From Roseobacter cerasinus (lineage in GTDB: Bacteria; Pseudomonadota; Alphaproteobacteria; Rhodobacterales; Rhodobacteraceae), in contig NZ_BLIV01000005.1 in the NCBI RefSeq assembly GCF_009811755.1, positions 1 through 64,000 on the forward strand: 64,000 nt of DNA. Direction: 5' to 3'. Both the position numbers and the translations under genes were made by a program. The notes under the pieces are model-generated. The model made no database searches, was not told where the DNA came from, and saw only the letters and a program-made list of their open reading frames with translations. The stretch's first letter is position 1. Every line of letters begins with the position of its first letter. Below, one piece after another: positions 1-64,000 of this stretch.

Positions 1-311
1 GATCACGGCGCGTGCGTAACCCCAACAAGGCCACGGCCCGCGTGCCGATCAACAGGCCGGATACATATGAGCGACTTCCGAGAACATGCGAAGAAATCAA
101 TTGCGAACAGTAGCCGGTACATACATTTGGGCCGTTCTCATAGGACGAACCAAGTGATTTCTGGGCCAATGCTGGCGCCGGACTACGGCGAGCTTCGAGC
201 CCAACCGGTAGCTCGGTCAAACTGGTTTCTTAAGTCGACATTTGCAATAAACGGAGGCGAAAGCCCGCTGTCGTTCCTTCTTAAGTCTGATGCGCCGACA
301 CCCTTGCCGTC
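1..311. other. No gene recognised at window start
   Basis: An 82-codon open frame at 67-315 (+) has no ribosome binding site and resembles no family I know. I see no RNA gene or IS end. It lies directly upstream of relaxase debris and is probably part of the same decayed region. Confidence 0.4.
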
Positions 312-527
312 TTAGCCAACCCCGCCCTCGACGACTTGGCCGGGATATTGCTCGGCCAAATCGGCCAGGAATTCGGTGATGTCATCTGCTCCAGCAAGGT
401 CAATGGCCCGACGCGACAGCGGTACGCCTTCCTTTAAGGCAAGACAGAGGCAACTGATGTCGTCCTGCTCCTTTCGTTGCGGGTAGTTCCCGGACCCATG
501 CAGAATGGTGGAAAGCAGGGCAGCCAA
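312..527 (-). CDS. Small hypothetical protein (71 aa)
   Basis: I do not recognise this protein. It is acidic, with a plausible globular composition: a central stretch reading RRAIDLAGADDITEFLADL suggests an amphipathic helical segment. Its N-terminal codons overlap the relaxase remnant on the opposite strand, so the annotated ATG may be wrong, and internal starts are possible. It could be a small native gene beside mobile DNA or an accidental frame. The regular residue composition of the last 50 codons is the only support. Confidence 0.3.
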   Translation of the reverse strand: MAALLSTILHGSGNYPQRKEQDDISCLCLALKEGVPLSRRAIDLAGADDITEFLADLAEQYPGQVVEGGVG

Positions 528-1182
528 GGAGATCGGCGCGGTGTTGTCGTCCTCGACATCAACGGCAATGTCTATGCTCTGGCACGTTGGACGGGCATTG
601 AAACCAAAGAGTTCAAAGCGCGTCTCGGTGCCACACCAGATTTACAACCTAACGCTGATGTCAGCGCATGATTGCAATCGCGCAAAACAGATCAGGTGAA
701 GGACTACATTGCGCAGGTGAAAGACCAACATCGCAAGGACACGCTGCCCTTCGTCAGCGAACGCGCGCGGATGGTTATGGCACAAAGAGCCGAGCGCGAT
801 GATCTCAAAGCCAAACAAGACCAACGCTGGATCGAAGAAACCAAAGCTCGCCAAGATCGCTTGAACACAGGTCTACGCGGCATCTTCAACCGGCTCACCG
901 GCACGCACCGTGCAACCATCAAACGCAACGAACGGGAGGGAAGCGCTCACCTGTGCCCACCGTGATCAAGAATAGCGCGACCGCCTGATCCTCGCCCAGA
1001 TGGCAGAGCGCAAGGACCTGCAGACCCACGCCCGAACCATCCGGGACAGGCACACGGACGAACGCCAGCATCTTGCCAAGACCATCGCAACATACCTCAA
1101 ACGACCCAAGCCGGATATCTCCAGCCCCGATCACCCATCCAGACGGCGCAACCGCCCGTCAGGACTGAGTTTTGATCGGTGA
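477..1182 (+). pseudogene. Relaxase/mobilisation protein, C-terminal remnant
   Basis: The plus-strand frame from 477 encodes GDRRGVVVLDINGNVYALAR and a following WTGIETKEFKARLG segment. This is the pattern seen C-terminal to the nuclease domain of plasmid and ICE relaxases in Rhodobacteraceae. The same frame resumes after a TGA at 669-671 with a long charged helical tail ending in a GLRGIFNRLTG motif. Around position 937 the reading shifts frame, crosses a TAG near 976 and continues as the lysine/arginine-rich frame to 1182. The DNA-nicking N-terminal domain is missing. Two stops and a frameshift make this a decayed fragment. The family call rests on motif memory, not on a search. Confidence 0.55.
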
Positions 1183-1199
1183 GTCGGGATCGCATCCGC

Positions 1200-1538
1200 C
1201 TATTGCCTTCCCTGTTTTTTCATGCCGTGATCAACTATGACCTTGCTATGCCGAGCAATCTTTACACCTAGCCAAAACAGGATACAGCCCAAGAACACGA
1301 CCAATGCAGTGGACGCCAAAGCCTCCTTGGTGAAAAAACTCGCAGCGCTCTCTGATTTAAGAAGTCCATAGTAAATTGGAAAAGCTTCATCTGCCAGTTG
1401 CTTCAAAAGGAAAAGCATCGCCCCGAAATTCAGCGCCATAAAATAATGGAAAAGAGTTGGTATCTCATCGAACGAGCGACGCCCCATCACGTTCCGCATA
1501 CCGAGAATGATCGCAGTTGTCATGCGCAGTTGTTCCAT
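1200..1538 (-). CDS. Small membrane protein of unknown function (112 aa)
   Basis: No family was recognised. Two hydrophobic segments, at about residues 30-50 and 73-95, would make it a two-pass inner-membrane protein with a basic C-terminal tail. A good purine-rich ribosome binding site (GAAGGAAGG) sits about 7 bases before the ATG, which supports translation. It is isolated between relaxase debris and a transposase fragment, so it may be cargo of a former mobile element. Confidence 0.5.
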   Translation of the reverse strand: MEQLRMTTAIILGMRNVMGRRSFDEIPTLFHYFMALNFGAMLFLLKQLADEAFPIYYGLLKSESAASFFTKEALASTALVVFLGCILFWLGVKIARHSKVIVDHGMKKQGRQ

Positions 1539-1692
1539 TTGAAAGACCTTCCTTCTGGTTTGTGCTCTGCCATGGTGGCATGCCGAACAATATGTTGCTA
1601 GTTTGTTCTAGCCTTGCGCAGCTTAAGTCACGGAAATCTGCTGAAGTAAAATGACGGACAAAGCTCGGTATCGTGTGACCTATGTTCCGGGC

Positions 1693-1875
1693 TCATAGCC
1701 AGAAAATAACAAGTTCAGCGAGTGTGATTGTTGACAGGAATACTTTCGGGCATCTGTCATATCGGGTTGCGACGCGCCGCCAGTCCTTCAACCTGCCGCA
1801 CATGATCTCGATGCGGTTACGGCGTTTGTACCGGCGCTTGACCGGAGTTAGTTCTTCGACCCACTGGCTTTTGGA
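1693..1875 (-). pseudogene. IS5-family transposase, C-terminal fragment
   Basis: Read on the minus strand, this stretch encodes RRYKRRNRIEIMCGRLKDW followed by RRVATRYDRCPKVFLS and a hydrophobic end at a TGA (1693-1695). That is the conserved C-terminal catalytic block of IS5/IS427-type DDE transposases (Y-x2-R-x3-E-x6-K region). Everything N-terminal is gone. The fragment abuts the 3' end of the AraC-type gene within a few bases, so a deletion or recombination brought them together. Confidence 0.6.
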
Positions 1876-1878
1876 AAG

Positions 1879-3639
1879 CTACTGAATTTTCCTCAACAGG
1901 CTGATAGATTTGCTCGGTGCCTCGCCAAATTCCTCCCGGTAAAGCTTGGCGAAGTTGCTGACACTTGAGAAACCGGATGCATGAGCAATCTCCGCAACCG
2001 TGTTGTATTTATCCAGAAGGATCAGATTGCGGGCGAAGTTCAGGCGCACAGACCGAATGAATGAGGCCGGAGACTGCCCATTGGCCTCCTTCAGCCGACG
2101 TCCAAGCGTCTTCTGACTGATCGCCAACATGGATGCGAGCTTCTCGACGCCAAGGCTCTGGTCGGCCACGCTGTCGAGAACACATTCCGTGATACGATCC
2201 AAGAACTGCCGTTTGGCCGAAAGATGATGCCGGGTTTCCGGATCACCTCGCAGGACATTCTCCAGCGCTTCGAGGCGTGCAGTGGTTGCCTTTTCGGCTG
2301 CCCGTTGCTCGTGACGGATGTCTTCGAGTTGCCGCTCCATTGACGCGAGTTCATCAACGGCGGACAGCCTTTCCTTCTGCAGCGCGCGCACCATTGTTGA
2401 GATCGCCACCATCATGAACAGCGTTTCGCCAAGGATGGCCAGATAGTATCCCCATATCAGCGGGCGCATCAGCACCAATTCATAGGCAAAATTGGCCTCT
2501 GTGATGTTGATAGGAACCATGAAGGCGAAGACCGCAATAGCAAGCCCCAAGCTCAGAGAGAGCAAGGATCCGGCAATGGGCCAGGCCTGAGGCAGACCCT
2601 CTCGAATCTTTCGGATCGCGAACACAAGCAGTGCCAACGGGCAAACGAAGTAGAGCAGATGCAGCGGGGTTGAGAGGCGCCAGGGATCCAGAACGGCCAA
2701 CGCGGTGGCGCCAAGGGCGATACCAGACAGCGTAACAAAGAACCATCGCCAAGCGCGCGTGTCGGCGCCCGCATTGAGCAGGATGCGGCAATACTGAATA
2801 TTGACGAAAACACTCAGTCCGGCAAAGAACTCGGAGATCGGCATCAGGGTTGTGACCGGAAGAGTGACGCCGAAGTACTTGTTCAACCACCCATTGAATA
2901 TGAACGAAAACGCAAACTGGCAAAGCATGTACAGGGTATAGTATTGGTAATACCGCACGTGGATTTGCCGAAAAATAATCAGGCTGATAACGGCAAACAG
3001 TCCAACATAACACAAGAACAGCGCTCTGATTGTCATGATGAGCGTGCTCCAATCGAAAAACAGCTCATCGGACATCAGAACCGCCGTGATGGTGGGCTCA
3101 AACGTTCCTGCAATGCGCAAGTAAAGCAGCAGCTCTTCACCTGGTTCCAGCACGATGGGAAAGCCGGTATTGAATTCGGCATTGTCCCTGACCTCGAAGG
3201 GGACGGTTTGCCCCGTGCGTGCACGCTCGGTCAGTGACCCGCTCTGGTCTTCAAACAACACCACCTCATCAAAGTTGGCTTCGATGAACGTGACGACCCA
3301 ACGCTGTTGTTCCGGAAACGAATTGCGCAGCGCAAACCGCAGCCAAACCGACTGACCTGGCAACGGCGCATGGAAAATCCCGGCGCAGTTGGCCGGCGCA
3401 AACGTGGCGGTGCCGATACGATCAGGCCCCATATCCCCGGCATGATCCAGATAGTATTCCGCTTGGAGGGCGCGGAGTTGACCGATTGACACATCCGACA
3501 ATGTATTTGCCACAGCGGCAATCTGCTGCGGATGCTGGCAGGCCTGATCAGCGGGCCCCGCCGCCCAAACGGCAGCGGTGCTGCAAGACAGCAAAAACAG
3601 CGCGCAGGCCATGGCGTAGTATCTAATCATCGTTCCCAA
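1879..3639 (-). CDS. Membrane-bound 7TM sensor / AraC-family regulator
   Basis: A 586-residue protein with a signal peptide (about residues 1-26), a periplasmic beta-rich region (about 40-190) of the 7TMR-DISM extracellular type, seven hydrophobic helices (about 200-420), a short coiled coil (about 425-470) and a C-terminal AraC/XylS DNA-binding domain with two helix-turn-helices. The second is visible as EIAHASGFSSVSNFAKLYR near residue 555. By analogy with one-component receptors it should sense a carbohydrate-like or other periplasmic ligand and bind DNA from the membrane. It stands alone; the nearest candidate target is the divergent VPLPA-CTERM gene. A second ATG three codons in is an equally possible start. 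Confidence 0.85.
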   Translation of the reverse strand: MGTMIRYYAMACALFLLSCSTAAVWAAGPADQACQHPQQIAAVANTLSDVSIGQLRALQAEYYLDHAGDMGPDRIGTATFAPANCAGIFHAPLPGQSVWLRFALRNSFPEQQRWVVTFIEANFDEVVLFEDQSGSLTERARTGQTVPFEVRDNAEFNTGFPIVLEPGEELLLYLRIAGTFEPTITAVLMSDELFFDWSTLIMTIRALFLCYVGLFAVISLIIFRQIHVRYYQYYTLYMLCQFAFSFIFNGWLNKYFGVTLPVTTLMPISEFFAGLSVFVNIQYCRILLNAGADTRAWRWFFVTLSGIALGATALAVLDPWRLSTPLHLLYFVCPLALLVFAIRKIREGLPQAWPIAGSLLSLSLGLAIAVFAFMVPINITEANFAYELVLMRPLIWGYYLAILGETLFMMVAISTMVRALQKERLSAVDELASMERQLEDIRHEQRAAEKATTARLEALENVLRGDPETRHHLSAKRQFLDRITECVLDSVADQSLGVEKLASMLAISQKTLGRRLKEANGQSPASFIRSVRLNFARNLILLDKYNTVAEIAHASGFSSVSNFAKLYREEFGEAPSKSISLLRKIQ

Positions 3640-3944
3640 CCAAGACTGCGTGCTTCGACGGTTCTATGCGATTTCCCACCATTCGACTGCGCTCATTTGG
3701 GACAAACTTGGCCAGGTTTCGGTCAAAAATCAGTCCGCTGGTTCTCTTTGCGCAGCAAACTTGGCTTTGATGATGCCCGCAATGCTCTCTCACTTCAACT
3801 GATGTGAGGCCCATGGTGAGGCGGGTGTGAACCCGGCGTCGAACCTTGGCGCGCCTCGCGCAACGCTCATTCGGTGGACCCTCTACCGCGCCTCAAATAT
3901 CACAATTGCCTGTCGAGCAGGACCGTATTTAAGGAGTATTCGTT
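3640..3944. promoter_or_regulatory. Divergent intergenic region
   Basis: This 305-base stretch separates the minus-strand 7TM-AraC gene from the plus-strand surface-protein gene and must hold both promoters. I see no coding frame with codon bias and no clear operator repeat. AAGGAG at 3931-3936 is the ribosome binding site that sets the TTG start at 3945. Confidence 0.4.
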
Positions 3945-4565
3945 TTGACCATTAAAACACTCGCCCTCGCCGCCGCCCTCAGCGCGCTGACCGCCGCATC
4001 GGGTTTTGCCGCCACCGTGCAGTTGAACGTGGTGGGCGGCCAATTGCTGGGCGCCAGAAACGTCGATGTTAACGGCACGCTCTATGATGTCGAATTTGTC
4101 GATGACACCTGTGCAGCGATCTTTGGTGGTTGCGACGATGTCTCTGATTTTGATTTCCCAACACTGGGCTTGGCTGAGGCGGCGGCGATCAGCCTTGGCG
4201 AGACTGTCTTTGTCGACGGACCCTTGGGGAATTTCGACAGCGACCACGGTCTGACCGCTGGCATCAGTTCAGCCGGTGGGCTTGGCTTTGGAATAATCAT
4301 GGTTCCTTATGGGTTTTCGTCGAACGCGGGAATCCGGCGGGTCGCAGGACGCAGCTTTTTGAACGAGGACGACGGTGACAGTCTGACATTCAGCTCAATA
4401 CCAATAGGGTCTGATCTTTCCAGCGATGACAATATAGCCTTTGCCCGTTTCACCCTATCGCAACTCACCCCCATTCCCTTGCCTGCGGGCGGGTTTCTTT
4501 TGATTGCGGGTCTCGCAGGGCTTGGAGGGTTGCGGGCGTGGCGTAGCAAAGACACGGCTCACTAA
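3945..4565 (+). CDS. VPLPA-CTERM sorting domain protein (206 aa)
   Basis: A secreted protein with a cleavable signal peptide (about residues 1-22, ending in an Ala-rich site) and a C-terminal tripartite sorting signal: PIPLPAGGFLLIAG, a hydrophobic helix, then a basic RAWRSKD tail. This is the VPLPA-CTERM pattern recognised by exosortase-type systems in Rhodobacteraceae and used for surface or extracellular-matrix proteins. The central domain is acidic and unrecognised, with a likely disulphide pair in CAAIFGGC. The start is a TTG, chosen because AAGGAG lies 8 bases upstream. No exosortase gene is in the window. Confidence 0.75.
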   Translation: MTIKTLALAAALSALTAASGFAATVQLNVVGGQLLGARNVDVNGTLYDVEFVDDTCAAIFGGCDDVSDFDFPTLGLAEAAAISLGETVFVDGPLGNFDSDHGLTAGISSAGGLGFGIIMVPYGFSSNAGIRRVAGRSFLNEDDGDSLTFSSIPIGSDLSSDDNIAFARFTLSQLTPIPLPAGGFLLIAGLAGLGGLRAWRSKDTAH

Positions 4566-4615
4566 CACCCAACTGAAATCCGAAGGACGGCATCTTTGAT
4601 GTCGTATCACGCCCC

Positions 4616-6922
4616 ATGGATGACCACGCCCAAGCGGAGGCTCTCGGAGAAGATGCTCGCGGTGACCTTGCCGCCAGCGAAAGACGTGGACCTGCGGCAC
4701 AGGAGGTCATCGGCTCAGCAAGTGGCGCGCAGTGGCTGAGCGACCTTCCGGCCATCCTCTCTGCCGGGCTGATCTGCGGCATGCTCACGGCGATGTTCGC
4801 GATCTCGGCCGCAGCCTTGCTGTTTTCATCGGTGCTGAGCTCGCACATCACGCTGGCCATCGGCATCTGCCTTTTCGGGACCATCGTGTTAAGCGTTGTG
4901 ATCGCACTCTTCAGCTCCTGCCCGGGCATGCTGTCGGTCACGCAAGAGGTGACAGTTGTGACGCTGGCCGTCATCGCGGCCTCGATCCACGGCACCATGT
5001 TCGCCGCACACAGCGAAGCCGAGATCCTCGCAACGATCGTTGTAATGATCGGCCTGGCAACTGCGCTGACGGGCGCAACACTCTTTGCAATGGGGGTCTT
5101 CCGCCTCGGCCGGTTGATCCGTTTCATCCCCTACCCGGTTCTGGCCGGGTTCCTGGCGGGAATGGGCTGGTTGATCGTTTCGGGCGCGATGGCCGTTACC
5201 TTAGGCACACCTCTTACCGTACAGAACACCCCACTACTGCTTGAGGCGACAAGCCTGCAAAAATGGCTCTCCGCCGTTGCCTTTGCGCTCATCGTCGATC
5301 TCGTGGCACGGCGCAGCCAAAGCCCAATGGTTTTGCCACTTGCAGCCGCCAGCTTCGTGCTGGTGTTTCACGTGGCTGTCGGGATGCTCGACGTGCCCAT
5401 TGCCGACCTCCAATACCAAGGGTGGCTCTTTGCGCCCCCGCAAGGCAGCAAAATTGTCTTACCGTTCGAAGACAACCCGCTTGTGCAAGCCGATTGGACG
5501 GTGATCTGGTCAGAGCTGCCAAAGATAAGCGCGCTGCTGGCCGTCAGTGGTGCCGCCTTGCTCTTTGCATCCAGTGGTATTGAGCTATCGGTCGGTCGCG
5601 ACGTTGATCTGGACCGGGAGCTGCGGGCCGCCGGCCTTGCAAATATGCTCGCGGGTACAGGGGGCGGGGCTGCGGGCTTTCAGGGGCTCGGTCTGACCGT
5701 ACTGGCAAATCACCTCGGTGCACCCTATCGGATCACAGGTGTGTTGGTTGCGGCGGTCTGCGCGGTGATATTGTTCTATGGGGCAACCTTGCTCAGCGTC
5801 ATTCCAATCCCGCTCTTTGGCGGTCTTCTGCTCTGGATCGGCGGCGGGCTGCTTTATCAATGGCTGATCGACATCTACGCGAAAGTGTCGCGGCGCGAGT
5901 ACTTCGTCGTTCTGTTGATTGTTGCTCTGATCATCAATGTCGGGCTTCTGGAGGGTCTAGTTGTTGGTGTTTTTGCAGCGGTCGCGCTCTTCCTGATGGA
6001 GTATGCGCGGATCGATGTGGTGAAATATGCAGTCACCGCAGAGACCTATCATAGTCGCGTGGAACATGATCCTGATGACAAAGCCTATCTTCGGAAGAAC
6101 GGCACGAAGATAGAGTTGCTCAGGCTTCAGGGCTTCGTCTTCTTTGGCACCGCGCACCAGCTGCGCCATCGCGTGCAAGGATGTTTCGAGACATCTGATA
6201 CGTCCAAGTTGCGCTTTCTCATTCTGGATTGCCGGGATGTCACCGGCTTTGACTCTTCGGCCATTCAGGTTCTGGCCAAAGTCTGCCACACGGTTCAGAG
6301 CAATGAGGGCCGACTAATCGTCGCCGGGCTAAAACCCACTCTGTCCAAACGGCTGAATACGTTGATCCTAAACGGCGAGTATGGCCCGACCGTGTTGCAA
6401 TATAACGATGTAGACCAAGCTGTGATGTGGTGCGAAGACTGTCTGCTACATGACTGGGAGCATCGTCCCTGCACGCAAATCGCCCGACGCCTGGCAGACA
6501 GGCTGGCCCGTGATCTCGGCTCTCCGGACGCGTTTGAGGCCCTGAGACCGTATCTCCGAAAAATAGTGCTCAGTGCACAGAGCCCCCTGATCCAACAAGG
6601 CGAAGCGGGGTCGGACATCTACTTTATCGAAGACGGCTTTGTGAAAGTTCAGTTGGAGACGCCGACTGAATTGCCGGTGCACTTGCGCACATTGGGTCCT
6701 GGAGCAATTGTTGGCGAGATGTCCTTCTTCTTGCAGCGCGCCCGAACAGCTTCTGCGATCGCGGAAACCGACGCAATTCTCTGGCAGCTGAATCAGGATG
6801 ACTTGTCACAGATGGCGCAATTGCAGCCCGAACTCGCTCGCACGCTCCATACTCATTTCTTGCGAACCATCGCAGAGCGCCTCGATCAATCTAACGCGCT
6901 TGTCCGCTCCTTGATCGATTGA
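4616..6922 (+). CDS. SulP/SLC26-type anion transporter fused to STAS and cyclic-nucleotide-binding domains
   Basis: A 768-residue fusion. Residues about 40-450 are the hydrophobic SulP core, with the family-like GVFRLGRLIRFIPYPVLAGF segment. About 490-600 is a cytoplasmic STAS domain, including LDCRDVTGFDSSAIQVL with the usual serine that can be phosphorylated. About 640-768 is a cNMP/Crp-like sensor with GEMSFFLQRARTASA as its nucleotide-phosphate loop. SulP proteins move sulphate, bicarbonate or dicarboxylates; the substrate here is unknown. The added sensor suggests gating by a cyclic nucleotide, which is inference. It has no close operon partner; the upstream gene ends 50 bases before. 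The start lacks a clear ribosome binding site. Confidence 0.85.
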   Translation: MDDHAQAEALGEDARGDLAASERRGPAAQEVIGSASGAQWLSDLPAILSAGLICGMLTAMFAISAAALLFSSVLSSHITLAIGICLFGTIVLSVVIALFSSCPGMLSVTQEVTVVTLAVIAASIHGTMFAAHSEAEILATIVVMIGLATALTGATLFAMGVFRLGRLIRFIPYPVLAGFLAGMGWLIVSGAMAVTLGTPLTVQNTPLLLEATSLQKWLSAVAFALIVDLVARRSQSPMVLPLAAASFVLVFHVAVGMLDVPIADLQYQGWLFAPPQGSKIVLPFEDNPLVQADWTVIWSELPKISALLAVSGAALLFASSGIELSVGRDVDLDRELRAAGLANMLAGTGGGAAGFQGLGLTVLANHLGAPYRITGVLVAAVCAVILFYGATLLSVIPIPLFGGLLLWIGGGLLYQWLIDIYAKVSRREYFVVLLIVALIINVGLLEGLVVGVFAAVALFLMEYARIDVVKYAVTAETYHSRVEHDPDDKAYLRKNGTKIELLRLQGFVFFGTAHQLRHRVQGCFETSDTSKLRFLILDCRDVTGFDSSAIQVLAKVCHTVQSNEGRLIVAGLKPTLSKRLNTLILNGEYGPTVLQYNDVDQAVMWCEDCLLHDWEHRPCTQIARRLADRLARDLGSPDAFEALRPYLRKIVLSAQSPLIQQGEAGSDIYFIEDGFVKVQLETPTELPVHLRTLGPGAIVGEMSFFLQRARTASAIAETDAILWQLNQDDLSQMAQLQPELARTLHTHFLRTIAERLDQSNALVRSLID

Positions 6923-6965
6923 GGCCATTTCCTCCTTAGGAAGAGAACAAACCGCAGCTTCCGGG

Positions 6966-7157
6966 AAACCCCTTGAAAATCTGGGAAACAGGTCACGTTC
7001 AGGCCCGTCGTTTGGTGCTAAAACTGGCCTTTGGTGGTGCCATTGCCTACTGCCGAAATGAGGGTGCTAGAAATCCCAAAATATCCATTCTATTCAAGGT
7101 CTTAGAGGGTGCTTCGGGTAGTGAATTCTTTTGTGGTGCTGCTGGAGGGAGAACGTT
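6966..7157 (+). repeat. Direct repeat copy 1: orphan 3' end of a serine recombinase plus tRNA-Thr scar
   Basis: This stretch matches 8686-8870 closely, with scattered substitutions. It encodes the same last ~60 residues as the intact recombinase (WETGHVQARRLVLKLAFGG and onward) without the rest of the gene. It ends in TGGTGCTGCTGGAG and a degenerate GAACTCTC, matching the 3' part of the tRNA-Thr gene. It is best read as the remains of an older related element integrated at the same tRNA site. Confidence 0.75.
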
Positions 7158-7235
7158 GGAACTCTCTTTTTGAAGAATTAGAGGCCTGGGAAAAGCAGCT
7201 TTCGTCCCTAAATCCTGACAGTCTGAGGTGTTTTG

Positions 7236-7334
7236 ATGAACACTTTAGACCTTGATTTCAATAAGATAGCCGAAAGGCGCGCTGAGAGCAAGGATCAAGG
7301 CTCCAAATACCTGCCGCCATGGACGGATCAGTAA
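7236..7334 (+). CDS. Putative 32-aa leader ORF coupled to recombinase
   Basis: An ATG at 7236 preceded by GAGG at 7 bases opens a 32-codon frame rich in charged residues (KIAERRAESKDQG). It stops at 7332-7334, 16 bases inside the recombinase gene. The recombinase ATG has no ribosome binding site of its own, so translation by coupling to this frame is likely. I do not recognise the peptide. It could be a small accessory protein or only a coupling leader. An overlapping GTG frame (7136-7255) is an alternative. Confidence 0.4.
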   Translation: MNTLDLDFNKIAERRAESKDQGSKYLPPWTDQ

Positions 7335-8853
7335 ACACCACAACCAAACCAACCAAGGCGGTGATCTACTGCCGTGTCAGCTCCAAAGCGCAGGAAGTCA
7401 CAGGGCATGGGCTTGAGAGCCAAGAGACCCGGTGCCGCCAATTTGCGCAGGCCAAGGGCTATGACGTTGCTGCGGTCTTTCCCGACACGATCACTGGCGG
7501 GGGAGACTTCATGAAACGGCCCGGCATGGTTGCCTTGCTGTCGTTTCTCGATGCGCAGCCGGATGAGCGGTATGTTGTGATCTTCGATGATCTCAAGCGC
7601 TTTGCCCGTGATCGTGATTTCCACTTCCGCCTGCGGGATGCGTTTCGCCAGCGCGATGCCTCGGTCGAGTGTCTGAACTTCACGTTTGAAGATACACCCG
7701 AGGGGGAATTCATCGAAACCATCCTCGCCGCTCAGGGGCAGTTGGAGCGGAAACAAAATGGCCGTCAGGTTGCGCAGAAGATGAAGGCGCGGATGCAGAA
7801 CGGCTATTGGATTCACAACGCGCCCATCGGCTATCGCTATCAAACCGAGAAAGGCCGGGGCAAAGTGCTGATCCCCAACCCGCCGTTTGACAGCATTATC
7901 CGGGAAGCCTTCGAAGGATACGCCTCTGGTCGGTTTGGTTCACAGGCGGAGGTGACGCGCTTTTTCGAATCCATCCCGGAGTTTCCGCGCAACAAGCATG
8001 GCCGGGTCAATCAACAGCGGACAACCGACATTCTGACGCATCCCGCTTACGCTGGGTATATCTGCTCTGAGCGTTACGGACTGAACTGGCTGAAGGCGCA
8101 GCATGAGCCGCTGATATCGCTGGAGACCTTCGACAAGGTGCAAGCGATGCGTTCTGGCACAGCCAAAGCACCCAAGCGCCGCAACATTGGTGATCAGTTT
8201 GCCCTGCGCGGGATCGCCACATGTGCCTGCTGTGACACACCGCTGCGCTCCTGCGTCTCCAAAGGCAAAGGCGGGCTGTATCCGTATTATCTCTGCCAGA
8301 CCAAAGGGTGTGAGGCCTACGGCAAGTCGATCCCACGCGACAAAATCGAAGGAGAGGTCGGCGAGATCGTGAAGGCGCTCACACCAACGGAAAGCCTGAT
8401 CACGCTCACCACGCAGATGTTCAAAGACGCCTGGGCCATGCGCAGCGACCAGGCCAAGGCGAATATCGCTGCTGGCAAGCGTCGTCTTGCATCCATTGAG
8501 CGGGAGATTGAGCAGGTGCTGGCCCGGATCATGGACACCAACAACGACACGGTCATCCGCGCCTATGAAGATAAGCTTGCGAAGCTGGAGCGGGACAAGG
8601 CAAAACAGAGCGAGAATCTCGCCAATCAGATGCCAGCAAAGGGCGCGTTCGACAAAAAACTAGAACTCGCGCTGCGATTCCTCGCAAACCCCTGGAAACT
8701 CTGGGAAACAGGTCACGTTCAGGCTCGCCGGTTGGTGCTGAAACTGGCCTTTGGCGGCCCCATTGCCTACTGCCGAAATAAGCGTGCTAGAACTCCCAAA
8801 ATATCCATACCATTCAAGGTGTTAGGGGATGTTTCGGGTGGTGAATTCTTTTA

Positions 8854-8875
<22 letters not shown>
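7319..8875 (+). CDS. Large serine recombinase (resolvase/recombinase/zinc-ribbon)
   Basis: A 518-residue site-specific recombinase. Residues about 13-160 are the catalytic resolvase domain with the nucleophile in YCRVSSKAQ and the arginines of the active site. About 175-275 is the Recombinase domain. Four cysteines form a zinc ribbon near 300-340 (CACC and a later C-x4-C), and a coiled coil spans about 365-440, as in large serine integrases. Its 3' end runs 22 bases into the minus-strand tRNA-Thr gene, as expected if the attachment site is that tRNA. No other clear phage or ICE genes remain beside it, so it looks like a minimal or stripped element. Confidence 0.9.
8686..8870 (+). repeat. Direct repeat copy 2 (recombinase 3' end / tRNA-Thr junction)
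   Basis: This is the partner of the 6966-7157 repeat, lying within the intact recombinase gene and reaching into the tRNA-Thr acceptor stem. The two copies flank about 1.7 kb that contains the recombinase. They could mark the ends of an element, or successive insertions at one tRNA. Confidence 0.7.
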
Positions 8876-8928
<53 letters not shown>

Positions 8929-9014
8929 GCCGATGGATGGGGTGATTAGACCCAATCCCGAAGCGGCGCAAGCCCAATCTGGACGCTTTCGATCACCTGC
9001 GTTAGACAAGCGCC

Positions 9015-9194
9015 ATGGCAAAGAGATCAGATCCTCAAGACCTTCCAAAGAACAACACCGCACGCGAAGACCGGCTGAAGGCAGCACTGAAAGCCAACAT
9101 GATGCGGCGCAAAGAACAGGCACGCGCACGGACACAAAGCCAGGGCGCAGAGGCGGGCGACTCAGCACGAGCCGGAGCAGAAAAGGACAGATGA
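9015..9194 (+). CDS. Small basic conserved protein upstream of murA (59 aa)
   Basis: It begins [19 protein letters not shown] and is highly charged, with a helical [18 protein letters not shown] core. From memory, short proteins of this pattern stand directly before murA in many Rhodobacteraceae; no function is known to me. The stop lies 4 bases before the murA ATG, so the two are very likely co-transcribed and coupled. Confidence 0.6.
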
Positions 9195-9198
9195 GCGA

Positions 9199-10467
9199 AT
9201 GGATTCTATACTGGTAAAGGGTAGTGGCCCGCTCAACGGGCAGATACCCATCGCAGGGGCCAAGAACGCCTGCCTGACTTTGATGCCCGCGACGCTCCTG
9301 ACGGAAGAGCCACTCACGCTGATCAATGCGCCTCGGCTTAGCGACATTCGCACCATGACGCAGCTGTTGCAGTCGCTCGGCGCAGAGGTAACATCACTCC
9401 AGGACAGCCGGGTGATCGCACTCTCCAGTCATGACGTGAACAACCACACCGCTCACTATGACATCGTGCGAAAAATGCGGGCCTCGATCTTGGTTCTCGG
9501 TCCGCTGCTGGCACGCGGGGGTCATGCGGTCGTTTCCCTGCCGGGCGGCTGCGCTATTGGCGCGCGCCCGGTGGATCTGCACCTCAAGGCGCTTGAAGCC
9601 ATGGGCGCGGAGCTTGAACTCAAGGATGGTTATGTGCACGCGCAGGCCCCAAACGGGCTGAAAGGCGGTACGGTCGATTTCGACTTCGCATCCGTAGGTG
9701 CCACCGAAAACGCGCTCATGGCGGCCACCCTGGCCAAGGGCACAACAGTGTTAAACAACGCCGCCCGCGAGCCCGAGATCGTTGATCTGGCACGATGCTT
9801 GCGGGCCATGGGCGCCCGCATCGCCGGAGAGGGCACGTCGATCATCACCATCGAAGGGGTGGACCGGCTGGGCGGCGCGACCCATACTGTGGTGACGGAC
9901 CGGATCGAACTTGGCACTTACATGATCGCGCCTGCAATCTGCGGCGGAGAGGTGGAGCTTTTGGGTGGCCGCATCGAGCTTGTCGAAGCCTTTTGCGAAA
10001 AGCTCAATGCGGCCGGCGTCGACGTGACCGAAACCGACCATGGCCTGCGCGTCGGCCGCCGCAACGGGCGTATCCGCGCGGTCGACGTCACCACAGAACC
10101 GTTCCCAGGGTTCCCGACCGATCTGCAGGCGCAAATGATGGCGCTGCTCTGTACCGCTGATGGCACGTCGGTGCTGGAAGAAAAAATCTTTGAGAACCGC
10201 TTTATGCACGCGCCCGAACTGATGCGCATGGGCGCGAATATCGAGGTGCATGGCGGCACCGCGACCGTCACGGGCGTCGACCGGCTCAAAGGCGCGCCGG
10301 TCATGGCCACCGATCTGCGCGCGTCGGTCTCGCTCATCCTCGCCGGGCTGGCAGCAGAGGGCGAGACTCGCGTGGGACGTGTCTATCACCTCGACCGGGG
10401 CTATGAACATGTGGTGGCCAAACTCTCAGGCGTAGGCGCCAACATCCAGCGGATATCAGAGACATGA
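9199..10467 (+). CDS. murA: UDP-N-acetylglucosamine 1-carboxyvinyltransferase
   Basis: This cytoplasmic enzyme transfers enolpyruvate from PEP to UDP-GlcNAc, the first committed step of peptidoglycan synthesis. The protein is 422 residues, the usual length. Lys22-Asn23 (AGAKNACL) and the fosfomycin-target cysteine at residue 118 ([19 protein letters not shown]) are present, as is the C-terminal [15 protein letters not shown] segment. The start follows the small upstream gene by 4 bases, and the stop overlaps the next start (ATGA), so it is the central gene of a tight operon. Confidence 0.97.
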
Positions 10468-10931
10468 ATGATGCCCGTTTCGAAGATGGCCGAGAGGCGC
10501 CGCTCAATCTTGGTGCACTGGACGACGATGATCTGGCTGTGGTCTCCGCGCTGGTGCAGGATGCTGTCTTCCCTGCGACCGAGATGCGCTGGGATCGGAA
10601 AACCCAGCGTTTCGCCCTGCTGATCAACCGGTTTCGCTGGGAAGAGGGTCCCGCCCGCGTCGCGGCCCCGGAACGTGTGCAATCTCTGTTGGTCTTCAGC
10701 GGTGTGACAGGCGTCGCCAGCAACGGGATCAACCGCAAGGATCCCGATACCGTCCTGTCGTTGCTCTCGGTCAGCTTCGATTTCACCGATGCGCCCGGCG
10801 GGCACATCATTCTGACCCTCGCCGGGGACGGTGCGATCCGGCTGAGTGTCGAGGCGCTGGATGTCACTTTGAAAGACGTCACCAAACCCTATATGGCTCC
10901 TTCAAGGAAAACACCGGAACATCCCGAGTAA
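10464..10931 (+). CDS. DUF2948 family protein (155 aa)
   Basis: The start codon overlaps the murA stop by four bases, so translation is coupled. The sequence fits DUF2948, a family of alphaproteobacterial proteins of about 150 residues with no assigned function ([20 protein letters not shown] and RFRWEEG blocks). No signal peptide or membrane helix is seen. Its fixed place between murA and hisD is typical of this order. Confidence 0.8.
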
Positions 10932-11004
10932 GCGTTTCTTTTGGCCAAAAATATCCTCGCCGAAGGCATAAGTCTCTTTCGGCGCACCATCTGAGGTTTG
11001 CACC

Positions 11005-12306
11005 ATGCCTGTCTTTCTCGATGCCACCGCGCCCGACTTCAAAGCTGCGTTTGAGACGCTGTTGACAGCCAAGCGCGAGGACAGCCCGGATGTAGACGAG
11101 GCGGTGGCCCGTATCATCGCGGACGTCCGCGCGCGCGGTGATGATGCGGTGATCGCATTGACACAGACCTACGACCGCCTCGCCCTGACGCCTGAGACAA
11201 TGCAGGTCTCCGAGGCGGAAATTGCCGAGGCTACAGCCGCTGTGCCCGCCGAGGAGATGCGGGCGCTGGAGCTCGCGGCAGACCGCATTCGGGAGTACCA
11301 CGCACGACAGACACCGCAGGATGAGCAGTGGACAGACGCCACGGGCGCGACGCTGGGATGGCGCTGGACACCGGTGGCAGCGGCGGGTCTTTACGTGCCC
11401 GGCGGGCTTGCGTCTTACCCATCGTCCGTGCTGATGAACGCGATCCCGGCGAAAGTTGCCGGTGTGCCCCGCCTCGCGATGGTGGTGCCTGCGCCTGATG
11501 GCGTGCTCAATCCGCTGGTGCTTGCGGCAGCGCAACTCGCGGGCGTTGATGAGATTTACCGCATTGGTGGCGCACAGGCCGTGGCGGCACTGGCCTACGG
11601 AACAGATACCATCGCGCCGGTCGACAAGATCACCGGACCCGGCAATGCCTATGTGGCGGCAGCCAAGCGCCGGGTCTTCGGCAAGGTGGGCATCGATATG
11701 ATCGCAGGCCCATCCGAGATTCTGGTGATTGCCGATGGTGACAACGATCCGGACTGGATCGCGCTCGACCTGCTCAGCCAGGCGGAACATGATGAAAGCG
11801 CCCAGTCGATCCTGATCACCACCGATATGGCTCTTGGGCGCGACGTCTACGAAGCCGTGGGAACCCGTTTGCAGACCCTCGAACGGCGCGCTATCGCGGG
11901 GGCCTCCTGGCGGGACTTTGGGGCCATCATCGTTGTGCCTGATCTGGCCACCGCTGCCGCGCTCAGTGACCGTATTGCGCCCGAACACCTGGAGCTCTGT
12001 GTCGCTGATCCGGACGCGCTGAGCGCACAGATCACCCATGCTGGCGCAATTTTTCTGGGTCAATGGACGCCGGAGGCCATCGGGGACTACGTAGGTGGGC
12101 CGAACCACGTGCTGCCCACGGCGCGCTCGGCGCGGTTCTCTTCGGGTCTCTCTGTGCTGGACTTCCTCAAACGCACCACACTGGCGCGCATGACACCGGG
12201 CGCGCTGCGCAGCATCGGCCCTGCGGCGGAAACTCTTGCGCGGACCGAAAGCCTCGAAGCGCATGGTCTGTCGGTCACCGCGCGGCTGAACAAACTCAAC
12301 GACTGA
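11005..12306 (+). CDS. hisD: Histidinol dehydrogenase
   Basis: It oxidises L-histidinol to L-histidine in two NAD-dependent steps, the last reactions of histidine synthesis, using zinc. The protein is 433 residues, the usual length. Seen in the sequence are the NAD-region GPGNAYVAAAKRRVFG, AGPSEILVIAD, the zinc-ligand block LSQAEHDESAQSILI and the C-terminal GPNHVLPT. It stands apart from other his genes, as is common in this order. A hairpin-forming CGCCGAA/TTCGGCG lies just upstream in the 73-base gap. Confidence 0.96.
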   Translation: MPVFLDATAPDFKAAFETLLTAKREDSPDVDEAVARIIADVRARGDDAVIALTQTYDRLALTPETMQVSEAEIAEATAAVPAEEMRALELAADRIREYHARQTPQDEQWTDATGATLGWRWTPVAAAGLYVPGGLASYPSSVLMNAIPAKVAGVPRLAMVVPAPDGVLNPLVLAAAQLAGVDEIYRIGGAQAVAALAYGTDTIAPVDKITGPGNAYVAAAKRRVFGKVGIDMIAGPSEILVIADGDNDPDWIALDLLSQAEHDESAQSILITTDMALGRDVYEAVGTRLQTLERRAIAGASWRDFGAIIVVPDLATAAALSDRIAPEHLELCVADPDALSAQITHAGAIFLGQWTPEAIGDYVGGPNHVLPTARSARFSSGLSVLDFLKRTTLARMTPGALRSIGPAAETLARTESLEAHGLSVTARLNKLND

Positions 12307-12391
12307 AGACAGGCGCCTTCGGCGTTGCTCTTTGCGGCGCACCTGCGCTAAGCATGTCGAGTTTGTTTGTTTTGCGTGAAGAACCCGTCCC

Positions 12392-12871
12392 ATGTCCCGT
12401 ATTTCACAGATCGTGCTCGACGATGCCGGCCTGCCGCCGGCCACCCCCGAGATCGAACAGGAGCGCCGCGTCGCCATGTTTGATCTGCTGGAGGACAACA
12501 CCTTCAAACTGCCGCCGCGTGATGGCCGGGCGGTGCCCGATGGGCCGTATCACGTGGGGCTGGCGATCCGGGATAAGCGACTCGTTTTTGATGTGAACAC
12601 CGAAGGCTCTGAAAAGGCGGCGGAGTTTCACCTCTCCCTCGGCCCTTTCCGGCAAGTGGTTAAGGATTACTTTCAGATCTGCGAGAGCTATTTCGACGCG
12701 GTGAAAAAGCTGCCGCCCAGCCAGATCGAAACCATCGACATGGCGCGCCGCGGCATCCACAACGAAGGCAGCCGTGTGCTGCAGGAGCGGCTCGATGGCA
12801 AGGTCGAGGTGGACACCGACACCGCCCGGCGCCTCTTTACGCTGATCTGCGTGCTGCACTTCGGGGGCTGA
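12392..12871 (+). CDS. UPF0262 family protein (159 aa)
   Basis: This matches the UPF0262 family of alphaproteobacteria in length and in the conserved ETIDMARRGIHNEGSRVL motif and C-terminal LFTLICVLHFGG. No function is established. The stop is directly followed by the phosphatase ATG (12872), so the two share a transcript and probably coupled translation. Confidence 0.88.
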   Translation: MSRISQIVLDDAGLPPATPEIEQERRVAMFDLLEDNTFKLPPRDGRAVPDGPYHVGLAIRDKRLVFDVNTEGSEKAAEFHLSLGPFRQVVKDYFQICESYFDAVKKLPPSQIETIDMARRGIHNEGSRVLQERLDGKVEVDTDTARRLFTLICVLHFGG

Positions 12872-13333
12872 ATGAGCGACGCGCTCCCAGGGTCGGTTCT
12901 GTTTTGCTGCGACCATAATGCGGTGCGCTCTCCGATGGCCGAAGGGATCATGAAAAAATTCTACGGCACCGGTACCTATGTGCAGTCCGCCGGGGTGACC
13001 AATGATATGGAGATTGATGGATTTTCCATCGCGGTCTGTCAGGAAATGGATGTGGAGCTTTCCCGCCACCGGTCGCGCAGCTTTGACGAGATGGAGAACT
13101 GGGGCGATGATCTGAGCTCTTTTGATCTGGTCATTGCGCTCAGCCCGGCCTCGCAGCGCCGGGCGCTGGATTTGACACGGTTCTACCATCTGGACGTGGA
13201 ATACTGGCCAATTCTGGATCCGACCGGCCTGGGTGAAAGTCGCGAAGCGAAACTGGTGAGCTATCGGCAGGCCCGCGACCAGATCAAGGAGCGTCTGCTG
13301 GCGCGGTTTGGCCCTCCAACCGAGATCATCTGA
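12872..13333 (+). CDS. Low-molecular-weight protein tyrosine phosphatase family protein
   Basis: A 153-residue protein with the P-loop C-x5-R-S near its N-terminus (CDHNAVRS, nucleophile Cys13, Arg19) and the general-acid Asp in YWPILDP, both at family positions. It should remove phosphate from phosphotyrosine proteins or small substrates; the arsenate reductase fold is shared, so arsenate cannot be excluded. It abuts the UPF0262 gene with no gap. Confidence 0.85.
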   Translation: MSDALPGSVLFCCDHNAVRSPMAEGIMKKFYGTGTYVQSAGVTNDMEIDGFSIAVCQEMDVELSRHRSRSFDEMENWGDDLSSFDLVIALSPASQRRALDLTRFYHLDVEYWPILDPTGLGESREAKLVSYRQARDQIKERLLARFGPPTEII

Positions 13334-13343
13334 GGAGCATGCT

Positions 13344-13736
13344 ATGGCGGATGTGGTGAAACGATACTTCGAGGCCTTCAACGCAAAGGACATCGACACG
13401 ATGTTAGGGTGCCTGTCGGAGGACGTGGCCCACCACGTCAACGAGGGTGGCGTGCGCCGGGGCAAAGCCGCCTTTGCGGAGTTCTGCGATCACATGAGCC
13501 GCTGCTATGATGAGACGTTGACCGACATGGTGATCTTTGATGCGCCCGACCACGGCCGCGCAGCGGCGGAATATGTGGTGAATGGCCGCTATGTCGCCAC
13601 AGACGACGGATTGCCGGAGGCCATAGGCCAGACCTATCAGCTGCCAGCGGGGTCCTTCTTTGATGTCACGGACGGGCTGATCACGCGCGTGACCACACGC
13701 TACAACCTGTCGGATTGGATCCGACAGGTCTCCTGA
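13344..13736 (+). CDS. SnoaL-like / ketosteroid isomerase-related protein (130 aa)
   Basis: An NTF2-like fold is indicated by VKRYFEAFNAKDIDTMLGCL at the N-terminus and alternating beta strands ending in DGLITRVTTRYNLSDWI. Such proteins bind or isomerise small hydrophobic molecules; the substrate is unknown. The ATG at 13344 is chosen because GAGGAG lies 6 bases upstream; a longer frame from 13308 would overlap the phosphatase and lacks such a site. Confidence 0.8.
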   Translation: MADVVKRYFEAFNAKDIDTMLGCLSEDVAHHVNEGGVRRGKAAFAEFCDHMSRCYDETLTDMVIFDAPDHGRAAAEYVVNGRYVATDDGLPEAIGQTYQLPAGSFFDVTDGLITRVTTRYNLSDWIRQVS

Positions 13737-13739
13737 CCT

Positions 13740-14327
13740 GTGCCGCTGGATATTCGCCCTCTGAGCCGCGCTGAGCTGGCCGCGCATATCGACGATGTGG
13801 CACAGCTGCGGATCGACGTGTTCCGCGCTTGGCCCTACCTCTATGACGGCGATCTTGACTACGAGCGCGACTACTTAGGGCCTTGCCTGAAAAGCGACAA
13901 GGCCATTGTTGTCGGCGCGTTCGACGGCTCCCGCCTCATGGGGGCATCGACAGGCATGCCATTGACCGATCATGCCGATGATTTTGCGGCGGCCTTCTCG
14001 GACACCGGTCTAAATCTGGCAGAGATCTTCTATTGCGCGGAAAGCGTTCTACTGCCGCAGTATCGCGGACAGGGCGCAGGTCACGCCTTTTTCGACGCGC
14101 GCGAGACACACGCAAAGGATCTCGGGTATCACCGCTCCTGTTTCTGCGGTGTGGTTCGGGCCAAGGATCACCCTGCCCGGCCCGCAGATCATGCCCCGCT
14201 TGATCCGTTCTGGCGCAAACGTGGCTATGCACCGTTGGACGGCGTCACAGCCCGCTTCTCATGGAAAGACGTAGGCGCGTCGGTGGAGACGGCGAAGACC
14301 CTGCAGTTCTGGATGCGAGATCTCTGA
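13740..14327 (+). CDS. GNAT-family N-acetyltransferase
   Basis: A 195-residue acetyl-CoA-dependent acyltransferase. The acetyl-CoA binding motif A reads LLPQYRGQGAGHAFFDARE (the R/Q-x-x-G-x-G/A pattern). The acceptor is unknown. It starts with GTG three bases after the stop of the NTF2-like gene and ends the housekeeping operon; the next gene is convergent. Confidence 0.85.
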   Translation: MPLDIRPLSRAELAAHIDDVAQLRIDVFRAWPYLYDGDLDYERDYLGPCLKSDKAIVVGAFDGSRLMGASTGMPLTDHADDFAAAFSDTGLNLAEIFYCAESVLLPQYRGQGAGHAFFDARETHAKDLGYHRSCFCGVVRAKDHPARPADHAPLDPFWRKRGYAPLDGVTARFSWKDVGASVETAKTLQFWMRDL

Positions 14328-14336
14328 ACCGCCCCT

Positions 14337-14717
14337 TCAGATGCCGCCGCAGACGGTCTCCGCTGTCTCGGCAAATCTTTTCCAGGCGTCCCAGAAGGCG
14401 CGGTTGGATTCGCTGCCGGACTGCCGGACCTCTTGCAGTTGGCCCGGGTCGTCGAAGAACTGCACGCCTTGCCGCTGTTGCGATCGGCTGAGGGATTGGT
14501 TGGCGGCTGCCTGAATGCAGCCACACCGTTCTTGCGTCGCACCGCGCCGCCGCTGTGCCAGACAGGCGCTGTTGATCGGGCCGGACACGATTTGGGGCTG
14601 CCCGCCCGCCACAGGCAAAGGGGGCGGGTTCCGCAAAGGCTCCGTCCGAGAGCTGTCCCGCCCACCGCATGCGGACAGAATGAGGATCGTACAGAACAGA
14701 ACGGCGGTGCGGAGCAT
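14337..14717 (-). CDS. Small lipoprotein, conserved in Rhodobacteraceae
   Basis: A 126-residue protein with a lipoprotein signal peptide (ILILSACGG, lipidated Cys17) and a mature domain with several cysteines (ACLAQ, CGCIQ, VCGG) that could form disulphides in the periplasm. The block GCIQAAANQSLSRSQQRQG is typical of a short roseobacter lipoprotein family of unknown role, sometimes labelled arginine transporter without evidence. It is convergent with the GNAT gene. Confidence 0.7.
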   Translation of the reverse strand: MLRTAVLFCTILILSACGGRDSSRTEPLRNPPPLPVAGGQPQIVSGPINSACLAQRRRGATQERCGCIQAAANQSLSRSQQRQGVQFFDDPGQLQEVRQSGSESNRAFWDAWKRFAETAETVCGGI

Positions 14718-14779
14718 GGGGCAAATCCCTGGTCAAGATCTGCCTTGTATGGCGCAACCCGACCGCCTCTGCAAATGCG

Positions 14780-15874
14780 TCAGAACCGCCAGCGCGCACC
14801 CACAAATGTCACATCCTGATCCAGCAGGTCGGAGCCCGCGTCGTTGAACTCAAATGTGCGGTAGCTCGCATAAAGCTCGGTGTTCCAGACGTCGACCTTC
14901 TGCACCACGGCGATGCCGACCGACTGCGAGTCCGACCCTGTTACGCCGAAATCTTCACCGGAGTAGTAATCGAGCGAAATCCGCGTCTCGCCCGCCGCGA
15001 TCCAGTCGCGTTTGATCCCGCCCTTGATGTAGACATAGCTCGCGTCGCCTTCCTGCTGCCGGCCCGTCGCAACGGCGAGGTTGAGGCCGGTCTCCTTATG
15101 CAGGATCGCGAAGGAGCCCAGTAGCAATTCCTCATCGGAATCACGGATCGAGAGGCCTGTCCGGGCCGCGACCTGATAGGCGCCATAGTCCTGATCGTAT
15201 GTCAGGCCAACGTCATAGAATTCGTCGTCATTTCCGCTGGCCAGCACCTCTTCGCCCGCGCTTACAGCCAGCGAGAAACCCGCGAATGTGGGCGTGTCAT
15301 AGCGGATGCGAAACCGCCGCCCGCCATCGAAGGCACTGAATGCATCACCCACGTCAAAGCCTGAGGCACCCCCACCCGTCAGTTGGAAGGCTTGAGACCC
15401 CGCCTGATCCTGCAGACTGGAATAGGCAATCACGGAGGTGCCGGAGAAATCCGCTTCCGCCGTGCTGTCGGTGGCGATGCTACCCTGACCGAAGGAGAAG
15501 GTGCCGAAGGTGGCGGACTTATAGATCGCCTCGAACTTGCGCAGCTCGGTGCGGCGATAGTTCAACTCCAGCCCGTCATCCGAGCCGTTGATGCTGGAGG
15601 AGCCGGTGAAGCCCAAAGCCGTCTCGAAATGCAGCCGAAACTCGCTCCCACCTTGCAGTGCCTGTTTGTAGATCACACCCACACGGCTGTTGGAATTGTC
15701 ATTGTCGGTCAGCGCGGTATTCGTCTCGGCGCCGTTGTCGACGTTAATGATGCCGAGGTTTAGGTGGCCGTAGAAATCCACCTCCGGCCCGGCTTGCTGA
15801 GCCGTGGCCGCGACGGGCAAAGCAAGGGCGAACAGCCCGGCGCAGGCTGGGAAGATACGGGAATGGTGGGTCAT
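14780..15874 (-). CDS. Outer-membrane porin
   Basis: A 364-residue protein with a signal peptide (cleaved near ATAQQ, about residue 26), repeated amphipathic beta strands with aromatic residues every second position, and a terminal phenylalanine (WRF), the usual signal for outer-membrane assembly. It fits the Gram-negative general porin family of Rhodobacter type. It should form trimeric pores for small solutes. It is monocistronic. Confidence 0.85.
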   Translation of the reverse strand: MTHHSRIFPACAGLFALALPVAATAQQAGPEVDFYGHLNLGIINVDNGAETNTALTDNDNSNSRVGVIYKQALQGGSEFRLHFETALGFTGSSSINGSDDGLELNYRRTELRKFEAIYKSATFGTFSFGQGSIATDSTAEADFSGTSVIAYSSLQDQAGSQAFQLTGGGASGFDVGDAFSAFDGGRRFRIRYDTPTFAGFSLAVSAGEEVLASGNDDEFYDVGLTYDQDYGAYQVAARTGLSIRDSDEELLLGSFAILHKETGLNLAVATGRQQEGDASYVYIKGGIKRDWIAAGETRISLDYYSGEDFGVTGSDSQSVGIAVVQKVDVWNTELYASYRTFEFNDAGSDLLDQDVTFVGARWRF

Positions 15875-16096
15875 TGGAGGGCCTTTCGGGCAGCGGCGCC
15901 GAACCGGCGTCTAAGTAGACCTTACGCGTGCGCTATAGCGGGTCAAACTCACGAAAGGGGGAAGGCGGTGCGGTGGTGCACTGGGTATTGTGCAGAATTG
16001 TAGACCATATGGTCCCGAAGTGCGCGGCTGAGCATAGCTTTCGATGGGGTCGGTTGCGCATAAACCAGTGCCCAACCGCAGCTTGGGCAATTGGTC

Positions 16097-16786
16097 TCAG
16101 CCTCCGAAAAACCCCATAACCAAGTCGACAAGCGTGTAGCCAGTCGTTCCAATTCGAGTCGCCTTATATCCAGCCGAGGCGTCAACATCCTTGACGGTCT
16201 GTGAAGCGCGCTGCAGCGTGTTCATTTTTGCCGACCGGCCCGTCGCTCGACGGATTGCGGTTGCTTGGATCTCGGCGGGTTGTTCGGTTTCTACCGCTTC
16301 TGCGTCAAGATCGGTTTCAATGCTAAGGCGGCCTTGAATTCGTGATTGCTCTGTGCGAATAGCCTCTGCCGCTTTGAGTTTGGTGTCACGATCCACCTCC
16401 CTGATCTTCTGCGCAATCCGTTTTTCCCAAGCCTTTCGGACCTCAGGGTGGTCTGCTCGCATTTGCAGTTGATGCTGCTCAAGCAATTTCGCGAGTGCTT
16501 TAAGGGCTTCGTCTGCGCGATAGTTCGCATCACAAAGATTGCTCTCGATTATGCCTTTTGCAATTCCCAAGTTCTGTTCGATTGCGTTTGGGTCGTCGCG
16601 GCAATTGTTTAGCGTGTGATCGAGATACTTGAAGGCCGTGCACATGCGGTTGAAGTCAGATGAGTTGCTGTCTACGGCCAGCCCTAGCGAGAAGGCGAGT
16701 TGGGACAAAGCACTCTCGATAAGCTTGTCTTCCTCAAAAGGAGCAGTTTGAACATCAAATCGTCCCGTCTCTGGATCTTCCTCCAA
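16097..16786 (-). CDS. Hypothetical protein, C-terminal part of a frameshifted gene
   Basis: This frame does not really begin at 16786: it stays open upstream to about 16945, encoding [18 protein letters not shown] and EIRDDWFAEQLPQAE. These join naturally onto the WYE motif of the preceding gene. The 229 residues shown contain long helices, an acidic middle (residues about 140-175) and a hydrophobic C-terminus ending in VDLVMGFFGG, perhaps a membrane or oligomer contact. I do not recognise a family. See the entry at 16837-17541. Confidence 0.5.
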   Translation of the reverse strand: MEEDPETGRFDVQTAPFEEDKLIESALSQLAFSLGLAVDSNSSDFNRMCTAFKYLDHTLNNCRDDPNAIEQNLGIAKGIIESNLCDANYRADEALKALAKLLEQHQLQMRADHPEVRKAWEKRIAQKIREVDRDTKLKAAEAIRTEQSRIQGRLSIETDLDAEAVETEQPAEIQATAIRRATGRSAKMNTLQRASQTVKDVDASAGYKATRIGTTGYTLVDLVMGFFGG

Positions 16787-16836
16787 GTTTTCCGCTTGTG
16801 GAAGCTGTTCGGCGAACCAATCATCCCGGATTTCAG

Positions 16837-17541
16837 CTATTTTTGCTCCGACGACAGTTTGGCCTTCGTTCCATTCGGCATGGGTGATCTCACGTGCAAT
16901 GCGCTGCGTGAGGCCCCACGGAAGCGGGGTGCCATCGAGAATGGCTCATACCATTTGATCCAGAAGGACCAGTCTAGACCTTGCTCTGAGCTTTCTAACT
17001 TGAATTTGTCCCACATCATTGCCCGTTCGTGCGGTTGCTGCTCCACCGCCCACAGCTTTGGCCAGCCAAGAGGTGTTGCTGTGTCCGCCGAGGCGGCTGC
17101 GAAAACGGCATCTGTAGGAATCCCAAGAGATGAGTAAGCATGGGTGTCGAACGTCAAAGCCCTCCCGTCTGTGACCTTGGTTGCTAGGAGTGCACATGAA
17201 AGTCTGTACAGACTAGGCGAGCGCTCCATTAGGGGCACATGCCGCTTGCCCGTGTCTGTGATCACGTCTTGCGTAAACTGACAAAGCTTTTTTACTGTTT
17301 GGTCTGCCTTATCGAAGCGCCACAGTTCATTTATGTCGCACGTGGATCTCGCAACCGACACAAGCAGCGCACGCAGACATACGAACGCGGAGTCTTGATA
17401 GTGAGCACTGCCATCGGCAAAAATGCCTAGGAAGGCGCGCAGCGAGCACCTTGTATCAAACCAAATTCTCGTCTGCTCATCCTGTTGAGCAAGCCAAGCT
17501 TGAGCATCTCCAAGATCGCTTATCTTGATTTGTTCAGCCAC
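16837..17541 (-). CDS. Hypothetical protein, N-terminal part of a frameshifted gene
   Basis: The first ~197 residues look native and end in [10 protein letters not shown], a tryptophan-rich motif found in alphaproteobacterial proteins that then continue with L-x-G-x-P-L. Here the frame instead shifts near 16945, and the tail to 16837 is out of frame. Restoring one base there gives a single protein of about 480 residues from 17541 to 16097. Whether the lost base is real or a sequencing fault cannot be told. The function is unknown. The start lies 36 bases upstream of, and divergent from, lepA. Confidence 0.55.
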
Positions 17542-17577
17542 CTTGACCGCCCCGCAAAACCCCTACATATCCCGAAC

Positions 17578-19377
17578 ATGTCACCGCTTTCACATATCCG
17601 CAATTTCTCCATCGTCGCGCATATCGACCACGGGAAATCGACGCTCGCTGACCGACTCATTCAGTCCACCAACACCGTGGCCGACCGGGATATGAAGGAG
17701 CAGATGCTCGACAGCATGGATATCGAGCGCGAGCGGGGGATCACCATCAAGGCGCAGACCGTGCGGATCAACTACACCGCGCTCAATGGTGAGGACTATG
17801 TGCTCAACCTCATCGACACGCCCGGGCATGTGGATTTCGCCTATGAGGTGAGCCGGTCGATGCGCGCCGTCGAGGGCTCACTGCTGGTGGTGGACAGCAC
17901 GCAAGGGGTTGAGGCGCAGACGCTGGCGAATGTGTACCATGCCATTGAGGCGGATCATGAGATCGTGCCCGTCTTGAACAAGATCGATCTGCCTGCGTCG
18001 GACTGTGACCGGGTGGCGGAGCAGATAGAGGATGTGATCGGGATCGATGCGACCGAGGCCATTCAGGTCTCGGCCAAGACCGGGCAAGGTATCACCGAGA
18101 CGCTGGAGGCGATTGTGCAAAAGCTGCCCGCGCCAACCGGCATGCGCGATGCGCCGCTGAAGGCGATGCTGGTGGACAGCTGGTATGACAGTTACCTCGG
18201 CGTGATCGTTCTGGTGCGGATCATGGACGGGGTGCTGAAAAAGGGCGAGCGCATTCGGATGCTGTCAAACAACTCTGTGCATCATGTAGACCGGATCGGG
18301 GTGTTCCGGCCGGAGATGACCGTGATTGACGCGCTGGGGCCGGGTGAGATCGGGTTTCTCACAGCTTCGATCAAGCAGGTGCGCGACACGCGCGTGGGCG
18401 ACACGATCACCCATGAGAAGAAGGGCACCGAAGACGCGTTGCCGGGGTTCAAGCCGTCGCAGCCGGTGGTCTTCTGTGGGCTGTTCCCGGTGGATTCTGC
18501 CGAGTTCGAGGATTTGCGCGATGCGATTGAGAAGCTGGCGCTGAACGATGCGTCGTTTTCCTATGAGATGGAGACGTCTGCGGCGCTGGGGTTCGGGTTC
18601 CGCTGCGGGTTCCTCGGGCTTTTGCATCTGGAGGTGATCCGCGACCGGATCGAGCGAGAGTACAACATAGAGCTGATCACAACGGCGCCGTCGGTGATCT
18701 ATCACGTCTACCACAAGGACGGCTCGATGATCGAGTTGCATAACCCGGCTGACATGCCGGACCTGACGCTTGTGAGCCACCTGGAGGAACCGCGGATCAA
18801 GGCGACCATTCTGGTGCCGGATGAGTATCTGGGCGATGTGCTCAAGTTGTGTCAGGACCGACGGGGCATTCAGCTGGACCTGACCTATGCGGGCTCACGC
18901 GCGATGGTGGTATATGACCTGCCGCTCAATGAGGTGGTGTTTGATTTTTATGACCGGCTGAAGTCGGTCACCAAGGGCTATGCGTCCTTCGACTATCAGA
19001 TGATCGGCTACCGCGAAGACAAGCTGGTGAAGATGTCGATCCTGGTGAATGACGAGCCGGTGGATGCGCTCTCGACGATGGTGCACCGGGACCGAGCCGA
19101 AATGCGCGGGCGGGCAATGGTGGAAAAACTTAAGGATCTGATCCCGCGGCATATGTTCAAGATCCCGATCCAAGCGGCCATCGGCGGCAAGGTGATCGCG
19201 CGCGAGACGCTCTCGGCGATGCGCAAGGACGTGACCGCGAAGTGCTATGGCGGAGACGCGACGCGCAAACGCAAGCTGCTGGACAAGCAGAAAGCGGGGA
19301 AGAAGAAGATGCGGCGGTTCGGAAAGGTTGATATTCCTCAAGAAGCTTTCATTTCAGCCCTCAAGATGGACGGCTGA
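17578..19377 (+). CDS. lepA: Elongation factor 4 (LepA), ribosome GTPase
   Basis: A translational GTPase that acts on stalled or pre-translocation ribosomes at the inner side of the membrane. With the ATG at 17578 it has 599 residues, the usual length; a longer frame from 17485 overlaps the divergent gene and is unlikely. G-motifs are all present: [13 protein letters not shown] (P-loop), [22 protein letters not shown] and SAKTG. The C-terminal [20 protein letters not shown] block, specific to LepA, is intact. Its last codons form one arm of a long hairpin. Confidence 0.97.
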
Positions 19378-19405
19378 GCTTTCCATTTTGAGGGCTGAAA
19401 TGAAA
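19347..19405. repeat. Long perfect inverted repeat overlapping lepA stop codon
   Basis: An 18-base arm (19347-19364, TTTCATTTCAGCCCTCAA) is perfectly repeated in reverse complement at 19388-19405. Inside it a further ATGGA/TCCAT pair (19366-19370 and 19382-19386) extends the stem past one G-T pair to about 24 bp, with an 11-base loop. The left arm encodes the last LepA residues. No T-run follows, so it is not a standard intrinsic terminator, though it could protect or end the transcript. Confidence 0.85.
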
Positions 19406-19777
19406 TACGGGGAGCGGACACGGTTCGCGCGACCAACTGCGCGACAACATGGTGTCGTTTGGGTGCATGCCGATTGGGCGTGTGTCGCGATCCAATATCC
19501 ACAACCAAAAGCCAATAATAACGATTGTTGCAGATAAGCGTCGAAAGACAAGGGAGTACGGGCAAGCATCCCGGGTCGTAAACAACGAAAAACAACCTTC
19601 TGCTACGACAGATGCCCAAAGGTCTTTCCGTCGACCATCGCACACACTGTCCTCGTCATCTAATGGCTATGAGCCCCGAGACTTAGATGATCAAAAAACA
19701 CGCCACTTCAACGGTCCAGAACTAGGCAAATCGTCCCAACACTTTTGACTTTCTGGCCCTGTCATTTCTAGATGCAG
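19406..19777. other. Gene-free spacer between lepA and flgI
   Basis: About 370 bases, lower in G+C than the flanks, between two convergent genes. Short open frames on both strands show no codon bias or ribosome binding site. I see no RNA gene or IS end. It may be a degraded remnant. Confidence 0.5.
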
Positions 19778-20881
19778 CTATCGAACTATGAACTCAGCGT
19801 GTAATGCCCCAGCGGCTTTGATACTTTTGAGGATGTCGATCATATCCCGGGGCGCAACGCCCAGAGCGTTAAGACCAGAAATCACTTCGGATAGCGAAGT
19901 TCCGGTTGGAACTTCGGCCAAACCAATTCCTGGCTCCTCTTCAATCTCAGCATTGGTCCTTGGAACGATGACAGTCTCACCCTCCGCAAAGGGATTGGGC
20001 TGCACGGCGATTGGTGCCTCCTGAATACGAAGGGTTAGATTGCCCTGTGACACGGCAACCCGTGAGATTCTCACATCCTCGCCCATCACGATCGTGCCAG
20101 ACCGCTGGTCAACCACGACTCGAGCCTTACGCTCAGGCTGGACCGAGATATTTTCGATACGGCCGAGCGCATGTGCAACAGACGCCATTCGGGTCTCAGG
20201 AATGTTTAGTTCGACGGTTCCAGAGTCCAACATGAAGGCCACGGAACGGCCAAAATCAGCATTGATCGCATCCTCAATGCGCGCTGCCGTGGTGAAATCA
20301 GCATCGCGGAGCGCAAGGCGCAGATTCGTGAGGCTTGATAGCTCAAACTCGATTTCACGTTCGACGCGTGCGCCCGACGGGATAACTCCAGCTGTTGGGA
20401 CTCCCTGAGTTACATTCGCGCCATCGCCTTGTGCGACGACACCGCCAGCAATAATTGTGCCCTGCGCCACCGCGTAGATTTGCCCATCTGCAGCGTTCAG
20501 CGGGGTCATGACCAAGGTACCACCCAGGAGACTATCAGCATCGCCAATCGCCGATACGGTTACATCAATCTGGCTTCCCGCCCGCGAAAATGGCGGTAAC
20601 GCTGCGGTAACCAGCACAGCTGCCACGTTCTGCGGTCTGAACTGTTCACCAGTGACATTCACTCCGAGCCGCTCAAGAATGTTCGACATGATGTCTTCGG
20701 TGAAGGGCGAATTCCTTAGCCCGTCACCTGTGCCATTCAACCCGACTACAAGGCCATAGCCGACCAAGTCGTTACCGCGCACCCCGTCAAATTCTACAAG
20801 ATCCTTGATCCTGACAGGGCCAGCGGTGGCTTGCAGAGCAAAAAGAAATATCGCACAGATTGCTATCCAGATAGATTTCAT
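19778..20881 (-). CDS. flgI: Flagellar P-ring protein FlgI
   Basis: It forms the periplasmic ring around the flagellar rod in the peptidoglycan layer. The protein is 367 residues with a Sec signal peptide (about 1-20) and the conserved RIKDLVEFDGVRGNDLVGYG start of the mature protein and VVDQRSGTIVMGEDVRIS block. It is the last gene of the motB-flgE-flgK-flgL-flgI operon, and its start overlaps the flgL stop by four bases. Confidence 0.96.
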   Translation of the reverse strand: MKSIWIAICAIFLFALQATAGPVRIKDLVEFDGVRGNDLVGYGLVVGLNGTGDGLRNSPFTEDIMSNILERLGVNVTGEQFRPQNVAAVLVTAALPPFSRAGSQIDVTVSAIGDADSLLGGTLVMTPLNAADGQIYAVAQGTIIAGGVVAQGDGANVTQGVPTAGVIPSGARVEREIEFELSSLTNLRLALRDADFTTAARIEDAINADFGRSVAFMLDSGTVELNIPETRMASVAHALGRIENISVQPERKARVVVDQRSGTIVMGEDVRISRVAVSQGNLTLRIQEAPIAVQPNPFAEGETVIVPRTNAEIEEEPGIGLAEVPTGTSLSEVISGLNALGVAPRDMIDILKSIKAAGALHAEFIVR

Positions 20882-21882
20882 AGGAAATTCACCAACCTCA
20901 GTTGCGAACTGCGTACTGTGACGGAGTAAAGGCTCTGGAGATGGAACTGCACACTTTCCAACTCGGTCGCCGTTTCGAAAGGGTCTGCGGCCAGAAGCGA
21001 ATTGCGCGCAAACGTCATGCTTGTTTCCTCCGCCTCATTTCGTGCCGATATTAACTCGATGCGCTCCTCGACAAAGCCGATATTGGCCCGCAGACTGGTG
21101 ATTCGGTCCTGATTTGATTGCAAACCAATCCCCGTAAGACCAAAAAGTTCGGCTTGATCTTTTACATCGAATCCCAATGCCGCATCATCTCCCAACGCTG
21201 CAACTGTAACATTCAACAGCAGATCCTTGATCGCGTCATCGTTGGCACGAACATCAAGCGACACGCGCTCCGTATCCGACAACGAAAAAGGGGCAAGTGC
21301 AGTATTCGAGCCGGAATAAGCCAGAGCGTCGAAACCCGCAGGATCGGCAAACCAATTTGCCGCAGCAGTCATGGCATCCTCAGGGGTCGGTTGACCGGCA
21401 ACAACCGCACGTACTAGCCCTATGAGGGTCTCTCCATCTGGAAGCGGAGCGTCGTTCGTCGCCGTTCCCGCAAAAAGACTCCGACCGGCAACGTCATCAT
21501 TCAAAGCGCTGATTATGCTATCCAGTTGTGCGCGCGCGTTCTCGGACGGGTTCCCGGAATTCACGCCGACAGATCCTCCGCTGGCCAGAAGAAGATCGAT
21601 CCCCAATGCGCTGCCGGTATCTTGGACGCGCGCAAGCGACTCCTGCATGGTGGCTGTCAGATAGGCTGCTTCGGTATTGGCCACCGAGTAACCTTCAAGA
21701 ACTTCGAGGGAACGCTCAAGACCGGTCAAGTAGTTGTGGTTGCCCGCTAGAACCTGCCTGACATCGGAGACCTTTCCGCTTGAAAGCTCATCATTCAAGC
21801 GGTTGAGATCCTGTCTCAACGCAACGCTACGCCGTTGAAGCATAAAGGACTGCGCCAGATCGCCCAGAGAAGTCGATTTCAT
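20878..21882 (-). CDS. flgL: Flagellar hook-filament junction protein FlgL
   Basis: A flagellin-like protein of 334 residues that joins FlgK to the filament. The N-terminal helix (QRRSVALRQDLNRLNDELSS) and the C-terminal LQSLYSVTVRSSQLRLVNFL helix are the coiled-coil pairs of the flagellin superfamily. Place in the operon directly after flgK (2-base gap) supports FlgL over flagellin. It overlaps flgI by four bases. Confidence 0.88.
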   Translation of the reverse strand: MKSTSLGDLAQSFMLQRRSVALRQDLNRLNDELSSGKVSDVRQVLAGNHNYLTGLERSLEVLEGYSVANTEAAYLTATMQESLARVQDTGSALGIDLLLASGGSVGVNSGNPSENARAQLDSIISALNDDVAGRSLFAGTATNDAPLPDGETLIGLVRAVVAGQPTPEDAMTAAANWFADPAGFDALAYSGSNTALAPFSLSDTERVSLDVRANDDAIKDLLLNVTVAALGDDAALGFDVKDQAELFGLTGIGLQSNQDRITSLRANIGFVEERIELISARNEAEETSMTFARNSLLAADPFETATELESVQFHLQSLYSVTVRSSQLRLVNFL

Positions 21883-21884
21883 TT

Positions 21885-23330
21885 CTATATCCTCAGGAGA
21901 GTTTGCATCATCTCGTCCGCCGCCTCGATCATGCGCGCATTGGCGGCATAGGTTTGCTCGACCAGAAGAAGCCGTTGCAGCTCCTGGTCTGTATCGACCC
22001 CCTCAGCCATCACCAATTGCGTCAGCTCATCGAACTGGGTTGAGGCAAAGGTCTGAGTTTGTTCGGCTTGCGCACGATCGGCACCAAGTTGAGATGTCAA
22101 AACCGAAGCAAGGTTGATCATGGAAAACGCACCGGTGCCAAAGCCACCAGAGGCTGGGACCCGCTGCGCAGTGAGCGTTTCAGACAACGCCTGCAATTGG
22201 CGGGAGTCGCCGACATCCCCCGGGACAACCGCGTTGATCCCGTCACGGAGGCGCCAGGAGAAACCACCCTGGCGGTCGTCGATCGCAGCGTTAATCTGCA
22301 ATCTTTCGGAAAGGCCCACTTCGTTCAGCGGGTCAAAAGCGGCGCCGGAATCGGTGAATATGCCCGGATCGCCGGCGACCAGCGTTGGGTCAACTGCTGG
22401 ATCCTGGAAGCGCTCCACCAGATCCCGGGCGAGCGCGTCAAGTTGCGTTTGGGCCTCAACACCCAGTTCGTCCCGGATCTCGAACTGAGCGCCAAGCGAT
22501 CCCCCCCCCAAGGTGCCCCGCTCACTGTTGGTTAGCGCCGGAAACCCGCTGATGGTGAGTCCGGAGAGGTGGCCTCCCGCTAAGCTCATATAGGGTGTCA
22601 CCTGGTTGACGGCACTGAATTCGATTTCCGCTACGCCACCGTCGAGCAAGGTTGCACCTCCGGTGGAAAACAGGGCGATTTGACCATTGTCGCGTGGTAT
22701 CGAGCGCACTGGAACAATCGCGCTGATCTCGTCAACCAAGGCCTGTCGGTTGTCCTGAAGCGCGGAGGTGTCACCCCCCAGAATCGTCGTTTTGGTGATC
22801 TGCCGATTCAACTCCTTGACGCTGTCCAAGGCGTTGGTCAGTTTATTGATTTGCAGATCAATGTTCCGATCCGCTTCGCTGCGCGCCTCTTGGATGCTTC
22901 GGGAGGCAGACGAGATCAGTGTGGCCAGGTCCCTTGCAGCATTAACCGTGGCATCGAGCCGTTCCGGCGCGTCGGGGCGACTTGTTGCGACGACCAAAGC
23001 GCTTTCAAACTCCGCAATCCGAGCCGACAACGAGTTGGGATCATCGGGGATACCGAGGACGTCCTCATATTTTGTGAGAAATTGCGCGCGGTCGCTGGCA
23101 TTGTTGAAGGCCGCCTCAGCGAGACCGCGATCCCCCAGGAGGGCGGGATTGACGTTGCGGACGATGGCGTCGATGTTTACGCCACCGATCTGCGATGACG
23201 ACAGCGCGACAGTTCGCACACCATAGCCCGGCGTCATCGCGTTTGCGATATTGGCCGAAATGGTTTGCGACGTACGGCCCGCCGCGCGGAGCCCTGTCAT
23301 GGCATTCGACAATGCGGATGAAATCGTCAT
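21885..23330 (-). CDS. flgK: Flagellar hook-associated protein FlgK
   Basis: The protein is 481 residues, somewhat short for the family, as is common in alphaproteobacteria. The N-terminal rod-protein motif SANIANAMTPGYGVRTVALS and the C-terminal EQTYAANARMIEAADEMMQT are clear. It is the first hook-filament junction protein and is exported through the flagellar type III apparatus without a signal peptide. It lies between flgE and flgL. Confidence 0.94.
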   Translation of the reverse strand: MTISSALSNAMTGLRAAGRTSQTISANIANAMTPGYGVRTVALSSSQIGGVNIDAIVRNVNPALLGDRGLAEAAFNNASDRAQFLTKYEDVLGIPDDPNSLSARIAEFESALVVATSRPDAPERLDATVNAARDLATLISSASRSIQEARSEADRNIDLQINKLTNALDSVKELNRQITKTTILGGDTSALQDNRQALVDEISAIVPVRSIPRDNGQIALFSTGGATLLDGGVAEIEFSAVNQVTPYMSLAGGHLSGLTISGFPALTNSERGTLGGGSLGAQFEIRDELGVEAQTQLDALARDLVERFQDPAVDPTLVAGDPGIFTDSGAAFDPLNEVGLSERLQINAAIDDRQGGFSWRLRDGINAVVPGDVGDSRQLQALSETLTAQRVPASGGFGTGAFSMINLASVLTSQLGADRAQAEQTQTFASTQFDELTQLVMAEGVDTDQELQRLLLVEQTYAANARMIEAADEMMQTLLRI

Positions 23331-23371
23331 ATCCTGCCCTCTCTTTGGGTCAACTTGTTACCAGACCAGTC

Positions 23372-24700
23372 CTACCGTTTGATGTTGGTTGTCTCCTGCA
23401 ACATCTCATCAACGGTTTGGATGACCTTGGCGTTGGACGAATACGCCCGTTGCGTTTGGATCATGTCGGTCAGTTCGCCCGCAACGTCGGTGGCTGACCC
23501 TTCACGTGCGAAGGCCACAACGTCGCCGGTGGGCCCGTCCCCGGCATCCCACAGGAAGAAGTCCCCGCTGGCGCGCGACGTCAGGTAAGTCTGATTGTCA
23601 AAGGACTGCAGCCCGTTCGGGTTAGGCACACCCACTACCGGGATCTGATAGATTGTGCGGATCTCGCCTGTATCGAATGTGGCACGCACAAAGCCATTCA
23701 CATCGACATCAAGGCCCACGAAGTTGCCGATCGCAGAGCCGTCTTTGGTTGTTCCGGCAGCCGTAAAGTCAAAAGACACCTGCGTCAGGTTGGTGTCGCC
23801 AATGTCACCCATATCAATTTCAATAGGGCCGCGAGCGGCATTGACCGTAATAATCCCGTTGTTGAACGCAGGGCTGGGTCCAGCTGGCGCAACGGTTGCG
23901 ATTGGCGTCACAGACGCGAGGGTGCCTCCTGCCGTTGTGGTATCCGCGAACGTAAGCGTATAGCGCCCGATTTCGTCACCGGCCTGTGCGGAATCCGTCA
24001 GCACCATGGTCCATTCATTTGTCGCGGGGTCAGTCGGCAAGGCAGGAGGTGTCGGGATGAAGGAGATATTGATGCTCTGCGACGTGCCGAGGTTGTCGAA
24101 GTATTCGACCGTCGAGTTGTAGGTATTCGCGGGCGCGCCTGCTTCCGTCTCGGTCGCGGGCAGGTTGATACCCAGTGAGATGTTTTGGGTCGGGTTGCCG
24201 GCCAGTTGGGTGGTCTGAATACGCATCGGCTCCAAACCATCAGCTGTATTGCGCGGAAACAGCGGAATTGAGCCGTCAGGGTTCGCCGGCCACCCCATAA
24301 GGACAAGGCCGGATTCCGTTTTCAGGTACCCATTGGCGTCTGTCCGGAACGACCCTGTTGTGGTCAGGAACATCGACGCATCTGTTCCTGCGGTGTTGAC
24401 CTGCGCCTCTCTGGCGACAGGCAGCATGCCGCCGCCCCGGATCGCCAGATCCGTTGCATTGGACGTCCCGGTCAGCGTTCCACGCTCTTCAATCATGCGC
24501 ACCGTACTTGCGCGCACGCCACCGGCGGCATAAGAGCCACCGCCCGGCGACAGGACCATGGATTCAAAGTCCGTCTGCACCCGCTTGTAGCCTGCGGTGG
24601 AGGAATTCGCGATGTTGTCCGAAATGGAGGCCAACCGCTGTGCATTGGTTTGCAAACCTGCGACACCTGCATTGAGCGAGGAGGAAATTGACATGGGCAC
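23372..24700 (-). CDS. flgE: Flagellar hook protein FlgE
   Basis: The hook subunit, 442 residues. The N-terminus has the rod/hook motif RLASISDNIANSSTAGYKRV, and the C-terminus has the expected AYSSNAKVIQTVDEMLQETT. The central variable domain is rich in Thr, Gly and Asn, as in hook proteins. flgK follows after 41 bases and motB precedes by 105 bases. Confidence 0.94.
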   Translation of the reverse strand: MPMSISSSLNAGVAGLQTNAQRLASISDNIANSSTAGYKRVQTDFESMVLSPGGGSYAAGGVRASTVRMIEERGTLTGTSNATDLAIRGGGMLPVAREAQVNTAGTDASMFLTTTGSFRTDANGYLKTESGLVLMGWPANPDGSIPLFPRNTADGLEPMRIQTTQLAGNPTQNISLGINLPATETEAGAPANTYNSTVEYFDNLGTSQSINISFIPTPPALPTDPATNEWTMVLTDSAQAGDEIGRYTLTFADTTTAGGTLASVTPIATVAPAGPSPAFNNGIITVNAARGPIEIDMGDIGDTNLTQVSFDFTAAGTTKDGSAIGNFVGLDVDVNGFVRATFDTGEIRTIYQIPVVGVPNPNGLQSFDNQTYLTSRASGDFFLWDAGDGPTGDVVAFAREGSATDVAGELTDMIQTQRAYSSNAKVIQTVDEMLQETTNIKR

Positions 24701-24805
24701 GCCTTTCTGAAGTGATCATCCACTGACCACCCAGATAGACGCCCGGGCTTAACACCGCGCTAACAGATAAAATCCGCCCTATTTCTGCCCCGTTTTCGTC
24801 ACAAT

Positions 24806-25639
24806 TCAGCGCAGCAGCACAATCTCCACCCTGTCATTGCGTGTGGCCATCGGGTTACGATGCACCGGCTCCCGGTCGGCGTGGCCTGTGACCCGCTGCA
24901 TGCGGTTCGACGGAATGTCATTGCCTTGCAGCATCAGCCGTGTGCGGGTGGCGCGCGCTGCGGAGCTGTCCCAAACCGGATTGTCTGCCAAAACGATTGG
25001 TCCTGCACGCACATGCCCGCCAATTGCGATGTCGTTTGTCACACTCTGACTGACCATGGCGACCATCTGCACCAGCGTCTCCATCAGCGGCGTCGGTACA
25101 TCGGTGTCATCAACAAACAGCGGTAGACCATTCAAAGCGAAAAGCTCGATCACCAGGCCCTCATCCGTAATCCGCGTCACAATATGCTGGAGCGCATTTT
25201 CCATGACGGTGCTCTCGCCGCCAAGCGCGGTCAGTTCGGCGATGATCTCTTCCAACTCATCACGCGTTGCGTCTTGTTCGCCGGAATCCTCATCGGTCCC
25301 GCTGTCCCCACGCGATTGCTGCTGCTGTGCCGCATAATTCGTGGTTGCACCCAGGCCGTTCTGCGGCAGCGTCTCCTCCGAGAAGATACTCTCACCGCCA
25401 AACGCACCATCCCCGCCACCGGAGACGCGGTTCACCGGAATGGTGGGCGAGAAGTAATCCGCCAGCCCTTTGCGTTGCTGTTCTGTTGTCGCATTCAACA
25501 GCCACATCATCATGAAGAACGCCATCATCGCTGTCACGAAGTCCGCATAAGCGACCTTCCAGGCGCCACCATGGTGGCCGCCGGCAATGATTTTCTTCCG
25601 TTTGATGATGACTGGTGCCAGATTGCTCTGCGCAGCCAT
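24806..25639 (-). CDS. motB: Flagellar motor stator protein MotB
   Basis: A 277-residue protein with a cytoplasmic basic start, one transmembrane helix (about 28-50) carrying the proton-binding aspartate in WKVAYADFVTAMMAF, a linker rich in Gly, Gln and Asp, and a C-terminal OmpA-like peptidoglycan-binding domain. It couples proton flow to flagellar rotation with MotA, which is not in the window. It heads the minus-strand flagellar operon here. Confidence 0.93.
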   Translation of the reverse strand: MAAQSNLAPVIIKRKKIIAGGHHGGAWKVAYADFVTAMMAFFMMMWLLNATTEQQRKGLADYFSPTIPVNRVSGGGDGAFGGESIFSEETLPQNGLGATTNYAAQQQQSRGDSGTDEDSGEQDATRDELEEIIAELTALGGESTVMENALQHIVTRITDEGLVIELFALNGLPLFVDDTDVPTPLMETLVQMVAMVSQSVTNDIAIGGHVRAGPIVLADNPVWDSSAARATRTRLMLQGNDIPSNRMQRVTGHADREPVHRNPMATRNDRVEIVLLR

Positions 25640-25772
25640 AACTCACCACTCTCATTTTCACCCGACATTGGAGATAGCGCAGAAGGTCTTTCCACCGTCT
25701 TAATGCCAGCCGAGTTTTTCTGCCCTGTCACTATCGCCTGCCTGGGCCCAGATGGAGCGGAAGGAGGCTTTC

Positions 25773-25926
25773 ATGTCTGCGACCATCACCGACAGCTCCT
25801 ATTCCTGGATCAGACAGCTGCTGACCCTGGCCATTGCCGTGGTCGTCAATGTGGGCATGTGGTCCATCATCGTGATCATGCCCGCCGTCCAGGCGGAGTT
25901 CGGCGTGGACCGGGCTGAAGCGTCCA
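25773..25926 (+). pseudogene. MFS transporter, N-terminal fragment
   Basis: About 51 codons starting MSATITDSSYSWIRQLLTLA, with a first membrane helix containing VVVNVGMWSIIVIMPAVQ and then EFGVDRAEASM. This matches the start of a major facilitator transporter of the MFS_1 type. After about 25926 the frame enters IS sequence and stops at 25962-25964. A good GGAAGGAGG ribosome binding site remains. The rest of the gene is absent from the window. Confidence 0.7.
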
Positions 25927-25967
25927 TGGGTATTCCCCCAATTTTTGGAGGGGTGCTTCAGTAGAAT

Positions 25968-26458
25968 CTAAGCTGCTTTCAGTTTTTGCATCGGAGTAAT
26001 GCCTCCGATGCCCATGTTTGGCCTTTCGTTGTTGTAAGTCCAGAGCCAACGGGTGGCGTGGTCTTGGACCTCCGCGATGCTGGTGAAGTGATATCGCCCC
26101 AACCATTCGGTGCGAATGGTCCCGTTGTATCGCTAGACATAGGCGTTCTGCTGGGGCTTGCCCGGTTGGATATAGATCAAACCGGGCCCTGCGTTCTCCG
26201 CCCAATTCTGGAGCCTGGCACTGACGTATTCGGGGCCATTTTCCACGCGAATGGCCAACGGCTTCCCGCGCCATGCAATGATCTGGTTCAACATCCGAAC
26301 CACGCGTTCTGACGGCAGTGAGACGTCGACCTCAATGGCCAGCCCTTCAGCGGCTCTGCAGAACGCCTCGATCCATTCCTTATCGGCGGGCTCCCCAAGC
26401 TCCGTGTGCCGCTGGATCGTCCCCTTCGAACACCAGATGCCCGAGCCATCATCAGACG
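25968..26458 (-). pseudogene. IS3-family transposase OrfB, C-terminal remnant
   Basis: The minus strand encodes GLAIEVDVSLPSERVVRMLN, RVENGPEYVSARLQNWAENA, YIQPGKPQQNAYV, then an in-frame TAG where a catalytic Glu codon is expected, and ends WTYNNERPNMGIGGITP before a TAG at 25968-25970. These are the DDE integrase-core motifs of IS3-type transposases. The catalytic residue lost to the stop and the missing N-terminus make it dead. It interrupts the MFS gene. Confidence 0.8.
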
Positions 26459-26460
26459 CC

Positions 26461-26655
26461 TTGCCTGCAGCTTGGTCGCTTGTCCTAGCATTGCTCTTAT
26501 GGGGATTTCTTCTGGGCTTTGCAGTAGACGATCTAACTAGCGATGGCCTCGCGTTCTATCTTGCGTCCGCCATGATCCTGATCTGGTCCATGGCAACCAG
26601 TTACGCAGCTCTGCTCGTCTTGGTGATGTTTGTCATCACCAAGTTTCGAGGATAG
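26461..26655 (+). CDS. Membrane protein fragment, two predicted helices
   Basis: An open frame continuing out of the IS remnant encodes two hydrophobic helices (LVLALLLWGFLLGFAVDD and a second around SMATSYAALLVLVMFVITKF). The frame has no good start; the TTG at 26461 is only a possibility. It is probably the 3' end of a native membrane protein cut by the IS, but not obviously the same gene as the MFS fragment. Confidence 0.35.
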   Translation: MPAAWSLVLALLLWGFLLGFAVDDLTSDGLAFYLASAMILIWSMATSYAALLVLVMFVITKFRG

Positions 26656-26695
26656 CTGCTGATGAATTCCACAATTCCAATCGGTCAACCACCTC

Positions 26696-26745
26696 AAAAC
26701 CCATCTGGACATCGCCCCCCATGAGGCAGGGGGAAGATGGGTTTT
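26696..26745. terminator. Strong hairpin, possible two-way terminator
   Basis: AAAACCCATCT (26696-26706) pairs perfectly with AGATGGGTTTT (26735-26745), and a CCCCC/GGGGG pair lies inside. The A-run before and T-run after the stem fit a terminator that works in both directions. It lies between the membrane fragment and the coiled-coil gene. Confidence 0.65.
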
Positions 26746-26855
26746 GTGCCGCCCATGGGGCGGCTGGCAAGGATCGGTACGGTCCGCGCAGGCGCAGCCG
26801 GAGTGGGTTCGAAGGGATACCCTCGACCACTCTTTTGGAAGACGCCGCAGGCAGG

Positions 26856-27401
26856 ATGAGAAAAAGCGCGCACATCAAGTGGGCCGAACGCGGAAAGCGC
26901 AAGCAAAGCGATGATCCAGACAGGCTGTCGCCCGAGGCATACGCCGCTCATCAAGAAGAGAGGAAGCTTCAAGCAGAGGTTGAGCGACAACTAGACGGAG
27001 GGGTTCCGGGAGATGACGCTGATCACCCTCTTTCAGAAACAGCGACTAAGCTGATTGAGCGTGCTGGCACAAAAGCCGAACAGGCGGCGCGAGCCTCATC
27101 TGAGCACATAACGGAAGCTGCGCAAGCCAATGCCGAGGCCTTTATGGATCGCGTCATTTCAGGTGCCGTTGAGGATGCAGAAGCGATCACGCAGTCTATG
27201 CTCTCATCCGATGCGGTAGAATTCGCACGTCTGCGGGCAGAAAACGCAGCCCTTAAGACCGAAGTACTGCGGCAGGGACGCATGATCAAATTGTTGTCTA
27301 AAGTGTTGCGCGCAGTGTTACCTGAAACCTTGTGCATCAAGGTAAAGCAGGTTTTCGAGCGAGAATGGAGCCAGCTTTCAGGACGGCCCGATACACCGTA
27401 G
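26856..27401 (+). CDS. Coiled-coil protein of unknown function (181 aa)
   Basis: I do not recognise a family. From the ATG at 26856 the protein begins with a basic stretch (MRKSAHIKWAERGKRKQS) and then long alanine/glutamate-rich helices, with LRAENAALKTEVLRQG as a clear coiled coil near residue 125, and ends in a hydrophobic-basic helix. Its last codons lie at the junction with the RTX-type gene on the opposite strand, and its 3' half lies antisense to the false C-terminus of that gene. It probably came in with the rearrangement that truncated the RTX gene. Confidence 0.5.
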   Translation: MRKSAHIKWAERGKRKQSDDPDRLSPEAYAAHQEERKLQAEVERQLDGGVPGDDADHPLSETATKLIERAGTKAEQAARASSEHITEAAQANAEAFMDRVISGAVEDAEAITQSMLSSDAVEFARLRAENAALKTEVLRQGRMIKLLSKVLRAVLPETLCIKVKQVFEREWSQLSGRPDTP

Positions 27402-28906
27402 ATTTGGATCAGATCACCTTCCGCCGCATCGAAATCAATGATCGTGTCGGTTCCTGTGTTGGGTTTGAAGACGAACACGTCGGCGCCGCTGCCGCCGGTC
27501 AAGGTGTCTGTGCCTGCATCGCCTGTGAGGGTGTCGTTGCCAGCCCCGCCCAGTAGCAGATCATCGCCACTTCCGCCGTAAGTAACATCATCGCCATCAG
27601 CGGAATTGACGGTGTCGTCACCGGCGCCTGCAAGTATGAAGTCGTTAGTTGTGGAAACAGTGTCTCCCTCTGCGTCCAAATATGTACCGTCGATGATATC
27701 ATTGCCAGACGTGCCGGAGATGACATCCTGGGAACCGAATACTGCTGGTGGAGGTGCATCGATGTATTCTCTGTAGATGGGGAAATCGGCGGAGGTGTAG
27801 TCTCCCCAGGTGACGATGAGGCGAACGTCGGGTGCTTGATCGAGGTCTGGCGTGTCGTCCCTGCTGTTCTGGATGACGTGGGCGGCGGTGAGAGCGGAAC
27901 CGTCGATGCCGAAGGATTGCACGTGAATGGTGCCGTCTATGACATCAATCCAGAGGAGTGCAAAGCCGCCATCATTGAGACCAACAGATGTTACACTTTT
28001 GAAAATCGGGGCCTGAAAGCCATCGGTCTGCAGTCTCGTCTCTTCGCCGACCGTTGCGCCATCAGCGGCGTAGCGCTGCAGGAAAAAGCCGTTTTGTGCG
28101 GGGTCGAAGGCGCCGTTGTTGTCAATAGACGCCCAGATCCCAATGAACCCGCCGTCTTCGGTGCTGATAATCTCGGGAAAGAACTGGATATCTGCGGTCG
28201 TGGAGTTGACGTGGAACTCTGATCCTACGGCTTGGCCGGTGGCATCATAGCGTTGCGCATAGATCCCGCTTTGGTGATCTCCACCCCATAGACCATCGTT
28301 GGCATTCCACATCACGACGAAGCCGCCATCGGCGAGCCCTTCAATGGCATAGCCGCCGCTAATAGTTTGCGGATCATATTGATTGGCCTGCGTCTCGGAG
28401 CCAATCGGAGTGCCTGCCGCGTCGTAGAGCTGGAAGAACACGCCCGCCGATCCAAAGCCAGGGTTCCCGGCCTGACTGGTCCCACTCCAGAGCACTACGA
28501 AACCGCCGTTTGGTAGGGCTGTGATCTCGGGGAGCGTCTGATCGTCCAGTGTTGTGGAGTTGACCACAAACTCACTGCCCAAGGGCGCACCGGTGGCATC
28601 AAGACGCTGTGCGTAGATGCCGTCTTTATCGCCATCATTGCCACTGCGATCCTCCCAGACCACAACAAGCGACCCATCCGTGAGCGTCACAATGTCTGGT
28701 ACTGACTGACCGCCTGTGGTCGTGGTGTTGATCTGGTAGATCGCGCCAACAGGCTGACCTGCCGCATCATAGCGCTGCGCCCAGATGCCGGTCTGGTTCG
28801 CATCCGGTGAGGCCCAGACAAGCAGGCTACCGCCATCCGACAGCACCGTCGTCGCAGGGTCCTGCGCCGCAAGCACCGTAGGGATCAACTCTTCTGAATT
28901 TGACAT
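27023..28906 (-). CDS. RTX/hemolysin-type calcium-binding protein, C-terminus replaced
   Basis: The first ~505 residues (28906 down to about 27390) are native. Six or so repeats of a beta-propeller-like unit (GGFVVLWSGTS, GIYAQRYDATG, GSEFHVNSTT) are followed by calcium-binding nonapeptides (GGSGDDLLLGG, GAGNDTLTGDAG) and VFVFKPNTGTDTIIDFD. The frame then runs about 120 codons into foreign sequence antisense to the coiled-coil gene, with no RTX character. RTX proteins are exported by type I secretion through a C-terminal signal; that signal is lost here, so export is doubtful. No type I secretion genes are near. Confidence 0.7.
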   Translation of the reverse strand: MSNSEELIPTVLAAQDPATTVLSDGGSLLVWASPDANQTGIWAQRYDAAGQPVGAIYQINTTTTGGQSVPDIVTLTDGSLVVVWEDRSGNDGDKDGIYAQRLDATGAPLGSEFVVNSTTLDDQTLPEITALPNGGFVVLWSGTSQAGNPGFGSAGVFFQLYDAAGTPIGSETQANQYDPQTISGGYAIEGLADGGFVVMWNANDGLWGGDHQSGIYAQRYDATGQAVGSEFHVNSTTADIQFFPEIISTEDGGFIGIWASIDNNGAFDPAQNGFFLQRYAADGATVGEETRLQTDGFQAPIFKSVTSVGLNDGGFALLWIDVIDGTIHVQSFGIDGSALTAAHVIQNSRDDTPDLDQAPDVRLIVTWGDYTSADFPIYREYIDAPPPAVFGSQDVISGTSGNDIIDGTYLDAEGDTVSTTNDFILAGAGDDTVNSADGDDVTYGGSGDDLLLGGAGNDTLTGDAGTDTLTGGSGADVFVFKPNTGTDTIIDFDAAEGDLIQIYGVSGRPESWLHSRSKTCFTLMHKVSGNTARNTLDNNLIMRPCRSTSVLRAAFSARRRANSTASDESIDCVIASASSTAPEMTRSIKASALACAASVMCSDEARAACSAFVPARSISLVAVSERG

Positions 28907-29330
28907 CTGTAACTCCCCTCAGATTCTCTGAGGTGAACCTTCGGCGGAAGGCACTAACGACTTCCTAACAGGTGGGCTTAATACGAGGCTTGACCAATCG
29001 TAATTCTCCCTACTGAATTCTCCAGCTATCAAAGACAGAAGGTTGGTTGTTCGAGCAAAGCGGGGCCATCTCTGAAACTTCGCTGCAAGATGCATCAATG
29101 GCAGCCATTCCTGCCGCTGTGCAGCAGGCTATTTTGCGCAGGTGCGTCGATCTTCAATGATGCGTGCGCGCGGCAAGCTTGCGAGGCTTCCGAAATGGGC
29201 TCTCTCCAGACCTTTGCTGCAAAGCGATCGGATGGCGACAGTGCGGGACATTGCTGCCTTTAGTATCCACTCTTTGGAGCAAACCCACCGACTTCCAGTC
29301 GGTCCCGCTTTAGCGTGAAACAAATGTCAT
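28907..29330. other. Gene-free region upstream of the RTX-type gene
   Basis: About 420 bases. It must hold the RTX promoter. A 64-codon minus-strand frame at 29129-29323 has no ribosome binding site and looks accidental. I see no tRNA or clear IS end before the hairpin at 29331. Confidence 0.45.
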
Positions 29331-29399
29331 ATGTCGATACCTTCTGAAAAATGAGCCGCAGCCGGCGTCGAAGGCTCATTTTTCAGAAGGTATCGACAT
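29331..29399. repeat. 27-bp perfect inverted repeat sequestering IS200-type tnpA start
   Basis: The arm 29331-29357 is the exact reverse complement of 29373-29399, with a 15-base loop. The right arm contains the AGAAGG ribosome binding site (29385-29390) and the first two bases of the tnpA ATG, so the messenger would hide its own start. IS200 is known to use a 5' stem-loop to repress transposase translation; this fits, though the perfect 27-bp stem is long. Confidence 0.85.
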
Positions 29400-29559
29400 G
29401 CATTATTCCACCGGCAGCCATTGCGTATTTTATCACCGTTATCACATCGTCTGGTCGACGAAGTATCGCTACAAGGTGCTGCATGGCGATATCCGGCTTC
29501 GCGTGCGCGACATCTGCCGCCAGGTCTGCCACGAAAAGGGCGTAGACATTAACCGTTAA
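29398..29559 (+). pseudogene. IS200/IS605-family TnpA, N-terminal fragment
   Basis: Fifty-three codons beginning MHYSTGSHCVFYHRYHIVWS and continuing TKYRYKVLHGDIRLRVRDIC. This is the start of the Y1-HUH transposase of IS200/IS605 elements, including the H-x-V-W-x-T-K-Y-R motif. It ends at TAA (29557-29559), well short of the usual ~130-150 residues, and lacks the catalytic HUH and tyrosine. It is too short to be active. Confidence 0.8.
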
Positions 29560-29633
29560 AAGTCAGTTGCCCTCGGCATGCGCTTCGAAAACTAGGTAAA
29601 TGAGCTAGCACCCGGAAATTCTCCTCGGTCTAG

Positions 29634-29906
29634 TTACTTCGCGAATAGCTCGCCTATTGAGGCTACGCGCTGAATAATGGTGATACCGTCCATCATAGAC
29701 CGCGTGGCTCTATCCCATTCCGCGATCACAAGCACATCGTTGGTTCCGAGCGCGTCAATTGCCTTCTCGAGCTGAGGACGGCCCTTGACCGTCTTGGCCG
29801 TGGCCTTCTCGCGAAAGATGCGATCCACGCCCGCGCCATTCAGCGCTCCGATCTGGCGGTCGAGGCTCTGGGCTTGGGTAGATACCCTGGCGTAGCCGAT
29901 CAACAT
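29634..29906 (-). pseudogene. Serine resolvase (Tn3 type), N-terminal fragment
   Basis: Ninety residues beginning MLIGYARVSTQAQSLDRQIG, with catalytic Ser9 and the EWDRATRSMMDGI region of the resolvase catalytic domain. It stops after RVASIGELFAK, where intact resolvases continue for another ~90-100 residues through the E-helix and the helix-turn-helix. It has lost the DNA-binding half and should be inactive. Confidence 0.75.
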
Positions 29907-30089
29907 AGGGTCAGCTTATCAGAACGAGCCGAAACTCGCACCGGATTTATACACCGCATCCACAGCCTTGTTTGCAGCGATTAGCCGAGATGGTGCATAA
30001 GTTATAATTTGCGCTCCATTTTTCATCGCAAAGCTTTCACCATGTGTCGAAGCCCGCACAAATTGGAGATTCTTGATGTCACAGTTTCT

Positions 30090-30923
30090 TCAAACAACAG
30101 CTAAAACGTTATCGATGTTCCGAGATTGCCCGATGGTGGTCGGTTCAAGTCGATGACCCTTCAGCGCCCAATCCACCTCGAAAGCTAACCGTTGGACGGA
30201 TACCAAAGCAGCTTGAGCTTCACGGTAACGGGCAAAGCCTGATTCACCTGGTCGGCGCGCAAGCCGAGAGACCAGTTGGGGGATGTCTCCGTGTAAGATC
30301 TGTTCAGATAAAGCTTCAGCCCAAGGCAGTTCAGACTTCAGCACGGAATGATACCCAAAACCCTTGCGCGTCTTGGCTGCTTGCGATGCCCTATTCTGGT
30401 AATCGATGACTAGGCCAAACACTGTTTCGGAAGCTTGTGGATATTCAGAAATTCCTGCGACGATTCTCTTACTCTCAAACGGGCCGATCGCTGGCGCGAC
30501 AATCATGTCAGCCATGCCCAAAGCGACAGCTTGAGGTTCGTAGATTCTTGCGGAGGTATCGATCAACAAGATATCGATGCCGGTTGCATGTGCGACAGCT
30601 ACCGCGTCTTCAACCTCGTCGCTAGTTTCACATTCCAAAAGACTCAGTTGTTGGCCGCAAAACCCACATCTAGTCATCCGTTTTGTCCAAGCGCGAAGCG
30701 GTGAAACCTGGCACCACGCGAGGTCACTACAATCCATCACCGCAACCCGTTTTCCCTGGGCGAGAAAGCCAGAGGCGAGCGCCATTGTGGATACCGTACG
30801 ACCAGAACCGCCCTTGTTTGCGAAGAATGTGATCGTGTCCATGTCAGATAAACCCTTTTGTCCAGAGAACTTCCTGCAGCGCTCGACAGGATCATATGCA
30901 GCGGCGTTGCGTTCATTCACCAT
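30090..30923 (-). CDS. ParA/VirC1-like P-loop ATPase
   Basis: It belongs to the deviant Walker A group of partition ATPases. The P-loop reads FFANKGGSGRT, so the usual second lysine of KGGxGKT is arginine; the Walker B-like DILLIDTSA is present. The arrangement recalls VirC1 of Ti plasmids, a ParA-like protein that helps conjugative transfer. The gene follows the XRE regulator with a short overlap, suggesting coupled translation. A second start at 30842 (MDTITFF), with AAAGGG upstream, would give a protein beginning right at the ATPase fold. It may serve maintenance or transfer of the integrated element. Confidence 0.7.
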   Translation of the reverse strand: MVNERNAAAYDPVERCRKFSGQKGLSDMDTITFFANKGGSGRTVSTMALASGFLAQGKRVAVMDCSDLAWCQVSPLRAWTKRMTRCGFCGQQLSLLECETSDEVEDAVAVAHATGIDILLIDTSARIYEPQAVALGMADMIVAPAIGPFESKRIVAGISEYPQASETVFGLVIDYQNRASQAAKTRKGFGYHSVLKSELPWAEALSEQILHGDIPQLVSRLARRPGESGFARYREAQAALVSVQRLAFEVDWALKGHRLEPTTIGQSRNIDNVLAVV

Positions 30924-31575
30924 TCGCCAAGTGGCCGCTTACGCCGTCCGGCATATCCTCGGCGACCATCTTGTCCCAAGCAACCGTGTCACGTTCGTAG
31001 GACTCCTGATCTTCTCCATAGTCCTCACAGAAGGGTGGTGCTGGTAGATCTTCAGGGTGATACTTGTAGCGGGTTACCGACCTTACAGCGTCGACTATGT
31101 CGCTAGGTCTCGCCCTGACACCATCGGTTTGCCATGCGAACATTTTGTCAATGACAGCCCGCTTTGTCTTCATTGGCATGCTTTCGTACTTATGACCGAG
31201 AAAACAAAGCGCCTTTATGGCCTCATCAACAACGAACCTGATCGCATCCAGGTTTGGAGCCTTCGAGCCTCCTAGGAGGACTTCGTTCAGATCAGCTCCA
31301 GTGAATGCCTCTAACTGAACAAGGGCACTGGAGGGAATTGCTCGTTTACCCGTTTCGTACATATAGTAGCTTCGCGATGACACGCCCATCATTTCAGCCA
31401 TTTCAGATTTCTTGAATTTCCGTTTTTTACGGAACGCCTCAAGGTTTTCATGCACTTTCACACTGAGCGCTTGAGCGAGAGTTTGATCATTGATCATCGC
31501 CTGCATCGCCGCTTCTTCGGCCTCGTGTTGCTGCTCAGGTGTACCGTCAAATCCCTGAATTGTGAAGTGTGCCAT
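30913..31575 (-). CDS. XRE-family helix-turn-helix protein (220 aa)
   Basis: Residues about 42-100 form a Cro/CI-type helix-turn-helix (KKSEMAEMMGVSSRSYYMYE followed by TGKRAIPSSALVQLEAFTG). The rest is a longer acidic domain I do not recognise. It should be a DNA-binding regulator or partition partner. It overlaps the ParA-like gene by 11 bases and is divergent from the small genes leading to the integrase, so it may control both directions. Confidence 0.75.
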   Translation of the reverse strand: MAHFTIQGFDGTPEQQHEAEEAAMQAMINDQTLAQALSVKVHENLEAFRKKRKFKKSEMAEMMGVSSRSYYMYETGKRAIPSSALVQLEAFTGADLNEVLLGGSKAPNLDAIRFVVDEAIKALCFLGHKYESMPMKTKRAVIDKMFAWQTDGVRARPSDIVDAVRSVTRYKYHPEDLPAPPFCEDYGEDQESYERDTVAWDKMVAEDMPDGVSGHLANGE

Positions 31576-31666
31576 GCCAAATCAGTCCTATAGTTCCGAT
31601 TTTTTGCATCCTGACAAGACGCATCTTGTTTGTAAAGCAAAACTGCGCTTAATTGCGAAAAGTTAC

Positions 31667-31906
31667 ATGGAACGGAGAAAAACGGTGCCCGAACTGCTGA
31701 CGCATGGTCGAACCCCGGAAGAATGGAGCCAGACCCTTGCTGGACACGGGGTACATGTATCGCCACGACTAATTCGCTCAAAAGCGCGCGAAACCGGAAA
31801 CTACCGCCAACTTGGGCATTTGATGCTTTTGCTGCCTTCCCATATCGAAGCTCTGATCGAACCGGGTATTGCAAAGGAAAATCTTAACAGGCCACTGGGA
31901 GGCTGA
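31667..31906 (+). CDS. Small putative DNA-binding protein (excisionase-like, 79 aa)
   Basis: The segment HVSPRLIRSKARETGNYRQL then GHLMLLLPSHIEALIEP resembles the short winged-helix/excisionase-like proteins encoded just before tyrosine integrases in Rhodobacterales islands. The start could be the ATG at 31667 or one further upstream (31574). It is followed at once by the next small gene, then the integrase. The function is inferred from place and motif. Confidence 0.5.
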   Translation: MERRKTVPELLTHGRTPEEWSQTLAGHGVHVSPRLIRSKARETGNYRQLGHLMLLLPSHIEALIEPGIAKENLNRPLGG

Positions 31907-31912
31907 TTGAGG

Positions 31913-32104
31913 ATGCCAAACCCCCGCTCGCCTTCCATGCCAACCAAGCGTCAGATTGAAGAGGCATATAAAATTGCCCGTGATCTGTGCCCCGGAGTTC
32001 GCATCAAAGGCGTTGGACCTGATGGTGTAGTCTTTGAATATCCAGAGAAAGGCGACGAAGCTGATGAGTGGGCAGGCAAACCATTCTCCGGAGATGCAGC
32101 ATGA
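31913..32104 (+). CDS. Small hypothetical protein in integrase operon (63 aa)
   Basis: A small soluble protein with KRQIEEAYKIARDLCPGVRI and GVGPDGVVFEYPEKG. Short proteins of this pattern, upstream of integrases, are familiar from Rhodobacteraceae islands, but I know no function. Its stop overlaps the integrase start (ATGA at 32101-32104). Starts at 31907 (TTG) and 31937 (ATG) are alternatives. Confidence 0.55.
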   Translation: MPNPRSPSMPTKRQIEEAYKIARDLCPGVRIKGVGPDGVVFEYPEKGDEADEWAGKPFSGDAA

Positions 32105-33105
32105 AGAAATTGCCTTACCTTCGATCGAAACTGCGCCGTGGGCGATGGTTTCACACGTATCGTCGTCGTGATGTGGAGCGCTCTTTGGGTGTTCACGGTC
32201 TACATCCAACTGACCCCAAAGTTTTAGCTGCTTGGGCGGCTGAACACGCGCGGTGGCAGGACATGCCACCCGATACCGAAACACCTGAGGCTGGCACTTT
32301 TGCATGGGCGCTGGACCTCTACACGTCCGGTAATGACAAGTGGGCGAAGTATGCGGACGGCACTCGTGACGCCCGCTCTGCGATCTTCAAACGCTATCGC
32401 AAGGCCCAAGGCGCGCGCCCGGTCAAGACGATCACCAGCGAGGCGATAGAACGCGCCCTATGTGCCAAGGGTGGCCATGGTGCCGTGAACGAATACAAGG
32501 CCCTAAAGCCTGTGTTTGAACATCTGCGCCGGTTAGGCTTCATTCGCAAAAACCCGTTAGTAGGGATCGAACTGGACAAGCCGAAAATTCAGGGCTTCCC
32601 GGTCGCAGACGCTGAGGACATTGCCGCTTTTCAAAACCGCTGGCCCGTCGGCACGCGCGAGCGCCTGATATTTGATTTAGGCCTCTACACTGGTGCCGCG
32701 CGGACTGACCTCGCCAAACTCGGGCGCAAGAACATCAAAGACGATCTACTGGTTTATGAGCGCCAGAAAAGCGGGATCATTGCAAGGGTGCCTCTCACCG
32801 CTGAGTTGCGCGCAGTGATCGACCGGACGCCCGACATAGCTCCGGCATTCATCCTCACTCAGGTTGGCAAGCCATTTAAGGCGGCGAGCCTAGGCAATGA
32901 GTTTGGGGACGCGGCGGGCGCGGCTGGGATGGCGTCACGCCTTCATGGCCTGCGCAAAGCCTTTTGCATTTACTGGGCTGAGAACGACGCCACCACGCAC
33001 CAAATCGCGGCGATGGCCGGTCATATGAGCCTTTCAGAGGTGGAGCGTTATACGCGCGCCGCTGACCGTGAACGCATGGTCAAATTGCTGGTAGGGGCGG
33101 CCTGA
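32101..33105 (+). CDS. Tyrosine recombinase / phage-type integrase
   Basis: A 334-residue integrase with an N-terminal core-binding domain (about 55-155) and C-terminal catalytic domain carrying Arg in LYTGAARTDLAKL, the beta-strand Lys (RQKSGIIARVPL), H-x-x-R in RLHGLRKAF, His in AGHMSLSEVERY and the nucleophile Tyr in the same block. It should catalyse insertion and excision of the island at the tRNA-Arg 83 bases downstream. The ATG at 32101 overlaps the previous stop; a longer frame from 32068 is less likely. Confidence 0.9.
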   Translation: MKKLPYLRSKLRRGRWFHTYRRRDVERSLGVHGLHPTDPKVLAAWAAEHARWQDMPPDTETPEAGTFAWALDLYTSGNDKWAKYADGTRDARSAIFKRYRKAQGARPVKTITSEAIERALCAKGGHGAVNEYKALKPVFEHLRRLGFIRKNPLVGIELDKPKIQGFPVADAEDIAAFQNRWPVGTRERLIFDLGLYTGAARTDLAKLGRKNIKDDLLVYERQKSGIIARVPLTAELRAVIDRTPDIAPAFILTQVGKPFKAASLGNEFGDAAGAAGMASRLHGLRKAFCIYWAENDATTHQIAAMAGHMSLSEVERYTRAADRERMVKLLVGAA

Positions 33106-33187
33106 AATGGGACACGCCTACCTCAAAGCGGGACACACCCGCGCAACCTATTGTAAGATCGGAGAAAAAATCATGCAGATAGCAAAA

Positions 33188-33264
33188 TGGCGACCCCGGC
33201 AGGATTCGAACCTGCAACCTGCCCCTTAGGAGGGGGCTGCTCTATCCAGTTGAGCCACGGGGCC
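33188..33264 (-). tRNA. tRNA-Arg (CCT anticodon)
   Basis: The minus strand folds into a complete cloverleaf: acceptor GGCCCCG/CGGGGTC, D-arm GCTC/GAGC, anticodon stem GCCCC/GGGGC with loop CTCCTAA (anticodon CCT), T-arm GCAGG TTCGAAT CCTGC, discriminator G and encoded CCA (33188-33190). The integrase next to its 3' end makes it the probable attachment site of the accessory region. Confidence 0.95.
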
Positions 33265-33384
33265 ACTCGCGATTGGTTTATGGCAACTCGGTTGTTTTGT
33301 CATCGGTCAAATCCTCTTCCGAAGTGTCCTTGATAGCGGGTGCGCTCCTGCGGTACCAAGGGGCACCAATACAGGACATTCCAA

Positions 33385-34428
33385 GTGACAAGACCAAAGC
33401 AGCGCCCCTTGACCCTTCGTGATGTATCGGAAGCCTGCGGGGTGTCGGAGATGACGGTGAGCCGGGTTCTGCGCAACCGCGGGGACGTCTCGGAGGCCAC
33501 GCGGCAGAAGGTGCTGGAGGCGGCGAAGGCGCTTGGCTACGTGCCGAACCAGATCGCGGGCTCGCTGGCTTCGCAGCGGGTGAACCTGGTGGCGGTGATC
33601 ATCCCCTCGCTGTCGAATATGGTCTTCCCCGAGGTGCTGACTGGCATCAACCGCACCTTTGACGGCACGCCGCTGCAGCCCGTCGTCGGTGTCACCGACT
33701 ACCTGCCGGAGAAAGAGGAGCAGGTGCTCTACGAGATGCTGTCCTGGCGACCCTCGGGCGTGATCATCGCCGGGCTGGAGCATTCGGACCCGGCGCGCGC
33801 GATGCTGCAGAACGCGGGTATCCCGGTGGTCGAGATCATGGACACAGACGGCAACCCGGTCGATGCGATGGTGGGCATTTCGCACCGCCGGGCGGGGCGG
33901 ATGATGGCGGCGGCGATCCTCAAAGAGGGCTACACCCGCATCGGCTTCATGGGCACGAAGATGCCACTCGATCACCGCGCGCGGAAACGTTTCGAAGGGT
34001 TCACCGAAGGGCTGACGAAGGCCGGGATCGAGATCGAGGCGCGCGACTTCTACTCGGGCGGCTCGGCGCTGGCCAAGGGGCGCGAAATGACAGCCGCTAT
34101 GCTGGACCGGTCGCCGGATCTGGATTTTCTCTATTATTCCAATGATATGATCGGGGCGGGTGGCCTGCTTTACCTGCTTGACGAAGGGATTGACGTGCCG
34201 GGGCAGGTTGGTCTGGCGGGATTCAACGGTGTTGAACTGCTGCAAGGGCTGCCGCGCAAGCTCGCGACGATGGACGCTTGTCGCTCCGAGATCGGGGCCG
34301 CAGCGGCGCAGATCATCATTGACCGCAGCGCGCTGCCGGAAGACGCGGACCCGGGCGAGCCGGCACGCATCGCGCTCACCCCCACGATCACCTATGGGGA
34401 CACGCTGCGCCGCACCCAGCGGCGATGA
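33385..34428 (+). CDS. LacI-family transcriptional regulator
   Basis: A 347-residue repressor. The N-terminal helix-turn-helix reads LRDVSEACGVSEMTVSRVLR with the hinge helix NQIAGSLASQRV, and the periplasmic-binding-like domain follows. It is closest in style to the GntR (gluconate) subgroup. The GTG at 33385 has AGGA 8 bases upstream; the longer frame from 33340 lacks one. The only linked gene is the DNA glycosylase, with which it overlaps by four bases, so its sugar targets lie elsewhere. Confidence 0.85.
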   Translation: MTRPKQRPLTLRDVSEACGVSEMTVSRVLRNRGDVSEATRQKVLEAAKALGYVPNQIAGSLASQRVNLVAVIIPSLSNMVFPEVLTGINRTFDGTPLQPVVGVTDYLPEKEEQVLYEMLSWRPSGVIIAGLEHSDPARAMLQNAGIPVVEIMDTDGNPVDAMVGISHRRAGRMMAAAILKEGYTRIGFMGTKMPLDHRARKRFEGFTEGLTKAGIEIEARDFYSGGSALAKGREMTAAMLDRSPDLDFLYYSNDMIGAGGLLYLLDEGIDVPGQVGLAGFNGVELLQGLPRKLATMDACRSEIGAAAAQIIIDRSALPEDADPGEPARIALTPTITYGDTLRRTQRR

Positions 34429-35636
34429 ACACAGCCGTTCTCGATAATAAAGCTGCGCGCCGCCTCTTCCTCGACCGGCACGCCCTGAGTGAGGCCCCCG
34501 CGGGGCCCGCGAAAGGCGCTGACCTGCTGGCGCTAATCGAACGGCTGGGGTTTGTGCAGCTCGACAGCATCAACACGCTGGCGCGCGCGCATGACCTCAT
34601 CCTGTTCTCGCGGCGCCCAACCTATCGGCCCAAGGCGTTGAAACTGCTCTATGAGCGCGATCGGCAGCTCTTTGAGCACTGGACCCATGATGCCGCCGTG
34701 ATCCCCATGGCCTTCTATCGCCAGTGGCAGCTGCGGCGCGAGCGCGACGCGGCACGGTTGCGTGAGAAATGGAGCGAATGGCGCCGCGACGGCTTCGAGG
34801 CGCAGTTCCAGCCGGTGCTCGACCAGATCCGGGAGCAGGGGCCGCTCTGTTCCTCCGATGTGGGACTGGACGAGAAGCGCGGTTCGGGCGGCTGGTGGGA
34901 CTGGCACCCGTCAAAAACGGCGCTGGAATACCTGTGGCGCAGCGGAGCGCTCTGCGTCGTGGGGCGCGACGGGTTCCGCAAGCGCTATGACCTGACCGAA
35001 CGGGTGATCGACCAGACGCTCTGTCATCCTCTGGAGGCAGAGGAACATGCGGCGATTGTCGATTGGTGCTGCGCCAATGCGCTGGATCGGTTGGGCTTTG
35101 CAACCCCGGCGGAGCTGGCGGCGTTCTGGGATCACGTGACGCTTGAGGAGGCCAAGGCCTGGTGCGCCGAGGCGCTGGCGCGCAGGGCGTTGCAGCCCAT
35201 AGAGGTGATCACCGCAACGGGCAAGGCACAGAGCTGCTACGCCCGGCCCGACATCCTCGCCGACCCGGCGCTGAGCACCGAGCCCACATCGCGCCTGCGC
35301 GTGCTGAGCCCCTTCGACCCGGCGTTGCGCGACCGCAAACGGGCCGAGCGGCTCTTCGGTTTCGACTACCGGATCGAGATCTTCGTGCCCGAAGCCAAGC
35401 GCAAATACGGTTATTATGTCTTTCCGATCCTCGAAGGCGACAGGCTGGTCGGCCGGGTGGATATGAAGGCGTTCCGCGACCGGGATGTGCTTCAGGTCCG
35501 CGCGCTCTGGCCCGAACCCAAGGTGCGCTGGGGCAAAGGCCGCGTTGCCGCCTTTGAGGCCGAGCTTGCGCGGCTCACCCGGCTGGCCGGGGTCGGTGCT
35601 TACGCGTTTGACGACGCGTGGTTGCGCGGGGCATAG
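34425..35636 (+). CDS. AlkZ/YcaQ-like DNA glycosylase (winged-helix protein)
   Basis: A 403-residue member of the HTH_42 family (YcaQ, AlkZ, AlkX). The catalytic QxD motif is visible as GFVQLDSIN near residue 44, and winged-helix repeats follow. Family members unhook DNA interstrand crosslinks or excise bulky alkylated bases. Its start overlaps the LacI gene by four bases, an odd pairing that may only reflect compact layout. Immediately after its stop the DNA becomes integrase debris. Confidence 0.82.
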   Translation: MNTAVLDNKAARRLFLDRHALSEAPAGPAKGADLLALIERLGFVQLDSINTLARAHDLILFSRRPTYRPKALKLLYERDRQLFEHWTHDAAVIPMAFYRQWQLRRERDAARLREKWSEWRRDGFEAQFQPVLDQIREQGPLCSSDVGLDEKRGSGGWWDWHPSKTALEYLWRSGALCVVGRDGFRKRYDLTERVIDQTLCHPLEAEEHAAIVDWCCANALDRLGFATPAELAAFWDHVTLEEAKAWCAEALARRALQPIEVITATGKAQSCYARPDILADPALSTEPTSRLRVLSPFDPALRDRKRAERLFGFDYRIEIFVPEAKRKYGYYVFPILEGDRLVGRVDMKAFRDRDVLQVRALWPEPKVRWGKGRVAAFEAELARLTRLAGVGAYAFDDAWLRGA

Positions 35637-35779
35637 GCCAGATGACCTCTTCACCCTTCTGCAAATACTCACGTCGAAACGTCTGAGCCTGGCGCATCGG
35701 GCATCGCCGGACCTGGAGGTCGTTCTGGAGGGTCTTCCGGCGCGCGTCATCGCCAAGGAGCCGCAAGATCGGCGGTCTT

Positions 35780-35902
35780 ATGGAAGAACGGTTATTCGGC
35801 TACGGAAGTTCGAAAGGCTATAATGATCGGTGGAAGACGATCTGTAAGGCTGCAGGAAGACCTTATCTTTCCACCCATGCCGCTGCCACAGCAGAACTTG
35901 TT
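35780..35902 (+). pseudogene. Tyrosine integrase fragment
   Basis: The frame encodes LFGYGSSKGYNDRWKTICKA and then AGRPYLSTHAA, the segment leading to the H-x-x-R box of phage integrases of the roseobacter type (where THxxGRH would follow). The arginine, final histidine and tyrosine are lost; the frame then runs into the 3' end of the convergent cytochrome gene. It is an integrase scrap marking an old insertion at this spot. Confidence 0.6.
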
Positions 35903-35908
35903 GGCTTT

Positions 35909-36622
35909 TTATTCGCCGGGCTGTCGATGGTCATCATCCCGCCGGATGCCCCACCCGATGGGTTTGCGGTGATTGCCTGGATGCTCGGTCCCCGGACCCC
36001 AAATCGCTTGATAGGTATCCACGGCGTGGCCCTGGCGCTGCAGAGCCACAAACAACAAGGCAAACCCAATCCACCAAAGCGTGATCACCAGCCACATCCA
36101 TAGGGGTGCATTGGCGTCCCACATGCCAAGGAGAAGGGTCAGCGAGGCCAAGAGCAGCAGAGCATATCCGACGGACTTGTGTACCCATTCGAACATCACG
36201 CGCCACGGCGTCATATCGTAGTGGTCTCCACGCAGTGAGCCGTCAGGTGCAGGCGATGTCGGCCCACCTTTTGTGCCGCGAAAGACGCCAAGGCCAACCT
36301 GAGCGCAAACCAGGACAATGACCGAGTAGCCCAGTTTCGCATGCAAGTCCCTCGGCTCACCGGTCTGGAAGACCAGTCCAAGGCCGACTCCCGTCAGCAA
36401 TAACACCAGGCTTTGCCCCATCCAATGACCGCGCCACCAGACCTGACTGTCCAGTTCCTGCGGCCAGTCCTGACCAGGCAGGACCTTGTAGAACCGCGCA
36501 ATCAAAACAGCGAGCGGGGCCAATATGCCCCAGGCCAGCACCATGCTGCGGCCATGCCACGCGACGCCAGATGCGACCTCATGCGCGCGCGCCGGATCAA
36601 TTGGGGCAAAAAGCCACTCCAT
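35909..36622 (-). CDS. Cytochrome b561-type membrane protein in sugar ABC operon
   Basis: A 237-residue protein with five or six membrane helices and histidines at the positions expected for two b haems: AWHGRSMVLAWG, WWRGHWMGQ, DLHAKLGYSV and FEWVHKSVGY. Such proteins move electrons across the membrane. Its ATG overlaps the stop of the upstream permease gene by one base, so it is co-translated with the importer. Its last few residues may have been altered by the integrase debris downstream. Its role next to a sugar importer is not known. Confidence 0.75.
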   Translation of the reverse strand: MEWLFAPIDPARAHEVASGVAWHGRSMVLAWGILAPLAVLIARFYKVLPGQDWPQELDSQVWWRGHWMGQSLVLLLTGVGLGLVFQTGEPRDLHAKLGYSVIVLVCAQVGLGVFRGTKGGPTSPAPDGSLRGDHYDMTPWRVMFEWVHKSVGYALLLLASLTLLLGMWDANAPLWMWLVITLWWIGFALLFVALQRQGHAVDTYQAIWGPGTEHPGNHRKPIGWGIRRDDDHRQPGE

Positions 36623-37551
36623 CAGCCCTTTACCGCCCCGGCAGTCATCCCGGTGATGATCTGGCGGCTGGCCAGAAGCGTGAAGATGATCGGAGGAATG
36701 GCGAGCAACATGCCTGTGGCCATGATCACCCCCCATTCGACATTGAATTCGCTCATGTTGTTCACGATGAGAATGGGCACCGTCTTGGTGTTCCGGTCCG
36801 AGAGCGCGGAGGCAAGAAGATACTCGTTCCAGGCAATCCGGAAGGTGAAGATCGCCGCCGCCGCGAGGCCCGGTTTGATCAGCGGCAGCACCACAAGAAA
36901 GAACACCTGGAAAGGTCCAGCCCCGTCAACACGGGCGGCCTCTTCAAGAGAGCGCGGGACCTGCACGATGAAACTCTGCAAGATCCAGATCACGAAGGGC
37001 AAGTTCATCGCCACATAGATCAGAATGATGCCCGAATGTGTGCCTGCGAGGCAGACATCGCCCCGCCCGCCGAAGGTGTCGCGGATCAGCCCGCCAATCA
37101 GCCCGTCCCTGTCAAGGCAGAACTCGTTGTTCCACAGGCCAAACACCGGAACCAGCAGCACCGCAGGCGGCACCATGCGCACCATCAGCGTGCTGATAGA
37201 GACCGTATCGCGCCCCATGAACCGGAACCGCACCAGCGCATAGGCCGCCATGGACCCGATCACCAGCGTCAGGATCGTCGAGACCAGTGCGATGATGATC
37301 GAATTGACGAAGGCCCCGCCAAATTTCAGCGAACAGAAATCCAGATGCTCCGGCTCGTACCACAGCACGTCACAGAGTGCTGTTTCATAGTTCTGGATGG
37401 TTGGCAGGAACAGCAGGCCCGAGGTGCCCGAGATGATGTCCACATCCAGCTTGAAGGAGTTGACCAGCATCAGCAGCACCGGCCCGATGGACATGAACAC
37501 CATCACACAGATAACCGCGTAGAATGCGGCGTTGCCACGTTGCGTTTGCAT
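36622..37551 (-). CDS. Carbohydrate ABC transporter permease (MalG type)
   Basis: A 309-residue inner-membrane protein with six helices and the EAA loop that meets the ATPase (SLEEAARVDGAGPFQVFFLV). It forms the channel with the MalF-type partner encoded just upstream; start and stop codons overlap by one base. An insertion with several Cys residues (about 165-195) between the third and fourth helices is unusual for the family. Confidence 0.9.
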   Translation of the reverse strand: MQTQRGNAAFYAVICVMVFMSIGPVLLMLVNSFKLDVDIISGTSGLLFLPTIQNYETALCDVLWYEPEHLDFCSLKFGGAFVNSIIIALVSTILTLVIGSMAAYALVRFRFMGRDTVSISTLMVRMVPPAVLLVPVFGLWNNEFCLDRDGLIGGLIRDTFGGRGDVCLAGTHSGIILIYVAMNLPFVIWILQSFIVQVPRSLEEAARVDGAGPFQVFFLVVLPLIKPGLAAAAIFTFRIAWNEYLLASALSDRNTKTVPILIVNNMSEFNVEWGVIMATGMLLAIPPIIFTLLASRQIITGMTAGAVKG

Positions 37552-38462
37552 CAGCTGTCCTCCTCGGCCAGCGCCCGGATGCGGGCGGCACGGGCTTCTT
37601 GCCAGCGGGTGAAGGCGAACATTCCAACTGTCAGCAGCATCAGCAGAAGCAACAGGTAGTTGGACATCGCCGCCGCCACGCCCAATTCGCGGAACTCGGT
37701 CGCGGTGCGTGAGATGCGCAGCGCGAGAATTTCGGTCGACAGACCCGGCCCGCCTTCGGTGAGAACGAGGATCACCTCAAGCACCTTGAAAGCGTCGATC
37801 AAGCGCAACAGGCAGGTGACGATCAGCACCGGCATCATCAGCGGCAGCTTGATGTAGATGATTTGCTGCCAGGCGGTCGCCCCGTCAATGCGTGCAGCTT
37901 CAAGTGCCGAACGCGGCAGCGACTGCAGGGCTGCCAGCGAGAGAATGAAAATGAAGGGCGTCCACTGCCAAATGTCGGCGATGATCACACTCATCAACGC
38001 GTGATCGCCCAGCCAATCGACGCGCGGCAAGCCCAGACTGTCGAGCGTGCGGTTAAACGTGCCAACCGTGGGGTGATACATGTAGCGCCACATCAGGCCT
38101 ACCACGACCGGGGCGATCATCATCGGCAAGATCAGCATGGTGCGCAGCATCGACATGCCGCGAATGTCGCGATCCAGCAGCAGAGCCAACCCGACACCGA
38201 TCACCATCTCGATGGAGACGACGAAAAAGGCGAACTTCAAGGTGACAGTAAGGCTTTCGTGGAAGTTCGGATCATTCCACAGGGTGATGTAATTCTTGAG
38301 ACCCACGAACTCTGCTTCGCCAATAGTCTGGCTTGGCGCCCAATCGCGGAAGCTGCCCCAGATCATGTAGCCCAAGGGATAGATCAGCGCGATGGCCATG
38401 ATCACCACAGCCGGAGCCATGAACATGTAGGGCGACAGTCGGTTCACGCGTGCGATGGACAT
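37551..38462 (-). CDS. Carbohydrate ABC transporter permease (MalF type)
   Basis: A 303-residue inner-membrane permease with six helices and the EAA motif SALEAARIDGATAWQQIIYI. The start MSIARVNRL at 38462 is preferred; the longer frame from 38504 runs through the intergenic hairpin. It sits between the binding-protein gene and the MalG-type gene. Confidence 0.9.
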   Translation of the reverse strand: MSIARVNRLSPYMFMAPAVVIMAIALIYPLGYMIWGSFRDWAPSQTIGEAEFVGLKNYITLWNDPNFHESLTVTLKFAFFVVSIEMVIGVGLALLLDRDIRGMSMLRTMLILPMMIAPVVVGLMWRYMYHPTVGTFNRTLDSLGLPRVDWLGDHALMSVIIADIWQWTPFIFILSLAALQSLPRSALEAARIDGATAWQQIIYIKLPLMMPVLIVTCLLRLIDAFKVLEVILVLTEGGPGLSTEILALRISRTATEFRELGVAAAMSNYLLLLLMLLTVGMFAFTRWQEARAARIRALAEEDS

Positions 38463-38483
38463 GGGGAACTCCGGAAGGGACAG

Positions 38484-38514
38484 TGAGGGGCACGGCAGGC
38501 GCACGCGCCCCTCA
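38484..38514 (-). terminator. Intra-operon hairpin after binding-protein gene
   Basis: TGAGGGGC and GCCCCTCA (8-bp arms, 15-base loop) lie in the 60-base gap between the solute-binding-protein gene and the first permease gene. Such hairpins usually stabilise the binding-protein transcript and reduce read-through. Confidence 0.5.
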
Positions 38515-38522
38515 TGGGAGGA

Positions 38523-39851
38523 TTACTGCCAGGTGTAGTAACCGGCCTCGTCCATGACCGCGCGCGTCCGCTCAGCCACACCATCCAACGCTTGCTGAAT
38601 GTCGAGGTCTTCGGTCAGCACCTTGGACATGGTTGTGCCGATGTCCGCGTTGATCTTGCCCCAGACGGGGATGATCGGGCGCCAGTCGGGATCAGCATAT
38701 TTCAGCGCCTCGCCGAAGGTGGCCGAGAAGGGGTACTTCTCGTTCAGGCCCGCGTCCTGATAAGTCGAGAACCGCGAAGGGTTGCCGCCCTCCATCGCCA
38801 CCATCAGATCGCCTTTCTTGGAGGTCAGCCATTGCATCAGCAGGAAGGCCGCTTCCTTGTTTTCGGCGTTCTTGGGGATGGCAATGCCGAACCCGCCGGT
38901 TTGTGACCCGCGGCGCACGCCCTCGGGGTGCATGGCATAGCCGACCTTGCCGACAACCTTGCTGCGGTCGGGGTTTTCAAAGCCCGGCATGAAGGCGATG
39001 GAATCCATGAACATCGCCGCATCGCCATTCGCAAAGGCGTTGGCCGCTTCCGAGGGACCAAAGCTCATGGCACCCTCGGGCCCGCAGTCCACGATGGTTT
39101 TCAGCGCATTTGCGGCCTCAACACCGGCGGCGTTGTTGATGATCGGGTTCCATTTGTCATCAAAGACACGCCCGCCCAAAGGGGCAAGATGCAGCAGGAA
39201 GGCATGGCTCGCCTGGTGACCGGAAGCTGCGCGCGAGGCCATGCCGCCCATGCCCGGCTCAAGCTCGGGGATTTTGCAGGCGGCATCCAACAGCTGCGCG
39301 TAGGTCTCGGGCTCCGCAATCCCGTGTTTTTCAAAGATGTCCTTGCGGTAGGCCAGAACCGAGGTTTCCGACCCAAACGGAATGCCAAAGAGCGACCCGG
39401 TCGGACCCGGCAGATACCCTTTGGTGCCACCCGCCACGCCGATGTTCTGCACATAGCCATCGATCAGGTCGTCCGCGTCATAGCTTGGATCGGCCAGTTT
39501 GGGGTTCATAAAGAATTTGGCCAGGTTTTCCAGCTGGTCGGCAAACACATAGTCCGCCTTGGAAAACACCACATAGGAGATCAGGTCGTATTCGCCCTCC
39601 TCCTGCGCCAGCTCCAGCGTCTGTCTTTCGCGCATCTTCAGGTAGGGCAGCTGGTCCACCTCGACCTCAATGCCGGTTTCCTTGGTGAACTCGGGCAGAA
39701 CCCGCATCACCGCGTCGTAATGCGGGTGCGCGGGGAAATTCACAATCACTGTTGTGCCTTCGTACTCCGCATATGGGTTGGCCAGCGCCGTCCCCGCCAG
39801 CAAGGTCGCGGCGACACCCGCGACACTTATATCCCTCAATGATTTCAACAT
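38523..39851 (-). CDS. ABC transporter extracellular solute-binding protein (sugar type)
   Basis: A 442-residue periplasmic protein with a signal peptide (about 1-24, GTALANP) and the family-1 sugar-binding fold; residues such as FPAHPHYDAVMRVLPEFTKE and GYLPGPTGSLFGIPFGSE fit the type. It captures the substrate for the MalF/MalG-type channel. The substrate is unknown; the operon has no catabolic enzyme that would reveal it. Confidence 0.9.
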   Translation of the reverse strand: MLKSLRDISVAGVAATLLAGTALANPYAEYEGTTVIVNFPAHPHYDAVMRVLPEFTKETGIEVEVDQLPYLKMRERQTLELAQEEGEYDLISYVVFSKADYVFADQLENLAKFFMNPKLADPSYDADDLIDGYVQNIGVAGGTKGYLPGPTGSLFGIPFGSETSVLAYRKDIFEKHGIAEPETYAQLLDAACKIPELEPGMGGMASRAASGHQASHAFLLHLAPLGGRVFDDKWNPIINNAAGVEAANALKTIVDCGPEGAMSFGPSEAANAFANGDAAMFMDSIAFMPGFENPDRSKVVGKVGYAMHPEGVRRGSQTGGFGIAIPKNAENKEAAFLLMQWLTSKKGDLMVAMEGGNPSRFSTYQDAGLNEKYPFSATFGEALKYADPDWRPIIPVWGKINADIGTTMSKVLTEDLDIQQALDGVAERTRAVMDEAGYYTWQ

Positions 39852-39879
39852 ATTATTCCTCCCTTGGTATGATAGTCAT

Positions 39880-40971
39880 CTAGCTGAGTGCCTCTTCGCT
39901 TTGCTGATCAAAGAGGTGGATCCCGTTTGGATTGACCGTGAAGTTCAGCGTCTGCCCGAGGGCGACAGGTGTCTCCGAGTTAAGCTCGACCATGACATTC
40001 GTGCCGCCGCATTCGCACAGGAGCACCGACTGCGCGCCGATGTATTCGGACACCAACACATTGAGAGACAGCGATGTCTCTGCAGAGGCTTCGGCATCGA
40101 AACGCAGATCCGACGGGCGAATGCCCAGGATGACCTCGCCCGCCTTGGCTTTGCCCGCCAGCTGCGCCTTGGCCCCGTCCAACCGGAGCCGGAACCCCTG
40201 CCCCGCAACGAAGATTTGCCCATTCTCTTCCTGAATGCGCGCGGTCAGGAAATTCATCGGCGGCGAGCCCAGGAAGCCCGCAACAAACCGGTTCGCCGGG
40301 CGCTTGAACAGCTCTTCTGGCGTGCCCTGCTGCTGGATGTAGCCGCCATGCATGACGACAATGCGATCCGCCAAGGTCATCGCCTCGATCTGATCATGCG
40401 TCACATAGATCATGTTCTTCTCGACGCGCTGGCTCATCATCGCCAGCTCCGCCCGCATCTGCCCGCGCAGTTTGGCGTCGAGGTTCGAGAGCGGCTCGTC
40501 GAACAGGAAAATCCCGCTGTCTTTTGCAAGCGCCCGCGCCATCGCGACACGTTGCCGTTGCCCGCCCGACAAGGCGCCGGGCTTGCGGGCCAGAAAATCG
40601 GTCAGGCCGACAAGATCCGCAACGTCCCGCACCTTGGTGTCAATTTCTGACTTCGGTCGTTTCTGCAGGCGCAGCGCAAAGGAGATGTTCTGCGCCACAT
40701 TCATATGGGGGTAGAGCGCGTAATCCTGGAACACCATGGCCAGATCACGGTCTTTGGGTTCCAGGTGGCTGACGGGCTTGTCGCCGATATAGATCTCCCC
40801 GTCCGAGACATCCTCCAGACCGGCAATCATGCGCAGCGTCGTCGACTTGCCGCACCCGGACGGGCCGACCAGAACGGTGAATTCATTATCGGCCATTTCG
40901 AGCTCGATTCCATGAAGCACCTGCACCTCGCCATAGCGCTTCACCAGGCTGTCCAATCGAATTATCGGCAT
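39880..40971 (-). CDS. ABC transporter ATP-binding protein (UgpC/MalK type)
   Basis: A 363-residue ATPase with Walker A (VGPSGCGKSTTLR), signature LSGGQRQRVAMARAL, Walker B (IFLFDEPLSNLDAKL), the switch His (THDQIEAM) and a C-terminal TOBE regulatory domain. It powers the importer and is the first gene of this operon. The promoter just upstream carries two matches to a LacI-type operator. Confidence 0.93.
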   Translation of the reverse strand: MPIIRLDSLVKRYGEVQVLHGIELEMADNEFTVLVGPSGCGKSTTLRMIAGLEDVSDGEIYIGDKPVSHLEPKDRDLAMVFQDYALYPHMNVAQNISFALRLQKRPKSEIDTKVRDVADLVGLTDFLARKPGALSGGQRQRVAMARALAKDSGIFLFDEPLSNLDAKLRGQMRAELAMMSQRVEKNMIYVTHDQIEAMTLADRIVVMHGGYIQQQGTPEELFKRPANRFVAGFLGSPPMNFLTARIQEENGQIFVAGQGFRLRLDGAKAQLAGKAKAGEVILGIRPSDLRFDAEASAETSLSLNVLVSEYIGAQSVLLCECGGTNVMVELNSETPVALGQTLNFTVNPNGIHLFDQQSEEALS

Positions 40972-40983
40972 GACCCCTCCCGT

Positions 40984-41020
40984 TGTTACCGGTCACAATT
41001 GCGCAATGTGACCGGTAACA
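40984..41020. promoter_or_regulatory. Paired LacI-type operators before the sugar ABC operon
   Basis: TGTTACCGGTCACA (40984-40997) and TGTGACCGGTAACA (41007-41020) are reverse complements of each other, centred 23 bases apart. Each is itself a near-palindrome around ACCGGT, typical of LacI-family sites. They sit between the ATPase start (40971) and the regulator gene. Confidence 0.8.
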
Positions 41021-41061
41021 CAAGAAGTTTTTCGAAGACCCTCCACGAATAGGCGTAAACC

Positions 41062-42099
41062 TTAGGCCTGGCGCCGGGTGCTCATCCGAAGATCGGCCTG
41101 CGGATCGACATCAATCTGAATATGCTGTGCGGCGGGGTCTTCCGCGCTCAGCAACCGGCCAATCAACCGGCCTGTCTCACGCCCGATCCGGGTCGGATCC
41201 ACAACAACTGTCGAGATCGTTGGCGTCGCAAACCGCGACACTTCGAAATTGCCAAAGCCCGCGACGCCCATCTCCTCCGGAACGGAGATGCCACGCGACT
41301 TCAACCCGGACTGCACCCCAAACGCCGCGACATCCGAGACACAGAAAATGCAATCCGTATCCGGAAACTGCTCCAGGATCAGCGGCACCGCATCGGCTCC
41401 ATCCTCAATAGAAATCGGCGGTTTGCCCATCTGAAGCACCCTTTCGGGCGACAAGCCTGCCGCGTGCATTGCGCGTTTGAAGCCGGATCGCCGCGCGGCG
41501 CCGCGCGTCCAATCATCTCCGGTTTCGGCAAGGAAGGTGATGTTGCGATAACCCAATGATAGAAGGTGCCGCGTCATGTCGGCCGCGGCCTCTTCATTTG
41601 AGAAACCGATTGTGTGGCCAATGGGCTCCTGCGGCCGCTCCCACAGCTCGATCACCGGAATCTGCGCGTTCTGCAACAGCTCCACCGCTCGCGGGTTGTG
41701 GCCGTCAAACGACAGCACAATCGCCTCCGGCCTGCGGCGCAGCATCGTCTCGACAAGCTGCTCCTCCTTGTCCCGCGAATAGTTGGTATAGCCAAGCAGC
41801 ACCTGCTGCCCGACAAGCGACAGCTCATCGGTCAGGGCCTGCACCGTTTCGGCGAAGTGCAGGTTGTTGAGCGAGGGCACCAGTACCGCAACAAAGCCCG
41901 ACTTCTTGGTTGTCAGGCTGCCCGCCATCTGGTCGGGCACATAGTTCATGTCGCGCACGACCTTGAGAATGCGGTCGCGGGTCTCTTTCGAGACGGGGCT
42001 GTCTTTTCGCAGCGCGCGCGAGACGGTCATGCGTGACACGCCAGCGGCCCGGGCCACATCCCTCATTGTCGCTGTCTTCTTGTCCGCGCCGCCTGACAT
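41062..42099 (-). CDS. LacI-family regulator of the sugar ABC operon
   Basis: A 345-residue repressor with helix-turn-helix MRDVARAAGVSRMTVSRALR and hinge DQMAGSLTTKKS, then a ligand-binding domain. The start at 42099 (MSGGADKK) is preferred over 42171, because the longer frame would overlay the operator at 42111-42124. The same ACCGGT operator lies before its own gene and twice before the transporter, so it probably controls both and itself. Confidence 0.87.
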   Translation of the reverse strand: MSGGADKKTATMRDVARAAGVSRMTVSRALRKDSPVSKETRDRILKVVRDMNYVPDQMAGSLTTKKSGFVAVLVPSLNNLHFAETVQALTDELSLVGQQVLLGYTNYSRDKEEQLVETMLRRRPEAIVLSFDGHNPRAVELLQNAQIPVIELWERPQEPIGHTIGFSNEEAAADMTRHLLSLGYRNITFLAETGDDWTRGAARRSGFKRAMHAAGLSPERVLQMGKPPISIEDGADAVPLILEQFPDTDCIFCVSDVAAFGVQSGLKSRGISVPEEMGVAGFGNFEVSRFATPTISTVVVDPTRIGRETGRLIGRLLSAEDPAAQHIQIDVDPQADLRMSTRRQA

Positions 42100-42110
42100 G
42101 GACCCACTCC

Positions 42111-42124
42111 TGTTACCGGTCACA
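42111..42124. promoter_or_regulatory. LacI-type operator before its regulator gene
   Basis: TGTTACCGGTCACA, identical to the site at 40984-40997, begins 12 bases upstream of the regulator start codon. This points to autoregulation. Confidence 0.75.
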
Positions 42125-42237
42125 TGATGCTGCAGTTTCGCATAAGACTCAAGTGACGACCCGCCATGCACTGAGCGGACAGGACGTCCGCAATACCTTA
42201 GTCAGCCCGCCCTTTCAAACGTCGCGTGCGCCCAAGT

Positions 42238-43242
42238 TTACACAGGCCCGGTTGTGGCGCGCAACACAAGCTCGGCAGAGACTTCGGACACTGAAACAGG
42301 CCCATCCGGCTCCGACAAGCGCTCCAACATCACCCGCGCAAGACGTCGGCCAAGCTGGTAGGGCGACACGGCCATTGTGGTGAGCGGCGGCGTTGCAACC
42401 GCGGCATCCGGAATGTCGTCAAACCCCACGACAGACACGTCCCGGCCCGGCTCCAGCCCCAACCGCCGAATCCCATGGCACGCCCCAAGAGCCACGATAT
42501 CACCGTTGCAAACCACCGCCGTCGTCTCCGGATGGGCCGCCCGCAGCGCCATCATCGCCTCCATACCCGCCTGTTTGATGTCATTCGAATCCCAGATCAC
42601 GGCCGGCCCCAAGTCACGCTCTGACATCGTGGCCTCATAGCCTGCAATACGCTCACGCCTCACCGCAGTCAGCTCTTCGCCACCCAGATACGCAATGTGC
42701 CGGTGGCCCAGGCCTGCCAGATGATGCGTCGCCAATGCGGTTGCTTCGGCGTTTCGAATGCCCACATGGTCAAAGCCGCTCCCCTCCGGTCGGCGCAGAA
42801 ATGTGACAGTTGGAATGCGATGTGCAGTCAGAAGATCAAACGTCTTGTGGGGCGTCTGCTCTGCCGGAACCCACAGCAGCCCCCCGCGCCCATTGCGAAT
42901 GAACGCATCGATATGACGGCCCTGCCGGTCCGGGTCGTCGCGAGCATCGAGCACCGAGACAAGGTAGCCCTCCGCCTCAAGAAGGTCGCTGACGCCGCTT
43001 ATCACCTCGGCGTTGAACGGGTTGGAAATCTTGTTGATGACAAATCCAATTTCGCGGTTCTGACCTGAGCGCATGGAGGCAGCGCGGTTATCCGGCACAT
43101 AGTGCAGCTTCTGCGCAGCCTTGAGCACTTTGCTGCGTGTCTTATCCGAGATTCGCCCCGCACCACGCATCACCTGGCTGGCCGTCGCAATGGACACACC
43201 CGCCTCACGCGCAACGGTTTCGAGTTTTGGTTTTCCTGTCAT
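42238..43242 (-). CDS. LacI-family regulator divergent from mannosylglycerate-type operon
   Basis: A 334-residue repressor: helix-turn-helix LETVAREAGVSIATASQVMR, hinge NRAASMRSGQNR, and a ligand-binding domain. The start at 43242 (MTGKPKL) fits the family; the longer frame from 43284 does not. It is divergent from the ABC-glycosidase-isomerase operon at 43533, and the shared 290-base region has two palindromes, so control of that operon is likely. Confidence 0.86.
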   Translation of the reverse strand: MTGKPKLETVAREAGVSIATASQVMRGAGRISDKTRSKVLKAAQKLHYVPDNRAASMRSGQNREIGFVINKISNPFNAEVISGVSDLLEAEGYLVSVLDARDDPDRQGRHIDAFIRNGRGGLLWVPAEQTPHKTFDLLTAHRIPTVTFLRRPEGSGFDHVGIRNAEATALATHHLAGLGHRHIAYLGGEELTAVRRERIAGYEATMSERDLGPAVIWDSNDIKQAGMEAMMALRAAHPETTAVVCNGDIVALGACHGIRRLGLEPGRDVSVVGFDDIPDAAVATPPLTTMAVSPYQLGRRLARVMLERLSEPDGPVSVSEVSAELVLRATTGPV

Positions 43243-43376
43243 TTCCTGCTCAGATGATGAAACGATATATCGGAACTGTTCCATTAAAAGAGCGAGACAT
43301 CAATGGATTTCCAGTGTTTTTCCTGACCTATCCCGATGAACGCCCGGCATACGTGCAGAAAATCATTGACACATGG

Positions 43377-43388
43377 TATAACGTTATA
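43377..43388. promoter_or_regulatory. Palindromic operator candidate TATAACGTTATA
   Basis: A perfect 12-base palindrome with the central CG typical of LacI-family sites. It starts 6 bases after a TTGACA box (43366-43371), so a bound repressor would block that promoter. It lies 145 bases before the binding-protein gene. A second palindrome, CGATATATCG, is at 43263-43272 near the regulator start. Confidence 0.55.
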
Positions 43389-43532
43389 TCAAGATTAACC
43401 ATCGGATGGCGGCGCCGTGCCAAAAGCACGCCGCCGTCGGGATTGCGGGAGGATGACGCTGTCATGTGCCCCGTACTTACGCCTCGCGCCTGATCGCGAA
43501 GCAGGGAGAGACAACGCAAGGGGGAGGAAAAA

Positions 43533-44798
43533 ATGACCCTTCGAGTGAAGATTGCAGGCGCCATGTCCGGGCTTGCCGTTCTGGTGGGCGCCACGGTGGT
43601 GCAAGCCGATGTGCTGTTTTGGTCGACGCAAGCCAAACCGGTGGAGGAAGCACAAGCGATGCGCGAAAAAGTACTCGCCGGAGCGGAGGGCGTGGACTAT
43701 CAGCCGAACGATCCGGGCCCCTGGCTCACACGCCTGAATGCGGAGCTGCAGGCAGGGTCCGGTGCCATTGGCGTGCTTGGCGCGCTGCACGGTGATTTCT
43801 CGGCGATGGACCCGGACAACCTGGTCGATCTGGACGAATTGGGGGTGAATGCGGCCAGCAACACCTTCAACAGCCTTGCACAGCTGGGCACCGATAAATC
43901 GCAGTACATCCCCTGGATGCAGGCGAGTTATATCATGGCGGCAAACAAGGAAGCGCTGCCATATCTGCCAGATGGCGCGGATATTGACGCGCTGACCTAC
44001 GACCAGCTGATCGCATGGGCGGCCAACGTGCATGAGTCCACGGGTTCGCCCAAGTTCGGGTTCCCTGCGGGTCCTAAGGGCCTAAAGCACCGGTTCTTCC
44101 AGGGCTATCTCTACCCCTCCTACACCAACGGCGTGGTGCGGACCTTCGCCTCACCCGAGGCTGTAACCGCTTGGGAGAAATTCGCGGAACTGTGGGAGCA
44201 TACCAATCCAGCCTCCACCAACTTCTCCTTCCTGCAGGAGCAACTGCTCTCTGGCGATGCGTGGATCGTCTTTGACCACACCTCGCGGCTGGCTCAGGCC
44301 TTCAACGAGCGGCCGGATGATTTTGTCGCCTTCCCGGCGCCTGCTGGCCCGGCGGGTCGTGGCTTCATGCCGGTGATTGCAGGAGTGGCCATACCGAAGA
44401 CCGCGCCTGATATGGAGGCCGCCAAGAACCTGGTGCAATACATGATGACGCCCGAGACGCAGATCGCCACGCTGCGCGCGACGAACTTCTTCCCGGTTGT
44501 GGATGTGGAACTGCCCGATGATCTGCCCCCCTCCGTTCAGGCGGCCGGAGCGGCGGTGGCCAAGATGAGCGGTGCGCCGGATGCAAACCCGGGTCTGTTG
44601 CCGGCCGGTCTGGGCGACAAGGGTGGTGACTTCAACCGCGTCTTCGTGGACACGTTCGAGCGGATCATTCTTGCGCGCCAGCCCATTGAGGCTGTGCTGG
44701 AAGATCAGAAGAAGCGTCTCGCAGCGATCATGGAAGAGACCGGCGCGCCGTGCTGGGCCCCGGATGCGCCCTCCGAGGGCGCCTGCCCGGTCGAGTAA
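43533..44798 (+). CDS. ABC transporter solute-binding protein (first gene of GH63 operon)
   Basis: A 421-residue periplasmic binding protein with a signal peptide (about 1-25, VVQADVLF) of the sugar-binding family 1. A strong GGGGGAGG ribosome binding site precedes the ATG. Downstream enzymes suggest a mannosylated or glucosylated solute such as mannosylglycerate as ligand; that is inference. A 10-bp hairpin follows the stop. Confidence 0.88.
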   Translation: MTLRVKIAGAMSGLAVLVGATVVQADVLFWSTQAKPVEEAQAMREKVLAGAEGVDYQPNDPGPWLTRLNAELQAGSGAIGVLGALHGDFSAMDPDNLVDLDELGVNAASNTFNSLAQLGTDKSQYIPWMQASYIMAANKEALPYLPDGADIDALTYDQLIAWAANVHESTGSPKFGFPAGPKGLKHRFFQGYLYPSYTNGVVRTFASPEAVTAWEKFAELWEHTNPASTNFSFLQEQLLSGDAWIVFDHTSRLAQAFNERPDDFVAFPAPAGPAGRGFMPVIAGVAIPKTAPDMEAAKNLVQYMMTPETQIATLRATNFFPVVDVELPDDLPPSVQAAGAAVAKMSGAPDANPGLLPAGLGDKGGDFNRVFVDTFERIILARQPIEAVLEDQKKRLAAIMEETGAPCWAPDAPSEGACPVE

Positions 44799-44808
44799 GC
44801 GGCCTCAA

Positions 44809-44841
44809 GTGTCCGGGCCTGCCCGTGATGGGCCCGGACAC
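44809..44841 (+). terminator. Hairpin after binding-protein gene
   Basis: GTGTCCGGGC (44809-44818) pairs perfectly with GCCCGGACAC (44832-44841) around a 13-base loop. Without a T-run it is more likely a transcript-stabilising or attenuating hairpin that lets binding-protein mRNA exceed permease mRNA. Confidence 0.65.
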
Positions 44842-44894
44842 CCCAGATCCCCACCCCAAATTTCGGCGCAGATGCGCCGGTCAGGAGTTCCGCG

Positions 44895-45740
44895 ATGAAC
44901 GCCCGGATCCTTCCGTATGTCCTGATCTTGCCGGTTACACTCTTCTTATGTCTGTTTTTCCTCTACCCCTTTGTTCTCGTCTCGAAACAGGCCTTCAGTA
45001 CCGGAGCAGGCTTCACGCTCGATAACTTCCGCGAGGTTGTCTCCTACTGGAAGTTTCCCATTTCGATGCAGAACACTCTGCTGCTGGCCGCCGCTGTGGT
45101 GCCCGTGCAGCTGGCGCTGGCGTTGCTCATGGCCACGATGGTCAACAGGATGCAAAAGGGGCGCGACATAGTGCTCTACATCTGGACCATCCCGCTCGGC
45201 ATCTCGGATCTGGCAGCGGGTATCATCTGGCTGGCGATCTTCGAGCAATCGGGTTTTCTCAACTCGATGATGAGCGGACTGGGGATCGTTGATCAGCCTG
45301 TGAATTTCCTGTCCTATACCCATCCGGGCATTGTCTTTCTTGCCATTGCGCTGGCGGAGATCTGGCGGGCGACGGCGATCATGCTGGTGATTCTCGTCGC
45401 TGGCATCGGGCTCATCCCAAAAGAGTATTGCGAGGCCGCAGAGGTCTTCGGTGCTTCCCCTTGGAAACGCTTCACCCGCATCACCCTGCCGATGCTGCGG
45501 CCCTCGCTGCAGACGGCGCTGGTGCTCCGGGTGATCCTCGCCTTTGAGATCTTCGCGGTGGTGGCGGCCTTGGGCGGCACGCTCTTCCCGGTCCTCATGG
45601 GAGAGACCTATGCCTACCAGTTCGATCTTCTGAATAGCGGTGCAGCAGCGGCGATGGCGCTGATCATCCTGGCCATCTCCATTGGCTTCACGCTGGTCAT
45701 CCTGCGCGTACTGCGCGTCCCGAAAGGAGCCACGATATGA
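44895..45740 (+). CDS. Sugar ABC transporter permease (MalF type)
   Basis: A 281-residue inner-membrane permease with six helices and the EAA loop KEYCEAAEVFGASPWKRFTR. It pairs with the next permease. It starts with ATG at 44895 after a GGAG-like site and its stop overlaps the next start (ATGA). Confidence 0.9.
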   Translation: MNARILPYVLILPVTLFLCLFFLYPFVLVSKQAFSTGAGFTLDNFREVVSYWKFPISMQNTLLLAAAVVPVQLALALLMATMVNRMQKGRDIVLYIWTIPLGISDLAAGIIWLAIFEQSGFLNSMMSGLGIVDQPVNFLSYTHPGIVFLAIALAEIWRATAIMLVILVAGIGLIPKEYCEAAEVFGASPWKRFTRITLPMLRPSLQTALVLRVILAFEIFAVVAALGGTLFPVLMGETYAYQFDLLNSGAAAAMALIILAISIGFTLVILRVLRVPKGATI

Positions 45741-46576
45741 GTGATGCAACAGCCGATGCCGTTGCCCCGGACACGCGGGCGACCGGGCGGTACCTCTACA
45801 TCGCCTCCGTTGTCTTCCTCTGTGCCTGGGTGATCGTGCCGATCTACTTCCTGCTGATCAACACGCTCTCCTCGCCTGAAACTGTGAACAGCTTCCCCAA
45901 GCCGTTCTGGCCCGAGTTCGACCTGGGCAGCCTGACCTTCTTCGCAGGCTTCGCGGGCATGCTCACGGCATTAAAAAACTCGGTGATCGTGGCGGCGATG
46001 ACCATGGTGATGTCGATCCTGATCGGTGCGCCAGCAGGCTACGCACTCTCGCGGTTCGAGTTTCCGGGCAAGGGACTGTTTCGCCTGCTGATCCTGTTGA
46101 CGCGGGCCTTCCCCCTGCCCCTACTGGCGCTGCCGCTGGCGGTGATGTTCATCCAGACAGGGCTTGATGATACGGCCTTTGGCTTGGCACTGGTGCACAC
46201 CACGCTGGCCATTCCCTTCGCGGTGCTGATCACCTTCTCGCTCTTCTCCGGCATCCCGATGGAGCTGGAAGAGGCGGCCTGGACGCTGGGCTGTACGCGG
46301 CTCACCGCCTTCACCAAAGTCGTTCTACCGCTCATCCTGCCCGGCATCACGGCGAGCGCCATCTTCGCCTTTGTGATCTCCTGGAACGAGGTCTTCGCCG
46401 CCGCAGTGCTGACCATCGAGAACCGAACGCTGACCGCGTTCCTGCTGCAAAACCTCGACACCTCGCCGCTGCACCTGAAATTCGCTGGCGGCTTCATCCT
46501 CGTGGTGCCCGCGCTCATCTTCATCTTCGCGGTGCGCAAGTACCTCTTTGCCATGTGGGGCATCGCCAACCGCTAA
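45737..46576 (+). CDS. Sugar ABC transporter permease (MalG type)
   Basis: A 279-residue inner-membrane permease with six helices; the EAA loop reads MELEEAAWTLGCTRLTAFTK. It overlaps the preceding permease by four bases and is followed 34 bases later by the ATPase. Confidence 0.9.
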   Translation: MSDATADAVAPDTRATGRYLYIASVVFLCAWVIVPIYFLLINTLSSPETVNSFPKPFWPEFDLGSLTFFAGFAGMLTALKNSVIVAAMTMVMSILIGAPAGYALSRFEFPGKGLFRLLILLTRAFPLPLLALPLAVMFIQTGLDDTAFGLALVHTTLAIPFAVLITFSLFSGIPMELEEAAWTLGCTRLTAFTKVVLPLILPGITASAIFAFVISWNEVFAAAVLTIENRTLTAFLLQNLDTSPLHLKFAGGFILVVPALIFIFAVRKYLFAMWGIANR

Positions 46577-46610
46577 AGGCGGGCGGCGACCAGAACAAGG
46601 AACCAACGAT

Positions 46611-47651
46611 ATGGCTCAAATCGAAATCAAGAATGTTGCCAAGAGCTTCGGCGCCTATCAGGCCCTGCATGACATCAACCTGACCATCGAAGATCAGGAG
46701 TTCATGGTGTTGCTGGGCGCCTCGGGATGCGGCAAATCCACCCTGCTGCGGATCATCGCGGGGCTGGAGACGGCCACCACGGGCAAGGTCTGGATCGGTG
46801 GGCGGCGGATCGACAATCTCTCGCCCAAGGATCGCGGCATCTCGATGGTGTTCCAGAACTATGCCGTGTTCCCGCATCTGACGGTGTTCGAGAACATCGG
46901 CTTCGGTCTGCGGATGCAGAAGCTGCCGAATGACGAGGTGACGCGTCGCGTCGAGCGGACGGCGGGGTTGATGCACATCGAACAGCTGCTCAAGCGTTAC
47001 TCTGGTGAGCTTTCGGGCGGTCAGCGGCAGCGGGTCGCGGTGGCGCGCGCGCTGGCGATGGAGCCCGATGTGATCCTGATGGATGAGCCGCTCTCGAACC
47101 TCGATGCGCTGCTGCGCATGGAGATGCGGGCCGAGTTGAAGGGCGTGCTGGCCGAGAGCAAGACAACGGCCATCTATGTGACCCACGATCAGGTGGAAGC
47201 GATGAGCATGGCGGATCGGATCAGCGTTATGCACGAAGGCAAGATCGTGCAGGCCGCCTCACCCATTGAGGTCTATCGCAACCCGTCGGCGGAGTTTGTC
47301 GCCGGTTTCATCGGCAACCCGCCGATGAATTTCCTGCCTGCAAACCCGGCGGAGAGCGGCAAATGGCAGGTCGCGGGGCAGGTCATCGACGGGCCGGGCG
47401 CGTCGGCACAGCTGAAATTCGCAATCCGTCCAGAGGATCTGCGCCTTGCGGACGACGGCTTCAAGGCGGTGGCCAAGGTGATCGAGCCTTTGGGGGCCCA
47501 TTTGCTGGTGACCTGCGAGGTCGATGGCCAGCTTTTCCGCGCGGTGCTCGACAGCGACTTCAAGGTCAAACCGGGCGAGGTGCTGAACCTCACCCCACAG
47601 CCCGACCGCGTGCGCTGGTTTGATCCGCAGACCACATTGGCCGTGGCGTGA
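46611..47651 (+). CDS. ABC transporter ATP-binding protein (UgpC/MalK type)
   Basis: A 346-residue ATPase starting MAQIEIKNVAKSFGAYQ. Walker A (LGASGCGKSTLLR), signature LSGGQRQRVAVARAL, Walker B (VILMDEPLSNLDALL), THDQVEAM and a C-terminal TOBE region are all present. The ATG at 46611 is preferred to one at 46548, which lies inside the permease gene. It drives the importer of this operon. Confidence 0.92.
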   Translation: MAQIEIKNVAKSFGAYQALHDINLTIEDQEFMVLLGASGCGKSTLLRIIAGLETATTGKVWIGGRRIDNLSPKDRGISMVFQNYAVFPHLTVFENIGFGLRMQKLPNDEVTRRVERTAGLMHIEQLLKRYSGELSGGQRQRVAVARALAMEPDVILMDEPLSNLDALLRMEMRAELKGVLAESKTTAIYVTHDQVEAMSMADRISVMHEGKIVQAASPIEVYRNPSAEFVAGFIGNPPMNFLPANPAESGKWQVAGQVIDGPGASAQLKFAIRPEDLRLADDGFKAVAKVIEPLGAHLLVTCEVDGQLFRAVLDSDFKVKPGEVLNLTPQPDRVRWFDPQTTLAVA

Positions 47652-47660
47652 GGAGACAGC

Positions 47661-48938
47661 ATGACTGAGGATCTGATCGCGCAGGCCAAGGCGATCCTGC
47701 GCCGCAATGACCGGGGCGGCTATACGGTGCCGACCCATGGACTCTACCCCTTCCAGTGGAACTGGGACAGCTGCCTCAGTGCGTTGGGGTTTTCGCATTT
47801 CGATGAGGAACGGGCGTGGACCGAGATCGACACGCTCTTCGCCAATCAGTGGCCCGACGGGATGGTCCCGCATATCGTCTTTCATGAGGAGGACGACGGA
47901 TATTTTCCAGGGCCGGAGGTCTGGCGCACCGGGCGACCTGTACCTACGTCCGGGATCACCCAGCCCCCAGTGGCAGGCTTTGCCGTGCGCCGTCTGGTGG
48001 AACGCGCGCGGAATCCGGCCTTGGCGGAGACGCGCGCCCGGGCGCTGCTGCCGAAGATCCACGCCTGGCACGCCTGGTTCCACCGCTGCCGTGACCCGCA
48101 GGGCAGCGGGCTTGTGGCGATCATCCACCCCTGGGAATCCGGTCGCGACAATTCCATAGATTGGGACGATGTGTTTGAACGTGTGCCGACCGAGGGAGTG
48201 GAGCCGTTCAATCGCCGTGACATCCAGCATGCCAACCCCTCACACCGTCCCACACAAGCGCAGTACGAGCGCTACATCTGGCTTGTGCAGCACTTCCGCA
48301 GACTGGGCTGGGACAACAGCAAGCTGCATGACGCCTCGCCGTTTCAGGTGGTGGATCCGGGTTTCAACGCGATCCTGATCCGCTCCTGCACCGATCTTGC
48401 AGATCTGGCAGAGCGGTTTGGCCTGGCTGAGATGGCAGAGCAGTCACGGCAGCTTGCGTCCAACGGCATCGCTGCAATGGACACGCTCTGGAGCGACGCA
48501 GCGGGCCAGTACCTTTGTCAGGACCGGACCACCGGAGCGCTTATTCAAAGCCCGTCTATCGCAGGCCTTCTGGCTGGTTTCGCAGATATCCCTGCGCCAC
48601 GTGCCAAAGCGATTGCCAAGCGGCTCGCCGCGTTGGGAGAGCAGGTCGACTACCTCGTGCCCAGCCACGACCCCAGCGTCGCGGCGTTTGACAGCCTGCG
48701 CTATTGGCGCGGGCCGGTCTGGCTGATCGTGAACTACATGATCGCGGATGGACTTTTTCGCAGCGGCGAGAGTGTCATCGCCCAGCGCATCATTGCGGAC
48801 AGCCTGCGGCTGATTGAACGCAGTGGATTTGCCGAGTATTACGATCCACACACGGCCGAACCCTGTGGTGGCGACCAGTTCACCTGGACGGCTGCCATTG
48901 TCATCGAATTGCTCAGTCAGGAGCTGACACCCGCATGA
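47661..48938 (+). CDS. GH63-type glycoside hydrolase, mannosylglycerate hydrolase-like
   Basis: A 425-residue (alpha/alpha)6-barrel enzyme. The N-terminal LYPFQWNWDSCLSALGF, the middle HPWESGRDNSIDWDD (with the candidate general-acid Asp) and the late FAEYYDPHTAEPCGGDQ then FTWTAA block match the MGH1-like GH63 family, which includes mannosylglycerate/glucosylglycerate hydrolases. No signal peptide is seen, so it acts in the cytoplasm on imported substrate. The product would be mannose (or glucose) plus glycerate. The stop overlaps the isomerase start by four bases. An amylo-alpha-glucosidase-like activity is the main alternative. Confidence 0.75.
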   Translation: MTEDLIAQAKAILRRNDRGGYTVPTHGLYPFQWNWDSCLSALGFSHFDEERAWTEIDTLFANQWPDGMVPHIVFHEEDDGYFPGPEVWRTGRPVPTSGITQPPVAGFAVRRLVERARNPALAETRARALLPKIHAWHAWFHRCRDPQGSGLVAIIHPWESGRDNSIDWDDVFERVPTEGVEPFNRRDIQHANPSHRPTQAQYERYIWLVQHFRRLGWDNSKLHDASPFQVVDPGFNAILIRSCTDLADLAERFGLAEMAEQSRQLASNGIAAMDTLWSDAAGQYLCQDRTTGALIQSPSIAGLLAGFADIPAPRAKAIAKRLAALGEQVDYLVPSHDPSVAAFDSLRYWRGPVWLIVNYMIADGLFRSGESVIAQRIIADSLRLIERSGFAEYYDPHTAEPCGGDQFTWTAAIVIELLSQELTPA

Positions 48939-49621
48939 AACGCTCGCGCATCAACGATATCATGGCTGAAGCGGATGAGATGATCCGCGCGCACGGTTTT
49001 GTGCTGCCACCCTTCGCCTATTGGACACCCGACGCGTTCACGGCGCGGCGCGAGGACGCGGCTGCCGTGATCGAAGCCCGCTGCGGCTGGGACATCACCG
49101 ACTATGGCGCGGGTCGGTACGACGAGATGGGGCTGTTTCTGTTCACCCTGCGCAACGGGCGACTGGCCGACCTGCGGCGCGGCGGCGGCATGTGCTATGC
49201 GGAAAAGCTGCTGATCTCAAAACAGGATCAACTCAGCCCGATGCACACTCATGTGATCAAGGCCGAAGACATCATCAATCGCGGTGGTGCGACGCTGGTG
49301 ATCGAGCTTTTTGGCTCAGATGACGCCGGACAGTTCGCCGAGGATCGTGGTGGCACAGTCTGGTGTGACGGGATCCGCTGCGATTTCGACGCGGGAGAGA
49401 AGCTGAGGCTGGCGCCGGGAGAGAGTGTGACGCTGATGCCGGGAGACTGGCATGCCTTTTGGGGCGAGGGCGGCGACGTGCTGATCGGTGAAGTCTCGAC
49501 GGTGAATGATGACGAGACGGACAATATTTTTCGCGATCCAATCGGGCGGTTTGCCGAAATAGAAGAAGATGTGGATCCAACTCATCTGCTCGTCAGCGAC
49601 TATCTTAGCTGGTTGCGCTAG
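48935..49621 (+). CDS. D-lyxose/D-mannose isomerase family protein
   Basis: A 228-residue cupin-fold sugar isomerase of the D-lyxose isomerase family (DUF1498). Metal ligands are visible in QLSPMHTHVIKAEDI (H-x-H and Glu) and GDWHAFWGEGG (His). Such enzymes convert D-lyxose to D-xylulose and D-mannose to D-fructose. Coupled translation with the GH63 gene suggests that it isomerises the mannose released by that enzyme. Confidence 0.82.
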   Translation: MKRSRINDIMAEADEMIRAHGFVLPPFAYWTPDAFTARREDAAAVIEARCGWDITDYGAGRYDEMGLFLFTLRNGRLADLRRGGGMCYAEKLLISKQDQLSPMHTHVIKAEDIINRGGATLVIELFGSDDAGQFAEDRGGTVWCDGIRCDFDAGEKLRLAPGESVTLMPGDWHAFWGEGGDVLIGEVSTVNDDETDNIFRDPIGRFAEIEEDVDPTHLLVSDYLSWLR

Positions 49622-49636
49622 CGTCGGGGAGAGGAA

Positions 49637-49690
49637 GCGCCCTTCCCCCATCGAAGGGGGGCGGGCGCTGCCTGGCGATGCACGCCAGGC
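49637..49690. terminator. Twin hairpins between convergent operons
   Basis: GCGCCC..CCCCC (49637-49649) pairs with GGGGGG.GGGCGC (49656-49668), and directly after it GCCTGGCG/CGCCAGGC (49670-49690) forms a second stem. They lie in the 109-base gap between the isomerase gene and the convergent MarR gene, so they probably stop transcription from both sides. Confidence 0.65.
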
Positions 49691-49730
49691 GATCCGGCTG
49701 AGAGGTCGAGTTACATCTCAACCCGTTGCA

Positions 49731-50165
49731 TTAGAACTGCGCGAGTTTGATCAGGACCCGTCTCAGGACGGTTTGTTCCTCCAGGGTGAAATCCCGGAGC
49801 ATATTCGCGTCAAACCGCTGTGCTTCCTGACAGAGATCGCCAAACACCTGCCCCCCACGCGTGGTCAGCATCAGATATTCACCGCGCCGGTCTTCTGGCA
49901 GATCTGTCCGTGACAGCAAGCGCTTGTGTTCCAGCGCAGAGACAGCCCGGCTGACCTTTGTCTTGTGAATGCGGGCCCGCTGGCAAATCTCCTTGGCCTG
50001 CATCCGACCGTAGCGCCCCAGGTGAAAGAGCACGCGCCATTCCGTTCTCAGCATGCCGTAGCGAGATTTATAATAGGTCTGGAACTCCAGACTTGCCCGC
50101 TCCGCTGCCTGGTTGAGGATATAGGGCAAAAACCCCTGCAGATCGAATACGTCTTTTTCATTCAT
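49731..50165 (-). CDS. MarR-family regulator of the homogentisate operon
   Basis: A 144-residue winged-helix protein: MQAKEICQRARIHKTKVSRA is the recognition region and DLPEDRRGEYLMLTTRGGQV the wing with the conserved D-x-R-x-x. The ATG at 50165 (MNEKDVF) is chosen; the longer frame to 50375 runs across the divergent promoter and hmgA. The shared 71-base region carries a palindrome, so it likely represses hmgA in the absence of an aromatic effector. Confidence 0.88.
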   Translation of the reverse strand: MNEKDVFDLQGFLPYILNQAAERASLEFQTYYKSRYGMLRTEWRVLFHLGRYGRMQAKEICQRARIHKTKVSRAVSALEHKRLLSRTDLPEDRRGEYLMLTTRGGQVFGDLCQEAQRFDANMLRDFTLEEQTVLRRVLIKLAQF

Positions 50166-50185
50166 ACTGTCGGATTTAGCCTTGT

Positions 50186-50203
50186 TAGTTACAAAAGCAA
50201 CTA
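50186..50203. promoter_or_regulatory. Palindromic operator between MarR gene and hmgA
   Basis: TAGTTAC-AAAA-GCAACTA is an inverted repeat with 7-base arms and one mismatch, the spacing usual for MarR-family sites. It lies about 20 bases from the MarR start and 33 from the hmgA start, so one protein could control both promoters. Confidence 0.65.
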
Positions 50204-50236
50204 TTACGCGTGGGGCAGGCCGCTGAGGAGGAGCGC

Positions 50237-51598
50237 ATGAACACGCACACACCATCATCGACGCTGACATCTGCGACAACGCCGGTTGGCACAACCGACG
50301 GATACATGCCCGGCTTTGGCAATGACTTTGAGACCGAAGCACTGCCGGGCGCCTTGCCGCAGGGGATGAATTCACCGCAGAAATGCAACTACGGGCTTTA
50401 TGGTGAGCAGCTGTCGGGGACCGCCTTCACCGCGCCGAGCCATCAGAACGAGCGCAGCTGGTGCTACCGCATCCGTCCTTCCGTCAAGCACACGCACCGC
50501 TTTGAGAAGATCGACCTGCCCTATTGGGCGTCAGCACCGCATATTGACCCGGATGTCATTTCCCTGGGGCAGTATCGCTGGGACCCGGTGCCGCATGGCG
50601 ATCAGGGGCTGACATGGCTCACAGGCATGCGCACGATGACCACGGCCGGTGACGTGAATACGCAGGTGGGCATGGCGAGCCATATCTATCTGGTCACCGA
50701 AAGCATGGTGGACAGTTACTTCTACTCGGCTGACAGCGAACTGCTGGTGGTGCCGCAGGAGGGCCGCTTGCGGTTTTGCACCGAACTGGGGGTGATCGAT
50801 CTGGAGCCGCAGGAGATCGCCATCCTGCCGCGCGGGCTGGTTTATCGGGTGGAGGTGTTGGAGGGCCCCTGCCGTGGCTTTATCTGCGAGAATTACGGCC
50901 AGAAGTTCGAGTTGCCCGGGCGTGGCCCTATTGGCGCCAATTGCATGGCCAACCGGCGGGATTTCAAGACACCGGTGGCCGCCTTTGAAGACCACGAGGT
51001 GCCTTCAACCGTCACGGTGAAATGGGCGGGGCAGTTCCATGAAACCCGGATTGGTCACTCGCCGCTCGATGTGGTCGCCTGGCACGGCAACTACGCGCCC
51101 TGTAAATATGACCTGCGCACCTATTGCCCCGTGGGCGCGATCCTCTTTGATCACCCGGATCCGTCGATCTTTACGGTGCTCACAGCACCCTCGGGTGTAG
51201 AGGGCACAGCCAATATCGACTTTGTGCTCTTCCGCGACCGCTGGATGGTGGCCGAAGACACCTTCCGCCCGCCCTGGTACCACAAGAACGTGATGTCTGA
51301 GCTGATGGGAAATATCTTCGGGATCTATGACGCCAAGCCGGAGGGCTTTGTGCCCGGCGGCATGAGCTTGCACAATATGATGCTACCGCATGGGCCTGAC
51401 AAAAACGCCTTTGAGGGCGCATCAAATGCCGATCTCGCACCCGAATATCTCGCCAACACGATGTCGTTCATGTTCGAGACGCGTTTCCCGCAGCATCTGA
51501 CCGCCTTTGCTGCAAAGGAAGCGCCGCTGCAGGATGACTACATCGACTGCTGGTCCGATCTTGAGAAGAAGTTCGACGGCACACCCGGCAAGAAATAG
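50237..51598 (+). CDS. hmgA: Homogentisate 1,2-dioxygenase
   Basis: An Fe(II) ring-cleavage enzyme that opens homogentisate to maleylacetoacetate in tyrosine and phenylacetate-type breakdown. The protein is 453 residues with [20 protein letters not shown] near the N-terminus and the iron/substrate block [19 protein letters not shown]. The ATG at 50237 follows GAGGAGGAG by 3-11 bases; the frame from 50210 is an extension. It is the first gene of the six-gene operon. Confidence 0.97.
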
Positions 51599-51610
51599 AA
51601 AGCCTCACAT

Positions 51611-52867
51611 ATGCCTTTGATGAAAAGCTGGGTGGTTTCGGCGAATACGGCTGAGACGCCGTTTCCCTTGAACAACCTGCCCTACGGCGTCTTTTCCACA
51701 GACGTCACCGAACCGCGTTGCGGTGTGGCGATTGGTGATATGATCCTTGATATGGCCGCTTGCGAGGCGGCAGGGGTGATCGTGCTGGATGATGAAGGCG
51801 CCTTTGACCTGCCCTACTGGAACGACGTCATGGAACTGGGCCCCGGCGTCTGGGCCAAGCTCCGCGCGCGTCTGGTCGAGCTCCTCGAAGAAAGGTCGGT
51901 GCTGCGGACCCAGGTTGAACCGCACCTCGTGTCACAGGCGGACGCTGAAATGCACATGCCGTTTCTGGTGCATGAGTTCACCGATTTCTACGCAGGAAAA
52001 CATCACGCCATGAACGTCGGCACCATGTTCCGCGGGCCGGAGAATGCACTGCCGCCCAACTGGCTGCATATTCCAATAGGTTACAACGGGCGGGCCTCAA
52101 CCGTTGTGGTCTCCGGAACGGAGATAACCCGCCCCAATGGGCAGACCAAGGCGCCAGAGGCAGATGTGCCCTCTTTCGGCCCCTGCAGACGGCTCGACAT
52201 CGAGCTGGAGATGGGGGCTATTGTCGGCACATCATCGCGCATGGGCCAGCCAATGTCGGTGCAAGAGGCCGATGACATGATCTTTGGCTATGTGCTGCTG
52301 AACGACTGGTCCGCGCGCGACATTCAGGCCTGGGAATACCAGCCGTTGGGGCCGTTCCAGGCCAAGGCCTTTGCCACGTCGATCAGCCCCTGGATCGTGA
52401 CAAAAGCCGCGCTGGAGCCCTTCCGCACCTCGACCCCAGCGCGCGAGCGGGAGCTGTTGCCCTATCTGAAAGAACCCGAGCCGATGCTCTATGACATCGA
52501 GCTGGAGGTCACGATGGCGCCCAAAGATCAGCCTGCCACCACCATCGCGCGCACCAACTACAGCGAAATGTATTACTCCGCCGCGCAGCAGCTGGCCCAT
52601 CATGCGTCGTCAGGCTGTGCCATGACGGCGGGCGATCTGCTGGGGTCGGGCACGATCTCTGGGCCTGAGAAATCACAACGCGGCTCCTTGCTTGAGCTGA
52701 GCTGGGGCGGCAAAGAGCCACTGACGCTCGACACCGGAGAGACCCGCACGTTTATCGAGGACGGCGACACACTGACGTTGCACGGGGCCGCCAAAGGCGA
52801 CGGGTATCAGATTGGCTTTGGGATCTGCACCGGCACCATCGCCCCCGCCGCGCGATCCCCCACATAA
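51611..52867 (+). CDS. fahA: Fumarylacetoacetase
   Basis: It hydrolyses fumarylacetoacetate to fumarate and acetoacetate, the last step of the homogentisate pathway, with a Ca/Mg site. The protein is 418 residues. Visible are EFTDFYAGKHHAMNVGTMFR (catalytic-His and metal region), the DIELEMGAIVG acidic motif and LLNDWSARDIQAWEYQPLGP. It lies 12 bases after hmgA. Confidence 0.96.
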   Translation: MPLMKSWVVSANTAETPFPLNNLPYGVFSTDVTEPRCGVAIGDMILDMAACEAAGVIVLDDEGAFDLPYWNDVMELGPGVWAKLRARLVELLEERSVLRTQVEPHLVSQADAEMHMPFLVHEFTDFYAGKHHAMNVGTMFRGPENALPPNWLHIPIGYNGRASTVVVSGTEITRPNGQTKAPEADVPSFGPCRRLDIELEMGAIVGTSSRMGQPMSVQEADDMIFGYVLLNDWSARDIQAWEYQPLGPFQAKAFATSISPWIVTKAALEPFRTSTPARERELLPYLKEPEPMLYDIELEVTMAPKDQPATTIARTNYSEMYYSAAQQLAHHASSGCAMTAGDLLGSGTISGPEKSQRGSLLELSWGGKEPLTLDTGETRTFIEDGDTLTLHGAAKGDGYQIGFGICTGTIAPAARSPT

Positions 52868-52878
52868 GGACCACCACA

Positions 52879-53829
52879 ATGGCCAAAGCATTCGCCTCGC
52901 AGGGGGATCTGACCGAAAAGACCATCACCTTCGACGAGGTGGGGCGTGACCTGTGGGCCTTTACCGCCGAGGGCGACCCGAACTCCGGCGTGATCATCGG
53001 TGACGAGAGTGTGATGATTGTTGAGGCGCAGGCCACCCCGCGTCTGGCACAAAAGGTGATCGACAAGGTGCGGTCGGTCACCGACAAGCCGATCAGTCAT
53101 CTGGTGCTCACGCATTATCATGCGGTGCGTGTGCTCGGCGCGGCGGCTTACGGCGCGCCGCAGATCATCATGTCAGATGTGGCCCGCAGCATGGTTGTCG
53201 AACGCGGGCAGGAGGATTGGGACAGCGAGTTCCAGCGCTTTCCGCGCCTCTTCGAAGGGCATGAGAGCATCCCCGGGCTGACCTATCCCACAACAACCTT
53301 CTCGGACAGCATGACCGTCTATCTCGGCAAACGGCGGGTGGACATCAAGCACATCGGGCGGGCGCATACGGCGGGGGACGCGGTGATCCATGTGCCGGAT
53401 GAAAACGTGATGTTCACAGGCGATATCGTCGAGGATCACTCCGCCTGTTACTGCGGTGACGGACACTTCGCAGACTGGGGCGCGACGCTTGACCGGATCG
53501 CAGCCCATGACGTCGACGCCATTGCCCCCGGGCGTGGTGCCGCACTTGTGGGCAAAGAGGCCGTCGCGCGCGCCATCGCAAGTACGCGCGATTTTGTCCA
53601 GTCGACCTGTGTCCCGGCAGCACGGGTGGCCGCGCGCGGCGGCGATCTGAAAGAGGCCTGGGAGGCGGTGCGCGCCACCTGCGATCCGAAGTTCAAGGAC
53701 TATGCCATTTACGAGCACTGCCTGCCCTTCAACGTCAGCCGCGCCTACGACGAAGCGCGCGGCATCGACACGCCGCGCATCTGGACAGCGCAGCGGGATC
53801 TGGACATGTGGGCGGCCCTTCAGGGCTGA
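52879..53829 (+). CDS. MBL-fold hydrolase-like protein with altered metal site
   Basis: A 316-residue metallo-beta-lactamase-fold protein in the homogentisate operon, 11 bases after fahA. The normal HxHxDH reads HYHAVR here, so the Asp and third His are replaced, while the later GRAHTAGDAVIH and FTGDIVEDH motifs are kept. One of the two metal positions is therefore probably lost. It might hydrolyse a ring-cleavage intermediate or thioester, or act with the monooxygenase; no function is established. No signal peptide is seen. Confidence 0.75.
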   Translation: MAKAFASQGDLTEKTITFDEVGRDLWAFTAEGDPNSGVIIGDESVMIVEAQATPRLAQKVIDKVRSVTDKPISHLVLTHYHAVRVLGAAAYGAPQIIMSDVARSMVVERGQEDWDSEFQRFPRLFEGHESIPGLTYPTTTFSDSMTVYLGKRRVDIKHIGRAHTAGDAVIHVPDENVMFTGDIVEDHSACYCGDGHFADWGATLDRIAAHDVDAIAPGRGAALVGKEAVARAIASTRDFVQSTCVPAARVAARGGDLKEAWEAVRATCDPKFKDYAIYEHCLPFNVSRAYDEARGIDTPRIWTAQRDLDMWAALQG

Positions 53830-53851
53830 TCCGCATCCGGGGGGAGGCATC

Positions 53852-55492
53852 ATGGTCGCAGCGAGATATCAAACCGCCGTCACCCTCTATCCCTATCAGA
53901 AGGTTGCGGATCAGGCCGCGTCGACACCGGCCCGGCATCCGGTTGTCATCATCGGTGGTGGCCCGGTGGGGTTAGCGCTGGCCCTCGATCTAGGACAGCG
54001 CGGAACGCCTGCGCTGGTGCTGGACGATCACGAGGGCCCCGGCCTCGGCTCGAAGGCCATCTGCTTTGCCAAGCGCACGCTCGACATTGCCACGCGTCTG
54101 GGTGCCGGGGCCGCGATGGTTGAGAAAGGGGTCGTCTGGAGCCTCGGCAAGGTCTTTCACGGGGACGGCAAGGTCTTCGAGTTCGACCTCTTGCCGGAGG
54201 ATGGCCACCGCAACCCGGCCTTCATCAACCTGCAGCAACCCTATTTCGAGACCTTCCTGTTCGACGCGATCAGGCGGGCACAAGCCGGTGGCGCGCCCAT
54301 CGAGGTGCGCGGCGGCAATAGGGTAACCGACGTCAGACCTGCAGAGGATCAGGTGGGGCTCACGGTCGATACGCCCGACGGGCCCTATGCGGTGGAGGCC
54401 GACTGGGTGATTGCCTGCGACGGTGCGCGCTCCCCCACACGGGACATGCTGGGGCTCAGCTTTGACGGTCGGGTCTTTGAGGACAGCTTCCTGATCGCCG
54501 ATGTGAAAATGCAGGCCCCCTTCCCGACCGAACGCTGGTTCTGGTTTGACCCGCCCTTCAAAGGCGCTGGCCAATCGGCTCTGCTGCACAAGCAACCCGA
54601 CGACATCTGGCGGATCGACTTCCAGCTGGGATGGGACATTGATCGGGAGGAGGAATTGAAGCCGCAGCGCATCTGCGCCCGCGTAGATGAAATGCTGTCC
54701 GCACAAACCGGAGAGGTACCGGAGTACGCGCTGGAGTGGACCTCCATCTACACCTTCCAGTGCCGCCGCATGCAGGCGTTCCGCCATGGCCGGGTGCTTT
54801 TTGCTGGGGACAGCGCGCATCAGGTATCGCCATTCGGCGCGCGCGGCGCGAACTCCGGCGTGCAGGATGCGGAAAACCTTGCCTGGAAGCTTGATCTCAT
54901 GTGCAACGGGCTGGCAGAGGACGCGCTGCTCGACACATACGCAGAGGAGCGGGAATACGCGGCGGATGAGAATATCCTCAATTCCACCCGGTCCACCGAT
55001 TTCATGACGCCGAAGTCGGAGATAAGCCAGGTCTTCCGCAACGCGGTGCTGGAACTGGCGGCGCGCGCGCCATTTGCGCGGCCTTTGGTCAATTCCGGGC
55101 GGCTCTCTGTGCCTTGCGTCTATGACGGCTTGACGCTGTTTGGCGAAGATCATCTGGACGGACCGCCTGCCACCCGCCCCGGCACCCCGGCCGTGGACTG
55201 CAAGCTGGGCCAGACGTTTCTACTGGAACGGCTGCATCCCGGCTTCACGCTGCTGGCCATAGACGCGGATACACCAGAACAGATCGAAGCGGGCGGGCTT
55301 CTGGCCCGGAGGCTGGAATTATCTGCCCAGACAAATCCCCTGCTGGCAGAGCGATATCTTGGCAACGCACCCTCCGCTGTCTATCTCATCCGGCCCGACC
55401 AGCATATCGTTGCGCGGTGGCCTACCTTTGACCATGAGGCCGTGAAGCGCGCCTCGCACATCGCCATTGGAAAGGCTGCGCCATGCCCTTGA
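53852..55492 (+). CDS. Class A FAD-dependent aromatic monooxygenase (MhpA/MhaA-like)
   Basis: A 546-residue flavoprotein hydroxylase. The FAD dinucleotide fold VVIIGGGPVGLALALDLGQR is near residue 30, the DG motif is ACDGARSPTRDMLGL, and the GD motif is LFAGDSAHQVSPFGARGANS. A thioredoxin-like C-terminal region follows, as in phenol/3-hydroxyphenylpropionate hydroxylases. In this operon it would most simply make homogentisate from 3-hydroxyphenylacetate or a related phenol; that assignment is inference. The ATG at 53852 follows GGGGGGAGG. The stop overlaps the DUF2783 gene. Confidence 0.85.
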   Translation: MVAARYQTAVTLYPYQKVADQAASTPARHPVVIIGGGPVGLALALDLGQRGTPALVLDDHEGPGLGSKAICFAKRTLDIATRLGAGAAMVEKGVVWSLGKVFHGDGKVFEFDLLPEDGHRNPAFINLQQPYFETFLFDAIRRAQAGGAPIEVRGGNRVTDVRPAEDQVGLTVDTPDGPYAVEADWVIACDGARSPTRDMLGLSFDGRVFEDSFLIADVKMQAPFPTERWFWFDPPFKGAGQSALLHKQPDDIWRIDFQLGWDIDREEELKPQRICARVDEMLSAQTGEVPEYALEWTSIYTFQCRRMQAFRHGRVLFAGDSAHQVSPFGARGANSGVQDAENLAWKLDLMCNGLAEDALLDTYAEEREYAADENILNSTRSTDFMTPKSEISQVFRNAVLELAARAPFARPLVNSGRLSVPCVYDGLTLFGEDHLDGPPATRPGTPAVDCKLGQTFLLERLHPGFTLLAIDADTPEQIEAGGLLARRLELSAQTNPLLAERYLGNAPSAVYLIRPDQHIVARWPTFDHEAVKRASHIAIGKAAPCP

Positions 55493-55665
55493 CCCTGCAC
55501 CCCAACATCACCGACCCGGATGGGTTCTATCAGGAGCTTCTCGACGCCCATGAGGGGAAGACCAAAGCCGACAGTGACGCGCTCAACGCTCGCCTGATCC
55601 TGATCCTGGCCAACCATATCGGTGACCGCGCGGTGTTGCGCGACGCGTTGGAGGCCGCAAAATGA
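55483..55665 (+). CDS. DUF2783 family small protein (60 aa)
   Basis: The short protein NITDPDGFYQELLDAHEGKT followed by ALNARLILILANHIGDRAVL matches DUF2783, which is usually encoded directly after a flavin aromatic monooxygenase. It overlaps the monooxygenase by 10 bases and maiA by 4, so all three are coupled. It may be a small partner of the hydroxylase, as in two-component 3-hydroxyphenylacetate hydroxylase; that is speculation. Confidence 0.78.
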   Translation: MPLTLHPNITDPDGFYQELLDAHEGKTKADSDALNARLILILANHIGDRAVLRDALEAAK

Positions 55666-56282
55666 GCAAAGTCGTTCTGTGGGACTACCCGCATTCCTCC
55701 GCCAGCTACCGTGTCCGCATCGCGCTCAATCTGGCAGGTATCGCCTACGACGCAGAGCAAGTCGATCTGTCACAAAAGGCCCACCGCACAGCGGAGCATC
55801 TGGCCCGCAACCCCCAAGGCCTTGTGCCGGTGCTCGACATCGACGGGCACCGCATTGCGCAATCCCTGGCGATCATCGAATATCTGGACGAGACGCGCGC
55901 GCTGGGGCTGTTGCCGCAAGATCCCGCCGCACGGGCGACCCTGCGCGCGCTGGCCTATATCATCGCTGTCGATCTGCACCCCGTCTGCAACATGTCGGTG
56001 GCCACGCACGCCACGCAAGGGCAAGAACCCGCCCGCACCAACTGGATGCGCCACTTCATCACTCCGGCGCTGATCGCCTTTGAGGCCCGGTTGGCTGCCT
56101 TCGAGCAGGCTCCCTTTGCAACAGGAGACGCGCCAAGCCTGGCCGACATCTGCCTGATCCCGCAGCTTTACAACGCGCGGCGATGGGGGGTCGACTACAG
56201 CGGTTGCGCCCGCATCCGGGCCGTTGAGGCCGCCTGCCAAACGCTTGACGCCTTCCGGGATGCAGCACCCGACGCCGCCTAA
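55662..56282 (+). CDS. maiA: Maleylacetoacetate isomerase
   Basis: A glutathione S-transferase of the zeta class that isomerises maleylacetoacetate to fumarylacetoacetate using glutathione. The protein is 206 residues, with the N-terminal active-site motif HSSASYRVRIALNLAGI (zeta SSxSxRVRIAL), NPQGLVPVLDIDG for glutathione binding and an alpha-helical C-domain. It closes the operon and completes the homogentisate-to-fumarate route. Confidence 0.93.
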   Translation: MSKVVLWDYPHSSASYRVRIALNLAGIAYDAEQVDLSQKAHRTAEHLARNPQGLVPVLDIDGHRIAQSLAIIEYLDETRALGLLPQDPAARATLRALAYIIAVDLHPVCNMSVATHATQGQEPARTNWMRHFITPALIAFEARLAAFEQAPFATGDAPSLADICLIPQLYNARRWGVDYSGCARIRAVEAACQTLDAFRDAAPDAA

Positions 56283-56291
56283 GCGGGTATT

Positions 56292-59200
56292 CTAGAGGTC
56301 AACCTCCACCACACCGCCCTCTTGCGCCGCGCGGGACTGGCAGAGGATCACGGAGGTTTCGCGTTGGGCTTTCGACAAGACAAAATCCCGATGCTCGACC
56401 TCGCCCGAAACCAAGCCGCATTTGCACACACCGCAGATCCCGTCAGAGCATTTGACATCAATCGCAACGCCGTTTTCACGCAGGACATCCGTGGCTGACC
56501 TCTCTGCGGGGACAGACAGCAGTTTGCCGGAGCGCGTCAGTTTCAGCGCAAACGCATGGTTGACGTAGTCGGGCTGCTCGGGCACCGAAAAATACTCGGA
56601 ATGGCAGGCGTCTTCAGGATACCCGGCGCACCCGGCAGCTTGCAAAACGCTGGCCATATAGCTGGCGCCACCGCAGGTATAGAGGTGCCAGCCTAACTGG
56701 TAACGTGGCAGCAGAGCATTCAGATCCGCGCGGCGGCCCTCGTCGGAGATGTGCAACTGAACGGCGTCGGCCCACGGAGACCCGGCAATCTCATCCAGCA
56801 GCGCCATACTGGCCCGTGACCGCCCTGAGTAGTGCAACTCAAACGGCTGACCTTGCGCATGCAGCTCATGTGCCATGGCCACCATCGGGGTGATCCCGAT
56901 ACCGCCCGCCATGAGGATGGATCTTGTTGCCCCAGGATCAAGCGGGAAGTGATTGATGGGTCGGGAAATGAAGACCCGCCGCCGGACCGAGAAGATCCGA
57001 TGCAGAAGCTGCGACCCGCCGCGCCCGTCCGCTTCCCTTAGAACGGCGATCTGGTACTTTGTCCGATCTGCCGGATCCCCGCACATGGAATACTGGCGCA
57101 TGAATTCCGGCGCCACCACGATGTCGAGATGCGCGCCCGCGGACCACTCCGGCAAAAGGCCCCCCTCGACCGGTGCAAACTCATATATCATGACATGCTC
57201 GGCACTGCGCTCTGCCCGGATGATCTCCACCTGAATGACGGGGCTGTCGCTAGCGGCCTCGTATCGGTGCACCGCGCTCTCATCGCCTCTCGCCAGCCGC
57301 GCCTTGTACTCCTCGGGCGTGATCAGGGCACGATAGGCCGTGATCCCAGCCTCCCGATCCATCGGGAACGGATAGGGCGCGGGCGGCGGTGCCAGAGGCG
57401 CGGGATAGACGGCCAGCGTCTGATCCTCGTATTTGAGGTCCAGATCCTTTTGCAGCGCACGCTGGTTTGGAGGATTTCGGGTCGGGCGGTACCCGCCATC
57501 TTCCTCGATCTCAAGATCCCACCACCACTTCTTGACCGGGTTCAGCGTGCCGTTGTCCACCGCGTCATCCAACCGCGCCAGCGCAGGCGCCAGCTTTGGC
57601 ACAGTCATCGCGGCCCAGCGGAAGGGTCTCTCCTTGAAGAGGCCCTCCAGATTCCACGGGCAGGTCTTCATACAGCGGCCACACATGGCCCCCCCGGACG
57701 TGGTGATCCGGTAGGTCGCGCATTTCTGGCTGTCGGATTTCCAGATTTCATAGCCATTGAACATCAGCTTCGGCCCGGCGGTGATCGCGCCTGACGGGCA
57801 TTCGCGCGCGCATTTGTTGCAGCTTTCGCAGAACCTTTGCAGGCCGAAGTCGATAGGTTTGTCATGTGCCAGTGGCAGGTCGGTTGTGATCGTACCCGAC
57901 TTCAGCCGCGGCCCCAGAAAGGGGTTGAGGATCACCTCACCGATGCGGCTGACCTCACCCAACCCTGACAGCAGCAGAAGCGGCGGTTGCAGCACTTCGC
58001 CATCCATCACCGTATGGGCCTTTGCCTCATAGCCCAGATTGCGGATCTGCCGGGCAATCACACCGCCCAGCAGGGAAAAGCGCAAGTAGGCTCGCATGCT
58101 TTGCGCCACAGCGATCCAATCGTCGCCGGACGAGCCCTCCATCGTCTCACGCCCCTGATCGATAATCATGTTGATGGCATGATCATGCGGCGGGTCGATA
58201 AGCTCGCCACGGGCGTCATGGCTGTACCAGACCCAATCGGGGCATCGCGACAGACCCACCGCATCAGCACCCAGCCAATAGCTCGTGGCCTTGATCAGAT
58301 CGGCGGCCTCTTGCGGGTCGAGGCGGGCTTTCTCTGTCGCTATCGCCCCATCCTGCAACAGCGAGAACGCGGCCAACGCGCGCCGCTGCGCCATGGACGG
58401 TGCCGCCCGGCGGATGTATTGCCCGCCTTTGGCACCGTCTTGCACTTTCTTCCCCATATCGCCGAATTGGGCACGTGCGAACATGTCGGCTCGTTTTGGA
58501 ACCCGCGCGACACGTGCCTCGTCAATGTAGGTCGTTGGTGTGTCGACCCGTTTCAATGTCTCAAACGGATGCGCGCCATCCACGAAGCGGCGTTTGGCGA
58601 AAGGCACGGCAGTTGCGGCGGTCTTGGCCGAGGCCGTCCCAAACCACCAGGCCGGGCCAAACGCGGATTTTGGCTGCGCCGGTCGCGGAACAAGGGGCTT
58701 ATCAGGCGCGAGCACAAAGGTGGTGGTGACCGCCGCCAACCCGAACCTGTCTCCGATATAGGGATGCAGCAGGCGACCATCCTCCAGCGTCGCGAGACCG
58801 GCAGCAGCCGCGAGCCTGCCAAGGTCCACATCCGAGTTGGACACAGTGTGCCCCCGAGCGTCATAACCCAGAAGACGCAGATAGTTGGCCAGGACGATGG
58901 CCGTCTCTGCTGCCAGCAGACCGGCACGATGGGACTGCGCATCCCGGATCCAGCGCCCCCCCACCTCGTCTGCCTCCGGTGTTCTCGGGTTCTCGTAAAG
59001 CAGGACCAAAGCATGGGTATGAGCGGCAATGCTGGTCGGCGGAGCGGTCACTGACTCTTTGAGATCCGCCAGCGTGCTGTCGATGCCCGCCGCGAAGGTC
59101 TTGGTCTGGCGGGTCTGTAGATCTCGCACCAGACGCGCCACATCCGGGTTTGTGAAAGCTTGGGGCAAGGTCAGATCCGGTGACAGCAAACAAACCCCAA

Positions 59201-59501
59201 CATCTGCCGCATCGGCGAAATATCCAAATGCTTTCAGATGATTGGCCCGTTCCTGTGGATCTTTGGGCGCATCTGCAACCACAGCGTTGACCGGGCCACT
59301 GCGGATCGCATCGAGCGTCGCCTGATGATCGCACATAGCGTTGATGATCGACGCAGGATCTTGTGGCCGCCGAAACGCCAGCGGACGCATGGGCGGAACC
59401 GCCCGGAGGTCTGGCCGATCTTCACGCCGGGCCAGCTGCTCGGTCGGGTACGGCCCCATGTGAACCGGGCGGGTCTTGTCGGAGAAAAACCGCATCGTCA
59501 T
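56292..59501 (-). CDS. Self-sufficient reductive dehalogenase (BhbA/NpRdhA-like) fused to an FMN/[2Fe-2S] reductase
   Basis: A 1069-residue fusion. Residues 1 to about 700 are a reductive dehalogenase module with two internal cobalamin-domain-like repeats (LGYDARGHTV near 215, LGYEAKAHTV near 490). Two 4Fe-4S ferredoxin clusters follow at about 557-620 (CESCNKCARECPSG and CGRCMKTCPWN). About 745-960 is a flavin reductase with RQYSMCGDP and LMAGGIGITPMVAMAH. About 985-1069 is a plant-type [2Fe-2S] domain (CSDGICGVCKCG and ILCQS). There is no Tat signal, unlike respiratory enzymes. BhbA and NpRdhA of this layout remove halogen from hydroxybenzoates and halophenols using NAD(P)H and B12. The ATG at 59501 follows AAGG by 5 bases; the next ATG is 2 codons on. 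Confidence 0.85.
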   Translation of the reverse strand: MTMRFFSDKTRPVHMGPYPTEQLARREDRPDLRAVPPMRPLAFRRPQDPASIINAMCDHQATLDAIRSGPVNAVVADAPKDPQERANHLKAFGYFADAADVGVCLLSPDLTLPQAFTNPDVARLVRDLQTRQTKTFAAGIDSTLADLKESVTAPPTSIAAHTHALVLLYENPRTPEADEVGGRWIRDAQSHRAGLLAAETAIVLANYLRLLGYDARGHTVSNSDVDLGRLAAAAGLATLEDGRLLHPYIGDRFGLAAVTTTFVLAPDKPLVPRPAQPKSAFGPAWWFGTASAKTAATAVPFAKRRFVDGAHPFETLKRVDTPTTYIDEARVARVPKRADMFARAQFGDMGKKVQDGAKGGQYIRRAAPSMAQRRALAAFSLLQDGAIATEKARLDPQEAADLIKATSYWLGADAVGLSRCPDWVWYSHDARGELIDPPHDHAINMIIDQGRETMEGSSGDDWIAVAQSMRAYLRFSLLGGVIARQIRNLGYEAKAHTVMDGEVLQPPLLLLSGLGEVSRIGEVILNPFLGPRLKSGTITTDLPLAHDKPIDFGLQRFCESCNKCARECPSGAITAGPKLMFNGYEIWKSDSQKCATYRITTSGGAMCGRCMKTCPWNLEGLFKERPFRWAAMTVPKLAPALARLDDAVDNGTLNPVKKWWWDLEIEEDGGYRPTRNPPNQRALQKDLDLKYEDQTLAVYPAPLAPPPAPYPFPMDREAGITAYRALITPEEYKARLARGDESAVHRYEAASDSPVIQVEIIRAERSAEHVMIYEFAPVEGGLLPEWSAGAHLDIVVAPEFMRQYSMCGDPADRTKYQIAVLREADGRGGSQLLHRIFSVRRRVFISRPINHFPLDPGATRSILMAGGIGITPMVAMAHELHAQGQPFELHYSGRSRASMALLDEIAGSPWADAVQLHISDEGRRADLNALLPRYQLGWHLYTCGGASYMASVLQAAGCAGYPEDACHSEYFSVPEQPDYVNHAFALKLTRSGKLLSVPAERSATDVLRENGVAIDVKCSDGICGVCKCGLVSGEVEHRDFVLSKAQRETSVILCQSRAAQEGGVVEVDL

Positions 59502-59631
59502 CCTGCCTTGACGTGGCCGAGGGGCGCTCTGGCGCACCAAACAATGCGGCCGGCGCCCGCACCGCTGCCGTCCGATTTCGCTGGCCTGATCACGCTATGC
59601 TCCACACTCATCGAAGTTAGTTATAGATGTT

Positions 59632-59654
59632 AATTATTTTATTTAGAAATAATT
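59632..59654. promoter_or_regulatory. AT-rich inverted repeat between dehalogenase and MarR genes
   Basis: AATTATTT and AAATAATT (perfect 8-base arms, 7-base spacer) lie in the 213-base divergent region, in a local AT-rich patch unlike its GC-rich flanks. MarR-family proteins often bind such repeats, so it is the best operator candidate for the divergent pair. Confidence 0.6.
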
Positions 59655-59714
59655 GTGAAGCTGCATTTCTGAGGCTATGCAGAAGCACACGCCCAGGTTG
59701 GTGGAGCAGGCGAT

Positions 59715-60194
59715 TTGACACAGAAAATTTCGCAGCGCAGCGCTGTGCCGACGGACTATAGGTTGCGGCACCGACTGGGGTTCAGGCTGAGCCGACTGTC
59801 TCGCCTGATGCAGAGCCGTCTCGAGGCCGACCTTGCCGATTACGGGCTGACCCGGCTGCGCTGGTGCGTTCTGTCAAGCGTGGAGATCGAAGGGCATCAC
59901 GCGCCGTCGGAGCTGGCCGAGCACATCGGGATCACGCGGCCTGCCATGTCCCGCCTGCTTAAGGCGATGATCCGCGAAGGTCTTGTCGAACGCGCCCTAG
60001 ACGACGCGGATGGCAGGTCGCGCCAGATCTCGGTCACCGAGGCCGGGCGCGCCAAGTTGCACGCGTCCTGGCGGAAGGTTGATGCCAATCAGGCGCATTT
60101 TATGTCGAAACTATCCAGCACACAGCAAGCGGCGCTGTATGACGCGCTCGACAGCCTTATGATGGGCGAATCCAAGATGTTGGATGACCTCTAG
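59715..60194 (+). CDS. MarR-family regulator divergent from reductive dehalogenase
   Basis: A 159-residue winged-helix regulator: helix-turn-helix PSELAEHIGITRPAMSRLLK and wing ERALDDADGRSRQISVTEAG. It starts with TTG (59715), with GGAG 8 bases upstream. Place and orientation suggest that it controls the dehalogenase gene, probably responding to a halogenated or hydroxylated aromatic; this is inference. Confidence 0.85.
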   Translation: MTQKISQRSAVPTDYRLRHRLGFRLSRLSRLMQSRLEADLADYGLTRLRWCVLSSVEIEGHHAPSELAEHIGITRPAMSRLLKAMIREGLVERALDDADGRSRQISVTEAGRAKLHASWRKVDANQAHFMSKLSSTQQAALYDALDSLMMGESKMLDDL

Positions 60195-60344
60195 CATCCC
60201 GGTACGGTCGACAAATACAGGCAGAACGAGGGCGCATATCGCCCATTAGGTCCAAATCGAACTACCATTTCGGCGGGCGTTAATTCATTCGCAACCACTG
60301 AGGGTCAGCTTTGCGCGCAGATTTAGTGACGCAAGGATGATGCT

Positions 60345-61499
60345 ATGCTCAAATTCACTCACGCCACAGCTGTTGCCGCTGCCTGCCTGATGGCGCTTCC
60401 GGCCTTCGCCGACGAAGGGGTCAGCGATACAACTGTGCAATTTGCCCAAGTTGCCGCCCTCGATGGGCCTGCCGCCGCTTTGGGTCTTGGCATGCAGCAA
60501 GGCATTCAGGCTGCATTCGAAGAGGTCAACCGCGCCGGGGGCATTCATGGCCGCCAGTTGCAACTGGAAAGCATGGACGACGGCTATGAGCCGAGCCGTT
60601 CTATCGACGCGGTGAATTCCGTGATTGAGAGCAATGACTACCTGGCCCTGATCGGGCCCGTCGGCACGCCGACAACCAAGGCCACGCAACCGCTTGCCAC
60701 GGACGCCGCCATGCCCATGATCGGGCCTTTCACAGGTGCCGGATTTCTGCGCGATCCGTCTTTGACCAATGTACTCAACGTCCGCGCGACCTATGATGCC
60801 GAAACCGCTGCGTGGATCGATCATCTGGTCGACGATCTTGGCCTGACCAACATTGCCATCCTGTATCAGGATGACGGTTTTGGCCGCGTTGGTCTGTCGG
60901 GTGTGACCAAAGCGCTGGACGCGCGCGGTATGAGCCTGTCTGCCGAAGGGACCTACACGCGCAACACCGTGGCCGTGAAATCTGCCCTGCTGGAAATCCG
61001 CAAAGCCAAGCCCGAGGCGGTTGTCATGGTTGGCGCTTACAAACCGCTGGCCGAGTTTATCAAACTGTCGCGCAAAATGAAGATGGACGCGACCTTTGTG
61101 ACGATCTCCTTTGTCGGCTCCAAAGCGCTCGCCGAAGAGCTGGGTCCGGACGGTGAAGGCGTGATCATCAGCCAGGTTGTGCCTCAGCCCTGGGATACCT
61201 CCTTGCCGGTGGTGGCAGAGTATCAAGCGGCACTGACAGCGGTTGACGCAAATGCCGAGCCCGGGTTTGTCTCTCTCGAAGGGTATCTGACCGGTCGTGT
61301 CGCAATCGAAGCCCTGCGCAACGCGGGCGCAGAGCTGACACGGGACAGCTATATGAATGCCCTGTCTCAGATCGGAACCGTCGATCTGGGGGGGTTCAGC
61401 CTGTCTTACGGCCCAGGCGACAACCAGGGGTCTGACAGCGTGTTCCTGACCCGCATTGGCACGGATGGCACCTTCGAAGCCGTTGCCCCCTCCAGCTAG
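60345..61499 (+). CDS. ABC transporter substrate-binding protein, LivK type
   Basis: A 384-residue periplasmic protein with a signal peptide (about 1-22, LPAFADEG) of the branched-chain amino-acid-binding family, which also binds aromatic acids. VAALDGPAAALGLGMQQGIQ and NIAILYQDDGFGRVGLSG are typical. No permease or ATPase genes follow, so it serves a remote transporter or, given the chemoreceptor next door, may work in sensing. A GC-rich hairpin follows it. Confidence 0.87.
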   Translation: MLKFTHATAVAAACLMALPAFADEGVSDTTVQFAQVAALDGPAAALGLGMQQGIQAAFEEVNRAGGIHGRQLQLESMDDGYEPSRSIDAVNSVIESNDYLALIGPVGTPTTKATQPLATDAAMPMIGPFTGAGFLRDPSLTNVLNVRATYDAETAAWIDHLVDDLGLTNIAILYQDDGFGRVGLSGVTKALDARGMSLSAEGTYTRNTVAVKSALLEIRKAKPEAVVMVGAYKPLAEFIKLSRKMKMDATFVTISFVGSKALAEELGPDGEGVIISQVVPQPWDTSLPVVAEYQAALTAVDANAEPGFVSLEGYLTGRVAIEALRNAGAELTRDSYMNALSQIGTVDLGGFSLSYGPGDNQGSDSVFLTRIGTDGTFEAVAPSS

Positions 61500-61511
61500 G
61501 TTCCGCCAAGC

Positions 61512-61534
61512 GGCGGCGCCGGATCGGCGCCGCC
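61512..61534 (+). terminator. GC-rich hairpin after binding-protein gene
   Basis: GGCGGCGCC and GGCGCCGCC (9-bp perfect arms, 5-base loop) begin 12 bases after the stop of the binding-protein gene. They probably limit read-through into the chemoreceptor gene; no T-run follows. Confidence 0.6.
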
Positions 61535-61572
61535 ACCTTCCCTCGACAGCAGCATAGTTTGAAGGATTCAGG

Positions 61573-64000
61573 ATGAAATCCCTGGTATCGAAGATCGCTC
61601 ATTCGATCATGGCCCGCCTGGCCCTGATCATCGGCGCGATGGGCCTCATGATCGGCGCGGCAGTGTACGTCAGCTGGTCGGTGTTTCAATCCATCGACAC
61701 ACAGATGAGCACCCTGTCCGAGGACAAGCTGCCGCAACTGCGGACCAGCGCCGGGATTGCCCAGGCTGCAGATCAGACACGCGAGCTGTTGTCCAACATA
61801 TTGATTGCCAACACCACAGAGCAGTTGGACACGCTGCAGACCGAAAAAACGGCAATCATGTCCGATTTCCGCAATGCTCTCGATACTCTGCCCACCGCCG
61901 AGCGGGATACGGCCATCAGTTTGCTGGATCCGGTGGAACCCGCACTGGTCGACCTGCTCGATGCACAACGCGCGGAGCAGGACGCGACGGCGCATGCGCT
62001 GGAGACATTGAGAATCGCCTTCGAGGATGCGAATTCGGTAAGTGCGCGGTTGGAAGAGGCTACGGATTCAGCGCTGTTTGACATGACGCTCAGCGGTGAA
62101 GATGCCATCGGATCGATGGAGGAGACCCTGACGCAGCTGGTCGAACGTGACTTTGCACAGTTTCAATCTGTGCTCGCGGCCCAATCCGAGGTTAATCTCC
62201 TGTCCGGCTTGGGGCTGTCGCTGCGGCAAAACAGCTTCGACGCCTCGCAATCCATCACCGAGGATCTGGCTCTGTCGTCCATAGAACGTCTGCAGGCCCT
62301 GCTGGACACGATGCAGGATACGGAGAGCCTCAATGAGGTCTCTACCGCTGTCTCACAAGCCTTGCGGGTCTATGAGCGCGCCTTTTCCGGCACCGGGCGC
62401 CCGCCCGCAACCAATGAAATTCTGGAACTTCGCCTTGAGGTGGACCGCGTGCTGTCTCCCGCCGTGGATGATCTCTACTTCAATCTCATCATCGGCAGTG
62501 ACGAGGCCAAAGAGACCAGCAACACCGCTCTGACCAACCTGATGGACGTCGAAGTCGCGGCAATGCGTGACATGGCGTCCCTGGATGCGGCCACGAAGTA
62601 TTTTTTCTCATTGGCGCTTAAGGTCGCATTGTCCCGCACACCAACCGAGCTGAGCCTTGCGCAGGGGGAGCTTGCAGCACAGGAAGTGGTCGTCAGATCC
62701 TTGATCGAACCGATGTCTGACACCGATATCAGCACCGACGTGGAAAAACTCCTTGCCTTGGCCCAGCCGGACACGGGCGTCGCACAAGAGCAAACTGCGG
62801 TCTTCGACGCACAGCTGGCCGCAGCTCAGGCTGCGACAAACGCGAGCCGCGCGGTCAGCGCCATCGCGCAAGAGACAGCGTCCTTCTCGGCGGCGGCCGT
62901 CGACTCCATTGATGAGACAGCCGCACTGCTGAGCAGCCGGGTCGATACCGCTGGCGCTCAGGTCACGCAGATTGGTACGGTCGGCGTTGTCCTGGCGCTT
63001 ATTGCGCCGCTGCTCGTCTGGCTCCTGGTCACCCGCCCCCTGAACAAGGTCGCACAGATCACCGAGCGGCTGGCCGACGGAGACCTGTCCGAAATCAAAG
63101 GGGTCCGTCGAAACAGCGGTGAATTGGGCCGCCTTGCCACCGCCCTACATGTGTTCCGCGACAACGCCTTGCAGACCATCCAGATGCGGGAGGACGAACG
63201 GAAACGCGAAAAGGCCGCCTTGGAGAAAGAACGGGCTGAAGAAGAGGAGCGTATCGCTGCAGAAGCTGCAGAGAAGAAACGTCAACAAGAGCAGGAAGAG
63301 GCTGCACGGCAGCAAGCAGAATCTGCACGGAAAGCGATGATCTCCGATCTCAGCACATCGCTTGGATCTGTGGTGAGCGCCGCTTCGGAAGGCGATTTCA
63401 CCAAGCGCGTCGAGATCACATTTGAAGATGAGGAACTCGTCGGCTTGGCGTCGTCGGTGAATTCTCTTGTGGAAAGCGTCGATGATGGCCTGTCCGAGAC
63501 CGCGCAGGTGCTGGCACGGGTCGCGCGCGGCGATCTGACCGAGAAGATGACAGGAGATTTCCGCGGGTCGTTTGCCAAACTGCAAGATGACACCAACGAG
63601 ATGATCGAGGCTCTGCGCGTCCTAGTGTCAGAAATCTCGGGCAGCAGCAGCAATCTGGCCTCCTCTTCCGCCGAACTGCGCGACACATCCGGCGGCTTGT
63701 CACGCCAGGCCGAGCAAAACGCGGCCTCGCTTGAGGAAACATCCGCCGCCCTGGAGGAGCTCTCTGCCAGCATCAAGCAAGTCAGCGGCAGCGCCGAGGA
63801 AGCCAGCGAGAACGCACGCTTGGCCAGCTCAACGGCCAGCGCCAGCGGGACCGTGGCTGCCGAAGCCGCAGCCTCCATGACGCGTATTTCAGATGCCTCC
63901 ACAGAAATCAGGCAGGTCGTGGGTGTCATCAATGACATTTCCTTCCAGATCAATTTGCTTGCGCTCAATGCCGGGGTCGAGGCCGCACGCGCAGGCGAGG
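61573..64000 (+). CDS. Methyl-accepting chemotaxis protein (truncated by window end)
   Basis: At least 809 residues; the gene runs off the window. Membrane helices are at about 10-33 and 467-490, enclosing a long (~430-residue) all-helical periplasmic sensor domain. A HAMP domain (about 490-545) is followed by a highly charged coiled coil (KREKAALEKERAEEEERIAA), a second HAMP-like stretch and the signalling domain, whose conserved tip INLLALNAGVEAARAGE is just reached. It would pass ligand signals to CheA/CheW. The gap to the LivK-type gene is 73 bases, so a functional pair is possible. Confidence 0.93.
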   Translation, partial: MKSLVSKIAHSIMARLALIIGAMGLMIGAAVYVSWSVFQSIDTQMSTLSEDKLPQLRTSAGIAQAADQTRELLSNILIANTTEQLDTLQTEKTAIMSDFRNALDTLPTAERDTAISLLDPVEPALVDLLDAQRAEQDATAHALETLRIAFEDANSVSARLEEATDSALFDMTLSGEDAIGSMEETLTQLVERDFAQFQSVLAAQSEVNLLSGLGLSLRQNSFDASQSITEDLALSSIERLQALLDTMQDTESLNEVSTAVSQALRVYERAFSGTGRPPATNEILELRLEVDRVLSPAVDDLYFNLIIGSDEAKETSNTALTNLMDVEVAAMRDMASLDAATKYFFSLALKVALSRTPTELSLAQGELAAQEVVVRSLIEPMSDTDISTDVEKLLALAQPDTGVAQEQTAVFDAQLAAAQAATNASRAVSAIAQETASFSAAAVDSIDETAALLSSRVDTAGAQVTQIGTVGVVLALIAPLLVWLLVTRPLNKVAQITERLADGDLSEIKGVRRNSGELGRLATALHVFRDNALQTIQMREDERKREKAALEKERAEEEERIAAEAAEKKRQQEQEEAARQQAESARKAMISDLSTSLGSVVSAASEGDFTKRVEITFEDEELVGLASSVNSLVESVDDGLSETAQVLARVARGDLTEKMTGDFRGSFAKLQDDTNEMIEALRVLVSEISGSSSNLASSSAELRDTSGGLSRQAEQNAASLEETSAALEELSASIKQVSGSAEEASENARLASSTASASGTVAAEAAASMTRISDASTEIRQVVGVINDISFQINLLALNAGVEAARAGE

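Follow-up and report, generated by a model that had tools for sequence, protein, structure and literature searches.

A probable self-sufficient reductive dehalogenase of the BhbA/JtRdhA kind beside a homogentisate gene cluster in Roseobacter cerasinus

Background

Aerobic debrominases in which a reductive dehalogenase is fused to a reductase are known, and to our knowledge no natural marine substrate has been settled for them. JtRdhA, from the marine bacterium Jhaorihella thermophila (WP_104007082), is described as an NADPH-dependent debrominase which takes off bromine and iodine and not chlorine, and which enabled E. coli W to grow on 3-bromo-4-hydroxyphenylacetate (PMC10463259); it was expressed in E. 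coli together with the btuCEDFB plasmid. BhbA is carried by plasmid pBHB of Comamonas sp. 7D-2 (WP_015585978), and NpRdhA of Nitratireductor pacificus (4ras, 6zxu) has pocket-edge residues whose roles have been discussed (PMC7565698). Ros_A3X954 of Roseobacter sp. MED193 is reported as a catabolic enzyme of a marine roseobacter, free of a Tat signal, that debrominates 2,6-dibromophenol (PMC13101508).

Architecture of RdhA

The window analysed here is a stretch of 64,000 nucleotides of the Roseobacter cerasinus genome. It contains a gene, termed rdhA, whose product we regard, with a probability of about 0.85, as a cytoplasmic member of the BhbA/JtRdhA kind of self-sufficient catabolic reductive dehalogenases. 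Its architecture, catalytic residues and neighbours can be read directly from the sequence:

56292..59501, minus strand: rdhA, predicted self-sufficient catabolic reductive dehalogenase, 1069 aa (family models, BhbA/NpRdhA alignment, motifs)
58677..59249, minus strand: vestigial cobalamin-type domain of the N-terminal part, residues 85-275 (paired with residues 395-556 by profile-profile alignment; weak RDH profile match)
57834..58319, minus strand: catalytic cobalamin domain, residues 395-556, with S468, M469, Y472 and K534 (NpRdhA alignment, conservation)
57651..57830, minus strand: two [4Fe-4S] motifs, residues 558-617 (Fer4_16/Fer4_7, motifs)
56322..57239, minus strand: phthalate-dioxygenase-reductase-like module, residues 755-1060 (2pia match, Fer2)

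The reading frame runs on the minus strand from an ATG at 59501 to a stop codon ending at 56292; an alternative start, a TTG at 59540, lies 13 codons upstream. RdhA matches the reductive dehalogenase (RDH) model TIGR02486 with 201 bits (cut-off 160), and its [4Fe-4S] motifs, at residues 558-568 and 607-614, retain all eight cysteines in 95 of 95 aligned sequences, C594 being likewise invariant. The C-terminal module comprises flavin and NAD(P)H parts followed by a [2Fe-2S] domain: phthalate dioxygenase reductase (2pia) aligns with residues 755-1060 (E 7.8e-56), the flavin motif RQYS stands at 802 and GGIGITP at 866, while CSDGICGVC, the plant-type [2Fe-2S] motif, is found at 1018 within a Fer2 domain spanning residues 991-1058. 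The initial annotation's proposal that a single gene joins these modules is thus borne out by TIGR02486, the motifs and 2pia together. Its observation that no Tat signal is present also holds by eye, as the arginine pairs within residues 1-60 (RREDRPDL and RRPQDPAS) have no hydrophobic stretch downstream. The repeats LGYDARGHTV (residues 211-220) and LGYEAKAHTV (489-498), in which it had seen a duplicated cobalamin domain, fall within a genuine duplication: residues 85-275 align with 395-556 in a profile-profile comparison (E 9e-21, 31% identity over 150 columns), and the N-terminal copy is matched weakly by the RDH profile (33.5 bits).

Six active-site residues of NpRdhA are conserved in 95 of 95 aligned sequences, that of the window included, and correspond by sequence alignment to Y472, K534, R598, S468, M469 and F341 of RdhA. 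The catalytic Tyr/Lys pair which the initial annotation wished to see checked is therefore present, Y472/K534 being the equivalents of NpRdhA Y426/K488. R598 and F341 fall outside residues 395-556. An AlphaFold2 model built from 34 sequences (the RdhA of the window and 33 from the 80 named loci considered below) was weak, the cofactor regions included, with a mean pLDDT of 64.1 and a pTM of 0.54. Foldseek searches with it placed 14 NpRdhA chains at the top, followed by 6kbh and 2pia; since the overlay on NpRdhA gave an rmsd of ~11 Å, no pocket geometry is claimed.

A homogentisate cluster adjoining rdhA

The gene converges on the end of a cluster for the degradation of homogentisate, a breakdown product of tyrosine:

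49731..50375, minus strand: MarR-family regulator, divergent from hmgA; its listed start, which is uncertain, makes the frame run into hmgA (family models)
50237..51598, plus strand: hmgA, homogentisate 1,2-dioxygenase (TIGR01015, 641 bits, cut-off 511)
51611..52867, plus strand: fahA, fumarylacetoacetase (TIGR01266, 524 bits, cut-off 375)
52879..53829, plus strand: metallo-beta-lactamase-fold (MBL) protein (PF00753)
53852..55492, plus strand: FAD-dependent aromatic-hydroxylase-like oxidoreductase, FMO (NF006002, 733 bits, cut-off 416)
55662..56282, plus strand: maiA, maleylacetoacetate isomerase (TIGR01262, 219 bits, cut-off 171)

Only 9 bp separate the stop codons of rdhA and maiA, and the convergent orientation places rdhA outside the maiA operon. 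The genome also encodes CobN and CobT, HPPD and, on another contig, PobA.

The rdhA gene is found in all 19 genomes examined of the genus and in 55 of 149 examined of the family. Of 80 named loci, 8 have HmgA within 10 kb of the rdhA homologue, in several gene arrangements, against a roughly estimated chance expectation of ~0.4 loci (20 kb in ~4.3 Mb); a repeated search for HmgA, FahA and MaiA without low-complexity filtering returned the same 8 loci for HmgA. The MBL and FMO genes of such clusters stand within 10 kb of rdhA in 2 further loci, and this pair occurs also in stretches where HmgA was not found. The flanks of the other 70 loci show no hmg-cluster genes, 10 kb of sequence to either side of the gene being available in only 45 of the 80. 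Within the genus the FMO gene is present in 17 genomes, that of the window included, and adjoins rdhA only there and in G011, the piece from G008 ending at a contig end. When one genome per genus was taken, with the FAD oxidoreductase rather than HmgA itself searched as a proxy for the cluster, the two genes lay within 10 kb of each other in only 3 of the 41 genomes having both (hand count). On the tree the linkage requires at least 7 changes, with 11 of the 12 linked rows in one clade of 42 rows.

The pobA gene follows rdhA co-directionally within 60 bp in 5 of 98 loci, all five proteins scoring above the TIGR02360 cut-off, and lies 3.4 kb from the rdhA homologue of Nitratireductor sp. OM-1. 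A TRAP large permease gene lies within 100 bp upstream of rdhA in 7 of the 98 loci (one of the seven was checked against family models).

Substrate

These patterns bear on the substrate, the nature of the enzyme being common to the readings that follow. The chances are about even that the same debrominase serves 4-hydroxybenzoate/protocatechuate catabolism, as BhbA does, or a general detoxification of bromophenols, and that gene shuffling has placed it among hmg genes by coincidence. The directly downstream pobA genes, the arrangement in strain OM-1, the protocatechuate 4,5-dioxygenase genes beside BhbA, the PobA encoded elsewhere in the R. cerasinus genome and the 70 flanks devoid of hmg-cluster genes (with the reservation on flank length given above) all favor such a role, whereas the excess of HmgA-linked loci over chance in several gene orders and the recurrent changes on the tree argue against mere coincidence, although nearly all linked rows belong to a single clade.

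That homogentisate catabolism forms part of the explanation of RdhA is, taken by itself, a possibility that falls somewhat short of even. More tentative still is a full version of this proposal, in which a marine clade of RdhA-reductase fusions would be dedicated to halogenated tyrosine catabolites, debrominating (or deiodinating) 3-bromo-4-hydroxyphenyl acids and thereby allowing aerobic, B12-making roseobacters to channel marine bromotyrosines into the homogentisate pathway; hmg loci would have recruited rdhA repeatedly, and a MarR regulator binding TAGTTA-N7-TAACTA would control it. A search of the literature recovered no paper linking fused RdhA with homogentisate genes. The phenols that RdhA debrominates may go on into whichever route of ring cleavage is encoded close by. 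The repeated tie to both homogentisate and 4-hydroxybenzoate catabolism yields a direct, testable substrate hypothesis for rdhA, which, if true, would link the turnover of tyrosine-type organobromines in oxic seawater to B12-making roseobacters.

An attempt to read the substrate from pocket residues failed. At hand-paired positions, the NpRdhA pocket-edge residues F290, K307, F310, P311, A419 and N452 are replaced in RdhA by M, A, G, Q, V and V, respectively, and because they are not kept the substrate is unreadable from the sequence. Across the 95-row alignment five of the six positions are occupied mostly by one residue (79 to 94 of 95 rows) and position 361 varies widely, none of them separating hmg-linked from pobA-linked enzymes.

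A divergent MarR regulator

Upstream of rdhA lie two further features:

59715..60194, plus strand: MarR-family regulator, divergent from rdhA (family models)
59618..59636, no strand: tentative palindromic operator, TAATTAACATCTATAACTA, in the gap separating rdhA from the divergent MarR gene (upstream-region comparison)

Among 98 loci, 6 besides that of the window have a homologue of this regulator in the flanks of rdhA. Because the consensus TAGTTA-N7-TAACTA was itself drawn up by visual inspection of upstream regions, the scores against it are not independent. Among nine MarR upstream regions, those of the window, L003, L064 and L077 score 11-12 of 12, that of L122 scores 10, and those of L034 and L059 score 9; for these seven no control stretch from the same locus is as high. 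The comparison failed at L021 and L125, where 23 of 173 controls and 79 of 142, respectively, score as high. In the ~320 bp upstream of rdhA, available for 97 of 99 loci, only the window reaches 11, five loci reach 9 and the remaining 91 no more than 8. The element at 59618-59636 is hence tentatively regarded as a putative MarR operator.

Proposed mechanism and other enzyme classes

In air, RdhA most likely debrominates phenolic compounds at the expense of NADPH. From its characterized relatives we infer a chemistry in which NADPH would reduce FMN, and electrons would pass through the [2Fe-2S] and the two [4Fe-4S] clusters to base-off cobalamin, whose reduced cobalt would abstract a halogen ortho to the phenolic hydroxyl; Y472, helped by K534 and R598, would supply the proton, and a halogen-free phenol and halide would be released with no conservation of energy. 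For substrate and regulation we draw on gene context alone: the debrominated product may enter the adjoining homogentisate pathway, for instance from bromotyrosine-derived 4-hydroxyphenyl acids, and the divergent MarR would control rdhA.

A respiratory dehalogenase, which membership of the RDH family would allow, is highly improbable given that no Tat signal is apparent, that a soluble reductase is fused to the protein and that the cobalamin domain is duplicated as in catabolic subfamilies. Equally remote is a reductase fusion of epoxyqueuosine reductase (QueG) or of some other cobalamin/Fe-S enzyme that does not dehalogenate: QueG is described as sharing the class III cobalamin superfamily (PMC10463259) and its model TIGR00276 does match RdhA weakly, but at 27 bits where the cut-off is 200, as opposed to the RDH score of 201 against 160, and RdhA carries the NpRdhA catalytic residues in a genome with a distinct, true QueG of 348 aa (450 bits).

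Comparison with known enzymes

The best matches of RdhA are the catabolic reductive dehalogenases BhbA and NpRdhA and not epoxyqueuosine reductase, best hits to which would have refuted the initial annotation. Its statement that both BhbA and NpRdhA share the layout of RdhA stands for BhbA, which is co-linear over the full length (51% identity) with all domains and mapped catalytic residues. It does not stand for NpRdhA, which is 39-40% identical over the cobalamin and Fe-S half (E ~1e-162), with Y426, K488, R552, F291, S422 and M423 all matched, and is described as having no reductase module (PMC10463259); for this reason BhbA and JtRdhA, not NpRdhA, are the proper comparators. By its published description JtRdhA shares the architecture, the lack of a Tat signal, the duplicated cobalamin domain and the six active-site residues; no account of the genes around it was found in the text available, which mentions neither homogentisate nor an operon (PMC10463259). 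The proposed dehalogenation of aromatics without respiration is supported at the sequence level, with the wording for now to be narrowed to debrominate or deiodinate because JtRdhA, of the same layout, removes bromine and iodine and not chlorine.

Ros_A3X954 is like RdhA in being a catabolic enzyme of a marine roseobacter without a Tat signal. Its [4Fe-4S] motifs are placed at residues 283-294 and 337-345 (PMC13101508), and therefore its first part is much shorter than that of RdhA; as so described, it resembles instead a 388-aa paralogue on contig C11 of the R. cerasinus genome. BhbA lies on an IncP plasmid, next to genes for protocatechuate 4,5-dioxygenase, whereas RdhA adjoins a homogentisate cluster. 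The BhbA/JtRdhA kind is already known, roseobacters included, and is common among them; the less expected part is the context beside homogentisate genes, a link that is patchy.

Architecture and identity of the fused dehalogenase

The gene forms a single open reading frame, and the reductive dehalogenase fusion proposed in the initial annotation holds up in its NCBIfam and Pfam matches and its active-site residues.

56292-59501, minus strand: rdhA, reductive dehalogenase fused to a reductase module, 1069 amino acids

The product scores 201 bits against the NCBIfam reductive dehalogenase model TIGR02486 (cut-off 160), and Pfam recognizes a double [4Fe-4S] domain and a plant-type [2Fe-2S] domain in it. 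Against solved structures, the best sequence match of residues 2-109 and 160-738 is NpRdhA (E ~1e-162), while for residues 755-1064 the best matches are phthalate dioxygenase reductase (2pia) and the reductase portions found in self-sufficient P450s. An identity as QueG is rejected by an NCBIfam score of 27 bits against a cut-off of 200; the QueG of this genome is a separate gene (450 bits, cut-off 200). Two short repeats noticed earlier proved to be part of a duplicated domain, recovered when profiles built on residues 85-275 and 395-556 are aligned (E 9e-21), the first copy being matched by the reductive dehalogenase profile itself (33.5 bits). A vestigial duplicate domain is reported to occur in catabolic RdhAs (PMC10463259).

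Active site and proposed mechanism

The JtRdhA paper (PMC10463259) names F291, S422, M423, Y426, K488 and R552 (NpRdhA numbering) as conserved active-site residues. By alignment these correspond to F341, S468, M469, Y472, K534 and R598 of rdhA, and none of the six differs in any of the 95 sequences aligned, a set that includes the window and leaves out four of 99 loci (L029, L071, L079, L080) from which no whole open reading frame was recovered. We infer the mechanism from characterized relatives: by homology to BhbA, JtRdhA and NpRdhA, NADPH would reduce FMN, and electrons would then pass via the [2Fe-2S] and two [4Fe-4S] clusters to a base-off cobalamin. A halogen ortho to the hydroxyl would be taken off, with a proton from Y472, aided by K534 and R598, the roles of Tyr, Lys and Arg being drawn from PMC10463259 and PMC7565698. 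The product is very likely a debrominase, judged on these relatives, and bromotyrosine-type compounds are plausible substrates.

As far as tested, on CobN (1673 bits, cut-off 1235), CobT (364 bits, cut-off 319), HPPD (contig C9), PobA (contig C3) and the hmg cluster, the host has what the enzyme needs. HPPD and the hmg pathway convert 4-hydroxyphenylpyruvate to fumarate and acetoacetate, and the presence of both gives this genome that route. Contig C2 also encodes the magnesium chelatase BchH (L143; NF009942, 2044 bits, cut-off 1166), and hence R. cerasinus may be an aerobic anoxygenic phototroph.

Distribution and inheritance

The gene is common in the genus and the family. All 19 of the 19 genus genomes, this one among them, carry a full-length homologue, and 55 of 149 family genomes (one per genus) give a match with an E-value of 1e-200 or lower; among the listed matches, those of G117 and G120 and the second of G157 are partial. 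In a FastTree phylogeny with 95 rows, a 42-row clade (local support 100) takes in the window and its congener G011, and the other 17 genus rows lie outside it in two groups of 9 and 8. Inheritance within the genus was not a single simple descent, and the split suggests gain or replacement by transfer. Plasmid records covering at least 80% of the query number 8 of the 90 that match, and include plasmids of Yoonia, Jannaschia, Ruegeria and Tritonibacter.

The window also holds two recombinase genes at tRNA genes:

7319-8928 (region): large serine recombinase with Resolvase and Recombinase domains
8854-8928, strand opposite to the serine recombinase: tRNA-Thr, overlapped by the recombinase 3' end
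32068-33105: phage-integrase-family gene adjoining tRNA-Arg
33188-33264: tRNA-Arg

VirC1/ParA-like and helix-turn-helix genes accompany the integrase and tRNA-Arg, and 30090-33264 looks like a small integrated element.

Homogentisate neighbourhood

The less expected part of the case is the homogentisate neighbourhood. In the window rdhA lies at the end of a cluster ordered MarR-hmgA-fahA-MBL-FMO-maiA (MBL, metallo-beta-lactamase fold; FMO, FAD-dependent aromatic-hydroxylase-like oxidoreductase), convergent with maiA, their stop codons 9 bp apart. Flanks of up to 10 kb on each side were searched in 80 loci, the best 80 of 510 stretches confirmed as relatives in a scan of named genomes. HmgA occurs in 8 of the 80 (L005, L006, L007, L008, L010, L014, L026, L062), and MBL and FMO genes in two further loci, L064 and L065; among the 45 loci with both flanks whole, HmgA is present in 5 and MBL and FMO in the same L064 and L065. 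Chance would give roughly 0.4 in 80, a rough estimate for ~20 kb in ~4.3-Mb genomes in which related loci are not independent. Placement varies: rdhA either converges on the FMO/maiA end, follows FMO in the same orientation (L010) or borders the cluster on its MarR side (L007, L062). In Jannaschia marina (L042) the next gene after rdhA, from 13207 and in the same orientation, encodes an hmg MarR homologue (58% over 0.6 of its length).

The linkage is patchy. Only G011 among the 18 other genus loci has such genes by rdhA (fahA, MBL, FMO), and HmgA was not found there in the stretches of G011 searched. Among FMO loci of other genus members, rdhA is present in 1 of 16 (G011) and HmgA in 7 of 16, the G008 stretch ending at a contig end. 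An FMO gene is also held by 41 of the 55 rdhA-bearing genomes (one per genus), within 10 kb of rdhA in 3 of the 41 (window, G025, G045), and in L127 the FMO/MBL pair has different neighbours, judged by eye to be a luciferase-like monooxygenase, flavin reductase and aldehyde dehydrogenase. On the tree the 12 linked rows need at least 7 changes, 6 of which well-supported branches impose. Shuffled linkage averages 11.5 changes and comes as low in 0 of 500 shuffles, so the linkage is also clustered by descent. In the open-licence literature searched, no title or opening of an abstract names a link between reductive dehalogenases and homogentisate genes, and the three papers matching both subjects are unrelated by title and opening.

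Other neighbours and regulation

Further genes beside rdhA, among them pobA, TRAP and MarR genes, suggest a role of the same general kind. In 5 of 98 loci (L055, L060, L067, L072, L082) rdhA is followed, at a distance of up to 60 bp, by a co-directional pobA, which scores above the TIGR02360 cut-off in all five. In 7 of 98 a TRAP large permease gene lies up to 100 bp ahead of rdhA, the one tested against family models (L043) reaching 308 bits for dctM (cut-off 268). An annotated Yoonia plasmid has the order MarR, three TRAP genes, rdhA homologue, and at the clustering threshold applied, 6 further loci carry homologues of the window's divergent MarR in the flanks of rdhA. One palindrome is a tentative candidate operator:

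59618-59636: palindrome

Near rdhA in 16 of the 18 other genus loci (L095-L096, L098-L111) lies a gene that belongs to any of three clusters, read by eye as aldehyde dehydrogenase, zinc-type alcohol dehydrogenase/quinone reductase and GMC oxidoreductase; the comparison with family models covered the representative of the aldehyde dehydrogenase cluster (from L043).

Comparison with known enzymes

A second reductive dehalogenase of this genome, on contig C11 (L002 1225-2391; L144 6676-7839), has 388 amino acids, lacks a reductase module and scores 172 bits against TIGR02486 (cut-off 160). Its motifs CDICTKCAEACP and CAICMRVCP are nearly those given for the debrominase Ros_A3X954 (PMC13101508), and 9 of the 18 other genus genomes have short matches of a similar kind.

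The fused rdhA belongs to an already known kind of enzyme. NpRdhA, to which the initial annotation had wrongly ascribed the same layout, is described without the reductase module (PMC10463259). BhbA, encoded on plasmid pBHB, is 51% identical to rdhA across the whole length. A review places nearly all BhbA homologues in marine aerobic proteobacteria (PMC5316534), and a metagenome study grouped bhbA with a cluster of mainly alphaproteobacterial genes (PMC3939436). A 2026 paper that describes a debrominase of Roseobacter sp. MED193 (PMC13101508) reports putative bhbA homologues as widespread among members of the Roseobacter clade. JtRdhA, which shares the layout of rdhA and comes from a marine bacterium, is reported to debrominate and deiodinate phenols with NADPH, in air too, to leave the chlorinated phenols tried there without dechlorination, and to have let E. 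coli W grow on 3-bromo-4-hydroxyphenylacetate (PMC10463259).
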